Below, piece after piece: positions 1 to 57,936 of a DNA stretch of 57,936 bases. The position numbers and the translations under genes were made by a program. Numbering within the stretch: position 1 is the stretch's first letter; every line of letters starts with the position of its first letter. The notes under the pieces were generated by a model, which made no database searches, had not been told where the DNA came from, and saw nothing but the letters and a program-made list of their open reading frames with translations. The DNA is from an uncultured Pseudomonadota bacterium. Its GTDB lineage: Bacteria > Pseudomonadota > Gammaproteobacteria > Steroidobacterales > Steroidobacteraceae. The stretch lies in the NCBI GenBank assembly GCA_903839465.1, contig CAIMCI010000364.1, positions 1-57,936 on the forward strand. The letters run 5' to 3'.

Positions 1-2
1 AT

Positions 3-158
3 GGCGCGGCGCACGCGGCGGCGGCGCAGCGCGACCGCGATGCCGGCTGGGCGGCGTGTCAGGCCGGCCAGTACGCGGACGGCGTCAGCCAGCTGCGGCG
101 GGCCCTGCACGCGATCGGCGTGAAGCCGGTACGCCTCGGGGTCAGTCCTTCTTCCTGA
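3..158 (+). CDS. C-terminal fragment of an unidentified protein (5' end outside window)
   Basis: An open frame enters from the left edge and stops with TGA after 51 residues. It is Ala/Arg-rich, contains the segment LRRALHAIGVKPV, and ends within the 3' end of nth, so the two genes are convergent and overlap by 17 bp. The composition looks more protein-like than the other two frames (regular polar/hydrophobic alternation, one Trp, one Cys), but nothing identifies the family. It could be a chance frame in GC-rich DNA. Confidence 0.35.
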   Translation, partial: GAAHAAAAQRDRDAGWAACQAGQYADGVSQLRRALHAIGVKPVRLGVSPSS

Positions 159-870
159 CGGCGCGCGGCGCGGGCGAGCGCCGCCGCGTGGCGGCGCGCC
201 GGCCGGTCGCGAGGTCGAGCGGTACCGGGGCGGCCGGATCCGCGGTCTTCGGCCGGAACCGGCACAGGTCCGCCACCGGGCAGCGATAGCACTCCGGGCG
301 ACGGGCCTTGCAGACGTAGCGGCCGTGCAGGATCAGCCAGTGATGGGCGTCGCGGGCGAATGGCGCCGGCACTACCCGCATCAGGCGGTCCTCGACCGCG
401 CGGACTGTCTTGCCGGGCGCCAGACCGGTTCGGTTCGCGACCCTGAAGATGTGGGTATCGACGGCCATGACCGGCTCGCCGAATGCCGTGTTGAGCACGA
501 CGTTGGCGGTTTTCCGGCCGACCCCGGGCAGCGCCTCCAGCGCCTCCCGCTCGCGCGGGACTTCGCCGCCGTAGCGGCTGGCGAGGATGCCGGCCGTGGC
601 GATCACGTTCTTCGCCTTGGTCTGGTACAGGCCGATCGAGCGTATGAACGGCGTCAGCCCGTCGACCCCGAGCGCGCTCAGGCTGGCAGCCGTATCGGCG
701 ACCTTGAACAGCGGGCCCGTGGCGCGGTTGACCGACACGTCGGTTGCCTGCGCCGACAGGATGACGCTGACCAGGAGTTCGAACGGCGTGCGATAGACGA
801 GCTCGGTCGTGGGCCTCGGGTTGAGCGCACGCAGCCGGGTGAAGAAGGCCTCGACGGCGACCGGGGTCAT
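142..870 (-). CDS. nth: Endonuclease III (DNA glycosylase/AP lyase)
   Basis: Base-excision repair enzyme that removes oxidised pyrimidines and cleaves the abasic site. At 242 aa it is slightly longer than the E. coli enzyme (211 aa) because of a basic C-terminal tail. The helix-hairpin-helix LPGVGRKTA carries catalytic Lys120, Asp138 lies in AVDTH, and the [4Fe-4S] ligands Cys187, 194, 197 and 203 follow the C-x6-C-x2-C-x5-C pattern; all match E. coli numbering. The ATG start overlaps the stop of the upstream RnfB-like gene (ATGA), so translation is probably coupled. In Gammaproteobacteria nth commonly sits beside rnf/rsx genes, which this arrangement echoes. Confidence 0.97.
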   Translation of the reverse strand: MTPVAVEAFFTRLRALNPRPTTELVYRTPFELLVSVILSAQATDVSVNRATGPLFKVADTAASLSALGVDGLTPFIRSIGLYQTKAKNVIATAGILASRYGGEVPREREALEALPGVGRKTANVVLNTAFGEPVMAVDTHIFRVANRTGLAPGKTVRAVEDRLMRVVPAPFARDAHHWLILHGRYVCKARRPECYRCPVADLCRFRPKTADPAAPVPLDLATGRRAATRRRSPAPRAVRKKD

Positions 871-1421
871 GTCGGCCCCGGTGCGGCGTGGCTGGCGGCG
901 AGCAGCGCGGCGAGGTTCGCGGCGCGGGCGCGTTCCTCACGGGCGCTGCGCGCGTCCATCCGGTTGCGGTAGGCGAGGGCACGGTCGCTGATCTCGGCGG
1001 GCGTCAGCGGCGCCGCTGCCGCCGGCTGCATGCTGATGCAGTCGACCGGGCAGGCCGGCAGGCACAGGTCGCAGCCGCTGCAGTCCGCGGCCAGTACCGT
1101 GTGCATGTAGCGCCGGGCTCCGACGATGGCGTCGACCGGGCAGGCGGGGAGGCATTTGGCGCAGCCGATGCACAGCGCCTCGTCGATCACGGCCACGGTG
1201 GGCGGGGCGAAGCTGCCGGTCGACGGCTCGAGGGGCAGCGGTTCGCGGCCGAGTGCCGCCGCCAGCGCCGCGAGCGTGGACGGACCGCCCGGCGGGCAGC
1301 GGTTGGCGGGCGCGGAGTGCTCGGCCATGGCCTCGGCATACGGCCGGCAGCCGTCGTAGCCGCAACGGCGGCACTGCGTCTGTGGCAGCAACCGGTCCAG
1401 CAGGTCGGTCAGGGTGGCCAC
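867..1421 (-). CDS. RnfB/RsxB-like iron-sulfur ferredoxin protein
   Basis: 184-aa electron-transfer protein of the RnfB family. It has an N-terminal four-Cys cluster motif (Cys17, 20, 25, 42) followed by two ferredoxin [4Fe-4S] motifs (Cys84/87/90/94 and Cys114/117/120/124, each ending CP). The N-terminal membrane segment of true RnfB is absent: the protein starts directly with MATLTDLLDRLLPQ, so it is probably soluble. GTG start. No rnfA, C, D, G or E is present in the window. It overlaps nth by 4 nt and follows metG by 19 bp, so the three are probably co-transcribed. Its redox partner is unknown; this truncated RnfB beside nth is a recurring arrangement in rnf-less Gammaproteobacteria and Betaproteobacteria. 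Confidence 0.85.
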   Translation of the reverse strand: MATLTDLLDRLLPQTQCRRCGYDGCRPYAEAMAEHSAPANRCPPGGPSTLAALAAALGREPLPLEPSTGSFAPPTVAVIDEALCIGCAKCLPACPVDAIVGARRYMHTVLAADCSGCDLCLPACPVDCISMQPAAAAPLTPAEISDRALAYRNRMDARSAREERARAANLAALLAASHAAPGPT

Positions 1422-1440
1422 CGGCTCCGTCCCCGCGCGG

Positions 1441-3465
1441 CTACTTGACCCGCATGCCGGGCGCCGCTCCCGGGTCCGGGGTGACGAGGAAAATGTCGCC
1501 GCCGCCGGGACCGGCGGCCAGCACCATGCCTTCCGAGAGGCCGAATTTCATCTGCCGCGGCTTGAGGTTGGCGACAACGACGACGTGCCGACCGACCAGT
1601 GACTCCGGCGCGTAGGCGGCGCGGACGCCGGCGAAGACGGTTCGTTCGGAGTCACCGAGCGACAGGCGCAGGCGCAGGAGCTTGTCGGCGCCCTCCACCA
1701 GGGCGGCCTCCAGCACCCGCGCCACGCGCAGGTCGAGCTTCGCGAAGTCGTCGACCGTGATCTCGGCGGGCGCCGCCGCCGCCGGGGCGGCCTTGGTCGC
1801 GGCCTTCGTCGCGGGCTTGGCGGGGGCCGCGGCCGCGAGCGGCTCCGAGGCGACGAGCGCGCGCACGACCTGGGGGTCGAGCCGCATGAAGAGCGGTGCG
1901 TAGGGTGCCAGCGCCGTGCCGAGCAGCGGGCTCGCGAGCTGCTCCCAGGAGGTAAGCGGCGCGGCCAGGAACGCTTCCGCCGCGCGGGCGACCTCGGGCA
2001 GGACGGGCTTGAGGAAGCCGATCAGGACGCGGAAGAGGTTAAGACCCTGCGTGCACACCGCGACCACCTCGGCGGTGCGGGCCGGGTCCTTGGCCAGGTT
2101 CCAGGGCTTGTGGGCGTCGATGTACTGGTTGGCACGGTCGGCGAGCAGCATGATCTCGCGCATCGCCGCGGCGTAGTCCTTGGCCTCGTACAGCGCCCGC
2201 ACGCCGGATCCGGCGGCAATGAAATCGGCGTAGAGGGCGGGATCGGCGAGGTCGCCGGCCAGCCGGCCGCCCGACTTCTCGATGAAACCGGCGCAGCGGC
2301 TGGCGATGTTGACGACCTTGCCGACGAGATCCGAATTGACCCGGGCCACGAAGTCGTCGAGCGCAAGGTCGAGGTCATCGACACCGGCGCCGAGCTTGGC
2401 GGCAAAATAATAGCGCAGCGCCTCCGGCGGCAGCTTCGAGAGGTAGTCGCGGGCGAGGATGAACGTGCCGCGCGACTTCGACATCTTCTGGCCATTGACC
2501 GTGAGGAAACCGTGCACGTGCACGCCGGTCGGCTGGCGCAACCCCGCGCCGGCAAGCACCGCGGGCCAGAACAGTGTGTGGAAGTAGAGGATGTCCTTGC
2601 CGATGAAATGGTAGAGCTCGGTCGCGCTCCCTGCGCCCCACCAGTCGGCGAAATCGAGGCCGTGCGTTTTCGCATAGTGCTCGAAGCTGGCGATGTAGCC
2701 GATCGGGGCGTCGAGCCAGACGTAGAAGTACTTGCCGGGCGCACCCGGTATCTCGAAGCCGAAGTACGGCGACTCGCGTGAAATGTCCCAGTCCTTGAGA
2801 CCCGCCGTAAACCACTCGTCGAGCTTGTTCGCGACGCCGTCCTGCAGGGCGCCGGACCGGGTCCACGCCTTGAGCATCGGCTCGAAGGAGGTCAGTGCGA
2901 AGAACAGGTGCTCGGACTCGCGTTCGACGGGGCGCGTGCCGGTGACGACGGAGACCGGATCGATCAGTTCCGCGGGGCTGTAGGTGGAACCGCAGGACTC
3001 GCAGCTGTCGCCGTACTGGTCGGGCGTCTTGCAGACCGGGCACTTGCCCTTGACGTAACGGTCGGGGAGGAACATCCCGGCCTGCTCGTCATAGGCCTGG
3101 CGGACCGCGCGGCGGCGGATGTGGCCGGCCGCATCGAGAGCGCGGAAGATCGCTTCCGTGCGTTCGCGGTTCTCGGCGCTGTGGGTCGAGTGGAAGTTGT
3201 CGTGGCCGATCAGGAAGCCCTGGTAATCGGCGCGATGTTCGGCGGCGACCCGGCCGATCAGGTCCTCGGGGCTGATCCCCTCGGCCTGGGCCTTGAGCAT
3301 GATCGGCGTGCCGTGGGTGTCCTCGGCGCAGAAGTAGTAGGCCTCGTGCCCCGACAGGCGCTGGAAGCGGACCCAGATGTCGGTCTGGATCGCCTCCAGC
3401 AGGTGGCCCAGATGCAGCGGTCCGTTAGCGTAGGGCAGGGCGCTGGTGACGAGAATACGGCGCAT
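1441..3465 (-). CDS. metG: Methionyl-tRNA synthetase with C-terminal tRNA-binding domain
   Basis: Charges tRNA-Met with methionine in the cytoplasm. 674 aa, the long dimeric form. Visible features: class I HIGH motif as HLGH (residues 18-21), a zinc knuckle with Cys142/145 and Cys155/158, KMSKS at 327-331, an anticodon-binding helical domain, an Ala/Lys/Pro-rich linker around 540-570, and a C-terminal EMAP/Trbp111-type OB domain of roughly 105 residues beginning near [15 protein letters not shown]. The gene lies downstream of the pilT pair and upstream of the ferredoxin gene on the same strand. Elsewhere in Gammaproteobacteria metG is usually divergent from mrp; here about 4.6 kb of pilT/kinase genes separates them. 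Confidence 0.98.
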
Positions 3466-3546
3466 CGGCGGGCACTTCGCGGAACGTGGATAGACCCACT
3501 AGTATGCCACCGGGCGTGGCGTTGCGCGCGCCGCCTGCGGCCGGCC

Positions 3547-4620
3547 TCAGTCCGGCTCGGAGCCCTTGTACTGCTCGAAACGCGACTTGTTGATCGCCTT
3601 GCGGAAGGCGTCGAGGCCGGTGATCAGGCCGGCGTCGAGCAGGGACTGGATCGCCGCGTCCATGGTGCGCATGCCGTGCTGCGAGCCGCTCTGCATCGTC
3701 GTCTCCAGCTGGTCGATCTTGCCCTGCCGGATCAGGTTGCCGACGGCCGGCGTGTTGATCAGCACCTCGAGGGCCGCCACCCGGCCGCCCTTGCCGCCGG
3801 CGCGCGGAATCAGCTGCTGGGAAATCACCCCGCGGATGCTGGTCGAGAGCATCGTGCGGACGTGATTCTGCTTGTCGGCGGGGAAGGCGTTGACGATGCG
3901 GTCGATGGTCGCGCCCGCGCCGTTGGTGTGCAGCGTGCCCATTACCAGCACGCCCATTTCGGCCGCAGACACGGCGATCGAGATGGTTTCCAGGTCGCGC
4001 AACTCGCCGACCAGCACCACGTCGGGATCCTCGCGCAGCGCCGAGTGGATGGCGGCCGCGAAGGACGGGGCATGCACGCCGACCTCGCGCTGGCTTATGA
4101 GGCTCTTCTTGCGCGGGTGCACGAACTCGATCGGATCCTCGATCGTCAGAATGTGGCCCTGCATGTTCTGGTTGATGTCGTCGATCATCGCGGCGAGCGT
4201 GGTCGACTTGCCGCTGCCGGTCTTGCCGGTGACCAGTACCAGGCCGTTGGTGTGCCGGCAGAGCGCGCGTACCGCCGGCGGGATGTTCAGCTCGTCGAGC
4301 GTCAGCGCCTTGGCCGGGATTACCCGGAAGACCGCGCCCATGCCGCCGAGGTGGCGCAGGACGTTGACGCGAAAGCGCGCCAGGTCCGGCACCGCGTAGG
4401 CGAAGTCCGCACCCTCCTTTTCGGCGAACCGGGCGCGCGCCTTCGGCGGCATGATCTCCTCCAGCGCCTCCTTGACGAAGGACGGCGCGAGCCGTTCCTC
4501 CGACATCGGCCGCAGTTCGCCGTAGATGCGCAGTCGCGGCAGGTCGCTCGCCATGAAATGCAGGTCAGACGCCTTCTGCTTGACGATCTGGTGCAGGAAG
4601 CTGTCGATCTTGTTGGCCAT
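3547..4620 (-). CDS. pilT: PilT-type twitching motility ATPase (copy 1)
   Basis: Hexameric ATPase of the GspE/PilT family that powers retraction of type IV pili from the cytoplasmic side. 357 aa. Walker A GKTGSGKST (132-140), Asp box with TIEDPIEFVH (159-168), Walker B VVLVGE (201-206) with intact Glu, and His box GTLHTN (228-233). The C-terminal half (VISQQLIPRAGGKGGR, INTPAVGNLIRQGKI, tail longer than classical PilT) leans towards PilU. It starts 2 bp after the stop of the second PilT-like gene, indicating co-transcription. No pilin, pilB or pilC is in the window, so its pilus is encoded elsewhere. Confidence 0.93.
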   Translation of the reverse strand: MANKIDSFLHQIVKQKASDLHFMASDLPRLRIYGELRPMSEERLAPSFVKEALEEIMPPKARARFAEKEGADFAYAVPDLARFRVNVLRHLGGMGAVFRVIPAKALTLDELNIPPAVRALCRHTNGLVLVTGKTGSGKSTTLAAMIDDINQNMQGHILTIEDPIEFVHPRKKSLISQREVGVHAPSFAAAIHSALREDPDVVLVGELRDLETISIAVSAAEMGVLVMGTLHTNGAGATIDRIVNAFPADKQNHVRTMLSTSIRGVISQQLIPRAGGKGGRVAALEVLINTPAVGNLIRQGKIDQLETTMQSGSQHGMRTMDAAIQSLLDAGLITGLDAFRKAINKSRFEQYKGSEPD

Positions 4621-4622
4621 GG

Positions 4623-5717
4623 TCAGGTACCCGTCCCGTCCGCCTGGCCGGCCCGGGTCGGGTCGGTCACGAAGCGCTGGAACTGCTTCTTGTCGACCGC
4701 GTAGTCGTAGGCATCGTTCGGGTCGAGCTCGTGGGCCTGCAGGCCGGCGAGCAGGGCCTGGTCGAGGAGCTGCATCCCGACGTCGCGGCCGGTCTGCAGC
4801 TGGGCAGGCACCTGGTGCGTCTGGTCCATCTGGATCAGCTTGCCGATCGCGCGGTTCATCAGCATGATCTCGCAGATTGCCTTGCGGCCACGGCCCTCGG
4901 CGCGCTTCACGAGTATCTGGGTCACGACGGCGATGAGGCTCTGCGAGAGGAAGGCCTTGGTCTGCTCCCGCTCCTCGATCGGCAGCGCATCGATGATCCG
5001 GTCGATCGGCTTGACGGCGCTCGTCGTGTGCAACGTGCCGAACACGAGGTGGCCGGTCTCGGCCGCGGACATCGCCATCCGGATGGTGTCGGCATCGCGC
5101 ATTTCGCCGACGAGGATAACGTCCGGATCTTCGCGCATGGCGGCGCGCACGCCTTCGGCGAAGGACGGCACGTGCGTGCCGAGTTCGCGCTGGATGACCT
5201 GCGACTCCCGGCTCGGGTGGACGAACTCGATCGGATCCTCGAGGCTGATGATGTTGAGCCGCCGGGTCTGGTTCAGCTCGGCGATCATGGCGGCGAGGGT
5301 CGTCGACTTGCCGGTGCCGGTCGCACCGGTCACCAGGATCATGCCCTGGTGGTAGTCGAGGAGCTTGTTGATGACCGGCGGCAGCCCGAGCGTGTTCAGC
5401 GCCGGGGTCGTCGTCGGGATGGTCCGGAAGACCGCGCCGACCCCGGTTTCCTTGCGAAAGAGGTTCACCCGGTACCGGCCGCCCTCCTCGCTGACGTAAG
5501 AGAAGTCGAGGTCGTGTCCGGAGGCGAACTGGCTGCGCTGGGCGGGCGTCATGATCTCGTGCACGTAGCCTTCCAGTTCCGAATCCGAAAGGTCACGGAA
5601 GCGGATCGGCAGCAGGTCGCCATGCATGCGCAGCATCGGCGGTACGCCGACGGCGAGATGGATGTCCGAGCAGCCCTGGGCGTTGCCCAGCTTCAGGAAC
5701 GCGTCGATACGCGGCAT
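4623..5717 (-). CDS. pilT: PilT-type twitching motility ATPase (copy 2)
   Basis: 364-aa paralogue of the downstream ATPase. Walker A GATGTGKST (131-139), Walker B VILVGE (200-205) within EDPDVILVGEMRD, and His box GTLHTT (227-232) are intact, so it should be catalytically competent. The sequence SDIHLAVGVPPMLRMHGDL is typical of the PilT N-terminal PAS-like domain. The C-terminal tail after about 330 (YDYAVDKKQFQRFV onwards) is longer than in classical PilT. It lies 22 bp downstream of the HEAT-kinase gene and 2 bp upstream of copy 1. Which of the two corresponds functionally to PilT and which to PilU cannot be settled from motifs alone. Confidence 0.93.
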   Translation of the reverse strand: MPRIDAFLKLGNAQGCSDIHLAVGVPPMLRMHGDLLPIRFRDLSDSELEGYVHEIMTPAQRSQFASGHDLDFSYVSEEGGRYRVNLFRKETGVGAVFRTIPTTTPALNTLGLPPVINKLLDYHQGMILVTGATGTGKSTTLAAMIAELNQTRRLNIISLEDPIEFVHPSRESQVIQRELGTHVPSFAEGVRAAMREDPDVILVGEMRDADTIRMAMSAAETGHLVFGTLHTTSAVKPIDRIIDALPIEEREQTKAFLSQSLIAVVTQILVKRAEGRGRKAICEIMLMNRAIGKLIQMDQTHQVPAQLQTGRDVGMQLLDQALLAGLQAHELDPNDAYDYAVDKKQFQRFVTDPTRAGQADGTGT

Positions 5718-5739
5718 GGCTAGCCCTCTGTGCTACGGC

Positions 5740-8121
<2,382 letters not shown>

Positions 8122-8272
8122 TGCCACAGGCGCTACGTCATCCTTCGTCCAGGGCGTGCAGCCCGAAAAATGCCTGACCCGCGCCCGAAACGCGCCGGTC
8201 GGCCCCAATCCAGAGGTATATCGGCAAAAACCCGCATCTATTTACAGAGTATGCCACAGGCCACGTAGGGAC

Positions 8273-8301
8273 CTGCCAAGCGCGCGGTCGTCAGCTAGAC
8301 T
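8273..8301 (+). promoter_or_regulatory. Candidate sigma-70 promoter of mrp
   Basis: CTGCCA (8273-8278), a 17-bp spacer and TAGACT (8296-8301) lie 25 bp upstream of the mrp start in the 205-bp divergent region between the kinase gene and mrp. Each hexamer is an imperfect match, so this is a candidate only. Confidence 0.35.
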
Positions 8302-8326
8302 GTGCGGCCCCCACCGAGAGCACGCC

Positions 8327-9397
8327 ATGACCCCGATCGAGGCCCGCGCCGTCGTTGAAGCTGTCGTCGAGCCGCTCCTCGGCCGGCCGCTCGGCGCGGC
8401 GGTCGAGGACGTCAGGTCGGGGGCTGCCGGCATCGAGGTGCGGCTCGTCCTGCCCTTCCCGGTCGGCGGCTACGGCCCGCTGACCCAGGCACGCGTCGCC
8501 GAGGCGCTGCGCCGCCGCGGCCAAGACGGGCCGGTCGAGGTCGTTCTGCGTGCCGCGATCGGCGCCCATGCCGCGCAGAAGGGCGTCCCGCCGCTGCCTG
8601 GCATCAAGAACGTGCTTGCCGTGGCCTCCGGCAAGGGTGGCGTAGGCAAGTCGACGACCGCGGCGAACCTTGCGCTGGCCCTGGCCGCGCAGGGGGCGGC
8701 CGTGGGTCTGCTGGATGCCGACATCTACGGCCCGAGCCAGCCGCTGATGATGGGTCTGGCCGGCCAGCGGCCAAGAACCCGGGATGGCAAGAAGCTGGAG
8801 CCGCTCATCAGTCACGGCGTGGCGGTGATGTCGATCGGCTTCCTCATCGATGCGTCGCAGCCGATGGTCTGGCGGGGCCCGATGGTCACCCAGGCGCTGC
8901 TGCAGTTGCTTGGCGACACCGTGTGGGGCGAGCTCGACTACCTGATCGTCGACCTGCCGCCGGGCACGGGCGACATCCAGCTCACGCTCGCCCAGAGGGT
9001 GCCGGTCAGCGGCGCGGTGATCGTCACGACGCCCCAGGACATAGCCCTGCTCGATGCGCGCAAGGGCCTGCAGATGTTTCGCAAGGTCGACGTACCGGTA
9101 CTCGGCCTGATCGAGAACATGAGCACGCACGTCTGCCCCAACTGCGGCCACGAGGATGCGATCTTCGGCCACGGCGGCGGCGAACGGCTGGGCCTGGAGT
9201 TCGGCGTGCCGCTGCTCGGCTCGCTGCCGCTGGACACGACGATCCGCGCCCAGGCCGACGGCGGGACGCCGACGGTGGTCGGTGCGCCGGGCGGGGCCCT
9301 TGCCGAGCGCTACCACGCGATCGCGCGACTGGCGGCGGCGCGCCTCGAGGTCATCGCGACCGGCAGCTTTCCGACGCTCAGCGAGAGCGACGACTAG
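8327..9397 (+). CDS. apbC: Iron-sulfur cluster carrier protein Mrp/ApbC
   Basis: P-loop NTPase of the Mrp/NBP35 family that carries and delivers Fe-S clusters in the cytoplasm. 356 aa from the ATG at 8327; the reading frame extends further upstream, but that part has no similarity to the family. An N-terminal MIP18-like (DUF59) domain occupies residues 1 to about 85, followed by the deviant Walker A SGKGGVGKST (101-110), the Walker B region DYLIVDLPPGTGD, and the C-terminal CxxC (Cys270, Cys273) that binds the bridging cluster. It lies 69 bp upstream of dcd on the same strand, the standard gammaproteobacterial order. Confidence 0.96.
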   Translation: MTPIEARAVVEAVVEPLLGRPLGAAVEDVRSGAAGIEVRLVLPFPVGGYGPLTQARVAEALRRRGQDGPVEVVLRAAIGAHAAQKGVPPLPGIKNVLAVASGKGGVGKSTTAANLALALAAQGAAVGLLDADIYGPSQPLMMGLAGQRPRTRDGKKLEPLISHGVAVMSIGFLIDASQPMVWRGPMVTQALLQLLGDTVWGELDYLIVDLPPGTGDIQLTLAQRVPVSGAVIVTTPQDIALLDARKGLQMFRKVDVPVLGLIENMSTHVCPNCGHEDAIFGHGGGERLGLEFGVPLLGSLPLDTTIRAQADGGTPTVVGAPGGALAERYHAIARLAAARLEVIATGSFPTLSESDD

Positions 9398-9466
9398 GCG
9401 CCCGCCGGGCGCCGCAGAACAGAGATCCCGGCGAACCGGGGTCGGTGACGGGGGAATCTGCTAACA

Positions 9467-10030
9467 ATGAGCATCAAGTCGGACCGCTGGATCAGGCGCA
9501 TGGCCGCGCAGGGCATGATCGAACCGTTCGCCCCCGAGCAGGTTCGCACGGCGGACGGCAAGCGCATCGTGTCCTACGGCACGAGCAGCTACGGCTACGA
9601 CGTGCGCTGCGCGAACGAGTTCAAGATCTTCACCAACATCAACTCGACGATCGTCGACCCGAAGGCCTTCGACCCGCAGAGCTTCGTCGACGTACAGGCC
9701 GATGTCTGCCTCATCCCGCCGAACTCGTTCGCCCTGGCGCGGACGGTCGAGTTCTTCCGCATCCCGCGCAGCGTGCTGACCATCTGTCTTGGAAAGTCCA
9801 CGTACGCGCGCTGCGGCGTGATCGTCAACGTGACGCCGCTGGAACCCGAGTGGGAAGGGCACGTGACGCTCGAGTTCTCCAATACGACGCCGCTGCCGGC
9901 GAAGATCTACGCGAACGAGGGCGTTGCGCAGATGCTTTTCTTCGAGTCCGACGAAGTCTGTGAGACGTCCTACGCCGACCGGGGCGGCAAGTACATGGGC
10001 CAGCTCGGGGTCACGCTGCCGAAGGCCTGA
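9467..10030 (+). CDS. dcd: dCTP deaminase
   Basis: Converts dCTP to dUTP, feeding thymidylate synthesis. 187 aa, the length of the Pseudomonas/Legionella-type monofunctional enzyme. Conserved segments: SSYGYDVRC near residue 40, the [10 protein letters not shown] substrate loop, and the catalytic segment [16 protein letters not shown] in which the Glu of the EGH...EF pattern is the general base. It sits downstream of mrp on the same strand and faces the DUF3108 gene; the two stops are 25 bp apart with no obvious T-rich terminator between them. Confidence 0.97.
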
Positions 10031-10055
10031 CCGGCCGCGTCGACGCCGCGCACCG

Positions 10056-10835
10056 TCAGGGTTCGAGCGTTGCCCGCGACAGCTCGAAGAGCAGGCGGGT
10101 CTTGCCGTCCTCGAGTTGCGCGGCTCGCACCGGCAGGTAGCCGAGGGCCGGCGCGTACCAGTACCTCCAGGTCTTGTCGCGCCCGTCCGAACCCTTGCGC
10201 GCGCTCACCCAGACGACGGTTTCGTAACTGCCCTGCGGCGTGCGGACGGTCTCGTGGCCCACGGCCCGGTAGACGAAGGTCTTGACTTCACCCTGATCGA
10301 TCATCCGGTATTCCGCCGTGGTCTTGCCCGCCGCGAGGTCGTAGAGGATCGCGGCGCGTATCGACATCACGTCCTGCGTGCCCGCCGCCAGCTCGAGATC
10401 GAGGGGGTGGCCGGCGCTGGTGCCCGTGACGCGCCCGCGTTCCCAGTCGTAGTGCATCCTGACGTCGTCGGTGTGCGAGCCGCCGTCGTCCAGGTGGTAT
10501 GACTCGGGGACCACGCCGTTCGGGCCGACCTCGAATTCGCTGACCTCGCGCGAGTCGGCGCTGACCAGGAGTCGCGCGAGCAGGACCGGGTGCGGAATCG
10601 TCTCGTAGCGGTAATGGCCGGCCGCCGGCAGGGCCCGTAGCCTGAGTTCGAAGTCGCCGGCGCCGATGCCCTTGAAGGCGACCCGGTAGACCGCCGTGTG
10701 CGCCCGAAGCAGGGGTTCCGGGGCCGGTGCCGGCGCGCTTTGCGCCCGCGCGGGCAGGGCGGCCGGACCGAGCGCTGTGCCGGCGGTCGCCACGACGGCC
10801 AGCCACGTCGCGACGTTGCGGGCGGCGCGGTTCAC
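10056..10835 (-). CDS. Exported DUF3108 protein
   Basis: 259 aa with a Sec signal peptide (MNRAARNVATWLAVVATA..., cleavage likely near ARAQ at about residue 31). The mature part is a beta-rich DUF3108 domain, with the characteristic start YRVAFKGIGAGDFELRL and the C-terminal segment RYWYAPALGYLPVRA. The family is periplasmic and of unknown biochemical function; members are regularly found immediately after purN, as here. GTG start overlapping the purN stop (GTGA), so it is the third gene of purM-purN-DUF3108. Confidence 0.85.
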   Translation of the reverse strand: MNRAARNVATWLAVVATAGTALGPAALPARAQSAPAPAPEPLLRAHTAVYRVAFKGIGAGDFELRLRALPAAGHYRYETIPHPVLLARLLVSADSREVSEFEVGPNGVVPESYHLDDGGSHTDDVRMHYDWERGRVTGTSAGHPLDLELAAGTQDVMSIRAAILYDLAAGKTTAEYRMIDQGEVKTFVYRAVGHETVRTPQGSYETVVWVSARKGSDGRDKTWRYWYAPALGYLPVRAAQLEDGKTRLLFELSRATLEP

Positions 10836-11500
10836 GACGCGGCCTCGGGCGCTTGGAAGCGGACCGGGCGCGCGAGCGGCAGGCCGTCGAGGAAGACGGT
10901 CGCTCCCTCAAGCCGCAAGCGGCCGGCGGCAAACCAGTCGAGCACGACCGGATACAGCCGGTGCTCGGCAGCGCGCACGCGCCCGGCCAGCGAGTCGGCC
11001 GTGTCGTGCGGCTGCACGGCCACTTCGACCTGTGCGACCAGCGGACCGCCGTCGAGATCGGCGGTTACGAAGTGGATGCTGGTGCCGTGCACGCGATCGC
11101 CGGCGGCCAGGGCGCGATCGTGCGTATGCAGGCCGGGGTAGGCCGGCAGCAGCGACGGGTGGAGGTTGAGGAGCCGACCGGCGTAGTGATCGACGAAGCC
11201 GGCGCCGAAGATGCGCATGTAGCCCGCCAGCACGACGAGCTCGGCACCGCTCGCGTCGATCGCCGCCATCAAGGCCCGCTCGTGGGCCGCGCGGTCCGCA
11301 TAGTCCGCCGGTGCCACGGCCAGCGTCGGAATGCCAAAGGAGGCGGCACGCGCGAGGCCCGCGGCGGCAGGGCGGTCGGTCGCGGCGAGGCAGAGCTCGA
11401 GCGCCAGCCGGCCACCCGCCACCGCCTCGGCGATGGCCACCAGATTCGAGCCCGTGCCGGAGAAGAGGACCGCCGCGCGCGTCCGGCCCATGACGCGCAT
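10832..11500 (-). CDS. purN: Phosphoribosylglycinamide formyltransferase
   Basis: Transfers a formyl group from 10-formyl-THF to GAR, the third step of purine synthesis. 222 aa. The nucleotide loop FSGTGSN (13-19), the catalytic Asn112 and His114 in LLNLHPSLLP, and Asp150 in DLDGGPL correspond to E. coli Asn106, His108 and Asp144. The start is the ATG at 11500, which forms a TGATG junction with the purM stop; the open frame upstream runs through purM in another frame and is not coding. The second Met (11491) is an alternative. Confidence 0.96.
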   Translation of the reverse strand: MRVMGRTRAAVLFSGTGSNLVAIAEAVAGGRLALELCLAATDRPAAAGLARAASFGIPTLAVAPADYADRAAHERALMAAIDASGAELVVLAGYMRIFGAGFVDHYAGRLLNLHPSLLPAYPGLHTHDRALAAGDRVHGTSIHFVTADLDGGPLVAQVEVAVQPHDTADSLAGRVRAAEHRLYPVVLDWFAAGRLRLEGATVFLDGLPLARPVRFQAPEAAS

Positions 11501-12534
11501 CAGGACAGGACGACGCCGCGATCGCCCGCGGCAACATGGCCGATGATGCGCGCATCCTCGCCACCGGCGCGCAGGCCGGCGAGGGCACGCTCGGCGTCGG
11601 CCGCGGCCACGTGCACGGTCATGCCGATACCGCAGTTGAACGTCCGGTGCATTTCCTCGTTGCCGAGCCGGGTCGCCTTCTGCAGCCATTCGAAGAGTTC
11701 CGGGCGGCGCCAGGCGCTGGCCTCGAGCCGGACTTCGAGGCCGTCGGGAATCACCCGCGGTATGTTGTCCAGCAGGCCGCCGCCGGTGATGTGGGCGAAG
11801 CCCGCAACCGGCATCTCGCGGAGCAGGGCAAGCGCGGATTTCACGTAGATCCGGGTCGGCTCCATGAGCCGGTCGGCAAGCGGCACGCCATCGAGCGTCG
11901 CCGGCAGACGGTCGGCCTCGAGCGCGAGTACGCGACGGATCAGGGAGTAGCCATTCGAGTGGGCGCCGGACGAGGCGAGGCCGATCACGACGTCGCCGGC
12001 CCTCGTCGTGCTGCCATCGAGGATCTTCGGCTTGTCGACGATGCCGACGCAAAAGCCCGCGAGGTCGTAGTCGTCGCCGTGGTACATGCCCGGCATCTCG
12101 GCCGTTTCGCCGCCGACCAGGGCGCAGCCGGCGCGCACACAGCCTTCGGCAATGCCGCTGATGACGCTTTCGGCAGCCGCCACGTCGAGCGCACCGGTGG
12201 CGTAATAGTCGAGGAAGAAAAGCGGTTCAGCACCGCTGACGACGACGTCGTTGACGCACATCGCCACGAGGTCGATGCCGACGGTGGCGTGGCGCTTGAG
12301 GTCTATGGCCAGACGGAGCTTGGTGCCGACGCCGTCGGTCCCGGAGACCAGCACGGGCTGGGTGTAGTTCCTCAGCGGTACTTCGACCAGCGCACCGAAG
12401 CCGCCCAGTCCGCCCATGACCTCCGGGCGCATCGTGCGCCGCGCGTGCGGCTTGATGCGTTCCACCAGCGCGTCACCGGCGTCGATGTCCACGCCCGAAT
12501 CCCGATACGTCACCGGCCGCCGATCGTCGCTCAT
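11500..12534 (-). CDS. purM: Phosphoribosylformylglycinamidine cyclo-ligase
   Basis: Converts FGAM to AIR with ATP, the fifth step of purine synthesis. 344 aa, the usual length. Recognisable segments are the start [25 protein letters not shown], the ATP-site region [10 protein letters not shown], and [10 protein letters not shown]. Two ATGs are in frame; the downstream one (12534, MSDD) is preferred because GGGGA lies about 9 nt before it, whereas the ATG at 12543 has the G-run immediately adjacent. It is translationally coupled to purN and divergent from the DUF2066 gene across a 76-bp region. Confidence 0.97.
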
Positions 12535-12610
12535 GAACGTCATCCCCAGGCGCCAGTCGGCGGCGCGTCCTGTGGTAGTTTACACGCTCCGTCCACTACC
12601 CGGCACGCGC

Positions 12611-13624
12611 GTGAGAGCGGCTTTATCGCGGTTTCTGCTGCAAATTCCCTACGGTGCGCGCCTGCTGCGCGTGCCGCTCGTGGTTGCGGCCGTCGCGTGC
12701 GCCGCGCCGCTGCCGGCCGCACCGCTCAATCCCTACGAGATCACCCTGCCCGGCGAGGCGAACGAGCACGCGCGCGCGGCACTCGCCGGCGAGGCGCTGC
12801 GCCAGGTCGCCGTGCGGGCGACCGGGCGGCGTTCGGCGGCGTCCGAGCCGGCGCTCGCCTCGCTGTTCGGGAGCGCCCGCGAGTACGTCTCGACGCTGAC
12901 GGCAGCGGGGCCGGGGCGCGTGCGCGTCGGCTTCGATGCCGCGACGGTCGAGGCCGCGCTCGCCCGTGCCGGTCTGCCGATCTGGGACCGCGACCGGCCG
13001 GCCACGCTCGTCGTCTTCGCCGCCGGGGCGGCCGCCGACCCGGCGGCGCTGGGCGACGCGCGCCGTGCGCTCGACCGTGTGGCGCAGAGCCGCGGCCTGT
13101 TGCTCGTCTGGCCGACCGGAGAGCCCGCCGAACGCCTGACGGTGCGGGTCGATGCCGCGGGGCGCGGCGACCAGGGCCCGCTCCTGGAGCTGGCCCGCCG
13201 CTACGGAGCGGATGAGGTGCTGCTGGTCAGCCGTGCCGCCGGTGCGGCCGAGGCGGGTGTCGCGGCCTTCGGTCGGGTCGCGCTGCCGAAGCTCGGCGCG
13301 CACCCGGACGAGGGACTGCAGGCCTTGGCCGATCGCTTTGCTGCCGACGCGGGCCAGGGCGCGAACCAGGCGCTGGCGACGCTGGTGGTCGACGTGCACG
13401 GCGTGGCGGACGTGCGTGCCTACGCCGCGGCGCGGCGCGCGCTGGAGGGGTTGTCGCCGGTCAGGACCGTGACGCTGACCGACGCCGCTGGTGACGTCGC
13501 GCGCTTCAGCGTCTCGCTGCGCGGTGGGGCGGACGCCCTGAAGCACGCGCTGCAGGGGACCGAGCGCCTGGCGGTCGATGCCGAGGCTACCGGTGGGGTG
13601 CTCGCGCTGAAGCTCGCGCCGTGA
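12611..13624 (+). CDS. Exported DUF2066 protein
   Basis: 337 aa from a GTG at 12611, chosen because it gives a signal peptide with a basic start, a hydrophobic run (RVPLVVAAVACA) and a likely cleavage after PAA near residue 37; the open frame extends upstream but overlaps purM. The mature part fits DUF2066: an N-terminal NPYEITLPG...ALRQVAVRATG segment and a C-terminal domain with LRGGADALKHAL. Function unknown; members are periplasmic and are regularly encoded between purM and hda in Gammaproteobacteria. The stop overlaps the next gene's GTG. Confidence 0.85.
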   Translation: MRAALSRFLLQIPYGARLLRVPLVVAAVACAAPLPAAPLNPYEITLPGEANEHARAALAGEALRQVAVRATGRRSAASEPALASLFGSAREYVSTLTAAGPGRVRVGFDAATVEAALARAGLPIWDRDRPATLVVFAAGAAADPAALGDARRALDRVAQSRGLLLVWPTGEPAERLTVRVDAAGRGDQGPLLELARRYGADEVLLVSRAAGAAEAGVAAFGRVALPKLGAHPDEGLQALADRFAADAGQGANQALATLVVDVHGVADVRAYAAARRALEGLSPVRTVTLTDAAGDVARFSVSLRGGADALKHALQGTERLAVDAEATGGVLALKLAP

Positions 13625-14181
13625 ACCTCGCCAGCCTGCCGAACATCATCTGCGTATTGCGCCTCGCGCTGGTGCCGCCGGTAGCGTGGGCGATACTCAC
13701 CGGGCGCTATGCCCTGGCCCTGGCACTGTTGCTGATCGCGGCGGTGTCGGACGCGCTCGACGGGTATCTGGCGCGCCGCTTCGGCTGGATCACGGTGCTC
13801 GGTCAGGTGCTGGATCCGGCTGCCGACAAGCTGCTGCTCGTGACCGTCTTCGTCACGCTCGCGATGCAGCAGCATCTGCCGGCCTGGTTGTGCGTGGCCG
13901 CGGTTGCCCGCGACGCCGTGATCGCCGGTGGCGCTGTCGCCTACCGGCGGGTCGCCGCCAGCTGGGGCGCCGGGGCAACGGGGGTCTCCAAGCTCAACAC
14001 CGCCCTGCAGCTCGGCTTCCTGTCGGTCGTGCTGCTGCGCGCATACGACGCGGACCTCGTGCCGGCGCCGCTGCCGCTGGTGCTCGGTTCGGCCGTCTTT
14101 CTGACCATCGTGGTCAGCGGCATCGACTACGTGCTGACCTACGCGCGCCTGGCCGGCAGCCGCCGCAGGACCGCCGCATGA
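13621..14181 (+). CDS. CDP-alcohol phosphatidyltransferase family membrane protein
   Basis: 186 aa, GTG start (GTGA overlap with DUF2066). Integral membrane enzyme with the complete family signature D-x2-D-G-x2-A-R-x8-G-x3-D-x3-D (Asp44, Asp47, Gly48, Arg52, Gly61, Asp65, Asp69), so it should transfer a phosphatidyl group from CDP-diacylglycerol to an alcohol. About five to six hydrophobic segments. Closest in feel to PgsA (phosphatidylglycerophosphate synthase), but the acceptor cannot be read from the sequence. The position between DUF2066 and hda is conserved in Gammaproteobacteria. Confidence 0.88.
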   Translation: MNLASLPNIICVLRLALVPPVAWAILTGRYALALALLLIAAVSDALDGYLARRFGWITVLGQVLDPAADKLLLVTVFVTLAMQQHLPAWLCVAAVARDAVIAGGAVAYRRVAASWGAGATGVSKLNTALQLGFLSVVLLRAYDADLVPAPLPLVLGSAVFLTIVVSGIDYVLTYARLAGSRRRTAA

Positions 14182-14897
14182 TGCAGCAGCTGCCACTCGG
14201 CGTCCGGCTGCGGCCGGCGTCGACGTTCGAGACATTCATTTCCGCCAGCAACGAAGCGGCGGTGGCCGCGCTGCGCCTGCGCGCCAGTGGCCAGGAGGCG
14301 GCGACGCTGTGGCTGTGGGGTCCGGCCGGGTCCGGTCGCAGCCACCTGCTGCAGGCGGCCTGTGCGGCCGCCGGCGCTGCCGGCCGGCGCGCCGCCTACC
14401 TGCCGCTCGGCGACGCCGACGTCGAGCCCGAGCAGCTGTATGGCCTCGAGGAGCTCGATCTGGTGTGCGTTGACGATGTCGGTGTCGTCGGCGAGCGCGC
14501 CGAGTGGCAGCGCCCGCTGTTCACGCTCTACCAGGGCTTGCGCGAGCGCGACCGCCAGCTGGTGCTGGCCGCCGGCGCCTCGCCGCTCGCCGTCCGCTTT
14601 CCGCTCGCCGATCTGGCCTCGCGGCTGCGCGCCGCCGAGGTCTGGCAGATACGGCCGCTGCCGGAGGCGGCCCAGGGCGAGGCTCTCGTGGCCCGGGCGG
14701 CGGTACTCGGTCTCGCGCTGCCGGGCGAGACCCTGGTCTATCTGCAGCGCCGGCTGCCGCGTGACTTCGCCGCGCTGTGCGACGTCCTCGAGCGGCTCGA
14801 CGCCGCGGCGCTGGCAGCCCAGCGGCCGCTCACGGTACCGTTCGTCAGGGCCGTGCTTGACGGCGTGGCGGACGGCGACGCGGCGGGAGGGCGCTGA
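14178..14897 (+). CDS. hda: DnaA regulatory inactivator Hda
   Basis: AAA+ DnaA homologue lacking the DNA-binding domain; together with the beta clamp it stimulates hydrolysis of DnaA-ATP after initiation. 239 aa. The N-terminal clamp-binding motif QLPLGVRL lies at residues 4-11. The P-loop GPAGSGRS (48-55) has Arg in place of Lys, as in E. coli Hda. DLVCVDDV corresponds to Walker B. The ATG overlaps the previous stop (ATGA). The longer open frame upstream is the phosphatidyltransferase read in another frame. The stop lies 3 bp from the end of the convergent DUF2069 gene. Confidence 0.93.
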   Translation: MMQQLPLGVRLRPASTFETFISASNEAAVAALRLRASGQEAATLWLWGPAGSGRSHLLQAACAAAGAAGRRAAYLPLGDADVEPEQLYGLEELDLVCVDDVGVVGERAEWQRPLFTLYQGLRERDRQLVLAAGASPLAVRFPLADLASRLRAAEVWQIRPLPEAAQGEALVARAAVLGLALPGETLVYLQRRLPRDFAALCDVLERLDAAALAAQRPLTVPFVRAVLDGVADGDAAGGR

Positions 14898-14900
14898 AAC

Positions 14901-15895
<995 letters not shown>

Positions 15896-15934
15896 TCAGT
15901 GGCGACGCGGCCGGCGTCGCAGTAACATCATGGC

Positions 15935-16234
15935 ATGTTTGGTGTTTGCCGACCCTCGTCAATCCTCGTCGCCGCGCTCCTGCTCGGTGCCTGTGCCGGC
16001 GCGCCGGTGCAGACGATGTCCGACACCCGCCAGACGCTCAGCGCGGCCGAAGCCGCCGGTGCCGCGGTCAAGTCGCCATCCTCGTACACGCAGGCGGTCG
16101 AGGAGTTGCGGCGCGCCGAGGACGAACTGAAGCGCGGCGATTATCGAGAGGCCAGCCGCCGGGCGGAAAGCGCCCATCGTGACGCCCTGCAGGCGCTGCG
16201 CGACGCGCAGGGCGGCGAGACCCGGGCGCAGTGA
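15935..16234 (+). CDS. Small DUF4398-like lipoprotein
   Basis: 99 aa. A lipoprotein signal peptide ends in the lipobox LLGAC (Cys20). The mature part is helical, with a heptad-like AVEELRRAEDELKRGDYREASRRAESAHRDA segment (split here by charged residues at even spacing) typical of DUF4398, a short TPR-like coiled domain of unknown function in the cell envelope. It is divergent from wrbA (90-bp gap) and precedes the acylphosphatase gene by 21 bp. Confidence 0.75.
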   Translation: MFGVCRPSSILVAALLLGACAGAPVQTMSDTRQTLSAAEAAGAAVKSPSSYTQAVEELRRAEDELKRGDYREASRRAESAHRDALQALRDAQGGETRAQ

Positions 16235-16255
16235 CGCCAGAGCGGCGCGGCTGCA

Positions 16256-16567
16256 GTGGCTGCCGTGACGGCGCCTGATTCACCGGCCGATCTCCGGGCC
16301 CGACGCATGCTCGTCTCGGGGCGGGTCCAGGGCGTGTATTTCCGCGCCCACACGGCCCGTCACGCGAGCGAGCTTGGCCTCGTCGGCTACGCCCGCAACC
16401 TCGAGGACGGGCGTGTCGAGGTGCTGGCGGCCGGATCATCCGCGGCGATCGATGCGCTGCTGCTGATCGTGCGCGCGGGACCGCCGCTGGCGATCGTCGA
16501 GGACGTGCTGGTCAGCGAGGCGACGCTCGCCGACGTGGCAGGGCTCACGGGTTTCGCCCGCGAGTAG
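16256..16567 (+). CDS. acyP: Acylphosphatase
   Basis: Hydrolyses the carboxyl-phosphate bond of acylphosphates in the cytoplasm. About 103 aa. The signature GRVQGVYFRAHT gives the catalytic Arg and the phosphate loop, and the catalytic Asn is in YARNLEDGRVEV. GTG starts at 16256 or 16265 are both possible. Very close (6 bp) to the end of the convergent lytic transglycosylase gene. Confidence 0.92.
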   Translation: MAAVTAPDSPADLRARRMLVSGRVQGVYFRAHTARHASELGLVGYARNLEDGRVEVLAAGSSAAIDALLLIVRAGPPLAIVEDVLVSEATLADVAGLTGFARE

Positions 16568-16573
16568 CGCCCC

Positions 16574-17203
16574 TCAGGCGCGCCAGCGGTCCCAGAGGCG
16601 GGCCATCACCAGGTCCGGATACTGGTTGCGGCCCACGCTGCCGTTGTAGCGGGCGAGCGCCCGCCGGTAATCGTTGCCCTCGATCAGCAGGTAGTAGGCG
16701 AGGATTTCGCAACCGAGGCGGACGTTGAAGCCGATGCTGCCAAAGAGCCGGTTTTCCACGCCGAGCTTCTGCGGCCAGAAGGGCATGACCTGCATCAGAC
16801 CGACGGCGCCCGCCGGCGAGACGGCATAACGGTCGAAACGGCTCTCGACGTCGATGACGGCCAGCACGAGTTCGGGCGTCAGTTTCAGCTCTAGACGCTG
16901 CTCGGCCCGGTATCGCTCCACCACCCGGCGGGTCTCGCACCAGACCTGCTTCAGGATCTCCACGCGCTCGCCGGGATCCTTGACGTAGTGCCGAAGGCGC
17001 GGCTCCTGCAGCTTGAAGTACACCTCGGCGTCGAACCGGTTGATGCCGCCGGCGCAGTCGACGTGGTGGATGGCCTGTTCGATGACCCGGCCGAGCTCGG
17101 GATCCATCTGGCGGTCGGCGCGGGCGGCGAAGGGCAGCGTGAGCGCGAACAGCGCCAGCGCGCCCGCGGCCCGGATGCCAGGCCAGCGCCAGCCACGATC
17201 CAT
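16574..17203 (-). CDS. Exported lytic transglycosylase (SLT family)
   Basis: Cleaves peptidoglycan glycan strands with formation of 1,6-anhydro ends. 209 aa. Signal peptide with cleavage near ARA-DRQ (about residue 29). The catalytic Glu is in the ES motif IDVESRFDRYAVSPAGAVG (Glu about 120), followed by GLMQVMP and ARYNGSVG, the standard SLT signature. The ATG at 17203 overlaps the proS stop (TGATG); a GTG one codon earlier is also possible. Probably co-transcribed with proS. Confidence 0.92.
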   Translation of the reverse strand: MDRGWRWPGIRAAGALALFALTLPFAARADRQMDPELGRVIEQAIHHVDCAGGINRFDAEVYFKLQEPRLRHYVKDPGERVEILKQVWCETRRVVERYRAEQRLELKLTPELVLAVIDVESRFDRYAVSPAGAVGLMQVMPFWPQKLGVENRLFGSIGFNVRLGCEILAYYLLIEGNDYRRALARYNGSVGRNQYPDLVMARLWDRWRA

Positions 17204-18930
17204 CACACGCTGCCCGGTGTGCCGCGCGCGATCCGTTCGGCAAGGAACGCAGCCAGCCCGTCGAGCGGTGCGTCCTCGTTGTCGGTGGCCCGGCGCTGAC
17301 GGTATTCAAGAACGCCGGCGTCGAGGCCCCGCTCGCCGATCACGATCCGGTGCGGTATGCCGTACAGCTCGCCGTCCGCGAATTTCACGCCCGGCCGGGC
17401 GTCGCGGTCATCGAGCAGAGGCTCGAGGCCCGCGGCCTCGAGTTCCGCGTACAGCCGCTCGGAAACTTCGCGGACCCGGGCCGACTTCGCCCAGTTCATC
17501 GGCACGAGCAGGACCTTGAAGGGCGCGATCGGATCGGGCCAGATGATCCCGGCTGCGTCGTTGTTCTGCTCGATGGCGGCCGCCACCACCCGCGTCACGC
17601 CGATGCCGTAGCAACCCATATGCATGGTGACCGGCTGGCCGTTCTCGTCGGCGACCGCCGCCGACAGCGCTGCCGAATACTTCGTGCCGAGCTTGAAGAT
17701 GTGGCCGACCTCGATGCCGCGCGTGATCGACAGGCGCCCCGTGCCGGTCGGCGACGGATCCCCGTCGACGACATTGCGAAGGTCGGCCGTGACCGGCTCG
17801 GCCGCGTCCCGCCCCCAGTTGCAGCCGGTCAGGTGGTAGCCCGGCTTGTTGGCACCGCTGACGAAGTCGGCGAGTGCGGCCGCGGCGTGATCGACGATGA
17901 GCCGGCAGCGAAGCCCGATCGGGCCGAGCGATCCGATCTCGCCCCCCAGTTCGGTGCGGATGCGGTCGGGCGCGGCCATCCTGAGCGGGCTGGCGACATG
18001 CTCGAGCTTCTGCGCCTTGATCGCATTCAGTTCGTGATCGCCACGCACGACCAGCGCGACGAGATCACCCGCCTCGCCGTCGACGATCAGGGTCTTGACG
18101 CACTGGGATGCCGGCACGCCGAGCTGTCGCACGAGGTCCGCGATCGTGTGCGCCTTCGGCGTCGCGACCTCGTTCAGGGGCGCCGCGGGCGCCGGCCGCG
18201 CGGTCGCGGGCGGCAGGGCGGGCGCCATCTCGAGATTGGCCGCGTAGTCATCGCCGTCGGAGAAGACGATCGCGTCCTCACCGGAGGGCGCGAGCACGTG
18301 GAACTCCTGTGAGCCGGTTCCGCCGATCGAACCGTTGTCGGCCTGCACGGCCCGGAACGACAGGCCGCAGCGGGTGAAGATCCGCTGGTAGGCGTCGTGC
18401 ATCCGGCGATAGGCCTCGTCCAGCGAGGCCTCGTCGGCATGGAAGCTGTAGGCATCCTTCATGATGAATTCGCGGGCCCGCATGACGCCGAAACGCGGCC
18501 GGATCTCGTCGCGGAACTTCAGCTGGATCTGGTAGAAGTTCACCGGCAGCTGCCGGTAGGTACGCAGTTCGCGGCGGGCGATGTCCGTGACGACTTCCTC
18601 GTGGGTCGGCCCGTAGACGTAGCCGCGGTCGTGGCGGTCCGTGAGGCGCAGCAGTTCCGGGCCGTATTCCACCCAGCGCCCGGACTCCTGCCACAGTTCG
18701 GCAGGCTGGATCGTCGGCATCAGGATCTCGAGCGCCCCGGCCCGGTTCATCTCCTCGCGGACGATCGCCTCGACCTTGCGCAGCACCCGCAGACCCATCG
18801 GCATCCAGCTGTACAGGCCGGCCGACAGGCGGCGGATCAGGCCGGCACGGAGCATCAGCTGGTGGCTGACGATCTCGGCATCGGCCGGTACTTCCTTGAG
18901 GTTGACGATCGGGTAGGCGGACAGGCGCAT
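17203..18930 (-). CDS. proS: Prolyl-tRNA synthetase (bacterial type)
   Basis: Charges tRNA-Pro. 575 aa, the standard bacterial long form. Class II core motifs in the N-terminal half: [16 protein letters not shown] (motif 1 region), [21 protein letters not shown] (motif 2). The INS editing domain (about 230-400) contains [25 protein letters not shown], characteristic of YbaK/ProX-type trans-editing folds. The C-terminal part has the motif 3 segment [12 protein letters not shown] and an anticodon-binding domain. ATG at 18930 is chosen because [19 protein letters not shown] is the family N-terminus; the frame upstream is intergenic. Confidence 0.97.
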
Positions 18931-18997
18931 GAAGGACTCTCGGCAGTCGGTACGGTGCCCGCATCTTATCAGGCCCCTTCGCCGCCCTCCGGCGTGG

Positions 18998-19026
18998 TTG
19001 TTGGGGGTGCCAACACCCCCTATGAT
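18998..19026 (+). promoter_or_regulatory. Probable sigma-70 promoter of pssA with a palindrome filling the spacer
   Basis: TTGTTG (18998-19003), exactly 17 bp, then TATGAT (19021-19026), in the 124-bp divergent region between proS and pssA. The predicted start of transcription is near 19033, about 20 nt before the pssA ATG. A perfect inverted repeat, GGGGGTG-CCAA-CACCCCC (19003-19020), occupies the whole spacer and touches the last base of the -35 box, making it a natural position for a repressor or spacer-remodelling activator. Confidence 0.6.
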
Positions 19027-19054
19027 CGGGATTCCGCCGCCTTTCTGGAACACG

Positions 19055-19864
19055 ATGACCGAGCCCGACACGACCCTCCCGCCGGCCGGTGCCTCAGGCC
19101 CCGTTCGCCGCCGTCGCCGGGGGATCTACCTGCTGCCGAACCTGCTGACCACGGGCACCCTGTTCTCGGGGTTCTATTCGATCATTGCCGCGATCGACGG
19201 CCACTACGAGGCCGCGGCGCAGGCGATCTTCGTCGCCATGGTGTTCGACGGCCTGGACGGCCGGGTGGCGCGCTGGACCAAGACCGCGTCCAGCTTCGGC
19301 AAGGAATACGACAGCCTGTCGGACATGGTGGCCTTCGGTGTCGCCCCGGCCATCGTCGTCTACCAGTGGGGCGTGACGCGGATCGCCGAGTACAACGCCG
19401 TCTGGGGCCGGGTCGGCTGGGCGGTGACGTTCCTGTACGCGGTGGCTGCCGCCCTGCGTCTCGCGCGCTTCAACACCCGGACGAGCGTCGTCGACAAGCG
19501 CTACTTCGAGGGCCTGCCCTCGCCGTCCGCGGCCGGGGTCGTCGCCGGCTTCATCTGGTGCGCGGCCAGTTTCGGCCTGGCCGGCCTGCCGGGCCTGCTG
19601 CTGGCCCTGCCCGTGACGGCCATCGCCGGCGTGCTGATGGTCAGCCAGTTCTACTACCCGAGCTTCAAGGGCGCGCGCCTGACCGGACGGGTGCCCTATA
19701 CCTACGCGCTCCTCATTCCGCTGGCGTTCGCGCTGATCGTCCTGCATCCGCCGCTGGTACTCCTGGCGCTCTTTTTCTGCTTCGCCGCTTCCGGCCCGCT
19801 GGGGGCGACGATCCGTCGCCTCCGCGGCACGCCGATCGTGGCGGCGGCGGATCCGGAGCACTGA
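19055..19864 (+). CDS. pssA: CDP-diacylglycerol--serine O-phosphatidyltransferase
   Basis: Integral membrane enzyme making phosphatidylserine, precursor of phosphatidylethanolamine. 269 aa, type II (Bacillus-like) family rather than the E. coli PLD-like type. CDP-alcohol signature with Asp65, Asp68, Gly69, Arg73, Gly82, Asp86 and Asp90 (DGLDGRVAR...YDSLSD). A basic N-terminal stretch ([16 protein letters not shown]) precedes the first membrane segment. Start at ATG 19055; a longer frame upstream crosses the promoter. The stop overlaps the next ATG. Confidence 0.92.
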
Positions 19865-20529
19865 TGGACGCCGCCCGGCGCGAAGCCGTGCTCGCCGCGC
19901 TCGGCGTCGAGCGCTACGTGCCGCGCGCCGCGCGGCGCGCGGCGCCTGCGCCGTTCGCGACCGGCGCGCTGTCCTGGGACGAGCTGTCGGCGGCGGTCAG
20001 CGGCTGCACGCGCTGCGCGCTGTGCGAGACGCGTACCCAGACCGTCTTCGGTACCGGTGACCGGGCGGCACGCTGGTTCGTGGTCGGCGAGGCGCCGGGC
20101 GCGGACGAGGACCGCGCCGGCGAGCCGTTCGTCGGCCGCGCCGGCCAGCTGCTCAACGCGATGCTGCGTGCGATCGGGCTGGCGCGTGAGTCGGTCTATA
20201 TCGCCAACGTGCTCAAGTGCCGGCCGCCCGGCAACCGCGATCCGCGCCCGGACGAGGCCGGCGAGTGCCTCGGTTACCTGCGCCGCCAGCTGGCCCTGGT
20301 CGAGCCCGACGTCGTGCTGTGCGTCGGGCGCATCGCGGCGCACAACCTGCTCGGCACCGACCAGGCCCTCTCGCGGCTGCGGGGCCGCACCCACGAGCTT
20401 GCCGGCCTGCGCGCGCCGGTCGTGGTGACCTATCACCCGGCTTACCTGCTGCGCACGCCCGCCGACAAGCGCAAGGCCTGGGAAGATCTGCAGTTCGCCT
20501 CGGAGGTGGCGCGTGGCGCTCGCGCGTGA
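19864..20529 (+). CDS. Type 4 uracil-DNA glycosylase (Fe-S)
   Basis: 221 aa. Removes uracil from DNA. Family 4 features: four cluster cysteines (Cys48, Cys51, Cys119, Cys135) for a [4Fe-4S] cluster, motif A GEAPGADEDRAGEPFVGRAG (75-94), and the C-terminal motif HPAYLLR (His191). The N-terminal 40 residues are Ala/Arg-rich, as in SPO1-related UDGs annotated as phage-type. The ATG overlaps the pssA stop (TGATG-like junction at 19862-19866), and the 3' end overlaps rimI by 17 bp. Confidence 0.92.
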   Translation: MDAARREAVLAALGVERYVPRAARRAAPAPFATGALSWDELSAAVSGCTRCALCETRTQTVFGTGDRAARWFVVGEAPGADEDRAGEPFVGRAGQLLNAMLRAIGLARESVYIANVLKCRPPGNRDPRPDEAGECLGYLRRQLALVEPDVVLCVGRIAAHNLLGTDQALSRLRGRTHELAGLRAPVVVTYHPAYLLRTPADKRKAWEDLQFASEVARGARA

Positions 20530-21016
20530 CGAGGTCCTGCCGGCGCCGGTGATCGAGCGGCCGATGCACGCCGACGACGTGGCGGCGGTCGGCATCCTCG
20601 AGCGCGCGTCCTACCAGTTTCCGTGGAGCGAGCCGATATTCCACGACTGCCTGCGGGTCGGCTACGTCTGCCGCGTGCTGGAGGCCGGCGATCGGATCGT
20701 CGGTTATGGCATTGCCTCGATGGGAGCGGGCGAGGCGCACATCCTCAACCTGTGCGTCGCCGAATCCCTGCGCGGCCGCGGCGTGGCGCGCCGCCTCCTC
20801 CTGTCGCTGCTCAAGCGGGCCGAACGGGCCGGCCAGCACTGGGCCTTTCTCGAGGTGCGGCCGTCCAACGAGCCGGCCCTGCGCCTCTACCGGGACCTCG
20901 GCTTCGTCGAGGTCGGCCGGCGCCGGGACTACTACCAGGCGGTCGGCGGCCGCGAGGATGCCATCGTCTGCCGGCTGGCGCTGGGCGGCGCCGAACTCCT
21001 CGATCCCGAGAACTGA
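20513..21016 (+). CDS. rimI: Ribosomal protein S18-alanine N-acetyltransferase (RimI)
   Basis: GNAT enzyme that acetylates the N-terminus of ribosomal protein S18. 167 aa from a GTG at 20513. PWSEPIFHDCL near residue 38 is a RimI marker; the acetyl-CoA loop is LRGRGVARRLL; EVRPSNEPALRLYRDLGF and the C-terminal RRDYYQ...EDAI are the classic RimI segments, including the catalytic Glu region and the late Tyr. The gene overlaps the UDG gene by 17 bp, so it is probably expressed with pssA-udg. Confidence 0.92.
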   Translation: MALARDEVLPAPVIERPMHADDVAAVGILERASYQFPWSEPIFHDCLRVGYVCRVLEAGDRIVGYGIASMGAGEAHILNLCVAESLRGRGVARRLLLSLLKRAERAGQHWAFLEVRPSNEPALRLYRDLGFVEVGRRRDYYQAVGGREDAIVCRLALGGAELLDPEN

Positions 21017-21097
21017 GGGCCGGCGCAACCGGGCCGGCGGGCGGCCGCGCGATTCGGTACCATCGCGCCACCGTTCCGGATCCCGACCCTTACACGT

Positions 21098-22699
21098 ATG
21101 ACTGAATCCCCCACGGCCGGCGAAATCGCCCGCCGCCGCACCTTTGCGATCATTTCCCACCCGGACGCCGGCAAGACCACGCTGACCGAAAAGCTGCTGC
21201 TGTTCGGCGGCGCGATCCAGATGGCGGGTACCGTCAAGGGCCGCAAGGCCGCCCGCCACGCGACCTCCGACTGGATGCGTCTGGAGCAGCAGCGCGGGAT
21301 CTCCGTGACCTCCTCGGTCATGCAGTTCCCGTACCGCGACCGGATCGTGAACCTGCTCGATACGCCGGGCCACGAAGACTTCTCCGAGGACACCTACCGC
21401 ACGCTCACCGCGGTCGACTCGGCGCTGATGGTCATCGACTGCGCGAAGGGTGTCGAGGAGCGGACGATCAAGCTGATGGAGGTCTGCCGGCTGCGGGATA
21501 CGCCGATCATGACCTTCATCAACAAGCTCGACCGCGAGGGGCGGGATCCCATCGAGCTCTTCGACGAGATCGAGCGCGTGCTCGGCCTGCGCTGCACGCC
21601 GGTGACCTGGCCGATCGGCATGGGCCGCTCTCTGCGCGGCATCTACCACCTGATCGAGGACCGCATCTACGCCTACGAGGCCGCCGAGAAGGGCCGCGCC
21701 GGCGTCAACCTGACGATCGACGGTCTCGGCTCGCCGGCTGCCGACGAATTTCTCGGCGACATGGCCGCATCGTTTCGCGACGAGGTCGAGCTCGTGCGCG
21801 GCGCCACCGACCCGCTTGACGTGAATGCCTACCTCGCCGCCCGCCAGACGCCGGTCTTCTTCGGTTCCGCCGTCAATAACTTCGGCGTCGAGGAGCTCTT
21901 GGCCGCGTTCGTGGAGAACGCGCCCGGGCCCAGGCCCCGGGCGACGACGGTGCGCAGCGTCGCGGCCACCGAATCCGCCTTTAGCGGCTTCTGCTTCAAG
22001 ATCCAGGCCAATATGGACCCGGCCCACCGCGACCGGATCGCCTTCGTGCGGATCTGCTCGGGGCGCTACGAGCGCGGCATGAAGATGCACCATGTCAGGC
22101 TCGACAAGGACGTGCGGATCGCCGACGCCCTGACGTTCATGGCAGCCGACCGGGCCGCGGCCGAGCTTGCCTATGCGGGCGACATCATCGGCCTGCACAA
22201 CCACGGGACGATCAACATCGGCGACACGTTCACCGATGGCGAGGACCTTAACTTCACGGGCATCCCGAACTTTGCCCCGGAGCTTTTCCGGCGTGCCGTG
22301 CTCAAGGATCCGCTGCGCGCGAAGGCGCTGCAGAAGGGTCTCGGCCAGCTGTGCGAGGAAGGCGCCACGCAGCTTTTCAAGCCGCTGAAGAACAACGACC
22401 TGATCCTCGGCGCGGTCGGCCAGCTGCAGTTCGAGGTCGTGGCGTTCCGCCTTCAGGACGAGTACGGCGTGCAGTGCGTGTTCGAGCCGATCAGCGTTGC
22501 GACCGCGCGCTGGGTCAAGGTCGCCGACGCGAAGAAGCTGGACGAGTTCCGCAGCCGGGCCTACGAGAACCTGGCGATCGACCATTCGGGCGAGCTCGTC
22601 TACCTCGCGCCGTCGCGCGTGAATCTCGAACTGACGATGGAGCGCTGGCCGGACGTGTCGTTCCGCGAGACGAGGGAGACGATCGCGAGCTCCGGCTGA
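21098..22699 (+). CDS. prfC: Peptide chain release factor 3
   Basis: Translational GTPase that ejects RF1/RF2 from the ribosome after peptide release. 533 aa. G1 [10 protein letters not shown] (20-29), the switch I region [12 protein letters not shown]3 [12 protein letters not shown] and G4 NKLDRE are all intact; the C-terminal part has [16 protein letters not shown] and [17 protein letters not shown]. It follows rimI by 81 bp on the same strand, with the hexamer-like TTCGGTACCATC in between but no convincing promoter. Confidence 0.97.
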
Positions 22700-22728
22700 C
22701 GCCGGTTCCGGCCCGGCCGTCCGCTGGA

Positions 22729-23359
<631 letters not shown>

Positions 23360-23376
<17 letters not shown>

Positions 23377-23785
23377 GCGGATCGTAGCGCTCCATGTGCA
23401 GATCGGGCCGGTTGAGTGCGGTGAAGCCATAGCGCGCGTACAGGCCGTGGGCACTGCTGGTGGCGAGTGTGAACCGACGCAGGCCGGCGAGGTCCGGGTG
23501 GGCGACGATCGCTTCCATCAGCCGGGCCGCATAGCCGCGGCCGCGGTGACCGGGCAGGACGAACACGTCCACCAGGTTGGCAAACGTCGCCCGATCCGTG
23601 ATCACGCGCGCGAAGGCGACCTGGCGGCCGGCAAGGTAGCCACCGAAGCACAGCGAATTGGCGAGGGCGCGCTCCAGCGTGGCACGCGGTATGCCGCGGG
23701 CCCACGGCGACTCGCCGCCGAGAAAGGCATGGATGGCGTCGACATCGAGCCGCCGGCTGTCGCTCGAAACGACCAGTGCTTCCAT
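23360..23785 (-). CDS. GNAT family N-acetyltransferase
   Basis: 141 aa from the ATG at 23785 (MEALVVSSDS). Single GNAT domain: the acetyl-CoA loop is LPGHRGRGYAARLM, preceded by ATFANLVDVFV, followed by RRFTLATSSAHGLYARYGF, the pattern of the small YitI/ElaA-like group (substrate unknown). The frame extends upstream to 23917, but that part is not family-like. It overlaps the TMEM175 gene and is divergent from the first DUF6644-like gene, with 125 bp between them. Confidence 0.85.
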
Positions 23786-23910
23786 GGCGTCGCTCACCGG
23801 TTGCGCGGATCCGCGCGGGCCTGTCCCGCGACCGCCAGTGTACACGGCACGCGGTTTGACAGGGACAGCCGGCAGCGCCACCCTAGCGCCGGTCGGATCC
23901 GGGAGGTCGT

Positions 23911-24405
23911 GTGGCAATCGTGGCAGGGCACTGGCTGGACGAGGTGGTCGCGGATCTGGCGGCGACTCGCCTGTCGCACCTCATGCAGGACGTCGACTGG
24001 CTGGTGCCGGCGGTCCAGACCGTGCACATCCTGTGTGTCGCGGCCGTCTTCACGGCGACGCTGATGCCCGCGCTGGCGGCGCTCGGGCTTTACGGCCGGG
24101 AGCAGTCGCTGGCAGCCGCCTACGCCAGGTTCCTGCCGACGGTGCGCTTCGGCCTGCCGGTCCTGCTGCTGACCGGTGCGCTGATGGTCGTCGCCGAACC
24201 GGACCGGGCGCTGCCGAATACGGTCTTCCAGGTCAAGATGCTGCTCGTGCTCGCTGCCGGCGGCCTGACGCTGGCCGGGGCGCGCCGCGCGCAGCGCGCG
24301 GCGCCGGCCGACGGCCTGCAGCGGGTGCTCGGCCTCGGCGCGCTGCTGCTCTGGACGCTCGTGGTCGTCGCCGGCCGCTTCATCGCCTATTCGCTGTCGC
24401 GCTGA
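23911..24405 (+). CDS. DUF6644-like membrane protein (copy 1)
   Basis: 164 aa, GTG start. Four to five membrane segments. Shared with the next gene: a His in the first helix (His39 in VQTVHILC), a helix ending LALGLYG-like before an amphipathic loop, a central LLLTGALMVV...P, an F-x-x-K segment (FQVKMLL) and the C-terminal W-T-L-V-V-V-A-G-R-F-I pattern. This looks like the DUF6644 family, function unknown; the shape resembles CopD-like or heme-binding four-helix membrane proteins. A perfect TTGACA lies at 23856-23861 upstream, but no good -10 follows at 16-18 bp. Confidence 0.72.
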   Translation: MAIVAGHWLDEVVADLAATRLSHLMQDVDWLVPAVQTVHILCVAAVFTATLMPALAALGLYGREQSLAAAYARFLPTVRFGLPVLLLTGALMVVAEPDRALPNTVFQVKMLLVLAAGGLTLAGARRAQRAAPADGLQRVLGLGALLLWTLVVVAGRFIAYSLSR

Positions 24406-24434
24406 CGGCTAAGCCAGGCCACCCAGTGAGCGCC

Positions 24435-24938
24435 ATGTCACCCGAGACACTGTTCGATGCCCTGTACCAGACGAGCCTTGCGGGGCTGATCCGCGAGAAC
24501 GATCTGGCCTTCCCCGTCATCGAGACGGTGCACGTGCTGGCAATCGCGCTGGTGGTGGGTTCGATCGCGATCGTCGACCTGCGGCTGCTCGGCATCGCCT
24601 CCCGCGAGCGCGCCTACAGCCGCGTCGCCGGCGACGTACTGCCCGTGACGTGGCTCGCCTTCGCCGTTGCGGTGCTGTCCGGTGTCCTGATGTTCATTTC
24701 CAACGCGCCGACCTACGCGCACAACCCGTACTTCAGGGCGAAGCTCGTCTGCCTCGGCCTTGCCGGGCTCAACATGGCGGTTTTCCAGGGCATCACGGGC
24801 CGCGACTGCGGGCGCTGGGACCGGTCGTTGCCGACGCCCGTGCCGGTGCGGACGGCCGCCGTGCTGTCCTTGCTGCTGTGGACGCTGATCGTCACTGCCG
24901 GCCGCTGGATCGGCTTTACGATGCTGGCCGGATACTGA
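24435..24938 (+). CDS. DUF6644-like membrane protein (copy 2)
   Basis: 167 aa from the ATG at 24435 (a GTG three codons earlier is possible). Paralogue of copy 1, 30 bp downstream of it: His33 in FPVIETVHVLAIALVVGS, LSGVLMFISNAP, FRAKLVCLGLAGL, and the C-terminal LLLWTLIVTAGRWIGF align in order with copy 1. Four to five membrane helices. No known catalytic motif. The tandem arrangement suggests a heterodimer or two subunits of one membrane complex with the exported products of the next two genes (inference). Confidence 0.75.
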   Translation: MSPETLFDALYQTSLAGLIRENDLAFPVIETVHVLAIALVVGSIAIVDLRLLGIASRERAYSRVAGDVLPVTWLAFAVAVLSGVLMFISNAPTYAHNPYFRAKLVCLGLAGLNMAVFQGITGRDCGRWDRSLPTPVPVRTAAVLSLLLWTLIVTAGRWIGFTMLAGY

Positions 24939-24971
24939 GCCCGCCCGCGGGCGGCAACGAGGAACTGCGCG

Positions 24972-25799
24972 ATGCAAAACGTCAGGGGTGTCTTTTCGGG
25001 GTTGCGCGGCCTGCTGCTGGTCGCCTTCGCGCTGGGGTCCGGCGCCGCGCTGGCCGACGGTACGATCAATCCAGCGCCGCGGGCGAAGGACTGGACCGCC
25101 CTGTCGCGACTGCCGGACTGGAGCGGAGTGTGGACCCCGTACATCACCGACCAGGACGAGCGCATCACCCGTGACCCGACACCGTGGCTGCCGGCGGTCG
25201 CCCAGCAGATCAAGGTCATGGAGCAGGCCGAGGAGGACGGCCATCCGCGCGGCCTGTTCATCGATTGCCTGCCGGAGGGGATGCCGTCGTGGATGCTGAT
25301 CACGCACAACGCCTTCGAGGTGCTGTTCACCCCGGGACGGGTGACTCTGCTCGGCGAGATGGACGGCAACCGGCTGCGCCGGATCTACACCGACGGCAGG
25401 GGCCATCCGCCGGACCCCGACCCGTCGTTCCACGGTCATTCGATCGGCCACTGGGAAGGGCAGACGCTGGTCGTCGACACCGTCGCCGTCCTGCCCCAGT
25501 CATTCATCGCCGTCGGTGAAGCGGTCGGCGTACCGAACAACGGTGACATGCACATCGTCGAGCGGATCCATCTGGCGGACCGCGACCACCTGCACGACGA
25601 GCTGACGATCACCGCGCCCCGGGTGCTCAGCAAGCCGTGGAAGACGACGCGCATCTACTTCCGCCAGCGCGCCCGCAAGTACGACATCGTCGAGGGCGTC
25701 TGCCTGCAGGGCGGCATGAGTGGCCGCGAGGACGAGCACGGCAATGCGATCTTCGTGCCCATCCCGCAGGAAGACGGCAATCCGGTTCCACCGCGCTGA
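24972..25799 (+). CDS. Exported protein with GHWEG motif, function unknown
   Basis: 275 aa with a signal peptide (hydrophobic run LLLVAFALGSGAALA, cleavage about residue 28). The mature protein is predicted soluble, with LPDWSGVW near 47, RIYTDGRGHP (137-146) and GHWEGQTLVVDT (159-170), a motif combination seen in many exported proteins of unknown function from Proteobacteria and Acidobacteria that accompany DUF6152 proteins. It is His-rich around 145-160 (GRGHPP...FHGHSIGHWEG) and around HIVERIHLADRDHLHDE. Spacing of 34 bp from copy 2 and 46 bp to DUF6152 suggests one operon. Confidence 0.72.
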   Translation: MQNVRGVFSGLRGLLLVAFALGSGAALADGTINPAPRAKDWTALSRLPDWSGVWTPYITDQDERITRDPTPWLPAVAQQIKVMEQAEEDGHPRGLFIDCLPEGMPSWMLITHNAFEVLFTPGRVTLLGEMDGNRLRRIYTDGRGHPPDPDPSFHGHSIGHWEGQTLVVDTVAVLPQSFIAVGEAVGVPNNGDMHIVERIHLADRDHLHDELTITAPRVLSKPWKTTRIYFRQRARKYDIVEGVCLQGGMSGREDEHGNAIFVPIPQEDGNPVPPR

Positions 25800-25845
25800 G
25801 CGCCCGCGGCGACGAATGACAACCCAGTCCAGGAGACATACGCCC

Positions 25846-26262
25846 ATGAAGTACCTGATCCGCCCGCTGCTCGCGGTCGTCGCCGTCGGCCTGTCGGCGG
25901 TCCCGGCCGGCGCCTTCGCGCACCACTCGTTCGCGATGTTCGACTTCACCAAGACGGTCACGATCACCGGTACGATCAAGGAATTCCAGTGGACCAACCC
26001 GCACGTGATCGTGTGGGTCAATGCCGACGCGGCGGGCAGCGAGCCCTCGGCGGTCTGGTCACTCGAACTGACGAGTCCCGGCAATCTCACGCGCACCGGC
26101 TGGGACCGCAAGGCCCTCAACAGCGGTGACAAGATCTCCGTCGACCTCAACCCGCTGCGCAACGGCAATCACGGTGGTGCGCTCGTCGCGATCCGCAACC
26201 TGACGACCGGCAAGACCTTCACGACGAATCTGCGCGAGATGGAGCGCCCCGGCCTCAACTAG
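25846..26262 (+). CDS. Exported DUF6152 protein
   Basis: 138 aa. The start ATG at 25846 follows AGGAGA by about 9 nt, so it is chosen over the longer open frame. Signal peptide cleavage is predicted at AGAFA-HHSF (25/26), which would leave His26-His27 at the mature N-terminus, followed by FAMFDFTKTVTITGTIKEF and WTNPHVIVWV (His53), the DUF6152 core. A further His109 lies in NGNHGG. The beta-rich fold and an N-terminal His recall small periplasmic copper-binding proteins, but no function is established for the family. Last gene of the four-gene cluster. Confidence 0.82.
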   Translation: MKYLIRPLLAVVAVGLSAVPAGAFAHHSFAMFDFTKTVTITGTIKEFQWTNPHVIVWVNADAAGSEPSAVWSLELTSPGNLTRTGWDRKALNSGDKISVDLNPLRNGNHGGALVAIRNLTTGKTFTTNLREMERPGLN

Positions 26263-26277
26263 GCGCCGGCCCGCGCA

Positions 26278-26306
26278 CCGCCGGCAGGGCTCCTACCAGC
26301 CGGCGG
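26278..26306. repeat. 8-bp inverted repeat between convergent genes
   Basis: CCGCCGGC (26278-26285) and GCCGGCGG (26299-26306) flank a 13-nt loop at the junction of the convergent DUF6152 and ggt genes and overlap the ggt stop codon. It could act as a bidirectional, Rho-assisted terminator hairpin; there is no T-tract, so this is weak. Confidence 0.3.
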
Positions 26307-28053
26307 CGGCGCCGTCCTTGCGGTGGTCCGATGCCGCCCGGTACACGCCGTCCACCGGTCCCGTGCCGTCGGGCGGCGCCGGATGCGCGCTCGCCGGCTG
26401 CCACCAGATGCCCTGGAAACCGCCCATGTCCTCGCCGCTGCCGGCCACCACCCTGTGGCCGCGCGCGCGCAGCTTGGCGCCGACGAGGCGTTCAAGGCCG
26501 GTCTCGAGCTCGACGGTATCGGTCGCCTGGAAGTGGCTGAAGCGCGCGGCGTCGCTCGCGGCCTGGGGGTTCGCGCCGAGGTCGAGCATGTCGACCAGGA
26601 CCTGGGCGTGGCCCTGCGCCTGCTGGCCACCGCCCATCAGGCCGTAGGCAAGGAGCGGCTGCCCGTCGCGGGTCACGAAGCCCGGGATGAGGGTGTGGAA
26701 CGGGCGCTTGCCCGGCGCGATGCGGTTGGGACTGCCGGCTTCCAGCGAGAACAGCGCCGCACGGTCGTTCAGCACGAAGCCGTAGCCGGGCACGGTGACG
26801 CCGGCGCCGAAGGTGTCGTAGATGCTGTAGATGAACGACACCATGTTGCCGAACCGATCGGCGACCGCGATGTAGACGGTACCGCCGACCGGGTCGCCGC
26901 GCCGCGGGGGCGCGTGCGCGTGCTTGAGATCGATGCGGCTGCACAGCGTCGCGGCATAGGCCTTGCTGGTCAGCCGGCCGACCGGGACCTCGACGGCATC
27001 GGGGTCGGCGTTGTGCGCGTAGAGGTCGGCATAGGCGAGCTTCTTGGCCTCTATGAGGAGCTGCCAGTAGTCGGCCGACCGCGGCCCTGCCTGGCCGAGG
27101 TCCACCGCCAGCTTCGGTGCGCATACTTCGAGGATGTTCATCATCTCGAGCACCGCAAATCCCTGGGTGTTCGGCGGCAGCTCGTGGATCCCGTAGCCGT
27201 GGTAGGTGGTCGCGATCGGTTCCACCCACGTCGCGTGGGTTGCGGCGAGGTCCTCGGCCGTGAACGTGCCGCCGAGCGCGGCCGACTTCGCCAGCAGTGC
27301 CGCGGCAATCTCGCCGCGGTAGAACGCATCGCGTCCGCCGGCCTCGATGGCGCGGAAGGCCCGCGCGAGATCCGGATTGCGGAAAATCTCGTAGGTTGCC
27401 GGTACGCGGCCGCCGACCAGGTAGGTACGGGCCGAGTCGGGATCGCTCTGCAGCACCTCGAGTCCCTGCGCCCAGTCCGAGTGGATGCGCTCGGTGACCG
27501 CAAAGCCTTCCTCGGCGAGGTGCGCCGCGGGCTCGAGCAGTTCCTTGAAGCCGAGTGTGCCGTACCGGCCGAGAAGCTCCGCCCAGCCGTCCACCGCGCC
27601 GGGGACCGTTGCCGAGTGGATGCCCGTGTGCGGCACGCGCCCGTCGCGCGACAGGGCGGCGATCCGCTCGGCCGTCGCCCCGGCCGGCGCACGGCCGCTG
27701 CCGTTCAGGCCGATGAGCCGGTGTTCCCGGGCGCTCCAGGCGAGCACGAACACATCACCGCCGATGCCGGCGCTGGCCGGCTCGACGACGTTGAGCACGG
27801 CCGCGGTCGCGACCGCGGCATCGAAGGCGTTGCCGCCGCGCTTGAGCACCGCGAGCCCGGCCTCCGCGGCCAGCGGCTGGCTGGTGGCCACGACGCCGTT
27901 GCGGGCGAGCACCTCGGAGCGGGTCTGCTCCGCCCAGCCGCTCGCCCGGTCGCCGCGTAGCGCCGCGAAGGGCGGCGTGGCGCGCGCGGCGAGCGATGCG
28001 GTGCAGAGCAGGGCAAGCGTGAGCTGGCGGGTGCGGCGGGCGGAACGTGTCAT
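26293..28053 (-). CDS. ggt: Gamma-glutamyltransferase family protein
   Basis: N-terminal nucleophile hydrolase exported to the periplasm and cleaved autocatalytically; acts on glutathione and related gamma-glutamyl compounds. 586 aa from the ATG at 28053, giving a signal peptide (MTRSARRTRQLTLALLC...). GGT segments: GGNAFDAAVATAAVLNVVEPASAGIGGD, ELPPNTQG, and the maturation site GGTVYIAVADRFGNMVSF, where Thr is the expected nucleophile. Canonical GGTs have Thr-Thr-His here; this protein has Thr-Val-Tyr, so it belongs to a divergent branch of the family whose substrate may differ. MGGGQQAQGH corresponds to the GG oxyanion site. It lies 99 bp after tgpA on the same strand. Confidence 0.88.
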   Translation of the reverse strand: MTRSARRTRQLTLALLCTASLAARATPPFAALRGDRASGWAEQTRSEVLARNGVVATSQPLAAEAGLAVLKRGGNAFDAAVATAAVLNVVEPASAGIGGDVFVLAWSAREHRLIGLNGSGRAPAGATAERIAALSRDGRVPHTGIHSATVPGAVDGWAELLGRYGTLGFKELLEPAAHLAEEGFAVTERIHSDWAQGLEVLQSDPDSARTYLVGGRVPATYEIFRNPDLARAFRAIEAGGRDAFYRGEIAAALLAKSAALGGTFTAEDLAATHATWVEPIATTYHGYGIHELPPNTQGFAVLEMMNILEVCAPKLAVDLGQAGPRSADYWQLLIEAKKLAYADLYAHNADPDAVEVPVGRLTSKAYAATLCSRIDLKHAHAPPRRGDPVGGTVYIAVADRFGNMVSFIYSIYDTFGAGVTVPGYGFVLNDRAALFSLEAGSPNRIAPGKRPFHTLIPGFVTRDGQPLLAYGLMGGGQQAQGHAQVLVDMLDLGANPQAASDAARFSHFQATDTVELETGLERLVGAKLRARGHRVVAGSGEDMGGFQGIWWQPASAHPAPPDGTGPVDGVYRAASDHRKDGAAAGW

Positions 28054-28152
28054 GCGGACTCCCCGGACTAGAGACGGCGGCAGCGTCTGCCGGCAGGTTG
28101 CGAGCTTGCGCCGCGGCGCCGGCGGGCTCAAGCGACCGGTGCGGCGGGCGGC

Positions 28153-30129
28153 TCAGGGCCGGAAGCGGCGCACCCGGCCGATGAATTCCTCGGTGTCGGC
28201 GGCGACCGGCGCGCGCTCGTAGCGGATCCTGACATAGCAGCGCACGAGCTCGTCGAAGGCCGCGCCGTCGCCGGGGCGGGCGGTGCGCACGCGGCGCGCA
28301 AAGTCGAGCGGACCCTCGGCCGGGTCGCGGGCAAGGCCGCGACGGGCGAGGCGCCGGCACGCGAGCTCCCAGGCGCGCTGCACGCGGTCGGGCCGCGGAC
28401 GGACGCGGAACGCGAGCTGCAGCGTAAGCAGGGTCAGCGCGGTCAGGGCGAAGCCGGCGCCGAGGAGTGTCGCGAGACCCGTCAGGGGGTCGCCGATCCA
28501 GCCCAGCCGGTCGAGGAGGCGCGCCTGTTGCCTGCTCGAATAGCCGAGCACCAGCCGGTCCCAGCCGGCCTTCAGCGCGTCCAGCGCGGCGCGGGATTCG
28601 AGCACCCACGCGAAGTGATGGCGGTAGCGGCGGGCCTCGGCCTCCGGCAGCGCGCCGTCGAGCCCGGCACGGATCCGCTCCGGCGCGATCGCCGCGGTCG
28701 GATCGAAACGCACCCAGCCCTCGCCGTCGAGCCAGACCTCCGCCCAGGCGTGGGCCGCGGATTGGCGCACGAGGAGAAAATTGCCGTAGGCGTTCAGGTC
28801 GCCGCCCTGGTAGCCGATCACGACCCGCGCCGGGATGCCGGCCGCGCGCATCAGCACGACGAACGCCGAGGCGTAGTGTTCGCAGAAGCCGGCGCGGCTG
28901 GTGAAGAGGAACTCGTCGACCGGATTGGGTCCGAGCGGCGGCGGTTCGAGCGTGTAGGCGAACGGCTCCGTGCGGAAGTAGCCGAGGACCCGCGCGATGT
29001 AGTCGCGCGACGTCGCGCTCCCGGCCCGCATCTCGCCGGCCAGCGCCCTGCTGCGCGGTGCGCTGCCGGACGGCAGCGACAGCGTCCGGCGCCGGGTGGT
29101 CGCATCGAGCTCACCCGTCGGCACGGCGGACGGTGGCGTGGCGCGCGCCGAGTAGCTGGTCAGCGAATCCACCTTCTGCGGCTGGCCGGCCTCGTTGTCC
29201 TGCAGCGCCAGCGTGCCGTCGGCGTCGCGCCTCGCGCGCACGCCGCTCCAGTCGACCAGCCGCTCGAGGTTGGGCAACCACGCCTGGTGACTGGGCTCGA
29301 GCTCGACGCTGTAGCGGACCGCCACCCGGGAGTCGGCCGGTTCCGCCGGTGCCAGTGTCGCGGCGAGCGCCGAACGGCGCCAGGTCTGGCCATCGAAGGC
29401 ATCCAGGGCGAGCACGCGCCAGTAACGGGAGGCGCGTTCCGGCAGCGGCCCGTCGAAGCGGACGCGGAATGCCGGCTCGTCCGACAGCGCGAGCTTGGCG
29501 ATCGCGCCGGGGTTCATTTCCTCGGCGACGCCGCTCGTCGCCTCGCTGCCGCCGCTCGGCACGGCCCAGAAGCGCCCCTCGAGGCGCGGCACGAAGATGA
29601 ACAGCACCACCGCGAGCGGCAGCCCGAGGCCGAGCAGCCTTGCCGTCTGGCGCGCCGCCGGCAGCGGCGAGGCAGCTGCCGGCCGCTGCGTCTCGAGCAG
29701 GAGCTGCACGCCAAGCCAGGTGCACGCCAGGGCGTGCGCGAGGCGCAACGGTGACGGCGCACGCAGCAGCGAGGCGAGGCTGAGGAAGAAGACGATGAAG
29801 GCGAGCGTCGCGTAGTCGCGCGGCCGTTCGGTCTCCACGACCTTGAGGGCAGCCATCGCGACCAGCAGCGAGGTTCCGGCCGTCAGGCCGTTCAGCGTCC
29901 GGAAGTTGGCAAGCACGACGACCCCGCTGCCCAGCGCGAAGACCGCGAGCACGGTGCGACGCAGGATCGGTCGCGGCTGCAGCACGCCCAGAAGGCGGGT
30001 GGCCAGCGCGACGATGAACAGCAGGCCGATCCAGGTCGGCAGCACGCCGACGTGGCCGAGCACGGCGAGGCCGAGCGCGCCGCAGGCGAGCGGCAGGTGC
30101 CGGTCGGCCGCGGACGGCGCCCGGCTCAC
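28153..30129 (-). CDS. TgpA-type membrane transglutaminase-like protein
   Basis: 658 aa, GTG start overlapping the DUF58 stop (GTGA). Five to six N-terminal membrane segments (about 10-185), a periplasmic transglutaminase-like domain with the Cys416-His460-Asp476 triad (RAGFCEHYASAF, SAAHAWAEVW, WVRFDPTAA), one membrane segment near 550-572, and a C-terminal cytoplasmic DUF4129-like tail. TgpA-like proteins are associated with the MoxR-DUF58 pair and have been found important for viability in Pseudomonas aeruginosa; the physiological substrate is unknown. Confidence 0.93.
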   Translation of the reverse strand: MSRAPSAADRHLPLACGALGLAVLGHVGVLPTWIGLLFIVALATRLLGVLQPRPILRRTVLAVFALGSGVVVLANFRTLNGLTAGTSLLVAMAALKVVETERPRDYATLAFIVFFLSLASLLRAPSPLRLAHALACTWLGVQLLLETQRPAAASPLPAARQTARLLGLGLPLAVVLFIFVPRLEGRFWAVPSGGSEATSGVAEEMNPGAIAKLALSDEPAFRVRFDGPLPERASRYWRVLALDAFDGQTWRRSALAATLAPAEPADSRVAVRYSVELEPSHQAWLPNLERLVDWSGVRARRDADGTLALQDNEAGQPQKVDSLTSYSARATPPSAVPTGELDATTRRRTLSLPSGSAPRSRALAGEMRAGSATSRDYIARVLGYFRTEPFAYTLEPPPLGPNPVDEFLFTSRAGFCEHYASAFVVLMRAAGIPARVVIGYQGGDLNAYGNFLLVRQSAAHAWAEVWLDGEGWVRFDPTAAIAPERIRAGLDGALPEAEARRYRHHFAWVLESRAALDALKAGWDRLVLGYSSRQQARLLDRLGWIGDPLTGLATLLGAGFALTALTLLTLQLAFRVRPRPDRVQRAWELACRRLARRGLARDPAEGPLDFARRVRTARPGDGAAFDELVRCYVRIRYERAPVAADTEEFIGRVRRFRP

Positions 30130-31115
30130 GGCGACAACCCGTAGCCGGCCAGAGCCTCCAGGCACCTCGCCCGGTGCGCGGTGCCGCTGCCGCTCGCGAC
30201 CTCATGGTCGCCGAGGCGCAGGCCGTAGCGGTCGCCGCGCGCGGCGGCGTCGACGATGAGCCGGCACAGAACGGCAAGTCGAGCCTCGATGTCGGCGCCG
30301 GCGATGTCGGCGAGATCGAAGTACGACGGCGCACCGCCACTGCCGGACAGGTCTCGCACCAGCAGGGTGCCGCCCCGCGCGTAGGCCTTCCAGGCGACGC
30401 GGCGCAGCGCGTCGCCCGCCCGGTAGGGCCGCAGGTCCGCGACGTCCTCGTCACCGCGCGCGGTCTCGGTGCGCCGACCCTGGTCGCCGGGATCGGCGAC
30501 GCGGCGGTCCGGCGCCCGCGCGGCGGGGCACGGGTAGACGGTCAGCGGCTGGTCGAAGTGCAGCCAGCTCCAGGCCCGGCAGAGTCCGAGCGGGAACCGC
30601 GACTCGACGGCCAGCCGTGGCAGGACAAACCGACCCCGGCGCGGGCAGGGCAGCTCGATGGTCGCCAGGACCGGCAGCGCGGCCGGGTCCACGGCGGACG
30701 TGGCGCGGGTCGGGCCGATGGCAAGCTCGATGTCGTGGCGGGTGCGGCCATCCCCGGCGCTGAGCGCATAGGTGAGGTGGGCGGCGTCGCCGGCAAAGGG
30801 TGCCCGGACTTCCTGCACGCTGACGGTCAGCCCGGCGAGGTTCCGGTGGCACTCGTGCATGGCGACCCAGCCGGCGGCCGCAAGCACGAAGGTCAGGCCC
30901 AGCGCCAGGTTGTTCGCGTAGTTAAGCCCCGCCAGCAGCATCGTGAACAGCATCAGGCCGTAGACGAGCCCCAGGCGGGTTGGAAGGATGTAGATGCGGC
31001 GCCGTTCCAGCGTGACCGGCGACCGGTCGGCGCCGGTGCGACGCCGCGCCCAGGCGGCGATCGGGCGGCCGAGCCGTTCGCGCAGACGGGAAGGTGCCGC
31101 CGCGCCTGCCGCCAT
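30126..31115 (-). CDS. DUF58 domain protein
   Basis: 329 aa. Two adjacent membrane helices near residues 45-90 (RLGLVYGLMLFTMLLAGLN, ALGLTFVLAAAGWVAMHE) are followed by a cytoplasmic region with the DUF58 signature DVADLRPYRAGDALRRVAWKAYARG, a vWA-related fold. It works with MoxR ATPases and TgpA in a conserved but poorly understood membrane-associated system. It lies 6 bp downstream of moxR and overlaps the TgpA gene by 4 nt. Confidence 0.9.
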   Translation of the reverse strand: MAAGAAAPSRLRERLGRPIAAWARRRTGADRSPVTLERRRIYILPTRLGLVYGLMLFTMLLAGLNYANNLALGLTFVLAAAGWVAMHECHRNLAGLTVSVQEVRAPFAGDAAHLTYALSAGDGRTRHDIELAIGPTRATSAVDPAALPVLATIELPCPRRGRFVLPRLAVESRFPLGLCRAWSWLHFDQPLTVYPCPAARAPDRRVADPGDQGRRTETARGDEDVADLRPYRAGDALRRVAWKAYARGGTLLVRDLSGSGGAPSYFDLADIAGADIEARLAVLCRLIVDAAARGDRYGLRLGDHEVASGSGTAHRARCLEALAGYGLSP

Positions 31116-31121
31116 GGGCCG

Positions 31122-32044
31122 TCAGCCCGTCGGTACGGCGCCGAGAATCCGGCGACCGACGTCGAGAGGATCGGCGGCGCCGTCGGCCGTCTGCAGGCGG
31201 TGCGCGGCCACGGCCACGAATACCGCCTGCACGTCCTCGGGGAGGACCGCACTGCGCCCGTGCAGGAAGGCCCAGGCCCGTGCCGCGCGCACGACGCCCT
31301 GGCCGGCGCGCGGCGAGAGCCCCGGTGCGTAGCGCCGGTCGGCGCGGGTGGCGGCGATCAGGGCCTGCACGTAGTCGAGCAGCGCATCGGACAGGTAAAC
31401 CGACCGGACCGCGTCCTGCAGCGTGCCGAGCCCGGCGGCCGACAGCACCGGCTTCAGGCCCGCGATCATTTCCCGGCGGTCGACGCCGGCCAGCAGTTCG
31501 CGCTCGAGCGCGGCGGGCGGGTAGCCGAGGCTGATGCGCATCAGGAAGCGGTCGAGTTCGGACTCCGGCAGGGCATAGGTCCCGAGCTGATGGCTGGGGT
31601 TTTGCGTCGCGACGACGAAGAAGGCGTCCGGAAGCGCATGCGTCTCGCCGTCGGCCGTTACCTGGCGCTCCTCCATCGCCTCGAGCAGCGCGCTCTGGGC
31701 CTTCGGCGTCGCGCGGTTGATCTCGTCGGCCAGGACCAGTTCGGCAAAGATCGGCCCGGGCTGGAAGATGAAGCGCGCGGTCTCGCGGTCGTAGACCGAC
31801 ACGCCGATGACGTCGGCGGGCAGCAGGTCGCTGGTGAACTGGATGCGCCGGTAACGCAGCCCGAGTGTGCGGGCGAGCGCCTGGGCAAGCGTGGTCTTGC
31901 CAACCCCCGGGACGTCCTCGAGCAGCAGGTGGCCGCGCGCCAGGAGGCAGGCGAGGGCGAGGCGCACCTCGCGGTCCTTGCCGAGAATGACCTTGTTGAG
32001 CACGCCAATGGCCGTGCTGAGCGCCGCCTGCGGCGTCGGTTCGG

Positions 32045-32048
<4 letters not shown>
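31122..32048 (-). CDS. MoxR-family AAA+ ATPase
   Basis: 308 aa. Walker A GVGKT (48-52) in [18 protein letters not shown], Walker B LVLADE (104-109) followed by [18 protein letters not shown], and sensor 1 [18 protein letters not shown], the MoxR hallmark. Members act as chaperone-like ATPases maturing partner proteins, commonly with DUF58/vWA partners, as encoded next door. GTG start overlapping the valS stop (GTGA). Confidence 0.93.
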
Positions 32049-34924
<2,876 letters not shown>

Positions 34925-34983
34925 GGGCTGTGTGAGTCGCTGTGCTTTGGATGGGATGGTGCGGTCGGAAAACCGGGCCTCGC

Positions 34984-35439
34984 CTAGGGGCGCGGGCCGT
35001 CGCCGCCGACGTTGTGGGTCAGGGCACGGATGCCCTTCTCCCTGTAGAACGCGAACCGGCGGCGGCCCTGTTCACGGCGCGCGGCGTCGGCATCGACGAA
35101 CTCGGCGACGCGTTCGAAGGCCGCGAAGAAAGCCGGTGCATCGGGTGCCAGATTGACCAGAACGCGCGCGGCACCTTCGCCGGGCGTGCCGGTGCCGATC
35201 GTTACGGGCGCCTTGCCCGCGCCGGCGCGGGCATGCGGTACGAAGCTGCCTTCGCCGAAGGTCCACAGGTACTCGTCCAGAGCCACGGCCTCGGCGTCGG
35301 TCGCGACGTTTACGTAGACCGTCTGGTCGGCAAGGTAGGCTTTTTCAACCAGCCGGCACGCGTAGTAGAGGCGCGCCCGCGCCTCGCTGGATTCGAGTAC
35401 ATAGAAATCGACGCGCGTTGTCGGCTCCGGATCGGTCAT
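34984..35439 (-). CDS. holC: DNA polymerase III chi subunit
   Basis: 151 aa. Clamp-loader-associated subunit that links DNA polymerase III to SSB. Family markers: [27 protein letters not shown] at the N-terminus, the [17 protein letters not shown] segment and [24 protein letters not shown] in the middle. The ATG overlaps the pepA stop (ATGA). The pepA-holC-valS order is standard in Gammaproteobacteria. Confidence 0.94.
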
Positions 35440-36908
35440 CGGCCGTGATTGAGGCAGAAGTCGAGCAGCATCGACACCGGTCGCCCGGTGCTGCCCTTGG
35501 CCGCGCCGGTCATGTAGGCGGTGCCCGCGATGTCCAGATGCGCCCAGCGCAGTCCGTCGGCGAACTTGGCGAGAAACGCCCCGGCCGTGATGGCGCCGGC
35601 CTCGCGGCCGCCGATATTGGCCAGGTCCGCGAAGTTCGAGCGCAGCTGCTCGCTGTAATCCTCGGTCAGCGGCAGGCGCCAGCAGGGGTCGCCGGTGCGC
35701 TTGCCGGCCTCGGTCAGTGCTTCGGCGAGGTCGTCGTCATTGCTCATCAGGCCGCTGAAGTGGCTGCCGAGCGCGATCACGCAGGCGCCGGTCAGCGTGG
35801 CGACGTCGACGACGACGCTGGGCTTGAAGCGGCGGCTGTAGGTGAGCGCGTCGCACAGGATCAGGCGGCCCTCGGCATCGGTGTTCAGCACCTCGATGGT
35901 CTGGCCGGACATCGAGGTGACGATGTCGCCCGGTTTCGTGGCCCGGCCGCTCGGCATGTTCTCGCAGGTCGGCACGACGACCGTGACGTTGACCGGTGCG
36001 GCCGCGCTGGCGAGCGCAGCCAGCGTGCCGAGCACTGTCGCCGCGCCGCTCATGTCGAATTTCATCTCGTCCATGCCGGGAGGGTCCTTCAGGGATATCC
36101 CGCCGGTGTCGAACGTGATGCCCTTGCCGACCAGGACGATCGGCGCCTTGGCGGCGGTGGCGCCGCGGTACTCGGCCACGATCAGGCGCGGCGGTTCGTC
36201 GCTGCCGCGGGTAACGGACAGGAACGATCCCATTTTCAGGCGCTTGATCTCGGCGGCACCGAGGACCCGCACCTTGATCCGGCGCTGGCCGCGCGCAAGG
36301 CGCTTGGCTGCGTTGCCGAGGTAGGTCGGGGTGCAGACGTTGCCAGGCAGGTTGGCGAGGTCGCGCGACAGGCGCTGGCCGACGCCGAGGGCGGCGCCGT
36401 GGTCGAGGCCGCGACGGGCGGCGGCGAGGTCGGCGCGCTCGCCCATGACCGCCGTGACCTGCGCGAGCTTGCTCGGGCGCGGCTTGCGCCCCGTCTTGAA
36501 GTCCGGAATCCGGTAGAGCGACGCCGCGGCGAGTTCTGCCGCGTAGCGCGCCCGGTAGTAGGCGTCGACGTCCGGAACATCGGCGGCAGTGAAGAAGATC
36601 GCGGCGTGGTCCGCGCCACAGCGCACGAGCGCGCTGCCCGCTTCCTTCAGGGCGCGACGGTAATGGCGTCGCGACCACGTGCGCTTCGGGCCGAGGCCGA
36701 TCAGGAGGAGCCGCCGGCCCGCGGCTTCCGGCAGCAGCAGGCTGTCGCCGAGCCGCCCGGCGAAGTCGCCGGCGCGGTGCAGGCCGCCCACGACTGCCTC
36801 GTCCCTGGCGTCGCGGCTTGCGCCGCCGATCGTACCGTCGTCATGGACGCCGATGACTGCGCATGCGCTGCGGCGCACGCCGGTGGACAGACTCGCGTTG
36901 AACTGCAT
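35436..36908 (-). CDS. pepA: Leucyl aminopeptidase (M17)
   Basis: Hexameric di-metal exopeptidase releasing N-terminal amino acids; in enterobacteria it also binds DNA. 490 aa. The C-terminal catalytic domain contains VGKGITFDTGGISLK (metal-binding Lys and Asp), DMSGAATVLG, the signature NTDAEGRLIL with Asp and Glu metal ligands and the catalytic Arg, and the terminal HLDIAGTAY. The N-terminal macro-like domain is divergent. First gene of the long minus-strand block that continues through holC, valS and moxR; divergent from lptF across 195 bp. Confidence 0.97.
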   Translation of the reverse strand: MQFNASLSTGVRRSACAVIGVHDDGTIGGASRDARDEAVVGGLHRAGDFAGRLGDSLLLPEAAGRRLLLIGLGPKRTWSRRHYRRALKEAGSALVRCGADHAAIFFTAADVPDVDAYYRARYAAELAAASLYRIPDFKTGRKPRPSKLAQVTAVMGERADLAAARRGLDHGAALGVGQRLSRDLANLPGNVCTPTYLGNAAKRLARGQRRIKVRVLGAAEIKRLKMGSFLSVTRGSDEPPRLIVAEYRGATAAKAPIVLVGKGITFDTGGISLKDPPGMDEMKFDMSGAATVLGTLAALASAAAPVNVTVVVPTCENMPSGRATKPGDIVTSMSGQTIEVLNTDAEGRLILCDALTYSRRFKPSVVVDVATLTGACVIALGSHFSGLMSNDDDLAEALTEAGKRTGDPCWRLPLTEDYSEQLRSNFADLANIGGREAGAITAGAFLAKFADGLRWAHLDIAGTAYMTGAAKGSTGRPVSMLLDFCLNHGR

Positions 36909-37054
36909 CAGGCTCTCCGACGGGCGGGCCGGCCGCGGTTCGCGTTGCGACCCTTCTACGCCACCCGCTTTGGGTTTAACTTAGCCGGGTTGGGACCCGG
37001 GGTGTGTCCCGTGCACGGCGGCCCGGGACCTGTGTCCGGAGTGTAGCAAGAGCA

Positions 37055-37094
37055 CGGCCCCGCGGGCCGAGTCCTGGCCGGTCGAAACCGGCCA
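37055..37094 (+). promoter_or_regulatory. Two consecutive hairpins just before lptF
   Basis: Hairpin 1: CGGCCC-CGC-GGGCCG (37055-37069). Hairpin 2: TGGCCGGT-CGAA-ACCGGCCA (37075-37094), an 8-bp perfect stem with a CGAA tetraloop. The second stem ends 9 nt before the lptF GTG, so it would compete with ribosome access in the leader RNA. The rest of the 195-bp pepA-lptF region shows no clear promoter boxes. Confidence 0.4.
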
Positions 37095-37103
37095 ACCGGG
37101 GGT

Positions 37104-38189
37104 GTGGTGGGACGGCTTGATCGCTACATTCTGCGCGAGGTTGCGACCAGCTGGGCAGCGGTGACCGTGGTACTTCTGGTCATTCTGGTCGGCAACCAGG
37201 TGGCGCAGGTGCTCGGCCAGGCGGCCGAGTACCGCTACCCGCACGGGGTGGTCGGCCAGCTGATCGTCCTGACCTCGATTCAGAACCTCTCGGTGGTGCT
37301 GCCGGTCGGGCTGCTGCTCGGCATCATGCTGGCGCTCGGGCGGCTGTACCACGAGAGCGAGATGGCGGCGATCCGGGCCTGCGGCATCGGTCCGCTGCAG
37401 CTGCTGAAGCCGGTCCTCCTGCTGGCGACCGCCGTCATGCTGGTTCTCGCCTGGCTGACGCTGGTGCTGGCGCCGCGCGCCTTCGGCGAGGCGCAGCAGA
37501 TCCGGCGCGACTCTCTGCGCGCGGCCCAGTTCGGGGCACTGGTTCCGGGCCGCTTTCACTCCTTTGCCGGCGGTACCGGCGTCTTCTACGCCGAGTCGGT
37601 CGGGCCGGACGGCGACCTCTACAAGGTGTTCATCGAGCGACGGGTGCAGGGGCATCTGGAGATCGCCCTGGCCGCGCGGGCGAGCCACCGCTCGGAGGAA
37701 GGCGGGCTGCTGCAGGTGATCACCCTCTATGACGGCGAGCGCTACGAGGGCACGCCGGGCCTCGCCCGGCTGCGCCGCATGGAATTCCGCGAGCATGGCA
37801 TCCCGATCCGCCTCGGCGATCCCGCAGCCGGACCCGCGCGGGTCGAGACGATGCCGTCGGCGCTGCTCGCGGCATCGCGGAGCGTCGGCGAGATCGCCGA
37901 ACTGCAGTGGCGACTGTCGATGCCGCTCATGGCGTTGCTGCTGGCCCTGCTGGCGGTGCCGCTCGCCGAGCTCAGCCCGCGGGAGGGTCGCTACGCGCGC
38001 ATCGGCTACGCGATACTCGTGTACTTCATCTACGTAAACCTGCTCACCGCGGCGCGCAGCTGGCTGGAGAAGGGCAGCCTTGCCCCCATGCCCGGCCTGT
38101 GGTGGCCACACGTCGGGCTGTTCATCTTTGCGCTGCTGCTGCTGCTCCGCCAGGCGTACCCGGCGGCGTTCCGGTTGCTGCGCCGATGA
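37104..38189 (+). CDS. lptF: LPS export permease LptF
   Basis: Inner-membrane subunit of the LptB2FGC ABC transporter that extracts lipopolysaccharide from the membrane. 361 aa, GTG start (a second GTG follows immediately). MVGRLDRYILREVATSW is the family N-terminus; three helices, a periplasmic jellyroll domain (about 130-265, for example FHSFAGGTGVFYAESVG), then three more helices with AELQWRLSMPLMALLLALLAVPLAELSP split over the fourth helix. Divergent from pepA and upstream of lptG, the conserved order. Confidence 0.95.
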   Translation: MVGRLDRYILREVATSWAAVTVVLLVILVGNQVAQVLGQAAEYRYPHGVVGQLIVLTSIQNLSVVLPVGLLLGIMLALGRLYHESEMAAIRACGIGPLQLLKPVLLLATAVMLVLAWLTLVLAPRAFGEAQQIRRDSLRAAQFGALVPGRFHSFAGGTGVFYAESVGPDGDLYKVFIERRVQGHLEIALAARASHRSEEGGLLQVITLYDGERYEGTPGLARLRRMEFREHGIPIRLGDPAAGPARVETMPSALLAASRSVGEIAELQWRLSMPLMALLLALLAVPLAELSPREGRYARIGYAILVYFIYVNLLTAARSWLEKGSLAPMPGLWWPHVGLFIFALLLLLRQAYPAAFRLLRR

Positions 38190-38229
38190 GCGCCTGGCCC
38201 GGGCGCCCGCTCGCCGTGGCGGGGTCGCC

Positions 38230-39312
38230 GTGAACCGGCTCGACCGTTACCTCCTGCGCACCGTGCTCTGGTACACGACCCTCGCCGCGGCCGTCCTGAT
38301 GACGCTCTCGGCACTGTTCGTCTTCATCAGCCAGCAGGAAGACGTCGGTACGGGCAGCTATGACCTGGTGGACGCACTGCTGGTGACGGTGCTCCTGCTG
38401 CCTGCGCAGGCATTCCAGATGCTGCCCGTGGCGGCACTGCTGGGCGCGCTGCTGGGTCTGGGCCAGCTGGCACGGGGCAGTGAGCTGATCGTGATCCGCG
38501 CCGCCGGGGTGTCGGTGTGGCGCATTGCGCGTGCCGCGGCCCTGGCCGGTGTCGTGCTGGCCGGCCTGATGTGGCTGGTCGGCGAACGCGTCGCCCCGCC
38601 GCTCGAACAGTATGCCCGCGAGATAAAGGCACTCGCGAAAAGCGGCGGCAACGCGCTCGCTGCCGGGGACGGAGCGTGGGTCAAGGAGGGCAACCGCATC
38701 GTCAGCGCGGCGGAACAATCCGCCGACAACATGTTCGGTGGCCTCTATATCTATACGCTGCGCACAGACCCGGACGGCCGCCAGCACCTGGAGAGCTTCG
38801 GCCACGCCGATCGGGCGACGCTCGTCTCACCCCGGCACTGGCGGTTGGACAACGTGCTGCGTTCGCTCTTGGGCCCGGACGGCCGCGTGTCGGCCGAGCA
38901 TGCGGCTGAGCTCGAGGTGGACAGTGACATCAGTCCGCAGTTCCTCGGCGTTGCGGTCGTCGAACCCTCGAGCCTGCCGGTGCGCGGCCTCCTGCGCTAC
39001 CTGAAGCACCTGCGCGCCAACGCGCTTGAGACCCGCGCCTACGAAGTGGCGCTATGGTCGCGGCTGGCGCGCATCGCCTCCGTGATCCTGGTGTGCGTGC
39101 TCGCCGTGCCGTTCGTGTTCGGCTCGCTGCGCTCGGCGGGGACCGGTGCGCGACTGATGCTGGGTGTCGCGATCGGTGTCGGCTTTCTGCTGCTGAGTCG
39201 CGTTCTCGGCAACAGTGGCGAGGTCTACGGTCTCGATCCGCGCCTGGTCGGCGTCGGGCCTACGGCACTGCTTGGCCTCGTGGCCGTGGTCGGGATCTGG
39301 CGGACGCGCTAG
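38230..39312 (+). CDS. lptG: LPS export permease LptG
   Basis: Partner of LptF in the lipopolysaccharide exporter. 360 aa from the GTG at 38230, chosen because VNRLDRYLLRTVLWYT is the family N-terminus; the longer frame upstream overlaps lptF. Six membrane segments arranged 3+3 around a periplasmic domain containing GDGAWVKEGNRIVSA and YIYTLRTDPDGR. ETRAYEVALWSRLARIASVI is the coupling-helix region. 40 bp downstream of lptF. Confidence 0.95.
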   Translation: MNRLDRYLLRTVLWYTTLAAAVLMTLSALFVFISQQEDVGTGSYDLVDALLVTVLLLPAQAFQMLPVAALLGALLGLGQLARGSELIVIRAAGVSVWRIARAAALAGVVLAGLMWLVGERVAPPLEQYAREIKALAKSGGNALAAGDGAWVKEGNRIVSAAEQSADNMFGGLYIYTLRTDPDGRQHLESFGHADRATLVSPRHWRLDNVLRSLLGPDGRVSAEHAAELEVDSDISPQFLGVAVVEPSSLPVRGLLRYLKHLRANALETRAYEVALWSRLARIASVILVCVLAVPFVFGSLRSAGTGARLMLGVAIGVGFLLLSRVLGNSGEVYGLDPRLVGVGPTALLGLVAVVGIWRTR

Positions 39313-39335
39313 GGGTGGCCCGGAGGCTGCCCGCG

Positions 39336-39857
39336 TCAGGACCGCGGAATCACGACGACCCGCGTGGCCGAGGCCCGGTCGTGCAGGCTGGTGCCGTGCG
39401 GCCAGGCGGCGGCGAGGCTGATGCCGAGCGGCAGTGCCGCTGCCAGCGCAAGCCATCCCGACACGGAGTGATGCATGAACAGCAGCAGTCCTGCCAACGG
39501 CGTCAACCACAGCGGCAGCGCGACCGCCAGGCGCACGAGGACGTGACGCCAGGTCGGCAGCGTGCCCTGGTCGGTCAGCAGCCGCAGGCGCCACGCCTTC
39601 ATGCCCAGCGTCTCACCGCGCCGCGTCCAGGACACGCCGCAGTAGGCGGCGATGACGGCGAGGGCTACGCCCTGGTAGAGCAGTCGATGCGGAAAGGCTT
39701 CAAGAGTCGCTCCGCCAGCGGCGGGACGCGTCAGGTAGGTCGCGAGGCCCACCGACACCATCAGGAGGCCGCCGAGCAGCAGGCCGTCATAGCAGCCGGC
39801 GCCGAGCCGCCGCAGGATGCCGCCCGCGCCGCGAGCCGCCGTAGGGGTGACCGTCAT
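39336..39857 (-). CDS. RDD family membrane protein
   Basis: 173 aa, four membrane segments. RDD markers: RRLGAGCYDGLLLGGLL (Arg and first Asp) and the late TSLHDRASATRVV (second Asp). Family members may act in ion or small-molecule transport, but the substrate is unknown. It lies 2 bp downstream of the DUF4340 gene and is convergent with lptG (23 bp between stops). Confidence 0.85.
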   Translation of the reverse strand: MTVTPTAARGAGGILRRLGAGCYDGLLLGGLLMVSVGLATYLTRPAAGGATLEAFPHRLLYQGVALAVIAAYCGVSWTRRGETLGMKAWRLRLLTDQGTLPTWRHVLVRLAVALPLWLTPLAGLLLFMHHSVSGWLALAAALPLGISLAAAWPHGTSLHDRASATRVVVIPRS

Positions 39858-39859
39858 CG

Positions 39860-40816
39860 TCAGTCCGCCGCCGGGAACAGGATGGCGTAACGCGCCGCCG
39901 GTATGTCGACCTCGAACGCCTGGCCAAGAACCTGGAGTCTAGCGGCGAGCCGGCGCGCGTGCTCGATCTCGTCGGCAGCCGCGCCCGGCGCCGGCACCGT
40001 GCCCGCCCGATATCGCAGCCAGTGGCGGCCCGGATCGGCGCGACCGGCGAATTCGATCCGCAGGCCATCGAAAGTCTCGACCACGGTCTGCGCGATGAAC
40101 GGTTCGCTACGGTTGAGCGCACGAGCGCCGAGCACCGGCAGGGCGACGACGAGCGTCGCCGGCGCCGTGGCCAGTGCCTCGGCGGTCGGTGTGCCGGTAC
40201 GGGCGCCGGCCCACGCGAACGGGGCGCCCGGCGCCGGACGGGCAACGTCAAGGGGCGCGGTGTCGGCCGCGTACACGAGGCGCCTGACGGCGCCGTCGGC
40301 GATATCGACGAGCGGACTCGCCAGCCAGTGGCCGGCATCGGCGTCGACTGGCGGCGCGGGCCCGGCGATGCCGATCGCATCGGCCGCATCGATCCGCACG
40401 TACGCGGTCTCGGGGCCCGCCGCGGGCCCGATCCTGATCTGCCGTGGCGCCAGCCTGCCGCTCAGCGCTACCGTCATCGCGCCGTCCTGGTTGACGAGGT
40501 GTCCGACGTCCCGTGATGCCAGATGCAGGTCGGCCAGCGCGGCCAAGAGCTTCTGCACACGCTGCCGATCGGCCGGATAGCCGTCGAATTCGGCGATGCC
40601 GAAGGATTCACCGCGGCGCTCGATCGTCACGTGCCGGCCGTCGGCAGCCGTGATCGACAGGTGGTCGACCTGCGGCAATTCTCCGGCCAGACCCGGCAGT
40701 GCGCTCGGCCCGAAGCTCGCATCGCGCGGCAGGTGCCGTTGCAGCGACAGCCAGAAGGCGCCGGTCGCGCCGAGCAGCGCGAGCAGCAGCACGACGAGGA
40801 ACCTGCCGGGCGTCAT
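39860..40816 (-). CDS. DUF4340 domain protein
   Basis: 318 aa. One N-terminal membrane anchor (FLVVLLLALLGATGAFWL) followed by a large periplasmic beta-rich region of the DUF4340 type: VDHLSITAADGRHVTIERRGE, FDGYPADRQRVQKLLAALADL, and repeats of the same pattern towards the C-terminus. In other bacteria DUF4340 proteins accompany GldF/GldG-type ABC exporters; no such genes lie here, so it is an orphan. It precedes the RDD gene and follows cytochrome c' by 40 bp, all on the minus strand. Confidence 0.8.
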   Translation of the reverse strand: MTPGRFLVVLLLALLGATGAFWLSLQRHLPRDASFGPSALPGLAGELPQVDHLSITAADGRHVTIERRGESFGIAEFDGYPADRQRVQKLLAALADLHLASRDVGHLVNQDGAMTVALSGRLAPRQIRIGPAAGPETAYVRIDAADAIGIAGPAPPVDADAGHWLASPLVDIADGAVRRLVYAADTAPLDVARPAPGAPFAWAGARTGTPTAEALATAPATLVVALPVLGARALNRSEPFIAQTVVETFDGLRIEFAGRADPGRHWLRYRAGTVPAPGAAADEIEHARRLAARLQVLGQAFEVDIPAARYAILFPAAD

Positions 40817-40856
40817 GGCGGGACCTCAGCGTTCCGGGGGAATCGCAAGCCAGTCT

Positions 40857-41366
40857 TCAGTCATCCTGCTTGTAGCGCTCGTGGCAGCTCTTGCAGTTGG
40901 CGGTGAGGTCGGCGAAGGCGCTGCGCACACGCTCGCGGTCGCTGCCCGCCGCGGCAGCGGCAAGCGATTCGCCGGCCGCCGTCAGCTTCGCCAGGCGGCG
41001 CTCGAAGTCCGGCCAGTCGCGCCACACCTCCGCCCTGGCGGCGGACTTCGGCGGCAGGTTGCTGTCGGTCGGGAACGCGTCGGTCAGCAGCGGGCTCAGG
41101 GCGGCGACGTGGCCTGCGGCTGCCGCAAAGCGCGCCTGATCGAAATCGTGGCTGCCGTCGAGCATGACGCGCATCTGGCCGACGTTCCAGGCGATGGCGG
41201 TGTAGAGCGCGTGGCGATACCGCACCGCCTGCTCGCCGGGACTGAGTGTCTCCCCGCCGTGTGCCCACAGGACGATCCCGAGCAGGCCTGCGGCGAGCGC
41301 GAGGACGTACTGCACGAGGCGTGCGAGAGCCAGAGGACGGTGGTTGCTGGACGGCGTTGCGGTCAT
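40857..41366 (-). CDS. Cytochrome c'-like protein with N-terminal membrane anchor
   Basis: 169 aa. One hydrophobic segment (LVQYVLALAAGLLGIVLWA, about 17-35) acts as an uncleaved anchor or a long signal; there is no clear AxA cleavage site. The mature part is a four-helix bundle with the heme motif CKSCH (158-162) near the C-terminus followed by ERYKQDD, and VRYRHALYTAIAWNVGQM in helix 1, the cytochrome c' pattern. Likely roles are NO or CO binding or electron transfer in the periplasm (family knowledge). Confidence 0.85.
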   Translation of the reverse strand: MTATPSSNHRPLALARLVQYVLALAAGLLGIVLWAHGGETLSPGEQAVRYRHALYTAIAWNVGQMRVMLDGSHDFDQARFAAAAGHVAALSPLLTDAFPTDSNLPPKSAARAEVWRDWPDFERRLAKLTAAGESLAAAAAGSDRERVRSAFADLTANCKSCHERYKQDD

Positions 41367-41453
41367 CTGTTCCTCAAGGCAGCGTGCGGTCGACGGCGCC
41401 TGGCGCCGCCGAGCATAGTGGATGGGCCCGGCGCGCGGAAGGTTCCCGGCTGC

Positions 41454-42251
41454 TCAGTCCGCCGCGGGTGCGGACGGGCGCGGCGCGCCGGCCTCGATCT
41501 CCGCCTTGTGCGTACGCAGGATCCGGCGCACTTCCTCGGTGGAGGGCCTGCCTGCCATCCGCGCGATGGTCAGAGCGAGTTCGTGCCATTCGCGGCCCCA
41601 CTTGCGCAGGCGGATGGCGTCGGCGATGACGACGGCTACCGGATCGCCGGCCGGCCGCGTCTCGAGGAGAGGTTTCTCCGCCGTATCGCCCGGCCCGCCG
41701 CGCGCTGTGCGCAGCGCAGGCATCTCACGCGTATCGGCCACCGACGGTGGGGCGCGCAGTTTCGGCATCTCGCGCGTGTCGGCCGCGGTGGGCCTTGCCA
41801 TCACCCGGGTCTTGTCGACCGGGATCGAACCGGTGTCGTCCTTGTCGAGCAGCGAGACCACCGCTCGGCCCCGGCCCGGCGGGCGCGTCGTCGCGGCCGG
41901 GCCAGGCGCCGGGGTGTCAGCCGCGGGCACGCGCTCGCTGGCGGGATCGGCGAGCGGAATGAAGCGCGAAATGTGTTCGACGCCGACGAGATTGGCCAGG
42001 AACAGCATCGCTTCCATCGCCTCGGCGAACGACGAATCTCCGGCATCGCGGCGACGTGCCGCCTCGGCGGCCAGTTCTCGGGTCCGGGTCTGGGCCAGGT
42101 CGATGATCCAGAGGCTCGGTCGTTCGTGCGGCGACCACGGTTGCACCTGCCAGTAAGCCTCGTCGGTCAGCGCCGCGTAACGGCGATGGGCCTCGAGGCT
42201 GGCCAGCCACTTATCGAGCAGGAGCTGCAGTCTTTGGTCGGCGTCTGCCAT
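41454..42251 (-). CDS. Hypothetical protein with repeated TR(V/E)M motifs
   Basis: 265 aa; the ATG at 42251 is chosen, since the longer frame upstream is low-quality. I do not recognise the family. Residues 1-100 are helical and soluble. A Pro/Ala/Gly-rich linker (105-200) carries DKTRVM (146-151), ADTREM (157-162) and ADTREM (172-177), plus the looser DDTGSIP (138-144) and GDTAEKP (188-194). A helical C-terminal block (AIRLRKWGREWHELALTIARM, in part, 212-236) follows. The repeated Asp-x-Thr-Arg-x-Met units resemble phospho-threonine sites read by FHA domains. No signal peptide or membrane segment. Confidence 0.7.
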   Translation of the reverse strand: MADADQRLQLLLDKWLASLEAHRRYAALTDEAYWQVQPWSPHERPSLWIIDLAQTRTRELAAEAARRRDAGDSSFAEAMEAMLFLANLVGVEHISRFIPLADPASERVPAADTPAPGPAATTRPPGRGRAVVSLLDKDDTGSIPVDKTRVMARPTAADTREMPKLRAPPSVADTREMPALRTARGGPGDTAEKPLLETRPAGDPVAVVIADAIRLRKWGREWHELALTIARMAGRPSTEEVRRILRTHKAEIEAGAPRPSAPAAD

Positions 42252-42342
42252 GGATCGAAACCCTAGCGGAAGGCGCCCGGTGAAGCCAGTGACCGTCTCG
42301 CATCGGCGACAGGCCGGGCTGCCGAACCGGGTGCCGTCATCC

Positions 42343-43128
42343 TCAGCGCTCCGGCCGGCCCGGGTCCAGGCGCCGATGCACGCCGGCCATGGCCGGCCGG
42401 ACGAACCGCCCGAGCAGTTCGCGCAGCGCGGCCTCCGAGTAGGTAAGCCCGTCGATCGTCGGCAACAGGCCATGCTCCGGTCCGGCCAGGACGTCGGCGA
42501 GGCGCGGCGCGAACTGGGTCGGGCCGGCATACGCGGTCAGGCCCGCCGCACGGAACTCCGCGGTCGCGCGCGGCGCATGGTCGGCGTCGGTGACGACGAT
42601 GACCCGCGTCAGGCCCGCGGTCCGAAGGAGCGCCGCCGAGTGCCGGGCATTGTCGTACGTATCGGTCGACGCATCTTCCACCCACCGCGCCTCGGTGCCC
42701 AGATCGCGCCGGAGGGTATTCGCCATCCCGGCCGCTTCGTCGCCGAATCCGGTGACGAGGATCGGCAGGTGCAGCCGCTTGGCGACGTGCGCCCCGTAGA
42801 CGAGCCGCGCGAGCGTGAGCGACAGGGGCGCTGCCGTGCCGCCGTACTCGGCGGCGTGGCTGTTCTTGCCGCCGCCGAGCACGGCGACCGCGTCGGCGGC
42901 CGGCGGGTGGTCGAGATCGAGCGCCGGTTCCGTTTGCGCGAGGTGCGCGAGACTCACGCCGACGACCGGCATGGACAGCAGGGCGAGCAGCGCAAGGCTC
43001 GCCGCCAGCAGGGCACCGCCGAGTCGCGGACGGCGCGCTCTGAGGTAAAGTCCGGCGACGGCCACGAGCAGCAGGCTCATGGGCGGCATGGCCAGGACGT
43101 GCAGCAGATGCTTGATCCCAAACAGCAT
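42343..43128 (-). CDS. YdcF family (DUF218) membrane-anchored protein
   Basis: 261 aa from the ATG at 43128. Two or three N-terminal membrane helices (MSLLLVAVAGLYL, ALLAASLALLALLSMPVVG) then a DUF218 domain: ADAVAVLGGG, LPILVTGFG, ASTDTYDNARHSAALL, and VIVVTDADHAPRA. ElyC/YdcF proteins are linked to envelope carbon-lipid metabolism; the reaction is unproven. The conserved S-x-x-T-x-x-N pattern (here ASTDTYDNA) is intact. Divergent from the GNAT gene. Confidence 0.87.
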   Translation of the reverse strand: MLFGIKHLLHVLAMPPMSLLLVAVAGLYLRARRPRLGGALLAASLALLALLSMPVVGVSLAHLAQTEPALDLDHPPAADAVAVLGGGKNSHAAEYGGTAAPLSLTLARLVYGAHVAKRLHLPILVTGFGDEAAGMANTLRRDLGTEARWVEDASTDTYDNARHSAALLRTAGLTRVIVVTDADHAPRATAEFRAAGLTAYAGPTQFAPRLADVLAGPEHGLLPTIDGLTYSEAALRELLGRFVRPAMAGVHRRLDPGRPER

Positions 43129-43211
43129 GGACGGAGATCCGCGGCGAGGCAGCCGGTATTGTGGCGGACTCGAGCGCCGATTGCCGGGTCGGCGGCCCGC
43201 GGCAGGGCGGC

Positions 43212-43766
43212 ATGAGCGCGGCCGAGCCACCGATCCGGTTGCGCGAGGCGGTGCCGGGGGACGCCGCGCCGCTTGCGGCGCTTGCCGCGCGGACCTTCGC
43301 CGCGACGTTCGCGGAGCTGACGCCGCCGGCGGACCTGGCGGCTTTCCTGGCCGAGACCTACGGCGTCCGGCAGCAGGGCGCCGAGATTGCCGACCCCGAC
43401 GTGATCACCGTGCTCGCCGTGAGCGGCGAGGCGATCGCAGGCTTCGTGCAGATACGCCGAGGTTCGCCGCCGCCGTGCGTTCCCGCGGACGGTGCCATCG
43501 AGCTCGGCCGGTTCTACGTCGATGACACGCACCACGGTCGGGGCGTGGCGGCCCGGCTGATGGAGGAAGCGCTCCGCCGCGCCGGCGAGTCCGGCGCCGC
43601 CGTGCTGTGGCTCGGCGTGTTCGAGCACAACGCCCGTGCCCGGCGGTTCTACGAGAAGTGGGGCTTCCGGCCCGCCGGCTCGCACGTCTTCATGGTGGGC
43701 GCCGACGCGCAGCGCGACCTGATCATGGCCCGCCCGGTCGGCGCCGGGCCCGCTAGCGCCGGCTAG
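43212..43766 (+). CDS. GNAT family N-acetyltransferase
   Basis: 184 aa from the ATG at 43212 (MSAAEPPIRLREAVPGDA). Acetyl-CoA loop DDTHHGRGVAARLMEEALRR, followed by WLGVFEHNARARRFYEKWGF and HVFMVGADAQRDLIM; this fits the PaiA-like spermidine/polyamine or protein acetyltransferase group, though the substrate is not determinable. The last codons (AGPASAG) come from a CTAGCGCCGG direct repeat. It overlaps the convergent membrane-protein gene by 4 bp. Confidence 0.88.
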   Translation: MSAAEPPIRLREAVPGDAAPLAALAARTFAATFAELTPPADLAAFLAETYGVRQQGAEIADPDVITVLAVSGEAIAGFVQIRRGSPPPCVPADGAIELGRFYVDDTHHGRGVAARLMEEALRRAGESGAAVLWLGVFEHNARARRFYEKWGFRPAGSHVFMVGADAQRDLIMARPVGAGPASAG

Positions 43767-44014
43767 CGCCGGCTAGTGTCCGTGGGCGGGTGCTGCCGGC
43801 GGTGCTCGCCCCGCAGCTGACGGGTGATCCCGCCATAGACGGCGAGGACGATGCCGACGGTGAGGATGCCGACCGCATAGTCCGGCCAGTAACCCGCGTA
43901 GAGCGCGATCGCGAGCGCCATCGCGCCGAGCAGCGCACCGAGCGACAGGCACGCGGCCGGTCGCGTTTCGTAAAGTGCGCGCGGCCACCAGATCTTGCGG
44001 GCAGGCGCTGTCAT
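43763..44014 (-). CDS. Small two-helix membrane protein
   Basis: 83 aa from the ATG at 44014. Two hydrophobic segments (AACLSLGALLGAMALAIALY and YAVGILTVGIVLAVYGGI) separated by GYWPD, with basic termini (KIWWPRALYETRP at the front, RGEHRRQHPPTDTSRR at the back). No family recognised beyond a generic small inner-membrane protein. It follows the pentapeptide-repeat gene by 7 bp on the same strand, so co-expression is likely. Confidence 0.65.
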   Translation of the reverse strand: MTAPARKIWWPRALYETRPAACLSLGALLGAMALAIALYAGYWPDYAVGILTVGIVLAVYGGITRQLRGEHRRQHPPTDTSRR

Positions 44015-44021
44015 GGCCTTG

Positions 44022-44405
44022 CTAGCGGACCGGTTCCGGCGACGGCCGCAGGCGCGTGCCGAGGCGGACCGACAGTTCGATCTCCGCCGGCGCGAAGTGG
44101 GCAGGGAAGTAGACGCCGGAGACATGCGCGGCGTGCAGGCTCGCGCCGTCTAGGCGGCAGCTGCGAAGGTCGAGGCCGCGCAGGTCCGCCTGGCGCAGGT
44201 AGCAGTTGCTGAGGTCGAGCGCCGACGGGTCCAGTTCCTTCAGATCCAGCCCGCGCAGGTTGCAGCCGGTGAGGTCGACCGACTCGCCGGCCGCGCGCCG
44301 CCGGTTGAACTCCTCCACGCGACCCTCGCGCAGCAAAAGGTACAGCGGCTCGGTGCTGGTTCGGGGTTTGCCGGAGGAACCCGTGCGCGGTTTGCCGCTG
44401 GTCAC
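44022..44405 (-). CDS. Pentapeptide repeat protein
   Basis: 127 aa, GTG start. After a basic, Ser/Thr-rich N-terminus (GKPRTGSSGKPRTS), residues 40-95 contain A(D/N)Lxx-type pentapeptide repeats: DLTGC-NLRGL-DLKEL, ALDLS-NCYLR-QADLR-GLDLR. The C-terminal FPAHFAPAEIELSVRLGTRLR segment matches a Pseudomonas-type group of pentapeptide proteins of unknown role. With about six coils, it is too short for a Qnr-like topoisomerase mimic. Confidence 0.82.
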   Translation of the reverse strand: MTSGKPRTGSSGKPRTSTEPLYLLLREGRVEEFNRRRAAGESVDLTGCNLRGLDLKELDPSALDLSNCYLRQADLRGLDLRSCRLDGASLHAAHVSGVYFPAHFAPAEIELSVRLGTRLRPSPEPVR

Positions 44406-44536
44406 GTCGGTGGTGTCCTTGTCATGGCGACGACCGTTTGGCCGCGGTGCACGCTATGGTACTGTGAAGCGCGCGGATTGCGAAAAGGGTGGGCCGTGGA
44501 CAGCCTCGCGCGCTGGCGGCCACGTAGGGGAGCGCG

Positions 44537-44956
44537 ATGACAACGACCGGGCACGGTGCGGTGGGGCACCATCAGGGCGGTTGCCTGTGTGGTGGCGTGC
44601 GCTACGAAGTTCGGGGTCCGCTGCGCGACGTGATCGCCTGCCACTGTTCGCAGTGCCGGCGGACGAGCGGCCACTTCGTGGCGGCGGCGGCCGCCTCGAC
44701 GGCCGACCTCCACTTCATCTGCGACGTCAGCCTGACCTGGTACGCGTCCTCGGCAGCGGCCGAGCGGGGCTTCTGCTCGACCTGCGGCTCGAACCTTTTC
44801 TGGCGGCCGACGACGCCCGAGGCCCACACCACGAGCATCATGGCCGGAACGCTCGACGTGCCGACCGGGTTGCGGGTGATCCGCCACATCTTCGTGGCCG
44901 ACAAGTCCGACTACTACGACATCGACGACGGCCTGCCGCAAGAGGCCGGCTGGTAG
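44537..44956 (+). CDS. GFA family protein (glutathione-dependent formaldehyde-activating fold)
   Basis: 139 aa; SD AGGGGAG lies 5 nt before the ATG. Zinc-binding cysteines follow the GFA pattern: CLCGGVRYEV (Cys16, 18), CHCSQCRRTSG (Cys35, 37, 40) and FCSTCGSNLFW (Cys80, 83). The fold was named for glutathione-dependent formaldehyde activation, but most members have no proven reaction. It stands alone between the pentapeptide gene (divergent) and a small exported-protein gene. Confidence 0.9.
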   Translation: MTTTGHGAVGHHQGGCLCGGVRYEVRGPLRDVIACHCSQCRRTSGHFVAAAAASTADLHFICDVSLTWYASSAAAERGFCSTCGSNLFWRPTTPEAHTTSIMAGTLDVPTGLRVIRHIFVADKSDYYDIDDGLPQEAGW

Positions 44957-45136
44957 GGACGGCGCACCGCGTCGCCGCGCGGCGCTGTCGGTGCGCCTTA
45001 CACCGGTGCGTGCGGGCCGCGAAGGACTGGCGCCAAGTCACTGATCGCTAACGACACGACCGGTCCGGCACGCGACTTGCATGCTGCATTGCATCAACGC
45101 ACAGACGCGCTGACACAGACACGGGGTACCGAACGG

Positions 45137-45442
45137 ATGAAGCGGGTGGCAGTAATCGGACTGATCTTCGTCGTCGGGCTCGTGCCGCTGGTCGGCGCCA
45201 CGGCCGGCTTCGACCCCGCGGCGATCCTCGACGGCCGTGCGTCGCGCCCGGGGCTCATCGCACGCAAGCCGCTGCTGCAGGCCATCCCCGCGGCCCGCGC
45301 GCTCGCGGCCCCGGACGCGCCTCGCGTGGACCCCTCGGTGCTCGCGACCTCGGCTCGCGCCCGGCTCGGCACCGCCCAGTGGCTGCTGCTCGCCGGCGTC
45401 ACGGCATTGCTCGGCGTCAATCGGCGGCGCCTGCCGCGCTGA
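45137..45442 (+). CDS. Small exported protein with C-terminal hydrophobic segment and Arg tail
   Basis: 101 aa from the ATG at 45137. N-terminal signal-like segment (VAVIGLIFVVGLVPLVGATAG); a middle part rich in Ala, Pro and Arg with no domain; and a C-terminal hydrophobic stretch WLLLAGVTALLGV followed by NRRRLPR. The tail architecture resembles bacterial C-terminal sorting signals (PEP-CTERM-like: hydrophobic then basic), but no PEP or LPxTG motif is present. Function unknown. Orthologues could not be recognised. Confidence 0.5.
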   Translation: MKRVAVIGLIFVVGLVPLVGATAGFDPAAILDGRASRPGLIARKPLLQAIPAARALAAPDAPRVDPSVLATSARARLGTAQWLLLAGVTALLGVNRRRLPR

Positions 45443-45448
45443 GTCGGG

Positions 45449-45464
45449 GCCGGCGCCCGCCGGC
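45449..45464 (+). repeat. Perfect hairpin GCCGGC-GCCC-GCCGGC
   Basis: A 6-bp perfect inverted repeat with a 4-nt loop starts 7 bp after the stop of the small exported-protein gene. No T-tract follows, so it may be a Rho-assisted terminator or simply a GC-rich palindrome. Confidence 0.35.
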
Positions 45465-45486
45465 TGCGGTCCGGGTTCCGCGCCGC

Positions 45487-45492
45487 TATAGT
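45487..45492 (+). promoter_or_regulatory. Candidate -10 box for the RidA gene
   Basis: TATAGT (5 of 6 with TATAAT) lies about 82 bp upstream of the RidA ATG in very GC-rich DNA. The -35 position at 17 bp reads CTGCGG, a poor match, so an activator-dependent or weak promoter is implied at best. Confidence 0.3.
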
Positions 45493-45573
45493 GGCCGCGG
45501 ATCGGACGCAGACCCTACGCACTGCGCGGCCTCGTCACGGGACACCCGCCGCGCGCCGCATCCCGGAGTACCC

Positions 45574-46026
45574 ATGACCCAGCGCCACGCCGGCTTTTTC
45601 CTCGTCGCCCTGCTGGCTTCCTGTCCGCTGCCCGCGGCCCCGCCGCAGTACCTGAACTCGCCACGCGCGGCGGGCTCGCTGCCGTTTTCCGAGGCGGTGC
45701 GCGTCGGCGACCTGCTGTTCCTGTCGGGCCAGATCGGCGTCCGGCCGGGGACCCTCAGTCTCGTGCCGGGCGGGCTCAAGGCCGAGACGGCGCAGATGAT
45801 GGACAACATCAAGGCGACGCTCGCCGACGCCGGGCTTGGCCTCGACGATCTCGTCAAGTGCACGGTGATGCTCGCCGACATGGCCGAGTGGCCGGCCTTC
45901 AACGAGGTGTATCGCGGCTACTTCCCGCATCATTTCCCGGCGCGCTCGGCCTTCGGGGCCACGGGTCTTGCGCTGGGGGCGCGCGTCGAGATGGAGTGCA
46001 TCGCCGCGACGCGCAGGCCGGACTGA
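45574..46026 (+). CDS. RidA family protein with lipoprotein signal
   Basis: 150 aa. The C-terminal 125 residues are a RidA/YjgF domain: SGQIGVRPGTLSLVPGG, MDNIKATLADAGLGLDDLVK, and RSAFGATGLALGARVEMECIA, where canonical RidA has a catalytic Arg in RxxV; this Arg (RVEMECIA) is present. Unlike cytosolic RidA (2-iminobutanoate deaminase), it begins with a signal peptide ending in lipobox LLASC (Cys17), so it is predicted to be an outer- or inner-membrane lipoprotein facing the periplasm. SD-like GGAG precedes the ATG. Confidence 0.85.
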   Translation: MTQRHAGFFLVALLASCPLPAAPPQYLNSPRAAGSLPFSEAVRVGDLLFLSGQIGVRPGTLSLVPGGLKAETAQMMDNIKATLADAGLGLDDLVKCTVMLADMAEWPAFNEVYRGYFPHHFPARSAFGATGLALGARVEMECIAATRRPD

Positions 46027-46069
46027 CCGGGCCGGCAGGCGTTGTGGCGCCCGCCGGTCCGTCTTCTGC

Positions 46070-46480
46070 TCAGTGCAGCAGGTCGGCCGGGATGTTGCCG
46101 CCGTTGGCGGCAAGCTTCTGCAGCACGGTCTGGTGCAGCCACATGTTCATCTGCGCCGAGTCCGCCATTTTCTCGGCAGGACAGGCGAGCTCGGTGGCGA
46201 GTTCCTTGCGTGCGGCGAAGCTGCTGTCGAGGCCCAGCAGTTTCATCAGATCGACAATCGACGTCCGCCAGTTGAGCTTCTCGGCGTTCTTGGCCGCGAG
46301 CGCCTCCAGCTGGCCGACGACGTCCACGACGCTGATGGCCGCCGGTGCGGCAGGGGCTGGCGCCGCGGCGGGGGCCGCGGGCTCCGCAACCGGTGCCGCT
46401 GCGGGTGCGGCGGCGGCCGGCGTCGCGGCGTGTGCCGAACCGAATCCCAGTTTGGACAGGATGTTGCTGAAGATGCTCAT
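46070..46480 (-). CDS. DUF3597 protein with Ala/Pro-rich linker
   Basis: 136 aa from ATG 46480, with AGGAGCG as the ribosome site. N-terminal helix MSIFSNILSKLGFGS, an Ala/Pro linker of about 32 residues (ATPAAAAPAAAPVAEPAA and onwards), then the DUF3597 helical domain: ISVVDVVGQLEALAAK, LNWRTSIVDLMKLLGLDSS, ELATELACPAEKMADSAQMNMWLH. The domain ends NGGNIPADLLH. It superficially resembles LysM-associated KLLGLD-type helices. Function unknown. Probably soluble and cytoplasmic. Confidence 0.8.
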   Translation of the reverse strand: MSIFSNILSKLGFGSAHAATPAAAAPAAAPVAEPAAPAAAPAPAAPAAISVVDVVGQLEALAAKNAEKLNWRTSIVDLMKLLGLDSSFAARKELATELACPAEKMADSAQMNMWLHQTVLQKLAANGGNIPADLLH

Positions 46481-46618
46481 CGGCGCTCCTAACGAAAGAT
46501 CACGAACCGTGCTGGCGGCCGTCGTCGGGTCCGCGCCGACGTTATAACAAGATATCGGCGACAGCATCGTGAACGTCTGTCGAGACGGTCCAGTACCGTC
46601 GACGGTCCGGCCTGCGCC

Positions 46619-47038
46619 TCAGGGCAGGGCGGCAAGGTCGGGTTCAAGCCAGCCGAGCCGCGCCGCCGGCGACAGCAGGCGCTCCCGGCTGTAGTAGCGA
46701 AACGGCAGATCGCGGGCGCCCAGTCGGTCGATCATCGTCTTTGCCAGTTCGTCGACGGGCCGGCGGCGGTCGGCGTGCTGCACGAAGTCGTCGATGACGT
46801 GGACGTAGAAACGGGTGATCGTCTCGTGGTATCCCGACGTCGGCGTGTTCGCAACGCCCGATGCGACGTTATAGGCCCCGATCCGCGACCGCAGCAGGGC
46901 CAGGGCCTCTGGCGGGGAATGGCGCAGCGCATGCCACAGACCCGCCTTGAGATGGGCTTCGTGGGTCCACTGCTCGCGCGGCAGCGTGCAGTCGAGTAGT
47001 CCGGCCACGATCGCGTCGACATCGGTCGTCGTCGACAT
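46619..47038 (-). CDS. Conserved small protein with WTHEAHL motif, function unknown
   Basis: 139 aa; the ATG at 47038 is supported by GGGGAG 9 nt upstream, and the frame continues further upstream without coding character. Features: EQWTHEAHLKAGLWHALRH (22-40) and GVANTPTSGYHETITRFYVHVI (61-82), which recur in a widespread family of short bacterial proteins without assigned function; the conserved His residues (His26, His29, His71) could form a metal or catalytic site. Single-domain, all-helical. Confidence 0.72.
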   Translation of the reverse strand: MSTTTDVDAIVAGLLDCTLPREQWTHEAHLKAGLWHALRHSPPEALALLRSRIGAYNVASGVANTPTSGYHETITRFYVHVIDDFVQHADRRRPVDELAKTMIDRLGARDLPFRYYSRERLLSPAARLGWLEPDLAALP

Positions 47039-47276
47039 CCGCAGGAACTCCCCTGTTTGCGTGCGGGCCGAAGGATCGCTCGCCCGGCTCCACTCTCCGG
47101 TTGCGTGCGGGTTTTTGCACTGGACGCGGAGATTTTCGCACCACGACGTGTGCCCCGTCACCGGCAGTGGTAGCGTTGCGCTCATCCCGCCCTGCAACGA
47201 GTAGTCCACTGATGGCCTGTCGCGTCCGTCCGTCCGCTTGCGCCGCCATACGCCGAACCTGCGACGGTGGCCGATC

Positions 47277-47732
47277 GTGAGCCGGTCGCTGGCCGCGCTT
47301 CGCACCGCGCCGGCGGCCGTGCTCGTCCTCGGCTTCGGCGGGTTGCTGCCCTTCGTCCTCCTCGCGCTCTTCGCCGCGTTCCGGCCGGAGCACGGCTACG
47401 CGTACTTCATCGCAACGCTGGCGCAATATGCCGCCGTGATCTGTTCCTTTGTCGGTGCGCTGCAATGGGCCTATGCCGTTCGTGACGATGCCCGGGGGGG
47501 CGAGGCGTGGCTGCGCTACGGTTTCAGCGTCATCCCGGGCCTGGGCGGCTGGCTGGCACTGCAGACTCCGGTGTGGACGGCACTTCGCCTGCAGGCGGCG
47601 TTGCTCGTGCTCTGCCTGGCGGTCGAGACCCGCCTGCCGTCGAAAGCGCACCCGCCGGCGTGGCTTGCGCCGCTGCGCTACGCGCTGACGCTGGTGGCGG
47701 CACTGTCTCTTGCGGCCGCCAGTGTCGCCTGA
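47277..47732 (+). CDS. DUF3429 membrane protein
   Basis: 151 aa from the GTG at 47277. Five membrane segments; DUF3429 markers are the first helix VLVLGFGGLLPFV, YAAVICSFVGALQWAYAV, and RYGFSVIPGLGGWLAL. Function unknown; members are widespread in Alpha- and Gammaproteobacteria. The stop is inside the start region of the SDR gene, indicating coupled translation. Divergent from the WTHEAHL gene across 238 bp. Confidence 0.82.
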   Translation: MSRSLAALRTAPAAVLVLGFGGLLPFVLLALFAAFRPEHGYAYFIATLAQYAAVICSFVGALQWAYAVRDDARGGEAWLRYGFSVIPGLGGWLALQTPVWTALRLQAALLVLCLAVETRLPSKAHPPAWLAPLRYALTLVAALSLAAASVA

Positions 47733-48465
47733 GGCACCCGCGGCCGACGGTGGCGTCGCCGTCGTCATCGGCGCCGGCGGCGCGATCGGGGCGGCGCTGC
47801 TGCGCGGGCTTCTCGACGACCCGCGCTACCCGCGGGTCGTGGCGTTTGCCCGCCGACCGGCCGACCTGCCGGAGGGGCTGGCCGCCGCCGGCTACCTCGA
47901 CCTCGAAGACGAGGCGAGCATCGAGGCTGCGGCGGCTCTCGCCGCCCCGGTCGGAACCGTGCGCCTCGTCATCTGCGCTACGGGGTTGTTGCACGATCAA
48001 TCGATCGATCCCGAGAAACACTGGTCGGCGATCCGTGCGGCCTCGATGGCCCGTGCCTTCGCGGTCAATGCCACGGGCCCGGCGCTCGTCGCTCGCGCCT
48101 TTCTGCCGCTCCTGCCGCGCGCGGGTCGCAGTGTGTTCGCGGCCCTCTCGGCGCGGGTCGGCAGCATCGAGGACAACCGGCGCGGCGGCTGGTACGCCTA
48201 TCGTGCCTCCAAGGCCGCGCTCAACATGCTGCTGAAGAATTTCGCCATCGAGCTTGCCCGCCGCGCGCCCGGGGCGATCTGCGTCGGCCTGCATCCGGGC
48301 ACCGTCGACTCGGCGCTGTCCCGGCCGTTCCAGGCCGGCGTGCCGGCCGCGCAGCTTTTCAGTCCCGCGCAATCGGCGGCACACCTGCTGCGCGTGCTCG
48401 ACGGCCTCGGGCCCCGGCACAGCGGCGGCGTGTACGCCTGGGACGGCGAGCGGGTGCCCCCGTGA
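47722..48465 (+). CDS. Short-chain dehydrogenase/reductase (C-factor-like)
   Basis: 247 aa from the GTG at 47722 (a TTG at 47710 would add four residues). Rossmann start VVIGAGGAIGAALL (glycine motif about 16-23), Asn116 in the NATGP segment, Ser143 and the Y-x-x-x-K pair Tyr160/Lys164 (YRASK), so the catalytic set is complete. LHPGTVDSALSRPF and the absence of a cofactor-loop Asp in the early beta-strand resemble the CsgA/C-factor subgroup. Substrate unknown. Confidence 0.87.
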   Translation: MSPEAPAADGGVAVVIGAGGAIGAALLRGLLDDPRYPRVVAFARRPADLPEGLAAAGYLDLEDEASIEAAAALAAPVGTVRLVICATGLLHDQSIDPEKHWSAIRAASMARAFAVNATGPALVARAFLPLLPRAGRSVFAALSARVGSIEDNRRGGWYAYRASKAALNMLLKNFAIELARRAPGAICVGLHPGTVDSALSRPFQAGVPAAQLFSPAQSAAHLLRVLDGLGPRHSGGVYAWDGERVPP

Positions 48466-48520
48466 GCCGTCGAATTCCCGTCAACTCCCCATCGGCTCCC
48501 TAACTGACCGGAGACTCGTC

Positions 48521-49078
48521 ATGCAAAAGCTGTTTCGTCTGCGCCCGTCGGTCGCCGCCCTCGCACTCGGCATCTGCTACGCCTCGGGCGCGCTGGCAGG
48601 CGACTGCCCGGCGTTTCTCGATCACGACTTCGCGCGTCTTCGCTCGAGCGAGAAGGTCAACCTGTGCAAGGCCTATGCGGGCAAGCCCCTGCTGATCGTC
48701 AACACCGCCAGTCACTGTGGTTACACGCCGCAGTTCAAGGCGCTGGAAGCCGTACACGAGAAATACGCCCCGCGCGGACTGGTCGTCGTCGGCTTCCCGT
48801 CGAATGACTTCCATCAGGAGGCCGACGACGCCGCCGAGACGGCTGAAGTCTGCTACGGCAACTACGGCGTCAAGTTCACGATGCTGGCCGCCAGTGCCGT
48901 GAAGGGCGCGGACGCGAATCCGGTGTTCCGCGAGCTCGGCCGGCAGACGCAGGCACCGAAGTGGAATTTCAACAAGTACCTGGTCAAGCCCGACGGGACG
49001 GTAGCCAAGTACTTCGACAGCACGGTAACCCCGGACTCGCCGGAGTTCACGCGCGCGATCGAGGCACTGCTCAAGTAG
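48521..49078 (+). CDS. Exported glutathione peroxidase-like thiol peroxidase
   Basis: 185 aa with a signal peptide (SVAALALGICYASGALAG, cleavage near 27), so it acts in the periplasm. The peroxidatic Cys66 lies in NTASHCGYTPQF; KWNFNKYLV supplies the conserved Trp and Asn. The segment that usually reads CNQFGxQEP is SNDFHQEAD here: the tetrad Gln is replaced by Asp, and the neighbouring Cys by Ser, so any resolving thiol must come from elsewhere (for example Cys92-region cysteines). Likely uses thioredoxin-like donors. Its 3' end overlaps the convergent methyltransferase gene by 8 bp. Confidence 0.87.
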   Translation: MQKLFRLRPSVAALALGICYASGALAGDCPAFLDHDFARLRSSEKVNLCKAYAGKPLLIVNTASHCGYTPQFKALEAVHEKYAPRGLVVVGFPSNDFHQEADDAAETAEVCYGNYGVKFTMLAASAVKGADANPVFRELGRQTQAPKWNFNKYLVKPDGTVAKYFDSTVTPDSPEFTRAIEALLK

Positions 49079-49922
49079 CGGCGGCTGCCCCTCGCGCGGA
49101 GGAGGAAGGCTGGGCTTCGGGCTTTCGGGCGATCACGTTGAAGGCCTCCACCTGGCCGAGGTCATCGGTCGGGTGGACGGTCTCGCCGTGGGCGTTTTCG
49201 AGCAGCAGCGGGGCGGGTTCGAATCCGGCTGCCAAGAGGTCGAGGACCTGCCTCCCGAGCGTCGTGTAATGGACCAGGAGCGCGAAGTCGTGGGCGGAGA
49301 ACGGCGCGACTTCCCAGCCCTCGCCGCGGACCCGACGCCGTCGGTTGCGGGCATAGGCGAGGTAGCGGCGCGGGTAGCGCCAGAGCCAGCGCAGGGTCTC
49401 GATGGCAAAGCGGTTCTGCGCCGGCCCCGGTAGGGCGTAGTTCCACGGTCTCTCACGGGCATGCGGGCCGCTGAGGTTGAGCGTCGAGAACCAGAAGTGG
49501 CCGCCCGGGCGCAGCACCCGGTGCGCCTCCGAGAGGATCCGTGCGCGGCCCTCGCGGTCAACGGCATCGATCCCCATGAAGCTGAAGACGACAAGGCCGA
49601 AACGGTCCGCTGCGAACGCCGAGAGATCGCGCGCATCGCCGAGGCGGATGTCGGCATCCGGATAGCGTTGCCGCGTCGATTCGACCATCGGTGCCAGGTA
49701 GTCGATGCCCACGTAGTCGGTGCTGAGGTTTCGCAGCAGCGGAACGGCGCGTCCCGCACCGACCCCGAGTTCGAGGATGGGCAGGCCGCGGACGCGGGGC
49801 GCGAGCCGGCCGTAGGCCGCTACCTCGCCGGCGTCCGTGAAGCCCTCGAGCGAACGCAGCCAGTCGTGGGACTCGGCCAGCGACCACGTCGAGCGGTTCA
49901 TCGTGTCTTGAGGATTGAGCAT
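49071..49922 (-). CDS. Class I SAM-dependent methyltransferase
   Basis: 283 aa (an internal ATG at 49901 is an alternative start). SAM-binding motif I is LPILELGVGAGRAVPLLR; DIRLGDARDLSAFAADRFG gives motif II; LRPGGHFWFSTLN is the post-motif region typical of Methyltransf_11/25 enzymes. The C-terminal RRYLAYARNRRRRVRGEGWEV region is unusual. Substrate unknown; it could act on a small molecule or lipid. The interval upstream (about 455 bp) is gene-poor. Confidence 0.87.
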   Translation of the reverse strand: MLNPQDTMNRSTWSLAESHDWLRSLEGFTDAGEVAAYGRLAPRVRGLPILELGVGAGRAVPLLRNLSTDYVGIDYLAPMVESTRQRYPDADIRLGDARDLSAFAADRFGLVVFSFMGIDAVDREGRARILSEAHRVLRPGGHFWFSTLNLSGPHARERPWNYALPGPAQNRFAIETLRWLWRYPRRYLAYARNRRRRVRGEGWEVAPFSAHDFALLVHYTTLGRQVLDLLAAGFEPAPLLLENAHGETVHPTDDLGQVEAFNVIARKPEAQPSSSARGAAAAT

Positions 49923-50377
49923 CGTTTGCGCCTGATCCGGACGGGTGCCGGCGGGAAGCGCGTCGCGCGCAAGCTGTAGACTGCCTTCCTGAAAGCACGA
50001 TCATGCTAACCGACGCAGCCCCGCGCTCAACTACGGATTGCCCTGATTTTTTTCGGCGCACGTGGTGTGATTATGTTTGCCGGGGTGACATGGCCCGCAC
50101 GGAATGACATTGTTCCGCGTCGTTGGGTATGGCGCGGACCTCGGCTGCCGCCATTCTTTTCGGGGTCGGGTCGTTTGGATTGATCGGCCTCCCGACGCGT
50201 GCGCCGCTGGGCGCCGCGAACCCTAGAGGGTCGTCGGCGCGGGCGCAGGCAAATAACTAGATCATTGAATCAACGGAGCTTCCAGGCGGCTGAGAATCCT
50301 CGTCCCGGTTCCCGTCTAGAGCCGTCGGGCTAAAAGGATCAGGGCAGTTCGTTGTGGCGCGCCGAAGTCGGGCGCAA
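49923..50377. other. Gene-poor, lower-GC interval of 455 bp
   Basis: No convincing ORF, tRNA or transposon remnant was found on either strand. It contains a T7 run at 50045-50051, an imperfect inverted repeat CGGAA...TTCCG around 50100-50119, and stretches (for example around 50250-50290) with clearly lower GC than the flanks. It probably holds the leader of the methyltransferase gene and the downstream region of the DUF2939 gene. Confidence 0.6.
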
Positions 50378-50971
50378 CTACCGCCGAGTGGCTTTTCTCT
50401 TAGCCGGTACGGGAGTGAAGACTGATTGCGGAAGTTCTATACGGATAAGCTTCCAACTGAACAAACCTCGTCGCTCAATCGTCAGCGCAAGCGTTTGATC
50501 GGGGATGTCACTGCGTCGCATTGCGATGCGGAAACGATCGATGGTTCTGTACGACTGCTCGATTTCGACCGCTGACGAGTTCGATACAACGCCGGATTCG
50601 TTGCCAGAATCCGCTTCCGGCTTAGATACCTTGCCCTGACTCAACATCAGCGCAATGCCATCGGGCGTCACGTAGCTGTCGATCATGCGATCCGTGATTG
50701 CCGGGACCAACAACGCGCTTGCGGCGGCAAAAGAGTTGTCGCGCAACTTGGGGTCGGCGCTTATGGATTGCATGAGGTCGGCGGAGATCTGCGACTTGAA
50801 ACTCTCACGTACCGCGGCAAAGTCGACTGCCTGTTCTAGGCGGTCTCGATCCCCGCTTCTCGCGGCTTCCCTTAGATTAGCGAATGCCCAAAGTGGTGAA
50901 AGGCCATAGGCCGCGATTCCAATAATCACCGCGACGGCAACGGCGACCAAGGTCCAGGGTCTTTTGCTCAC
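50378..50971 (-). CDS. DUF2939 domain protein
   Basis: 197 aa from a GTG at 50971, with AGGTGG a few bases upstream. One N-terminal membrane anchor (WTLVAVAVAVIIGIAAYGLSPLWAF) followed by the DUF2939 pattern: [32 protein letters not shown], a Ser-rich middle, and SWKLIRIELPQ near the end. Function unknown; typically anchored with the domain in the periplasm. Codon use is less GC-biased than in the neighbours (visible from many A/T third positions), suggesting later arrival or weaker selection. Confidence 0.8.
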   Translation of the reverse strand: MSKRPWTLVAVAVAVIIGIAAYGLSPLWAFANLREAARSGDRDRLEQAVDFAAVRESFKSQISADLMQSISADPKLRDNSFAAASALLVPAITDRMIDSYVTPDGIALMLSQGKVSKPEADSGNESGVVSNSSAVEIEQSYRTIDRFRIAMRRSDIPDQTLALTIERRGLFSWKLIRIELPQSVFTPVPAKRKATRR

Positions 50972-51291
50972 AGCCCACCTGTGGCGGATACGGCAGATTT
51001 AATTAGAACCCGGCTGTCGGGGCGCCAAGAGGCGCGGACGCCACCGGGAGCCATGATTTATAGATAATTTCGTATCGACGGATTGTTACACAGGCTGCGA
51101 ATCGCCGGGTTTGGCCCTGGAGCGCGGCGTTTGCAGTCCCGACGAAATGGCACGCCTCGACGGCAGGCGGTCGGTCGGGCAGGCGTCCATGTCAACGTCT
51201 GCGGCACAAAGGTGAGGGTCGAATCGCTCACGGATATTCAGGCAGCAGTGGGAATCCTGCCCCCTGGTGCAGGGCTAACTCATTGAAAAGA
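50972..51291. other. 320-bp non-coding region upstream of DUF2939 and downstream of tRNA-Glu
   Basis: No supported gene. It should contain the DUF2939 promoter; the motif TCTAATTAAATC (minus strand, around 50997-51008) is AT-rich and may hold a -10 box. A 67-aa plus-strand frame at 51083-51286 was considered and rejected. The segment GCCCT-GCACC-AGGGG (minus strand, near 51260-51275) could be the tRNA 3' hairpin. Confidence 0.5.
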
Positions 51292-51367
51292 TGGCGCTCC
51301 CAGAGGGATTCGAACCCTCGTACCAGCCTTGAGAGGGCTGTGTCCTGGGCCTCTAGACGATGGGAGC
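51292..51367 (-). tRNA. tRNA-Glu, anticodon CUC
   Basis: 76 nt including encoded CCA. Acceptor GCTCCCA pairs with TGGGAGC, discriminator G73. The anticodon stem CAGCC/GGCTG encloses loop CTCTCAA with anticodon CTC (34-36), reading GAG. The T arm is GAGGG-TTCGAAT-CCCTC. All arms fold without mismatch. Single tRNA, not in a cluster. Confidence 0.96.
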
Positions 51368-51411
51368 GCTGGGGGAGCCTTCGAATGAAGTCTCACGGCT
51401 AGGACCTTGGT

Positions 51412-51439
51412 ATTATAGAAGGTTATTCCCACATCACAA
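51412..51439 (-). promoter_or_regulatory. Promoter of tRNA-Glu
   Basis: Reading on the minus strand, TTGTGA (51439-51434), a 16-bp spacer, then a consensus TATAAT (51417-51412). The predicted start is near 51405, about 38 nt before the mature tRNA. In this GC-rich genome an exact TATAAT upstream of a stable RNA gene is strong support. The region is shared with the upstream side of pcnB. Confidence 0.75.
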
Positions 51440-51462
51440 GCTAATCACGGCGGCCGTCACTC

Positions 51463-52893
51463 TTGAACGACACTCTTTCCAACGCTCCCGCGGGCCTGAC
51501 CTTGCCAACGGCCAAGCCCGTCATCATCGCGCGGGCCGACCATCCCATCTCCCGGGCCGACATCTCCGGAGCGGCGCTCAAGGTTCTCTATCGACTGAAG
51601 GACGCCGGCTACCAGGCGTTCCTCGTCGGCGGCAGCGTGCGCGACCTTCTGCTCGGCATCCGGCCGAAGGACTTCGACGTCGCGACCGATGCGCGCCCGG
51701 AAGACGTCCGGCGCCTGTTCCGCAATTGCCGGCTGATCGGCCGGCGCTTTCGCCTCGCGCACGTCGTCTTCGGCGACGAGATCATCGAGGTCGCGACCTT
51801 CCGCGCCGCCGCGGCCCCACCCGAAGTCGATGACGAGGATCATCGCGAGGACGAGGATCACCGCGCAAGTGACGAGAGCGGACGGATTCTCCGCGACAAC
51901 CTGTACGGGACCATCGACGAGGACGTCTGGCGGCGCGATTTCGCGGCCAACGCGCTCTACTACAACATTGCCGACTTCTCGATCTGGGACTATTGCGGCG
52001 GCGTTGCCGACGTCCAGCGCCGGGAACTGCGCCTGATCGGTGACCCGGAGACGCGCTACCGCGAGGACCCGGTGCGCCTGCTGCGCGCGGCCCGCTTCGC
52101 GGCCAAGCTCGGCTTCACGGTTCATCCGGATACCTACCGGCCGATGGCGACGCTGGCGCCGCTGCTCGCCGGCGTGCCGGCTGCGCGGCTGTTCGACGAG
52201 ACCCTGAAGCTGTTCCTGGGCGGGCACGCTGCCGCGTCCTTCAAGAGCCTGCAGGAATTCGATCTCTTCCGGATCCTGTTTCCCGCGGTAGCCGAAGAGC
52301 TGGAGCTCGAGCCGGACGGTCCGGCGCGTGCGCTGATCGATCTTGGCCTCAAGAATACCGACGAGCGCGTCGCCGACGGCCGCTCGGTGACGCCGACGTT
52401 CCTCTTCGCGGTGCTGCTGTTTGGCCCGATCGTCCGCCTGATCGAGGAGCGTGTCGCCGAGGGCCTGAACGAAAACGACGCCCTCGAGGACTCCTTCAAC
52501 CGCGTCGTCATCGAGCAGGTACGCCGGGTAGCGGTGCCCAAGCGCTTAACGCTGCCGCTGCGTGAACTGTACGGTCTGCAGCAGCGATTCGAGCGGCGCG
52601 GCGGCCGCAAGGCGCTGTTGCTCCTGAATCATCCGCGCTTTCGCGCCGCCTACGACTTCTTCGTGCTGCGCGCCGAGGCGGGCGCTGCCGATCCGGAACT
52701 GGCCGCCTGGTGGACCGAAGTGCAGACGCTGCCGCCGGAGGAACGGTCGGCGCGGATCGCGGCCGCCCCGGATGACGGCGCTGCCGCCGGCGCGGGTGGC
52801 GAGGCGGGCGGTGATCCGGTCAAGCGCCGGCGTCGTCGCCGGCGCCGCGGTGGCGGCGGACGTCCGGCGGGCGCGCCGCCGACCGGTGACTGA
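51463..52893 (+). CDS. pcnB: Poly(A) polymerase I
   Basis: Adds poly(A) tails to RNA 3' ends, promoting decay. 476 aa from a TTG at 51463; an in-frame stop (51442-51444) lies just upstream and no ATG or GTG is available near, so TTG is the best start (TTG 51501 is the alternative). Nucleotidyltransferase motifs GGSVRD (56-61) and DFD (Asp70, Asp72) with RRFRLAHV; the RRDFAANALYYN segment and LFDETLKLFL are PcnB-specific. A very acidic insertion (EVDDEDHREDEDH, about 122-134) and an Arg-rich C-terminal tail (KRRRRRRRRGGGGRPAG) are extended relative to E. coli. No good SD. Confidence 0.95.
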   Translation: MNDTLSNAPAGLTLPTAKPVIIARADHPISRADISGAALKVLYRLKDAGYQAFLVGGSVRDLLLGIRPKDFDVATDARPEDVRRLFRNCRLIGRRFRLAHVVFGDEIIEVATFRAAAAPPEVDDEDHREDEDHRASDESGRILRDNLYGTIDEDVWRRDFAANALYYNIADFSIWDYCGGVADVQRRELRLIGDPETRYREDPVRLLRAARFAAKLGFTVHPDTYRPMATLAPLLAGVPAARLFDETLKLFLGGHAAASFKSLQEFDLFRILFPAVAEELELEPDGPARALIDLGLKNTDERVADGRSVTPTFLFAVLLFGPIVRLIEERVAEGLNENDALEDSFNRVVIEQVRRVAVPKRLTLPLRELYGLQQRFERRGGRKALLLLNHPRFRAAYDFFVLRAEAGAADPELAAWWTEVQTLPPEERSARIAAAPDDGAAAGAGGEAGGDPVKRRRRRRRRGGGGRPAGAPPTGD

Positions 52894-53428
52894 GACGGCG
52901 GCCGGGCCGGAGTCCGGTGCGGCTCGCCCGGTCTGGGAGCCGGCCTACATCGGGGTCGGGTCCAACCTCGACCACCCGGGCCGCCGGGTGGTCGAGGCGA
53001 TCGACCGGCTCGCGGGACTTCCCGGCTCGCGGCTCGTCGGCCGCTCGCGGCTCTATGACTCGGCGCCGGTGGGCTTCGCCGACCAGCCGCCGTTCGTGAA
53101 CGCGGTCGCGGCCCTGGTGACGCGGCTGTCGATGCTCAACCTCTTCGCGGCGCTGCGTGATCTCGAGCGGCAGCTAGGCAAGACTCCCCCCGAGGTGCGG
53201 TTCGGTCCGCGTCTCATCGATCTCGACCTGCTCGTGTACGGCCAGGCGTCGCTTGAAAGCGATGCCCTCGTCGTGCCGCACCCGCGCCTGCACGAGCGGG
53301 CTTTCGTCCTGTATCCTCTGTCCGACATTGCACCGGATCTCTGGCTGCCGGGGCGCGGCCGGGTCGCGACGCTGGCGGCAACAGCCGATGGCAATGGTGT
53401 ATCGCCCGTAGCCCGCGAGAACGAGTGA
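52886..53428 (+). CDS. folK: 6-hydroxymethyl-7,8-dihydropterin pyrophosphokinase
   Basis: Folate synthesis: pyrophosphorylates the pterin before joining with p-aminobenzoate. 180 aa from the GTG at 52886, which overlaps the pcnB stop. Signature segments: YIGVGSNLDHPGRRV, FVNAVAAL, RFGPRLIDLDLLVYG, and VVPHPRLHERAFVL. The Asp-Asp metal pair is in IDLDLL. Translationally linked both to pcnB upstream and to the deoxynucleoside kinase downstream (GTGA). Confidence 0.95.
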   Translation: MTETAAGPESGAARPVWEPAYIGVGSNLDHPGRRVVEAIDRLAGLPGSRLVGRSRLYDSAPVGFADQPPFVNAVAALVTRLSMLNLFAALRDLERQLGKTPPEVRFGPRLIDLDLLVYGQASLESDALVVPHPRLHERAFVLYPLSDIAPDLWLPGRGRVATLAATADGNGVSPVARENE

Positions 53429-54111
53429 CCAGCGCCAATCCAAACGCCAATCCGCTCGTGCCCACCACGCCACTGCCTTACCAGTACGTGGTCATCGAGG
53501 GTCCGATCGGGGTCGGTAAAACCAGCCTCGCCCGCCGCCTGGCCGAAGCCTACGGCGGCGAGCTCGTGCTGGAGCACGCCGAGGAAAACCCGTTCCTCGA
53601 GCGCTTCTACCGCCAGCCGAAGACGGCGGCCCTGCCGGCCCAGCTCTACTTCCTCTTCCAGCGCTCGCGCCAGCTGCAGGCGCTGCGCCAGCACAGCCTG
53701 TTCCGGCCGCTGTGCATTGCCGACTTCCTGCTCGACAAGGACCGCCTGTTCGCGCGGGTCACCCTCGACGACGAGGAGTACTCCCTCTACGAACAGGTCT
53801 ATGAGCGCCTGTCGCTGGATGCTCCACGGGCGGACCTGGTGGTCTACCTGCAGGCACCGGTCGACGTGCTGCAGGACCGGATCGCGAGGCGCGGCATCCG
53901 CTACGAACAGGCCATGGAGCGGGATTACCTGCAGAAGCTGGCCGACGCGTACGCCCAGTTCTTCCACCACTACGACCGTTCGCCGCTCCTGATCGTCAAC
54001 GTGGCGGACATCGACTTCATCAACAACCCGTCTCACTTCGACCAGCTGCGGGCCGAGGTTGCCCGGCCGCGGCGCGGCCGGCACTACTTCAACCCGTTCC
54101 TCGAGGGCTGA
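53425..54111 (+). CDS. Deoxynucleoside kinase
   Basis: 228 aa, GTG start overlapping the folK stop. Phosphorylates deoxyadenosine, deoxyguanosine or related nucleosides in salvage. P-loop GPIGVGKT (26-33), EHAEENPFLERFY, CIADFLLDKDRLFARVTL (corresponding to the DRS/ERS region), and a lid segment with RIARRGIRYEQAME match the bacterial dNK/dGK family. Base specificity cannot be read directly. In many relatives folK is followed by panB; here this kinase takes that place. Confidence 0.9.
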   Translation: MTSANPNANPLVPTTPLPYQYVVIEGPIGVGKTSLARRLAEAYGGELVLEHAEENPFLERFYRQPKTAALPAQLYFLFQRSRQLQALRQHSLFRPLCIADFLLDKDRLFARVTLDDEEYSLYEQVYERLSLDAPRADLVVYLQAPVDVLQDRIARRGIRYEQAMERDYLQKLADAYAQFFHHYDRSPLLIVNVADIDFINNPSHFDQLRAEVARPRRGRHYFNPFLEG

Positions 54112-54197
54112 CGCGGCCCGTTCGGTCGCCCGCGGCCGACGGGCGATCGGGCAGCGCGCTATGGTGTTTGCCGCCGGATCGGCAATAATCCGACGAT

Positions 54198-55088
54198 ATG
54201 TCAACCATGCTGTCGGGCCAGTTCGCCACGGTCAGCCGCCTCACCAAGGTGACCGAGCAGATCACCGCGTGGCGCGCGGAAGGCCATTCCGTCGCCCTGA
54301 TCAGCACGCTGGGCGCCGTCCACCGCGGTCATCTGGCGCTGGTCAAGACGGCCGGGCGGGAGGCCGAACGGGTCATCGTCTGCGCCTACCGCAACCCGCT
54401 GCAGCTCGGTCCCGACGAGCGCGCCGACCGGCATCCGCGGGCCACCGAGAAGGATGCCGAGGCCATTGCCGCCGCCGGCGGTCACCTGCTGTTCACGCCG
54501 GCGGACTTCGACATCTTTCCGGGCGGTACCGAGGGCGGCACGCGGGTGGACGTGCCGGACCTGTCGTCGATTCTCTGCGGCACGAACCGGCCCTGGTTAT
54601 TCCCGGGCATCGCCACCGTGACAATGAAGCTCGTCGGCGCGATGCAGCCGCAGGTCCTGGTCGTCGGCGAGCGCGACTACCAGCAGTACGTCATCCTGCG
54701 TCGTGTCCTGACCGATCTGCTGCTGCCGACGCGCCTCGTCGCCGTGCCTACCATCCGCGAACACGATGGGCTCGCCGTGTCCACCATGAACCGGCAGCTG
54801 TCGGTACGCGAGCGGAACATCGCCTCGCGGCTCTACGAAATGCTGAGCGCCATCCGTCGCCGGCTGCAGAAGGGCGAGCGCGATTACGCGGTCCTGACGG
54901 ATTTCGGCATGAAGATCCTCGAGCGTGCGGGGCTCACCCCGGAGTACGTCTCGATCCGCCAGGCGGTGGATCTCGCGCCGGCCCGAGCCGACACGGCACG
55001 CTTCGCGGTGTTTGCCGCCGCGAAGCTCGGCGCGGTCCGTCTCACCGATACGGTGCTGGTCAAGCCCGACCCGCCGCCGGGCGCCTAG
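54198..55088 (+). CDS. PanC-like protein with altered active site
   Basis: 296 aa of the pantothenate synthetase (pantoate--beta-alanine ligase) family. Preserved: STLGAVHRGH with HxGH (42-45), RNPLQLGPDE, GERDYQQ. Altered relative to canonical PanC: the ATP-site Met of TMG is Leu; in RPxHFxG the His is Leu134; GEKD is GERD (Arg159); SSRN is STMN (Thr196, Met197). These positions bind ATP, pantoyl phosphate or the adenylate in structurally studied PanC. ATG at 54198 lies only 8 nt after an AATAAT box. No panB or panD neighbours. It may be a repurposed or inactive PanC; function should be considered unknown. Confidence 0.82.
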   Translation: MSTMLSGQFATVSRLTKVTEQITAWRAEGHSVALISTLGAVHRGHLALVKTAGREAERVIVCAYRNPLQLGPDERADRHPRATEKDAEAIAAAGGHLLFTPADFDIFPGGTEGGTRVDVPDLSSILCGTNRPWLFPGIATVTMKLVGAMQPQVLVVGERDYQQYVILRRVLTDLLLPTRLVAVPTIREHDGLAVSTMNRQLSVRERNIASRLYEMLSAIRRRLQKGERDYAVLTDFGMKILERAGLTPEYVSIRQAVDLAPARADTARFAVFAAAKLGAVRLTDTVLVKPDPPPGA

Positions 55089-56209
55089 TCCGATACCCCG
55101 TCGGCGGCCGCGCGCCGCTGCCGGTGGCGGGCGAGTGCCCATCCGGCGTGTTCGCGCACGAGGGCCGAGGGCGAGTCGGCGGCCCGCGTCAGTGCCGCGA
55201 GCACCGGCGCCGTCGGCGTCGAATTGCCGAGCGCCACGGCAATGTTGCGCTGCCAGCGGGCATAGCCGATGCGCCGGATCGCGCTGCTGGCGAGGCGCTC
55301 GTCGAATTCGCCTTCGCTCCAGGTCATCAGGTCGGCCAGCGCCGGCGCATCCAGTCCGTGCCGCGGCTCGAAGCCGGCCTGCCGGGCGAGGCGGGCGAAC
55401 TTGTTCCACGGGCAGACGAGCTGGCAGTCGTCGCAGCCGTAGATGCGATTGCCAAGCAACGGGCGCAGCTCCTCCGGTATCGCACCCTCGAGTTCGATCG
55501 TCAGGTAGGAGATGCAAAGCCGGGCATCGAGCTGGTACGGCGCGGTGATCGCCCCGGTCGGACACGCCGTGAGGCAGGCGGTGCAGCTGCCGCAGTGGTC
55601 GGTCGACGGCATGTCGGTCGGCAACGCGAGATCCGTGTACAGCTCGCCGAGGAAGAAGAGGGACCCGGCCTTCTCGTCGATCAGGTTGGTGTGTTTGCCG
55701 ATCCAGCCGAGCCCGGCATTGCGGGCCAGCGGCTTTTCCAGCACCGGCCCCGTATCGACGTAGGCACGAAAGCCGAACGGTCCTATCCGGCGGGCAACGC
55801 GGCGCGCGAGCTGCGCCAGCCGCGGCCGCATGAACTTGTGGTAGTCCCGGCCGACCGCGTAGCGCGACACGTAGCCGAGCTCCGGGTCGGCGAGCACCGC
55901 CTCGGCGTCGCGCGCCGAATGAGGCCAGTAGTTCAGCCGTACCGAGACGACCGTCAGCGTGCCCGGCACGAGTTCGGCCGGGCGGGACCGCTTGTCACCG
56001 TGGCGCGCCATGTAGCGCATCTCGCCGTGCCGGCCGGCGGCAAGCCAGGCACCGAGCCGGGTCTCGTCCTCGGCCAGTTCGATCGAACCGATGCCGACCG
56101 CCGAGAAGCCGAGCACGAGCGCGTCGGACTTGATCGCGGCGGCGAGTTCCGTCGGGTTGGCCGGCGGTGGGCCGGGGGCGGGCAGCGGTGGCGGATGGTC
56201 GGAATGCAC
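55085..56209 (-). CDS. queG: Epoxyqueuosine reductase
   Basis: Cobalamin-dependent Fe-S enzyme that reduces epoxyqueuosine to queuosine in tRNA. 374 aa from the GTG at 56209 (a second GTG at 56254 would add 15 low-quality residues). Features: VRLNYWP, RYAVGRDYHKFMRPRL, RAYVDTGPVLEKPLARNAG with LGWIGKHTNL, two [4Fe-4S] motifs (CGSCTACLTACPTGAI and CDDCQLVCPWN), and a C-terminal HEAT-like segment with ALGNSTPTAPVLAALTRA. The catalytic Asp is in the VDTGPVLEK region. Convergent with the PanC-like gene (4-bp overlap of the ends) and divergent from nnr. Confidence 0.95.
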   Translation of the reverse strand: MHSDHPPPLPAPGPPPANPTELAAAIKSDALVLGFSAVGIGSIELAEDETRLGAWLAAGRHGEMRYMARHGDKRSRPAELVPGTLTVVSVRLNYWPHSARDAEAVLADPELGYVSRYAVGRDYHKFMRPRLAQLARRVARRIGPFGFRAYVDTGPVLEKPLARNAGLGWIGKHTNLIDEKAGSLFFLGELYTDLALPTDMPSTDHCGSCTACLTACPTGAITAPYQLDARLCISYLTIELEGAIPEELRPLLGNRIYGCDDCQLVCPWNKFARLARQAGFEPRHGLDAPALADLMTWSEGEFDERLASSAIRRIGYARWQRNIAVALGNSTPTAPVLAALTRAADSPSALVREHAGWALARHRQRRAAADGVSD

Positions 56210-56283
56210 GGGCCCGAGTATAGGCGGCTGTGCCGTTGCGTTCGCGGGCGGCACGCGCCAGCCAATCGCGCGATAATCCGCCG

Positions 56284-57807
56284 ATGGAGTCCGTGAACCC
56301 GACTGCCGCCCGGCCCGTCTACAGCGTCGCCGCGGTCCGCGCCGCCGAGCGGGCGGCCGTCGAGGCGGCGGGTGTGGAGCTTTACACGCTGATGGAGCGC
56401 GCCGGCGAGGCGGCTCTGAGCCGGTTACGCGCGGTGCATCCGGCGGCCAGGCGGTTGCTCGTCCTGTGCGGCCCCGGCAATAACGGCGGTGACGGCTACG
56501 TTCTTGCGCGGCTGGCCGCGGCCGCGGGTCTCGACGTCACCGTGACGGCACCGCTGCCGCCGGCGAGCGCCGATGCGCGGCGCGCAGCGCAGGCCGCCGG
56601 TGTCGTTCCGCTCGCCTGCAACGACGGCCTGCTCGAGGCGGCGGACGTCATCGTCGATGCGCTCTTTGGCAGCGGCCTCGATCGCGCGCTCGAGGCACCG
56701 TGGCCGGCGCTGATCGGCGCCGTGAACAGCAGCGGCCGGCCGGTCTTCGCGCTCGACGTGCCCTCGGGGCTCGATGCCGACTCGGGCGCCGTCCACGGCG
56801 CCGTGATCAGCGCCGCCGACACCATCACCTTCGTGGCCGCCAAACCCGGGCTCTACCTTGACCACGGACCTGAGCGGGCCGGAAACGTCTGGATTGCCGG
56901 CCTCGGCGTCGCGGATCGGGCGTTCGCCGACACCGCGCCGGTGCTCGTCGGTCTGCACGATGACGATCTCCGCCAGGCGCTGCCGCGACGGTCGCGGGCG
57001 GCGCACAAGGGCACGCACGGCCGGGTCCTGATCGTGGCCGGCGGTGCGGGGATGGGCGGTGCGGCCCGCCTCGCGGGGCTGGCGGCGCTGCGCGCCGGCG
57101 CCGGTCTCGTCACGGTCGCGGCACACCCGGGTTCGATCGGCGTCATCAGCGCCGTGCCGGAACTGATCTGCCACGGCCTCGATGACCCAGGCGACGTGCG
57201 CGCCCTGCTTGCCGCGGCGGACATCGTCGCGGTCGGCCCGGGCCTTGGCCGCACGCCGTGGGCGCAAGCCCTGATCGCCGAGGTCCTCGCGGGGCCGGCT
57301 GCCGTGGTCATCGATGCCGATGCCCTCAACGAACTCGCGACACGCGCGGTGCCCCTGCCCCTGCCGCCGGCCGTCCTGACGCCCCATCCGGCCGAGGCCG
57401 CTCGCCTGCTCGGCCTCGACACCGCCGCGCGCGTCCAGGCGGATCGCCTGGGCTGCGTGCGCGCGCTTCGCGACCGGTACGGAGCGACCGTCGTGCTGAA
57501 GGGCGCGGCGAGCCTCGTCGCCTCGCCGGCGGGGCCCGTGGCGGTGTGCACGGCCGGCAATCCGGGCATGGCGGTGGCGGGACTGGGCGACGTGCTGACC
57601 GGTGTCATTGCCGCGATTGCGGCGCAGCAGCCGGACCGCGCCACCGGCGGCGCGGCGATGCTGCTGCGCGCCGCGCGGGCCGGTGTCCTTGTCCACGCCC
57701 TGGCCGGTGACCGGGCGGCGCAGGGGGCCGAGCGGGGACTGATCGCCACCGACGTGATCGGCGCGCTGCGCGGCACCGTCAACCCGATCGCCCCGAATCG
57801 CCCGTGA
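56284..57807 (+). CDS. nnr: Bifunctional NAD(P)H-hydrate epimerase/dehydratase
   Basis: Repairs hydrated NADH and NADPH. 507 aa. The N-terminal YjeF epimerase domain (about 1-215) has LCGPGNNGGDGYVLARLAA, DALFGSGLDR, VPSGLDAD. The C-terminal ADP-dependent dehydratase (about 235-500) has HKGTHGRVLIVAGG, GPGLGRTPWAQ, DADALNELA, TPHPAEAARLL, and GNPGMAVAGLGDVLTGVIAA. The ATG at 56284 lies 6 nt after GATAAT, so the transcript may be leaderless. Downstream TsaE overlaps (GTGA). Confidence 0.95.
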   Translation: MESVNPTAARPVYSVAAVRAAERAAVEAAGVELYTLMERAGEAALSRLRAVHPAARRLLVLCGPGNNGGDGYVLARLAAAAGLDVTVTAPLPPASADARRAAQAAGVVPLACNDGLLEAADVIVDALFGSGLDRALEAPWPALIGAVNSSGRPVFALDVPSGLDADSGAVHGAVISAADTITFVAAKPGLYLDHGPERAGNVWIAGLGVADRAFADTAPVLVGLHDDDLRQALPRRSRAAHKGTHGRVLIVAGGAGMGGAARLAGLAALRAGAGLVTVAAHPGSIGVISAVPELICHGLDDPGDVRALLAAADIVAVGPGLGRTPWAQALIAEVLAGPAAVVIDADALNELATRAVPLPLPPAVLTPHPAEAARLLGLDTAARVQADRLGCVRALRDRYGATVVLKGAASLVASPAGPVAVCTAGNPGMAVAGLGDVLTGVIAAIAAQQPDRATGGAAMLLRAARAGVLVHALAGDRAAQGAERGLIATDVIGALRGTVNPIAPNRP

Positions 57808-57936
57808 CCGCGGCCTACGAAGACGTGCTCGATACGCCAGCCGCGACCGAGGCGGCGGGGGCGCTGATAGGCCGCGCCTGGACCGGCGCCGGCGAGCCTG
57901 GCTGCCTCGTCGTGCTCGAGGGCGACTTGGGCGCCG
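57804..57936 (+). CDS. tsaE: tRNA threonylcarbamoyladenosine biosynthesis protein TsaE (partial, 3' end outside window)
   Basis: 44 N-terminal codons. The ATPase TsaE helps TsaB/TsaD make t6A37 in tRNA. TPAATEAAGALIGRAW and CLVVLEGDLGA (the start of the P-loop GDLGAGKT, cut by the window edge) match the family, and the nnr-tsaE order is conserved. GTG start overlapping the nnr stop. Confidence 0.88.
   Translation, partial: MTAAYEDVLDTPAATEAAGALIGRAWTGAGEPGCLVVLEGDLGA

Follow-up and report, generated by a model that had tools for sequence, protein, structure and literature searches.

The closest described counterparts of the locus reported here are the CopC-CopD systems, represented by YobA-YebZ of E. 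coli and YcnJ of B. subtilis, and the Cu(I)/Ag(I) chaperones CusF and SilF. CopC has a cupredoxin-like fold. YobA is a small exported protein with His as the first residue after its likely signal peptide, and its gene adjoins that of YebZ, a membrane protein of 290 aa in which a helix His is conserved. PMC13344008 describes a conserved CopD His as important for copper uptake in YebZ and required for the function of YcnJ. A copper family outside CopC, YcnI (DUF1775), is presented in PMC12362106 as having a mono-histidine brace and genes that are often near CopD.

The locus lies in a 57,936-nucleotide stretch of contig CAIMCI010000364.1 from an uncultured member of the Steroidobacteraceae (the window), in which an earlier note had recognized a four-gene envelope cluster that may be a CopC/CopD-like metal system. 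The cluster is real: a tandem of DUF6644 membrane proteins, an exported protein referred to as GHWEG and an exported DUF6152 protein are encoded in a tightly spaced operon, with intergenic gaps of 29, 33 and 46 bp (Table 1). A GNAT gene is divergent from the operon, with its first in-frame ATG at 23785 on the minus strand; GTG/TTG starts are also present upstream of that ATG. Patterns for Zur, Fur, Nur-like, CueR-like and Irr-like boxes were scored upstream of operons against shuffled sequence, and none was clearly closer there than in the shuffled sequence. In the Bradyrhizobium relatives the CueR-like pattern had 4.18 mismatches upstream versus 5.33, a difference that we distrust because these sequences are related to each other.

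Table 1. Features of the four-gene operon, in window coordinates.
Feature	Position	Strand
ORF1, upstream DUF6644 paralogue (a-type), 164 aa, GTG start	23911-24405	+
ORF2, downstream DUF6644 paralogue (b-type), 167 aa	24435-24938	+
ORF3, exported GHWEG protein, 275 aa	24972-25799	+
ORF4, exported DUF6152 protein, 138 aa	25846-26262	+
ORF1 His39 codon	24025-24027	+
ORF2 His33 codon	24531-24533	+
DUF6152 His-His codons, predicted mature N-terminus	25921-25926	+
Third invariant His codon of DUF6152 (in W-T-N-P-H)	26002-26004	+
Short intergenic stretch 5' of the operon, presumed promoter	23786-23910	

The DUF6644-DUF6152 gene set is widespread and conserved. In the order sample, 26 of 117 genomes carried DUF6644 and all 26 were among the 29 with DUF6152 (hypergeometric P 5e-23). 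The phylum sample gave the same picture, with 16 of 249 genomes positive for DUF6644, all among the 22 positive for DUF6152 (hypergeometric P 1e-20), and with the two genes within 5 kb of each other in 15 of the 16. The co-occurrence that the earlier note proposed to look for was thus strongly borne out. The DUF6644 pair was found with both GHWEG and DUF6152 in 55 of 80 named loci, and without either in the stretch examined in 18; the 20 order loci, hand-picked from genome matches, were used for no rate. Membership was kept in several gene orders across Alpha-, Beta- and Gammaproteobacteria. Plasmids also carry a DUF6152-DUF6644 two-gene cassette: in Rhizobium and Azospirillum the annotation names both genes, in Achromobacter it names DUF6152 and the partner was identified by match, and in Paracoccus the cassette was detected by profile. 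The open-licence literature searched contained no mention of DUF6152, DUF6644, PF19649, PF20349, IPR046150 or DUF6162.

ORF4 scored 104.8 bits for DUF6152 (PF19649, cut-off 27), its sole Pfam match at E <= 1, and matched none of CopC, CusF or DUF1775. The mature protein had been predicted to begin with His-His, and this pattern held throughout the family: a signal-peptidase pattern followed by His-His was present in all 97 DUF6152 rows that extend to the N-terminus (92 distinct mature sequences), while the remaining 2 of 99, cut at a locus end, were without it. A second signal-peptidase-like pattern lay five residues further on in 77 of the 97. Filtering by length and at 90% similarity reduced 61 rows (the window and its relatives) to 44, of which 43 entered the alignment; L085 was left out as its end looks frame-shifted. 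This alignment was restricted to rows beginning at His-His, which makes His1 and His2 invariant in it by construction; all three His were invariant in 21 of 21 rows picked without regard to them. The third is His53 of the precursor, corresponding to His28 of the mature protein.

The predicted fold of DUF6152 is an OB-like barrel. The model matched CusF (Z 8.1, rmsd 2.4) over 70 residues at 17% identity and SilF with a Z of 7.6. Like these chaperones, DUF6152 would be a small periplasmic OB protein. However, the DNA-binding OB proteins SSB and PriB scored alike (Z up to 8.5), and the CusF match therefore indicates the fold only. DUF6152 has no family sequence match to CusF: at E <= 10, its profile found no CusF chain among PDB sequences, which contained no useful sequence relative of DUF6152, DUF6644 or GHWEG. 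It may also differ from CopC in fold. CopC, CcmE and YceI were absent from the matches listed for the DUF6152 and GHWEG models, an absence that does not count against them; Foldseek gave no match at E <= 0.001 for either model.

Turning to the membrane proteins, ORF2 passed the DUF6644 threshold (PF20349; 49 bits, cut-off 27), whereas ORF1 scored 16.7 bits, under the cut-off. ORF1 nonetheless retains the family residues, namely His39, the Lys of V-F-Q-V-K, the Trp and the Gly-Arg, which correspond in ORF2 to conserved positions that include His33, Lys103 and Gly156-Arg157. Both proteins have four predicted hydrophobic helices and share the W-T-L-x-V-x-A-G-R pattern, and the two paralogue types are related to one another (hhalign 100). 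The tandem paralogues and their His39 and His33 are as the earlier note described, the His immediately preceding the hydrophobic stretch of helix 1. In the family alignment, His and Lys were invariant in 206 of 206 rows and the C-terminal Gly-Arg was found in 205 of 205, counts that take in three overlapping locus pairs.

Helical bundles yield unspecific structural matches, and the kinship with CopD was assessed by profile comparison. The a-type DUF6644 rows matched the C-half of CopD with a probability of 83.5 (E 8.3e-6, 118 columns; hhalign), against 0.1 to 2.9 for the reversed controls of these rows and values of 0.1 and 0.2 for two unrelated membrane families. In contrast, the b-type rows alone scored 1.1 (reversed 1.7). 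With all rows together the value was 66.4 (reversed 0.8) against the C-half, 7.2 against a small CopD set and 37.3 against a wider one. Against YebZ, all rows gave 48.8 (E 1.8e-4) with ORF2 as the first sequence, pairing His33 with a YebZ helix His and Lys103 with a YebZ Lys, and 32.2 with ORF1 first, where the alignment spans the His region only. Values of about 20 to 40 are weak on their own, as DUF6644 scored 23.7 against its own reversed profile. In Pfam, CopD (PF05425) was matched by 3 of 23 DUF6644 members (best E 1.3e-4) and by neither ORF1 nor ORF2 at E <= 1. By its profile, the a-type DUF6644 is distantly related to the CopD C-half. The comparison with CopD that the earlier note suggested thus succeeded for the a-type but not for the b-type alone. 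We also considered the tandem pair as two halves of one CopD, for which the sequences gave no support: the CopD N-half scored 0.2 against DUF6644 and 0.7 against the C-half. Unlike YebZ, each DUF6644 protein is a single four-helix unit of 164-167 aa in a tandem pair, with no match to the CopD N-half.

The GHWEG protein, an addition to the set that CopC-CopD systems do not have, gave no Pfam match for ORF3, and its predicted fold is a calycin-like barrel in which Cys72 and Cys217, numbered within the modelled stretch, form a conserved pair. It had been described as exported and His-rich, and ORF3 does contain 11 His among its 275 residues. His-richness is, however, no trait of the family: none of the His was invariant or nearly invariant in the alignment of 51 relatives (51 of 61 rows). 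With no conserved His and a calycin-like barrel predicted, GHWEG was dropped as a His-rich metal protein.

The above findings suggest, tentatively and with nearly even chances, that other families have here been put together into a CopC/CopD-like metal relay. DUF6152 would be exported and, once its signal peptide is removed, would expose His-His at its N-terminus; together with the third invariant His, these residues may bind a periplasmic transition-metal ion, most plausibly Cu(II), which would then be passed to the DUF6644 pair. The latter is probably a heterodimer of four-helix, CopD-domain-related proteins, with the invariant His, Lys, Trp and Gly-Arg predicted at the membrane's periplasmic face, and could transport or reduce the ion. 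GHWEG, as an exported calycin-like barrel, probably holds a small hydrophobic ligand or carrier. Such a relay is supported by the co-occurrence of DUF6644 with DUF6152 and their plasmid cassettes, by the a-type match to CopD with His33 and Lys103 aligned with YebZ, by the His-His pattern, three invariant His and CusF-matching OB fold of DUF6152, and by the ZnuABC-type importer found beside the DUF6644 pair or GHWEG: in 11 of 11 Pseudomonas loci this importer directly follows the pair, together with DUF6162 and DUF4198, and in another genome it adjoins the GHWEG gene. The arrangement resembles YobA-YebZ in that a gene for an exported, His-first protein adjoins one for a membrane protein with a conserved His, and YcnI with CopD in that the exported partner is outside CopC; unlike YcnI, DUF6152 has two N-terminal His.

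Several results weaken the relay. The b-type rows have no CopD signal of their own, which lowered our confidence, and neither ORF1 nor ORF2 matches CopD in Pfam. The second signal-peptidase-like pattern, the named loci with a DUF6644 pair and neither partner, and the lack of a regulator box that stands out upstream also tell against it, as does a scan of neighbours that showed no classical copper gene (25 of 63 families listed in one set). In addition, in 14 genomes of one family (f6), at least 38 DUF6152 and at least 24 GHWEG matches were scored, which is odd for a part of metal homeostasis. The CopC/CopD-like reading of the earlier note is therefore partly supported, by co-occurrence and the a-type kinship, and loses the metal role of GHWEG. 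Nothing links the set to copper in particular: its metal-type neighbours are a ZnuABC-type importer, HupE/UreJ and TonB/PepSY genes.

Whichever function applies, two uncharacterized Pfam families and a nameless one are united here into one testable system. If the relay is true, it would be another design of CopC/CopD relay, widespread in proteobacteria, in which an OB fold takes the place of CopC and two half-size CopD relatives that of the single CopD. Since the residues are defined (His1, His2 and His28 of DUF6152; His and Lys of DUF6644), it could be tested directly.

A different reading, which we regard as unlikely, starts from the remote matches that the profile of all DUF6644 rows gave to HemJ (UPF0093; 50.6, reversed 3.8) and DUF2214 (60.2, reversed 0.1). 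The pair would bind haem b as HemJ does, with one axial His per subunit, and would connect quinol and a class II cytochrome c of the periplasm by electron transfer, with GHWEG binding quinone or lipid and DUF6152 serving as a partner for haem or redox chemistry. Of 107 loci, 43 (39 among the 80 named ones) have such a cytochrome, which is related to cytochrome c', within 3 kb of their DUF6644 genes, and 8 of the 10 genomes found to have it among 117 were also DUF6644-positive (P 7e-5; mostly 31 candidates scored per genome); this association of a CopD relative bears on whether such proteins carry metal or electrons. YceI, considered a quinone- or lipid-binding protein, is encoded beside the DUF6644 pair in L111 and L124, and the calycin-like prediction for GHWEG also fits. 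However, no such cytochrome lies near the window operon, and scoring 31 of 58 candidates revealed none in the window's genome; the reading would also leave unexplained why DUF6152 so strictly conserves its N-terminal His-His. The b-type rows alone gave 16.4 against HemJ (reversed 9.7); in Pfam, ORF1 and ORF2 had no UPF0093 match at E <= 1, and the two matches among 23 relatives (best E 0.0047) were no better than unrelated matches alongside. A C-terminal W...GR signature and operon partners of its own set DUF6644 apart from HemJ, and the window's genome encodes a separate HemJ elsewhere.

Reductive uptake of iron or a chelated metal, in which a TonB receptor, a PepSY reductase, cytochrome c and DUF6644 would free a GHWEG-held metal, seems improbable to us. 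It draws on TonB-dependent receptors as operon neighbours in 9 + 4 loci (from clustering, with Pfam on L063 and L082 and annotation in L143), on PepSY_TM in L077, L082 and L088, and on HupE/UreJ in 11 loci besides its source locus. DUF4198 of the Pseudomonas operon, which PMC3751524 describes as Fur-controlled in Caulobacter, points the same way. Against this, the TonB, PepSY and HupE neighbours are confined to particular lineages and do not occur in the window, and no Fur-like box was found upstream of the operons.

Given their very many copies in the f6 family, DUF6152 and GHWEG might instead aid the periplasmic oxidation of natural products, with the DUF6644 pair as one of several partners. 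PQQ dehydrogenases, a GMC oxidoreductase and amidohydrolases were among the neighbours scanned in the f6 stretches, and GMC/gluconate dehydrogenase subunits and Abhydrolase_10 occurred near the genes outside f6. We hold this catabolic role to be quite improbable; 29 neighbour proteins were annotated together, of which three f6 stretches gave 24, another stretch 2 and L117 3. A long shot is that DUF6152 is a histidine-brace copper OB protein, which in the many-copy families would be a periplasmic mono-copper oxidase or oxygenase receiving its substrate from GHWEG and electrons or copper via the DUF6644 pair and a class II cytochrome c; 'histidine brace' and 'OB fold' never appeared together in the open-licence literature searched. 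That the genes are chance neighbours without a common function can be practically dismissed, given their co-occurrence and a membership kept across gene orders in three proteobacterial classes.

The four genes of the cluster, read in the same direction and spaced by 29, 33 and 46 bp, lie between a divergent GNAT gene on one side and a convergent gamma-glutamyltransferase gene on the other. The earlier note had compared them with CopC (exported, N-terminal His) and CopD (membrane, helix His), for copper or heme. ORF1 and ORF2 are tandem DUF6644 paralogues (a-type upstream, b-type downstream), and ORF3 gave no match to any Pfam or NCBIfam family.

Coordinates of the cluster, of a nearby gene in the window and of genes at related loci (L-numbers)
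Feature	Position	Strand	Assignment
ORF1	23911-24405	+	DUF6644, 16.7 bits, under the Pfam cut-off of 27; keeps the family residues
ORF2	24435-24938	+	DUF6644, above the Pfam cut-off
ORF3	24972-25799	+	GHWEG
ORF4	25846-26262	+	DUF6152
TMEM175-type potassium channel domain protein	22729-23361	-	Pfam TMEM175, 111.3 bits; adjoins the GNAT acetyltransferase gene
Importer operon, L103	8560-13900		ZnuABC-type, with DUF6162 and DUF4198
Importer operon, L220	2462-9125		ZnuABC-type, with DUF6162 and DUF4198
Molybdopterin oxidoreductase domain gene, L117	8959-9927		Beside a DUF6644 pair
YceI gene, L124	6827-7390		Beside a DUF6644 pair

Single DUF6644 members matched DUF2214 in 6 of 23 cases (best E 1.6e-4), CopD in 3 (best E 1.3e-4) and HemJ in 2, the last at the noise level of the same list (best E 0.0047). 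Profile-profile probabilities were 7.2 and 37.3 against a small and a wider CopD set, 50.6 against HemJ and 60.2 against DUF2214. When the profile of the C-terminal half of CopD was used, the match reached 66.4 for all DUF6644 rows, 83.5 (E 8.3e-6) for the a-type rows and 1.1 for the b-type rows. As controls, the reversed targets of all these comparisons scored 0.1-3.8, 0.1-2.9 and 0.1-9.7 against the same three sets of rows; two unrelated membrane families gave at most 1.4, and the DUF6644 profile against its own reverse gave 23.7. The b-type rows alone had no CopD match in these profile-profile comparisons and matched DUF2214 at 48.1 (reversed 0.1). Sequence profiles make the membrane component, or in any case its upstream paralogue, a distant relative of CopD. 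In the alignment with E. coli YebZ, a CopD protein, the DUF6644 helix His falls on His154 and the Lys on a Lys. In the excerpts of PMC13344008, a conserved CopD His, not necessarily His154, is important for copper uptake by YebZ, and the H295A variant of B. subtilis YcnJ, a CopC/CopD-type protein, behaves as the deletion does.

Hydropathy predicts four hydrophobic helices in ORF1 and likewise in ORF2. In both, the N-terminal side of the helices is acidic and of low charge (1 K/R and 5 D/E each) and loops 1 and 3 carry more charge, which by the positive-inside rule makes a periplasmic N-terminus probable. The His at the start of helix 1, the Gly in the end part of helix 2 and the Lys at the start of helix 3 are invariant in 206/206 aligned rows, as is Gly-Arg of the Trp/Gly-Arg pattern at the end of helix 4 (205/205); from hydropathy rather than a structure, we infer that the periplasmic face holds them all. 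His39 of ORF1 and His33 of ORF2, which had been assigned to the first helix, are both present and lie directly before it.

The exported protein with an N-terminal His postulated in the earlier note is borne out by sequence-based prediction. His-His was found in 97/97 DUF6152 stretches that reach the N-terminus (of 99; 92 distinct mature sequences), in every case directly preceded by a signal-peptidase pattern (small or aliphatic at -3, A/G/S at -1). This pattern occurred in none of the 97 at offsets +1 to +4, in 77 at +5, in 2 to 8 at +6 to +8 and in 17 to 58 at earlier offsets; since it is common to all only before His-His, the predicted cleavage site lies there. Precursor His26, His27 and His53 are invariant in 21 rows picked regardless of His, and mature Pro27, His28 and Pro78 in 43 rows, where the choice of rows itself fixes His1 and His2. 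As modelled (mean pLDDT 90.4), the mature protein has five long strands, and VIA-align matched it to OB folds: PriB and SSB (Z 8.5), CusF (2vb2; Z 8.1, rmsd 2.4, 70 aligned, 17% identity) and SilF (Z 7.6), a Z near 8 being middling. To judge by the motifs, the copper ligands of CusF (His36, Trp44, Met47 and Met49) do not correspond to the His residues of DUF6152; given this and the middling Z, we claim DUF6152 neither as CusF nor as CopC.

The GHWEG protein was modelled as a barrel (mean pLDDT 87.7), and the VIA matches listed for it, at Z 7.9-8.5, come chiefly from proteins that bind fatty acids or retinoids, with NanoLuc and a tardigrade SAHS protein likewise among them; a hydrophobic ligand is plausible from this likeness. 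Among 51 aligned relatives, Cys217 is present in 51 and Cys72 in at least 90%, and no His is conserved, so that a His-rich character does not describe the family.

The families also co-occur elsewhere, a check proposed with the original reading. Of 117 genomes sampled evenly from the order, 29 held DUF6152 and 26 held DUF6644; for 249 genomes of the phylum the numbers were 22 and 16. All 26 and all 16 DUF6644 genomes were among those with DUF6152; thus, in both samples no DUF6644 was found without DUF6152, while DUF6152 without DUF6644 occurs. The hypergeometric P values (5e-23 and 1e-20) overstate the association because related genomes are not independent. By listed positions the two lie within 5 kb in 15/16 phylum genomes, G505 being the exception. 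GHWEG relatives were found in 26/117 order genomes, and 23 of those 26 also carry DUF6152 (P 7e-16). Both families are greatly expanded in one family of sampled genomes (f6): at least 38 DUF6152 and at least 24 GHWEG scored matches each were seen in G005, G020, G034, G045, G055, G071, G083, G089, G095, G100, G104, G108, G112 and G116; first-look candidates in G100 (3.9 Mb) numbered 168 and 176.

Among the best 80 of 371 loci by similarity to ORF2, nearly all proteobacterial by record title (one MAG, L088, is titled Chitinophaga), the tandem pair was present in 80/80, DUF6152 in 58, GHWEG in 59, both in 55 and neither in 18 within the fetched stretch. The window's order, pair-GHWEG-DUF6152, was seen at 24 loci, GHWEG-DUF6152-pair (Bradyrhizobium type) at 13, DUF6152-GHWEG-pair at 10 (9 from Pseudomonas) and a bare pair at 18, the remainder having other orders. 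Membership is kept despite the reshuffling, which argues for a shared function. Plasmids of Rhizobium lentis and Azospirillum ramasamyi carry annotated DUF6152-DUF6644 cassettes; on plasmids of Achromobacter and Paracoccus the cassette was recognised by one annotated name or our own profile. Three of 20 further loci from the order overlap the 80, leaving three duplicates in counts over both sets.

CopD genes often have CopC and DUF1775 neighbours, according to excerpts of PMC12362106. At 43/107 loci, the DUF6644 genes have a class II cytochrome c gene no more than 3 kb away (weakly matched by Pfam Cytochrom_C_2; best E 8.7e-5 to PDB cytochrome c'); the window cluster has none nearby, and 31 scored of 58 candidates yielded none in the genome to which the window belongs. 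Within single lineages, other neighbours turn up repeatedly: TonB receptors, PepSY_TM, YceI, HupE/UreJ, Abhydrolase_10 and oxidoreductases. In Pseudomonas, DUF6162, ZnuA, an ABC ATPase, an ABC-3 permease, a second ZnuA, a 107-aa protein and DUF4198 are encoded 3' of the pair in 11/11 loci (Pfam on L103, tblastn on all 11), and in genome G037 the same importer adjoins a GHWEG gene (about 80% identity in ZnuA, 73% in the permease). Caulobacter DUF4198 genes are under Fur control, according to PMC3751524. These neighbours point to metals generally or to electron transfer; only chemistry and the kinship with CopD favour copper. The CopC/CopD analogy holds better than expected, in at least the upstream paralogue and in the predicted N-terminal His. 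For function it is still an analogy, metal binding being putative, and we describe the cluster as CopC/CopD-like in its probable mode of action and place it in neither the CopC nor the CopD family.

In the L103 and L220 importer operons, DUF4198 and the 104-107 aa protein appear to start with His after predicted cleavage (AHFQ..., AHAP...), like DUF6152. Eight mostly sphingomonad loci (L063, L064, L074, L076, L083, L102, L112 and L134) have a DUF6644 pair, no DUF6152 or GHWEG in reach, and class II cytochrome c and HupE/UreJ genes on the opposite strand; a TonB receptor adjoins the pair in L063, L064, L074, L076 and L134. Molybdopterin oxidoreductase and YceI, the types of gene beside the pairs at L117 and L124, are both familiar as partners in b-type cytochrome systems.
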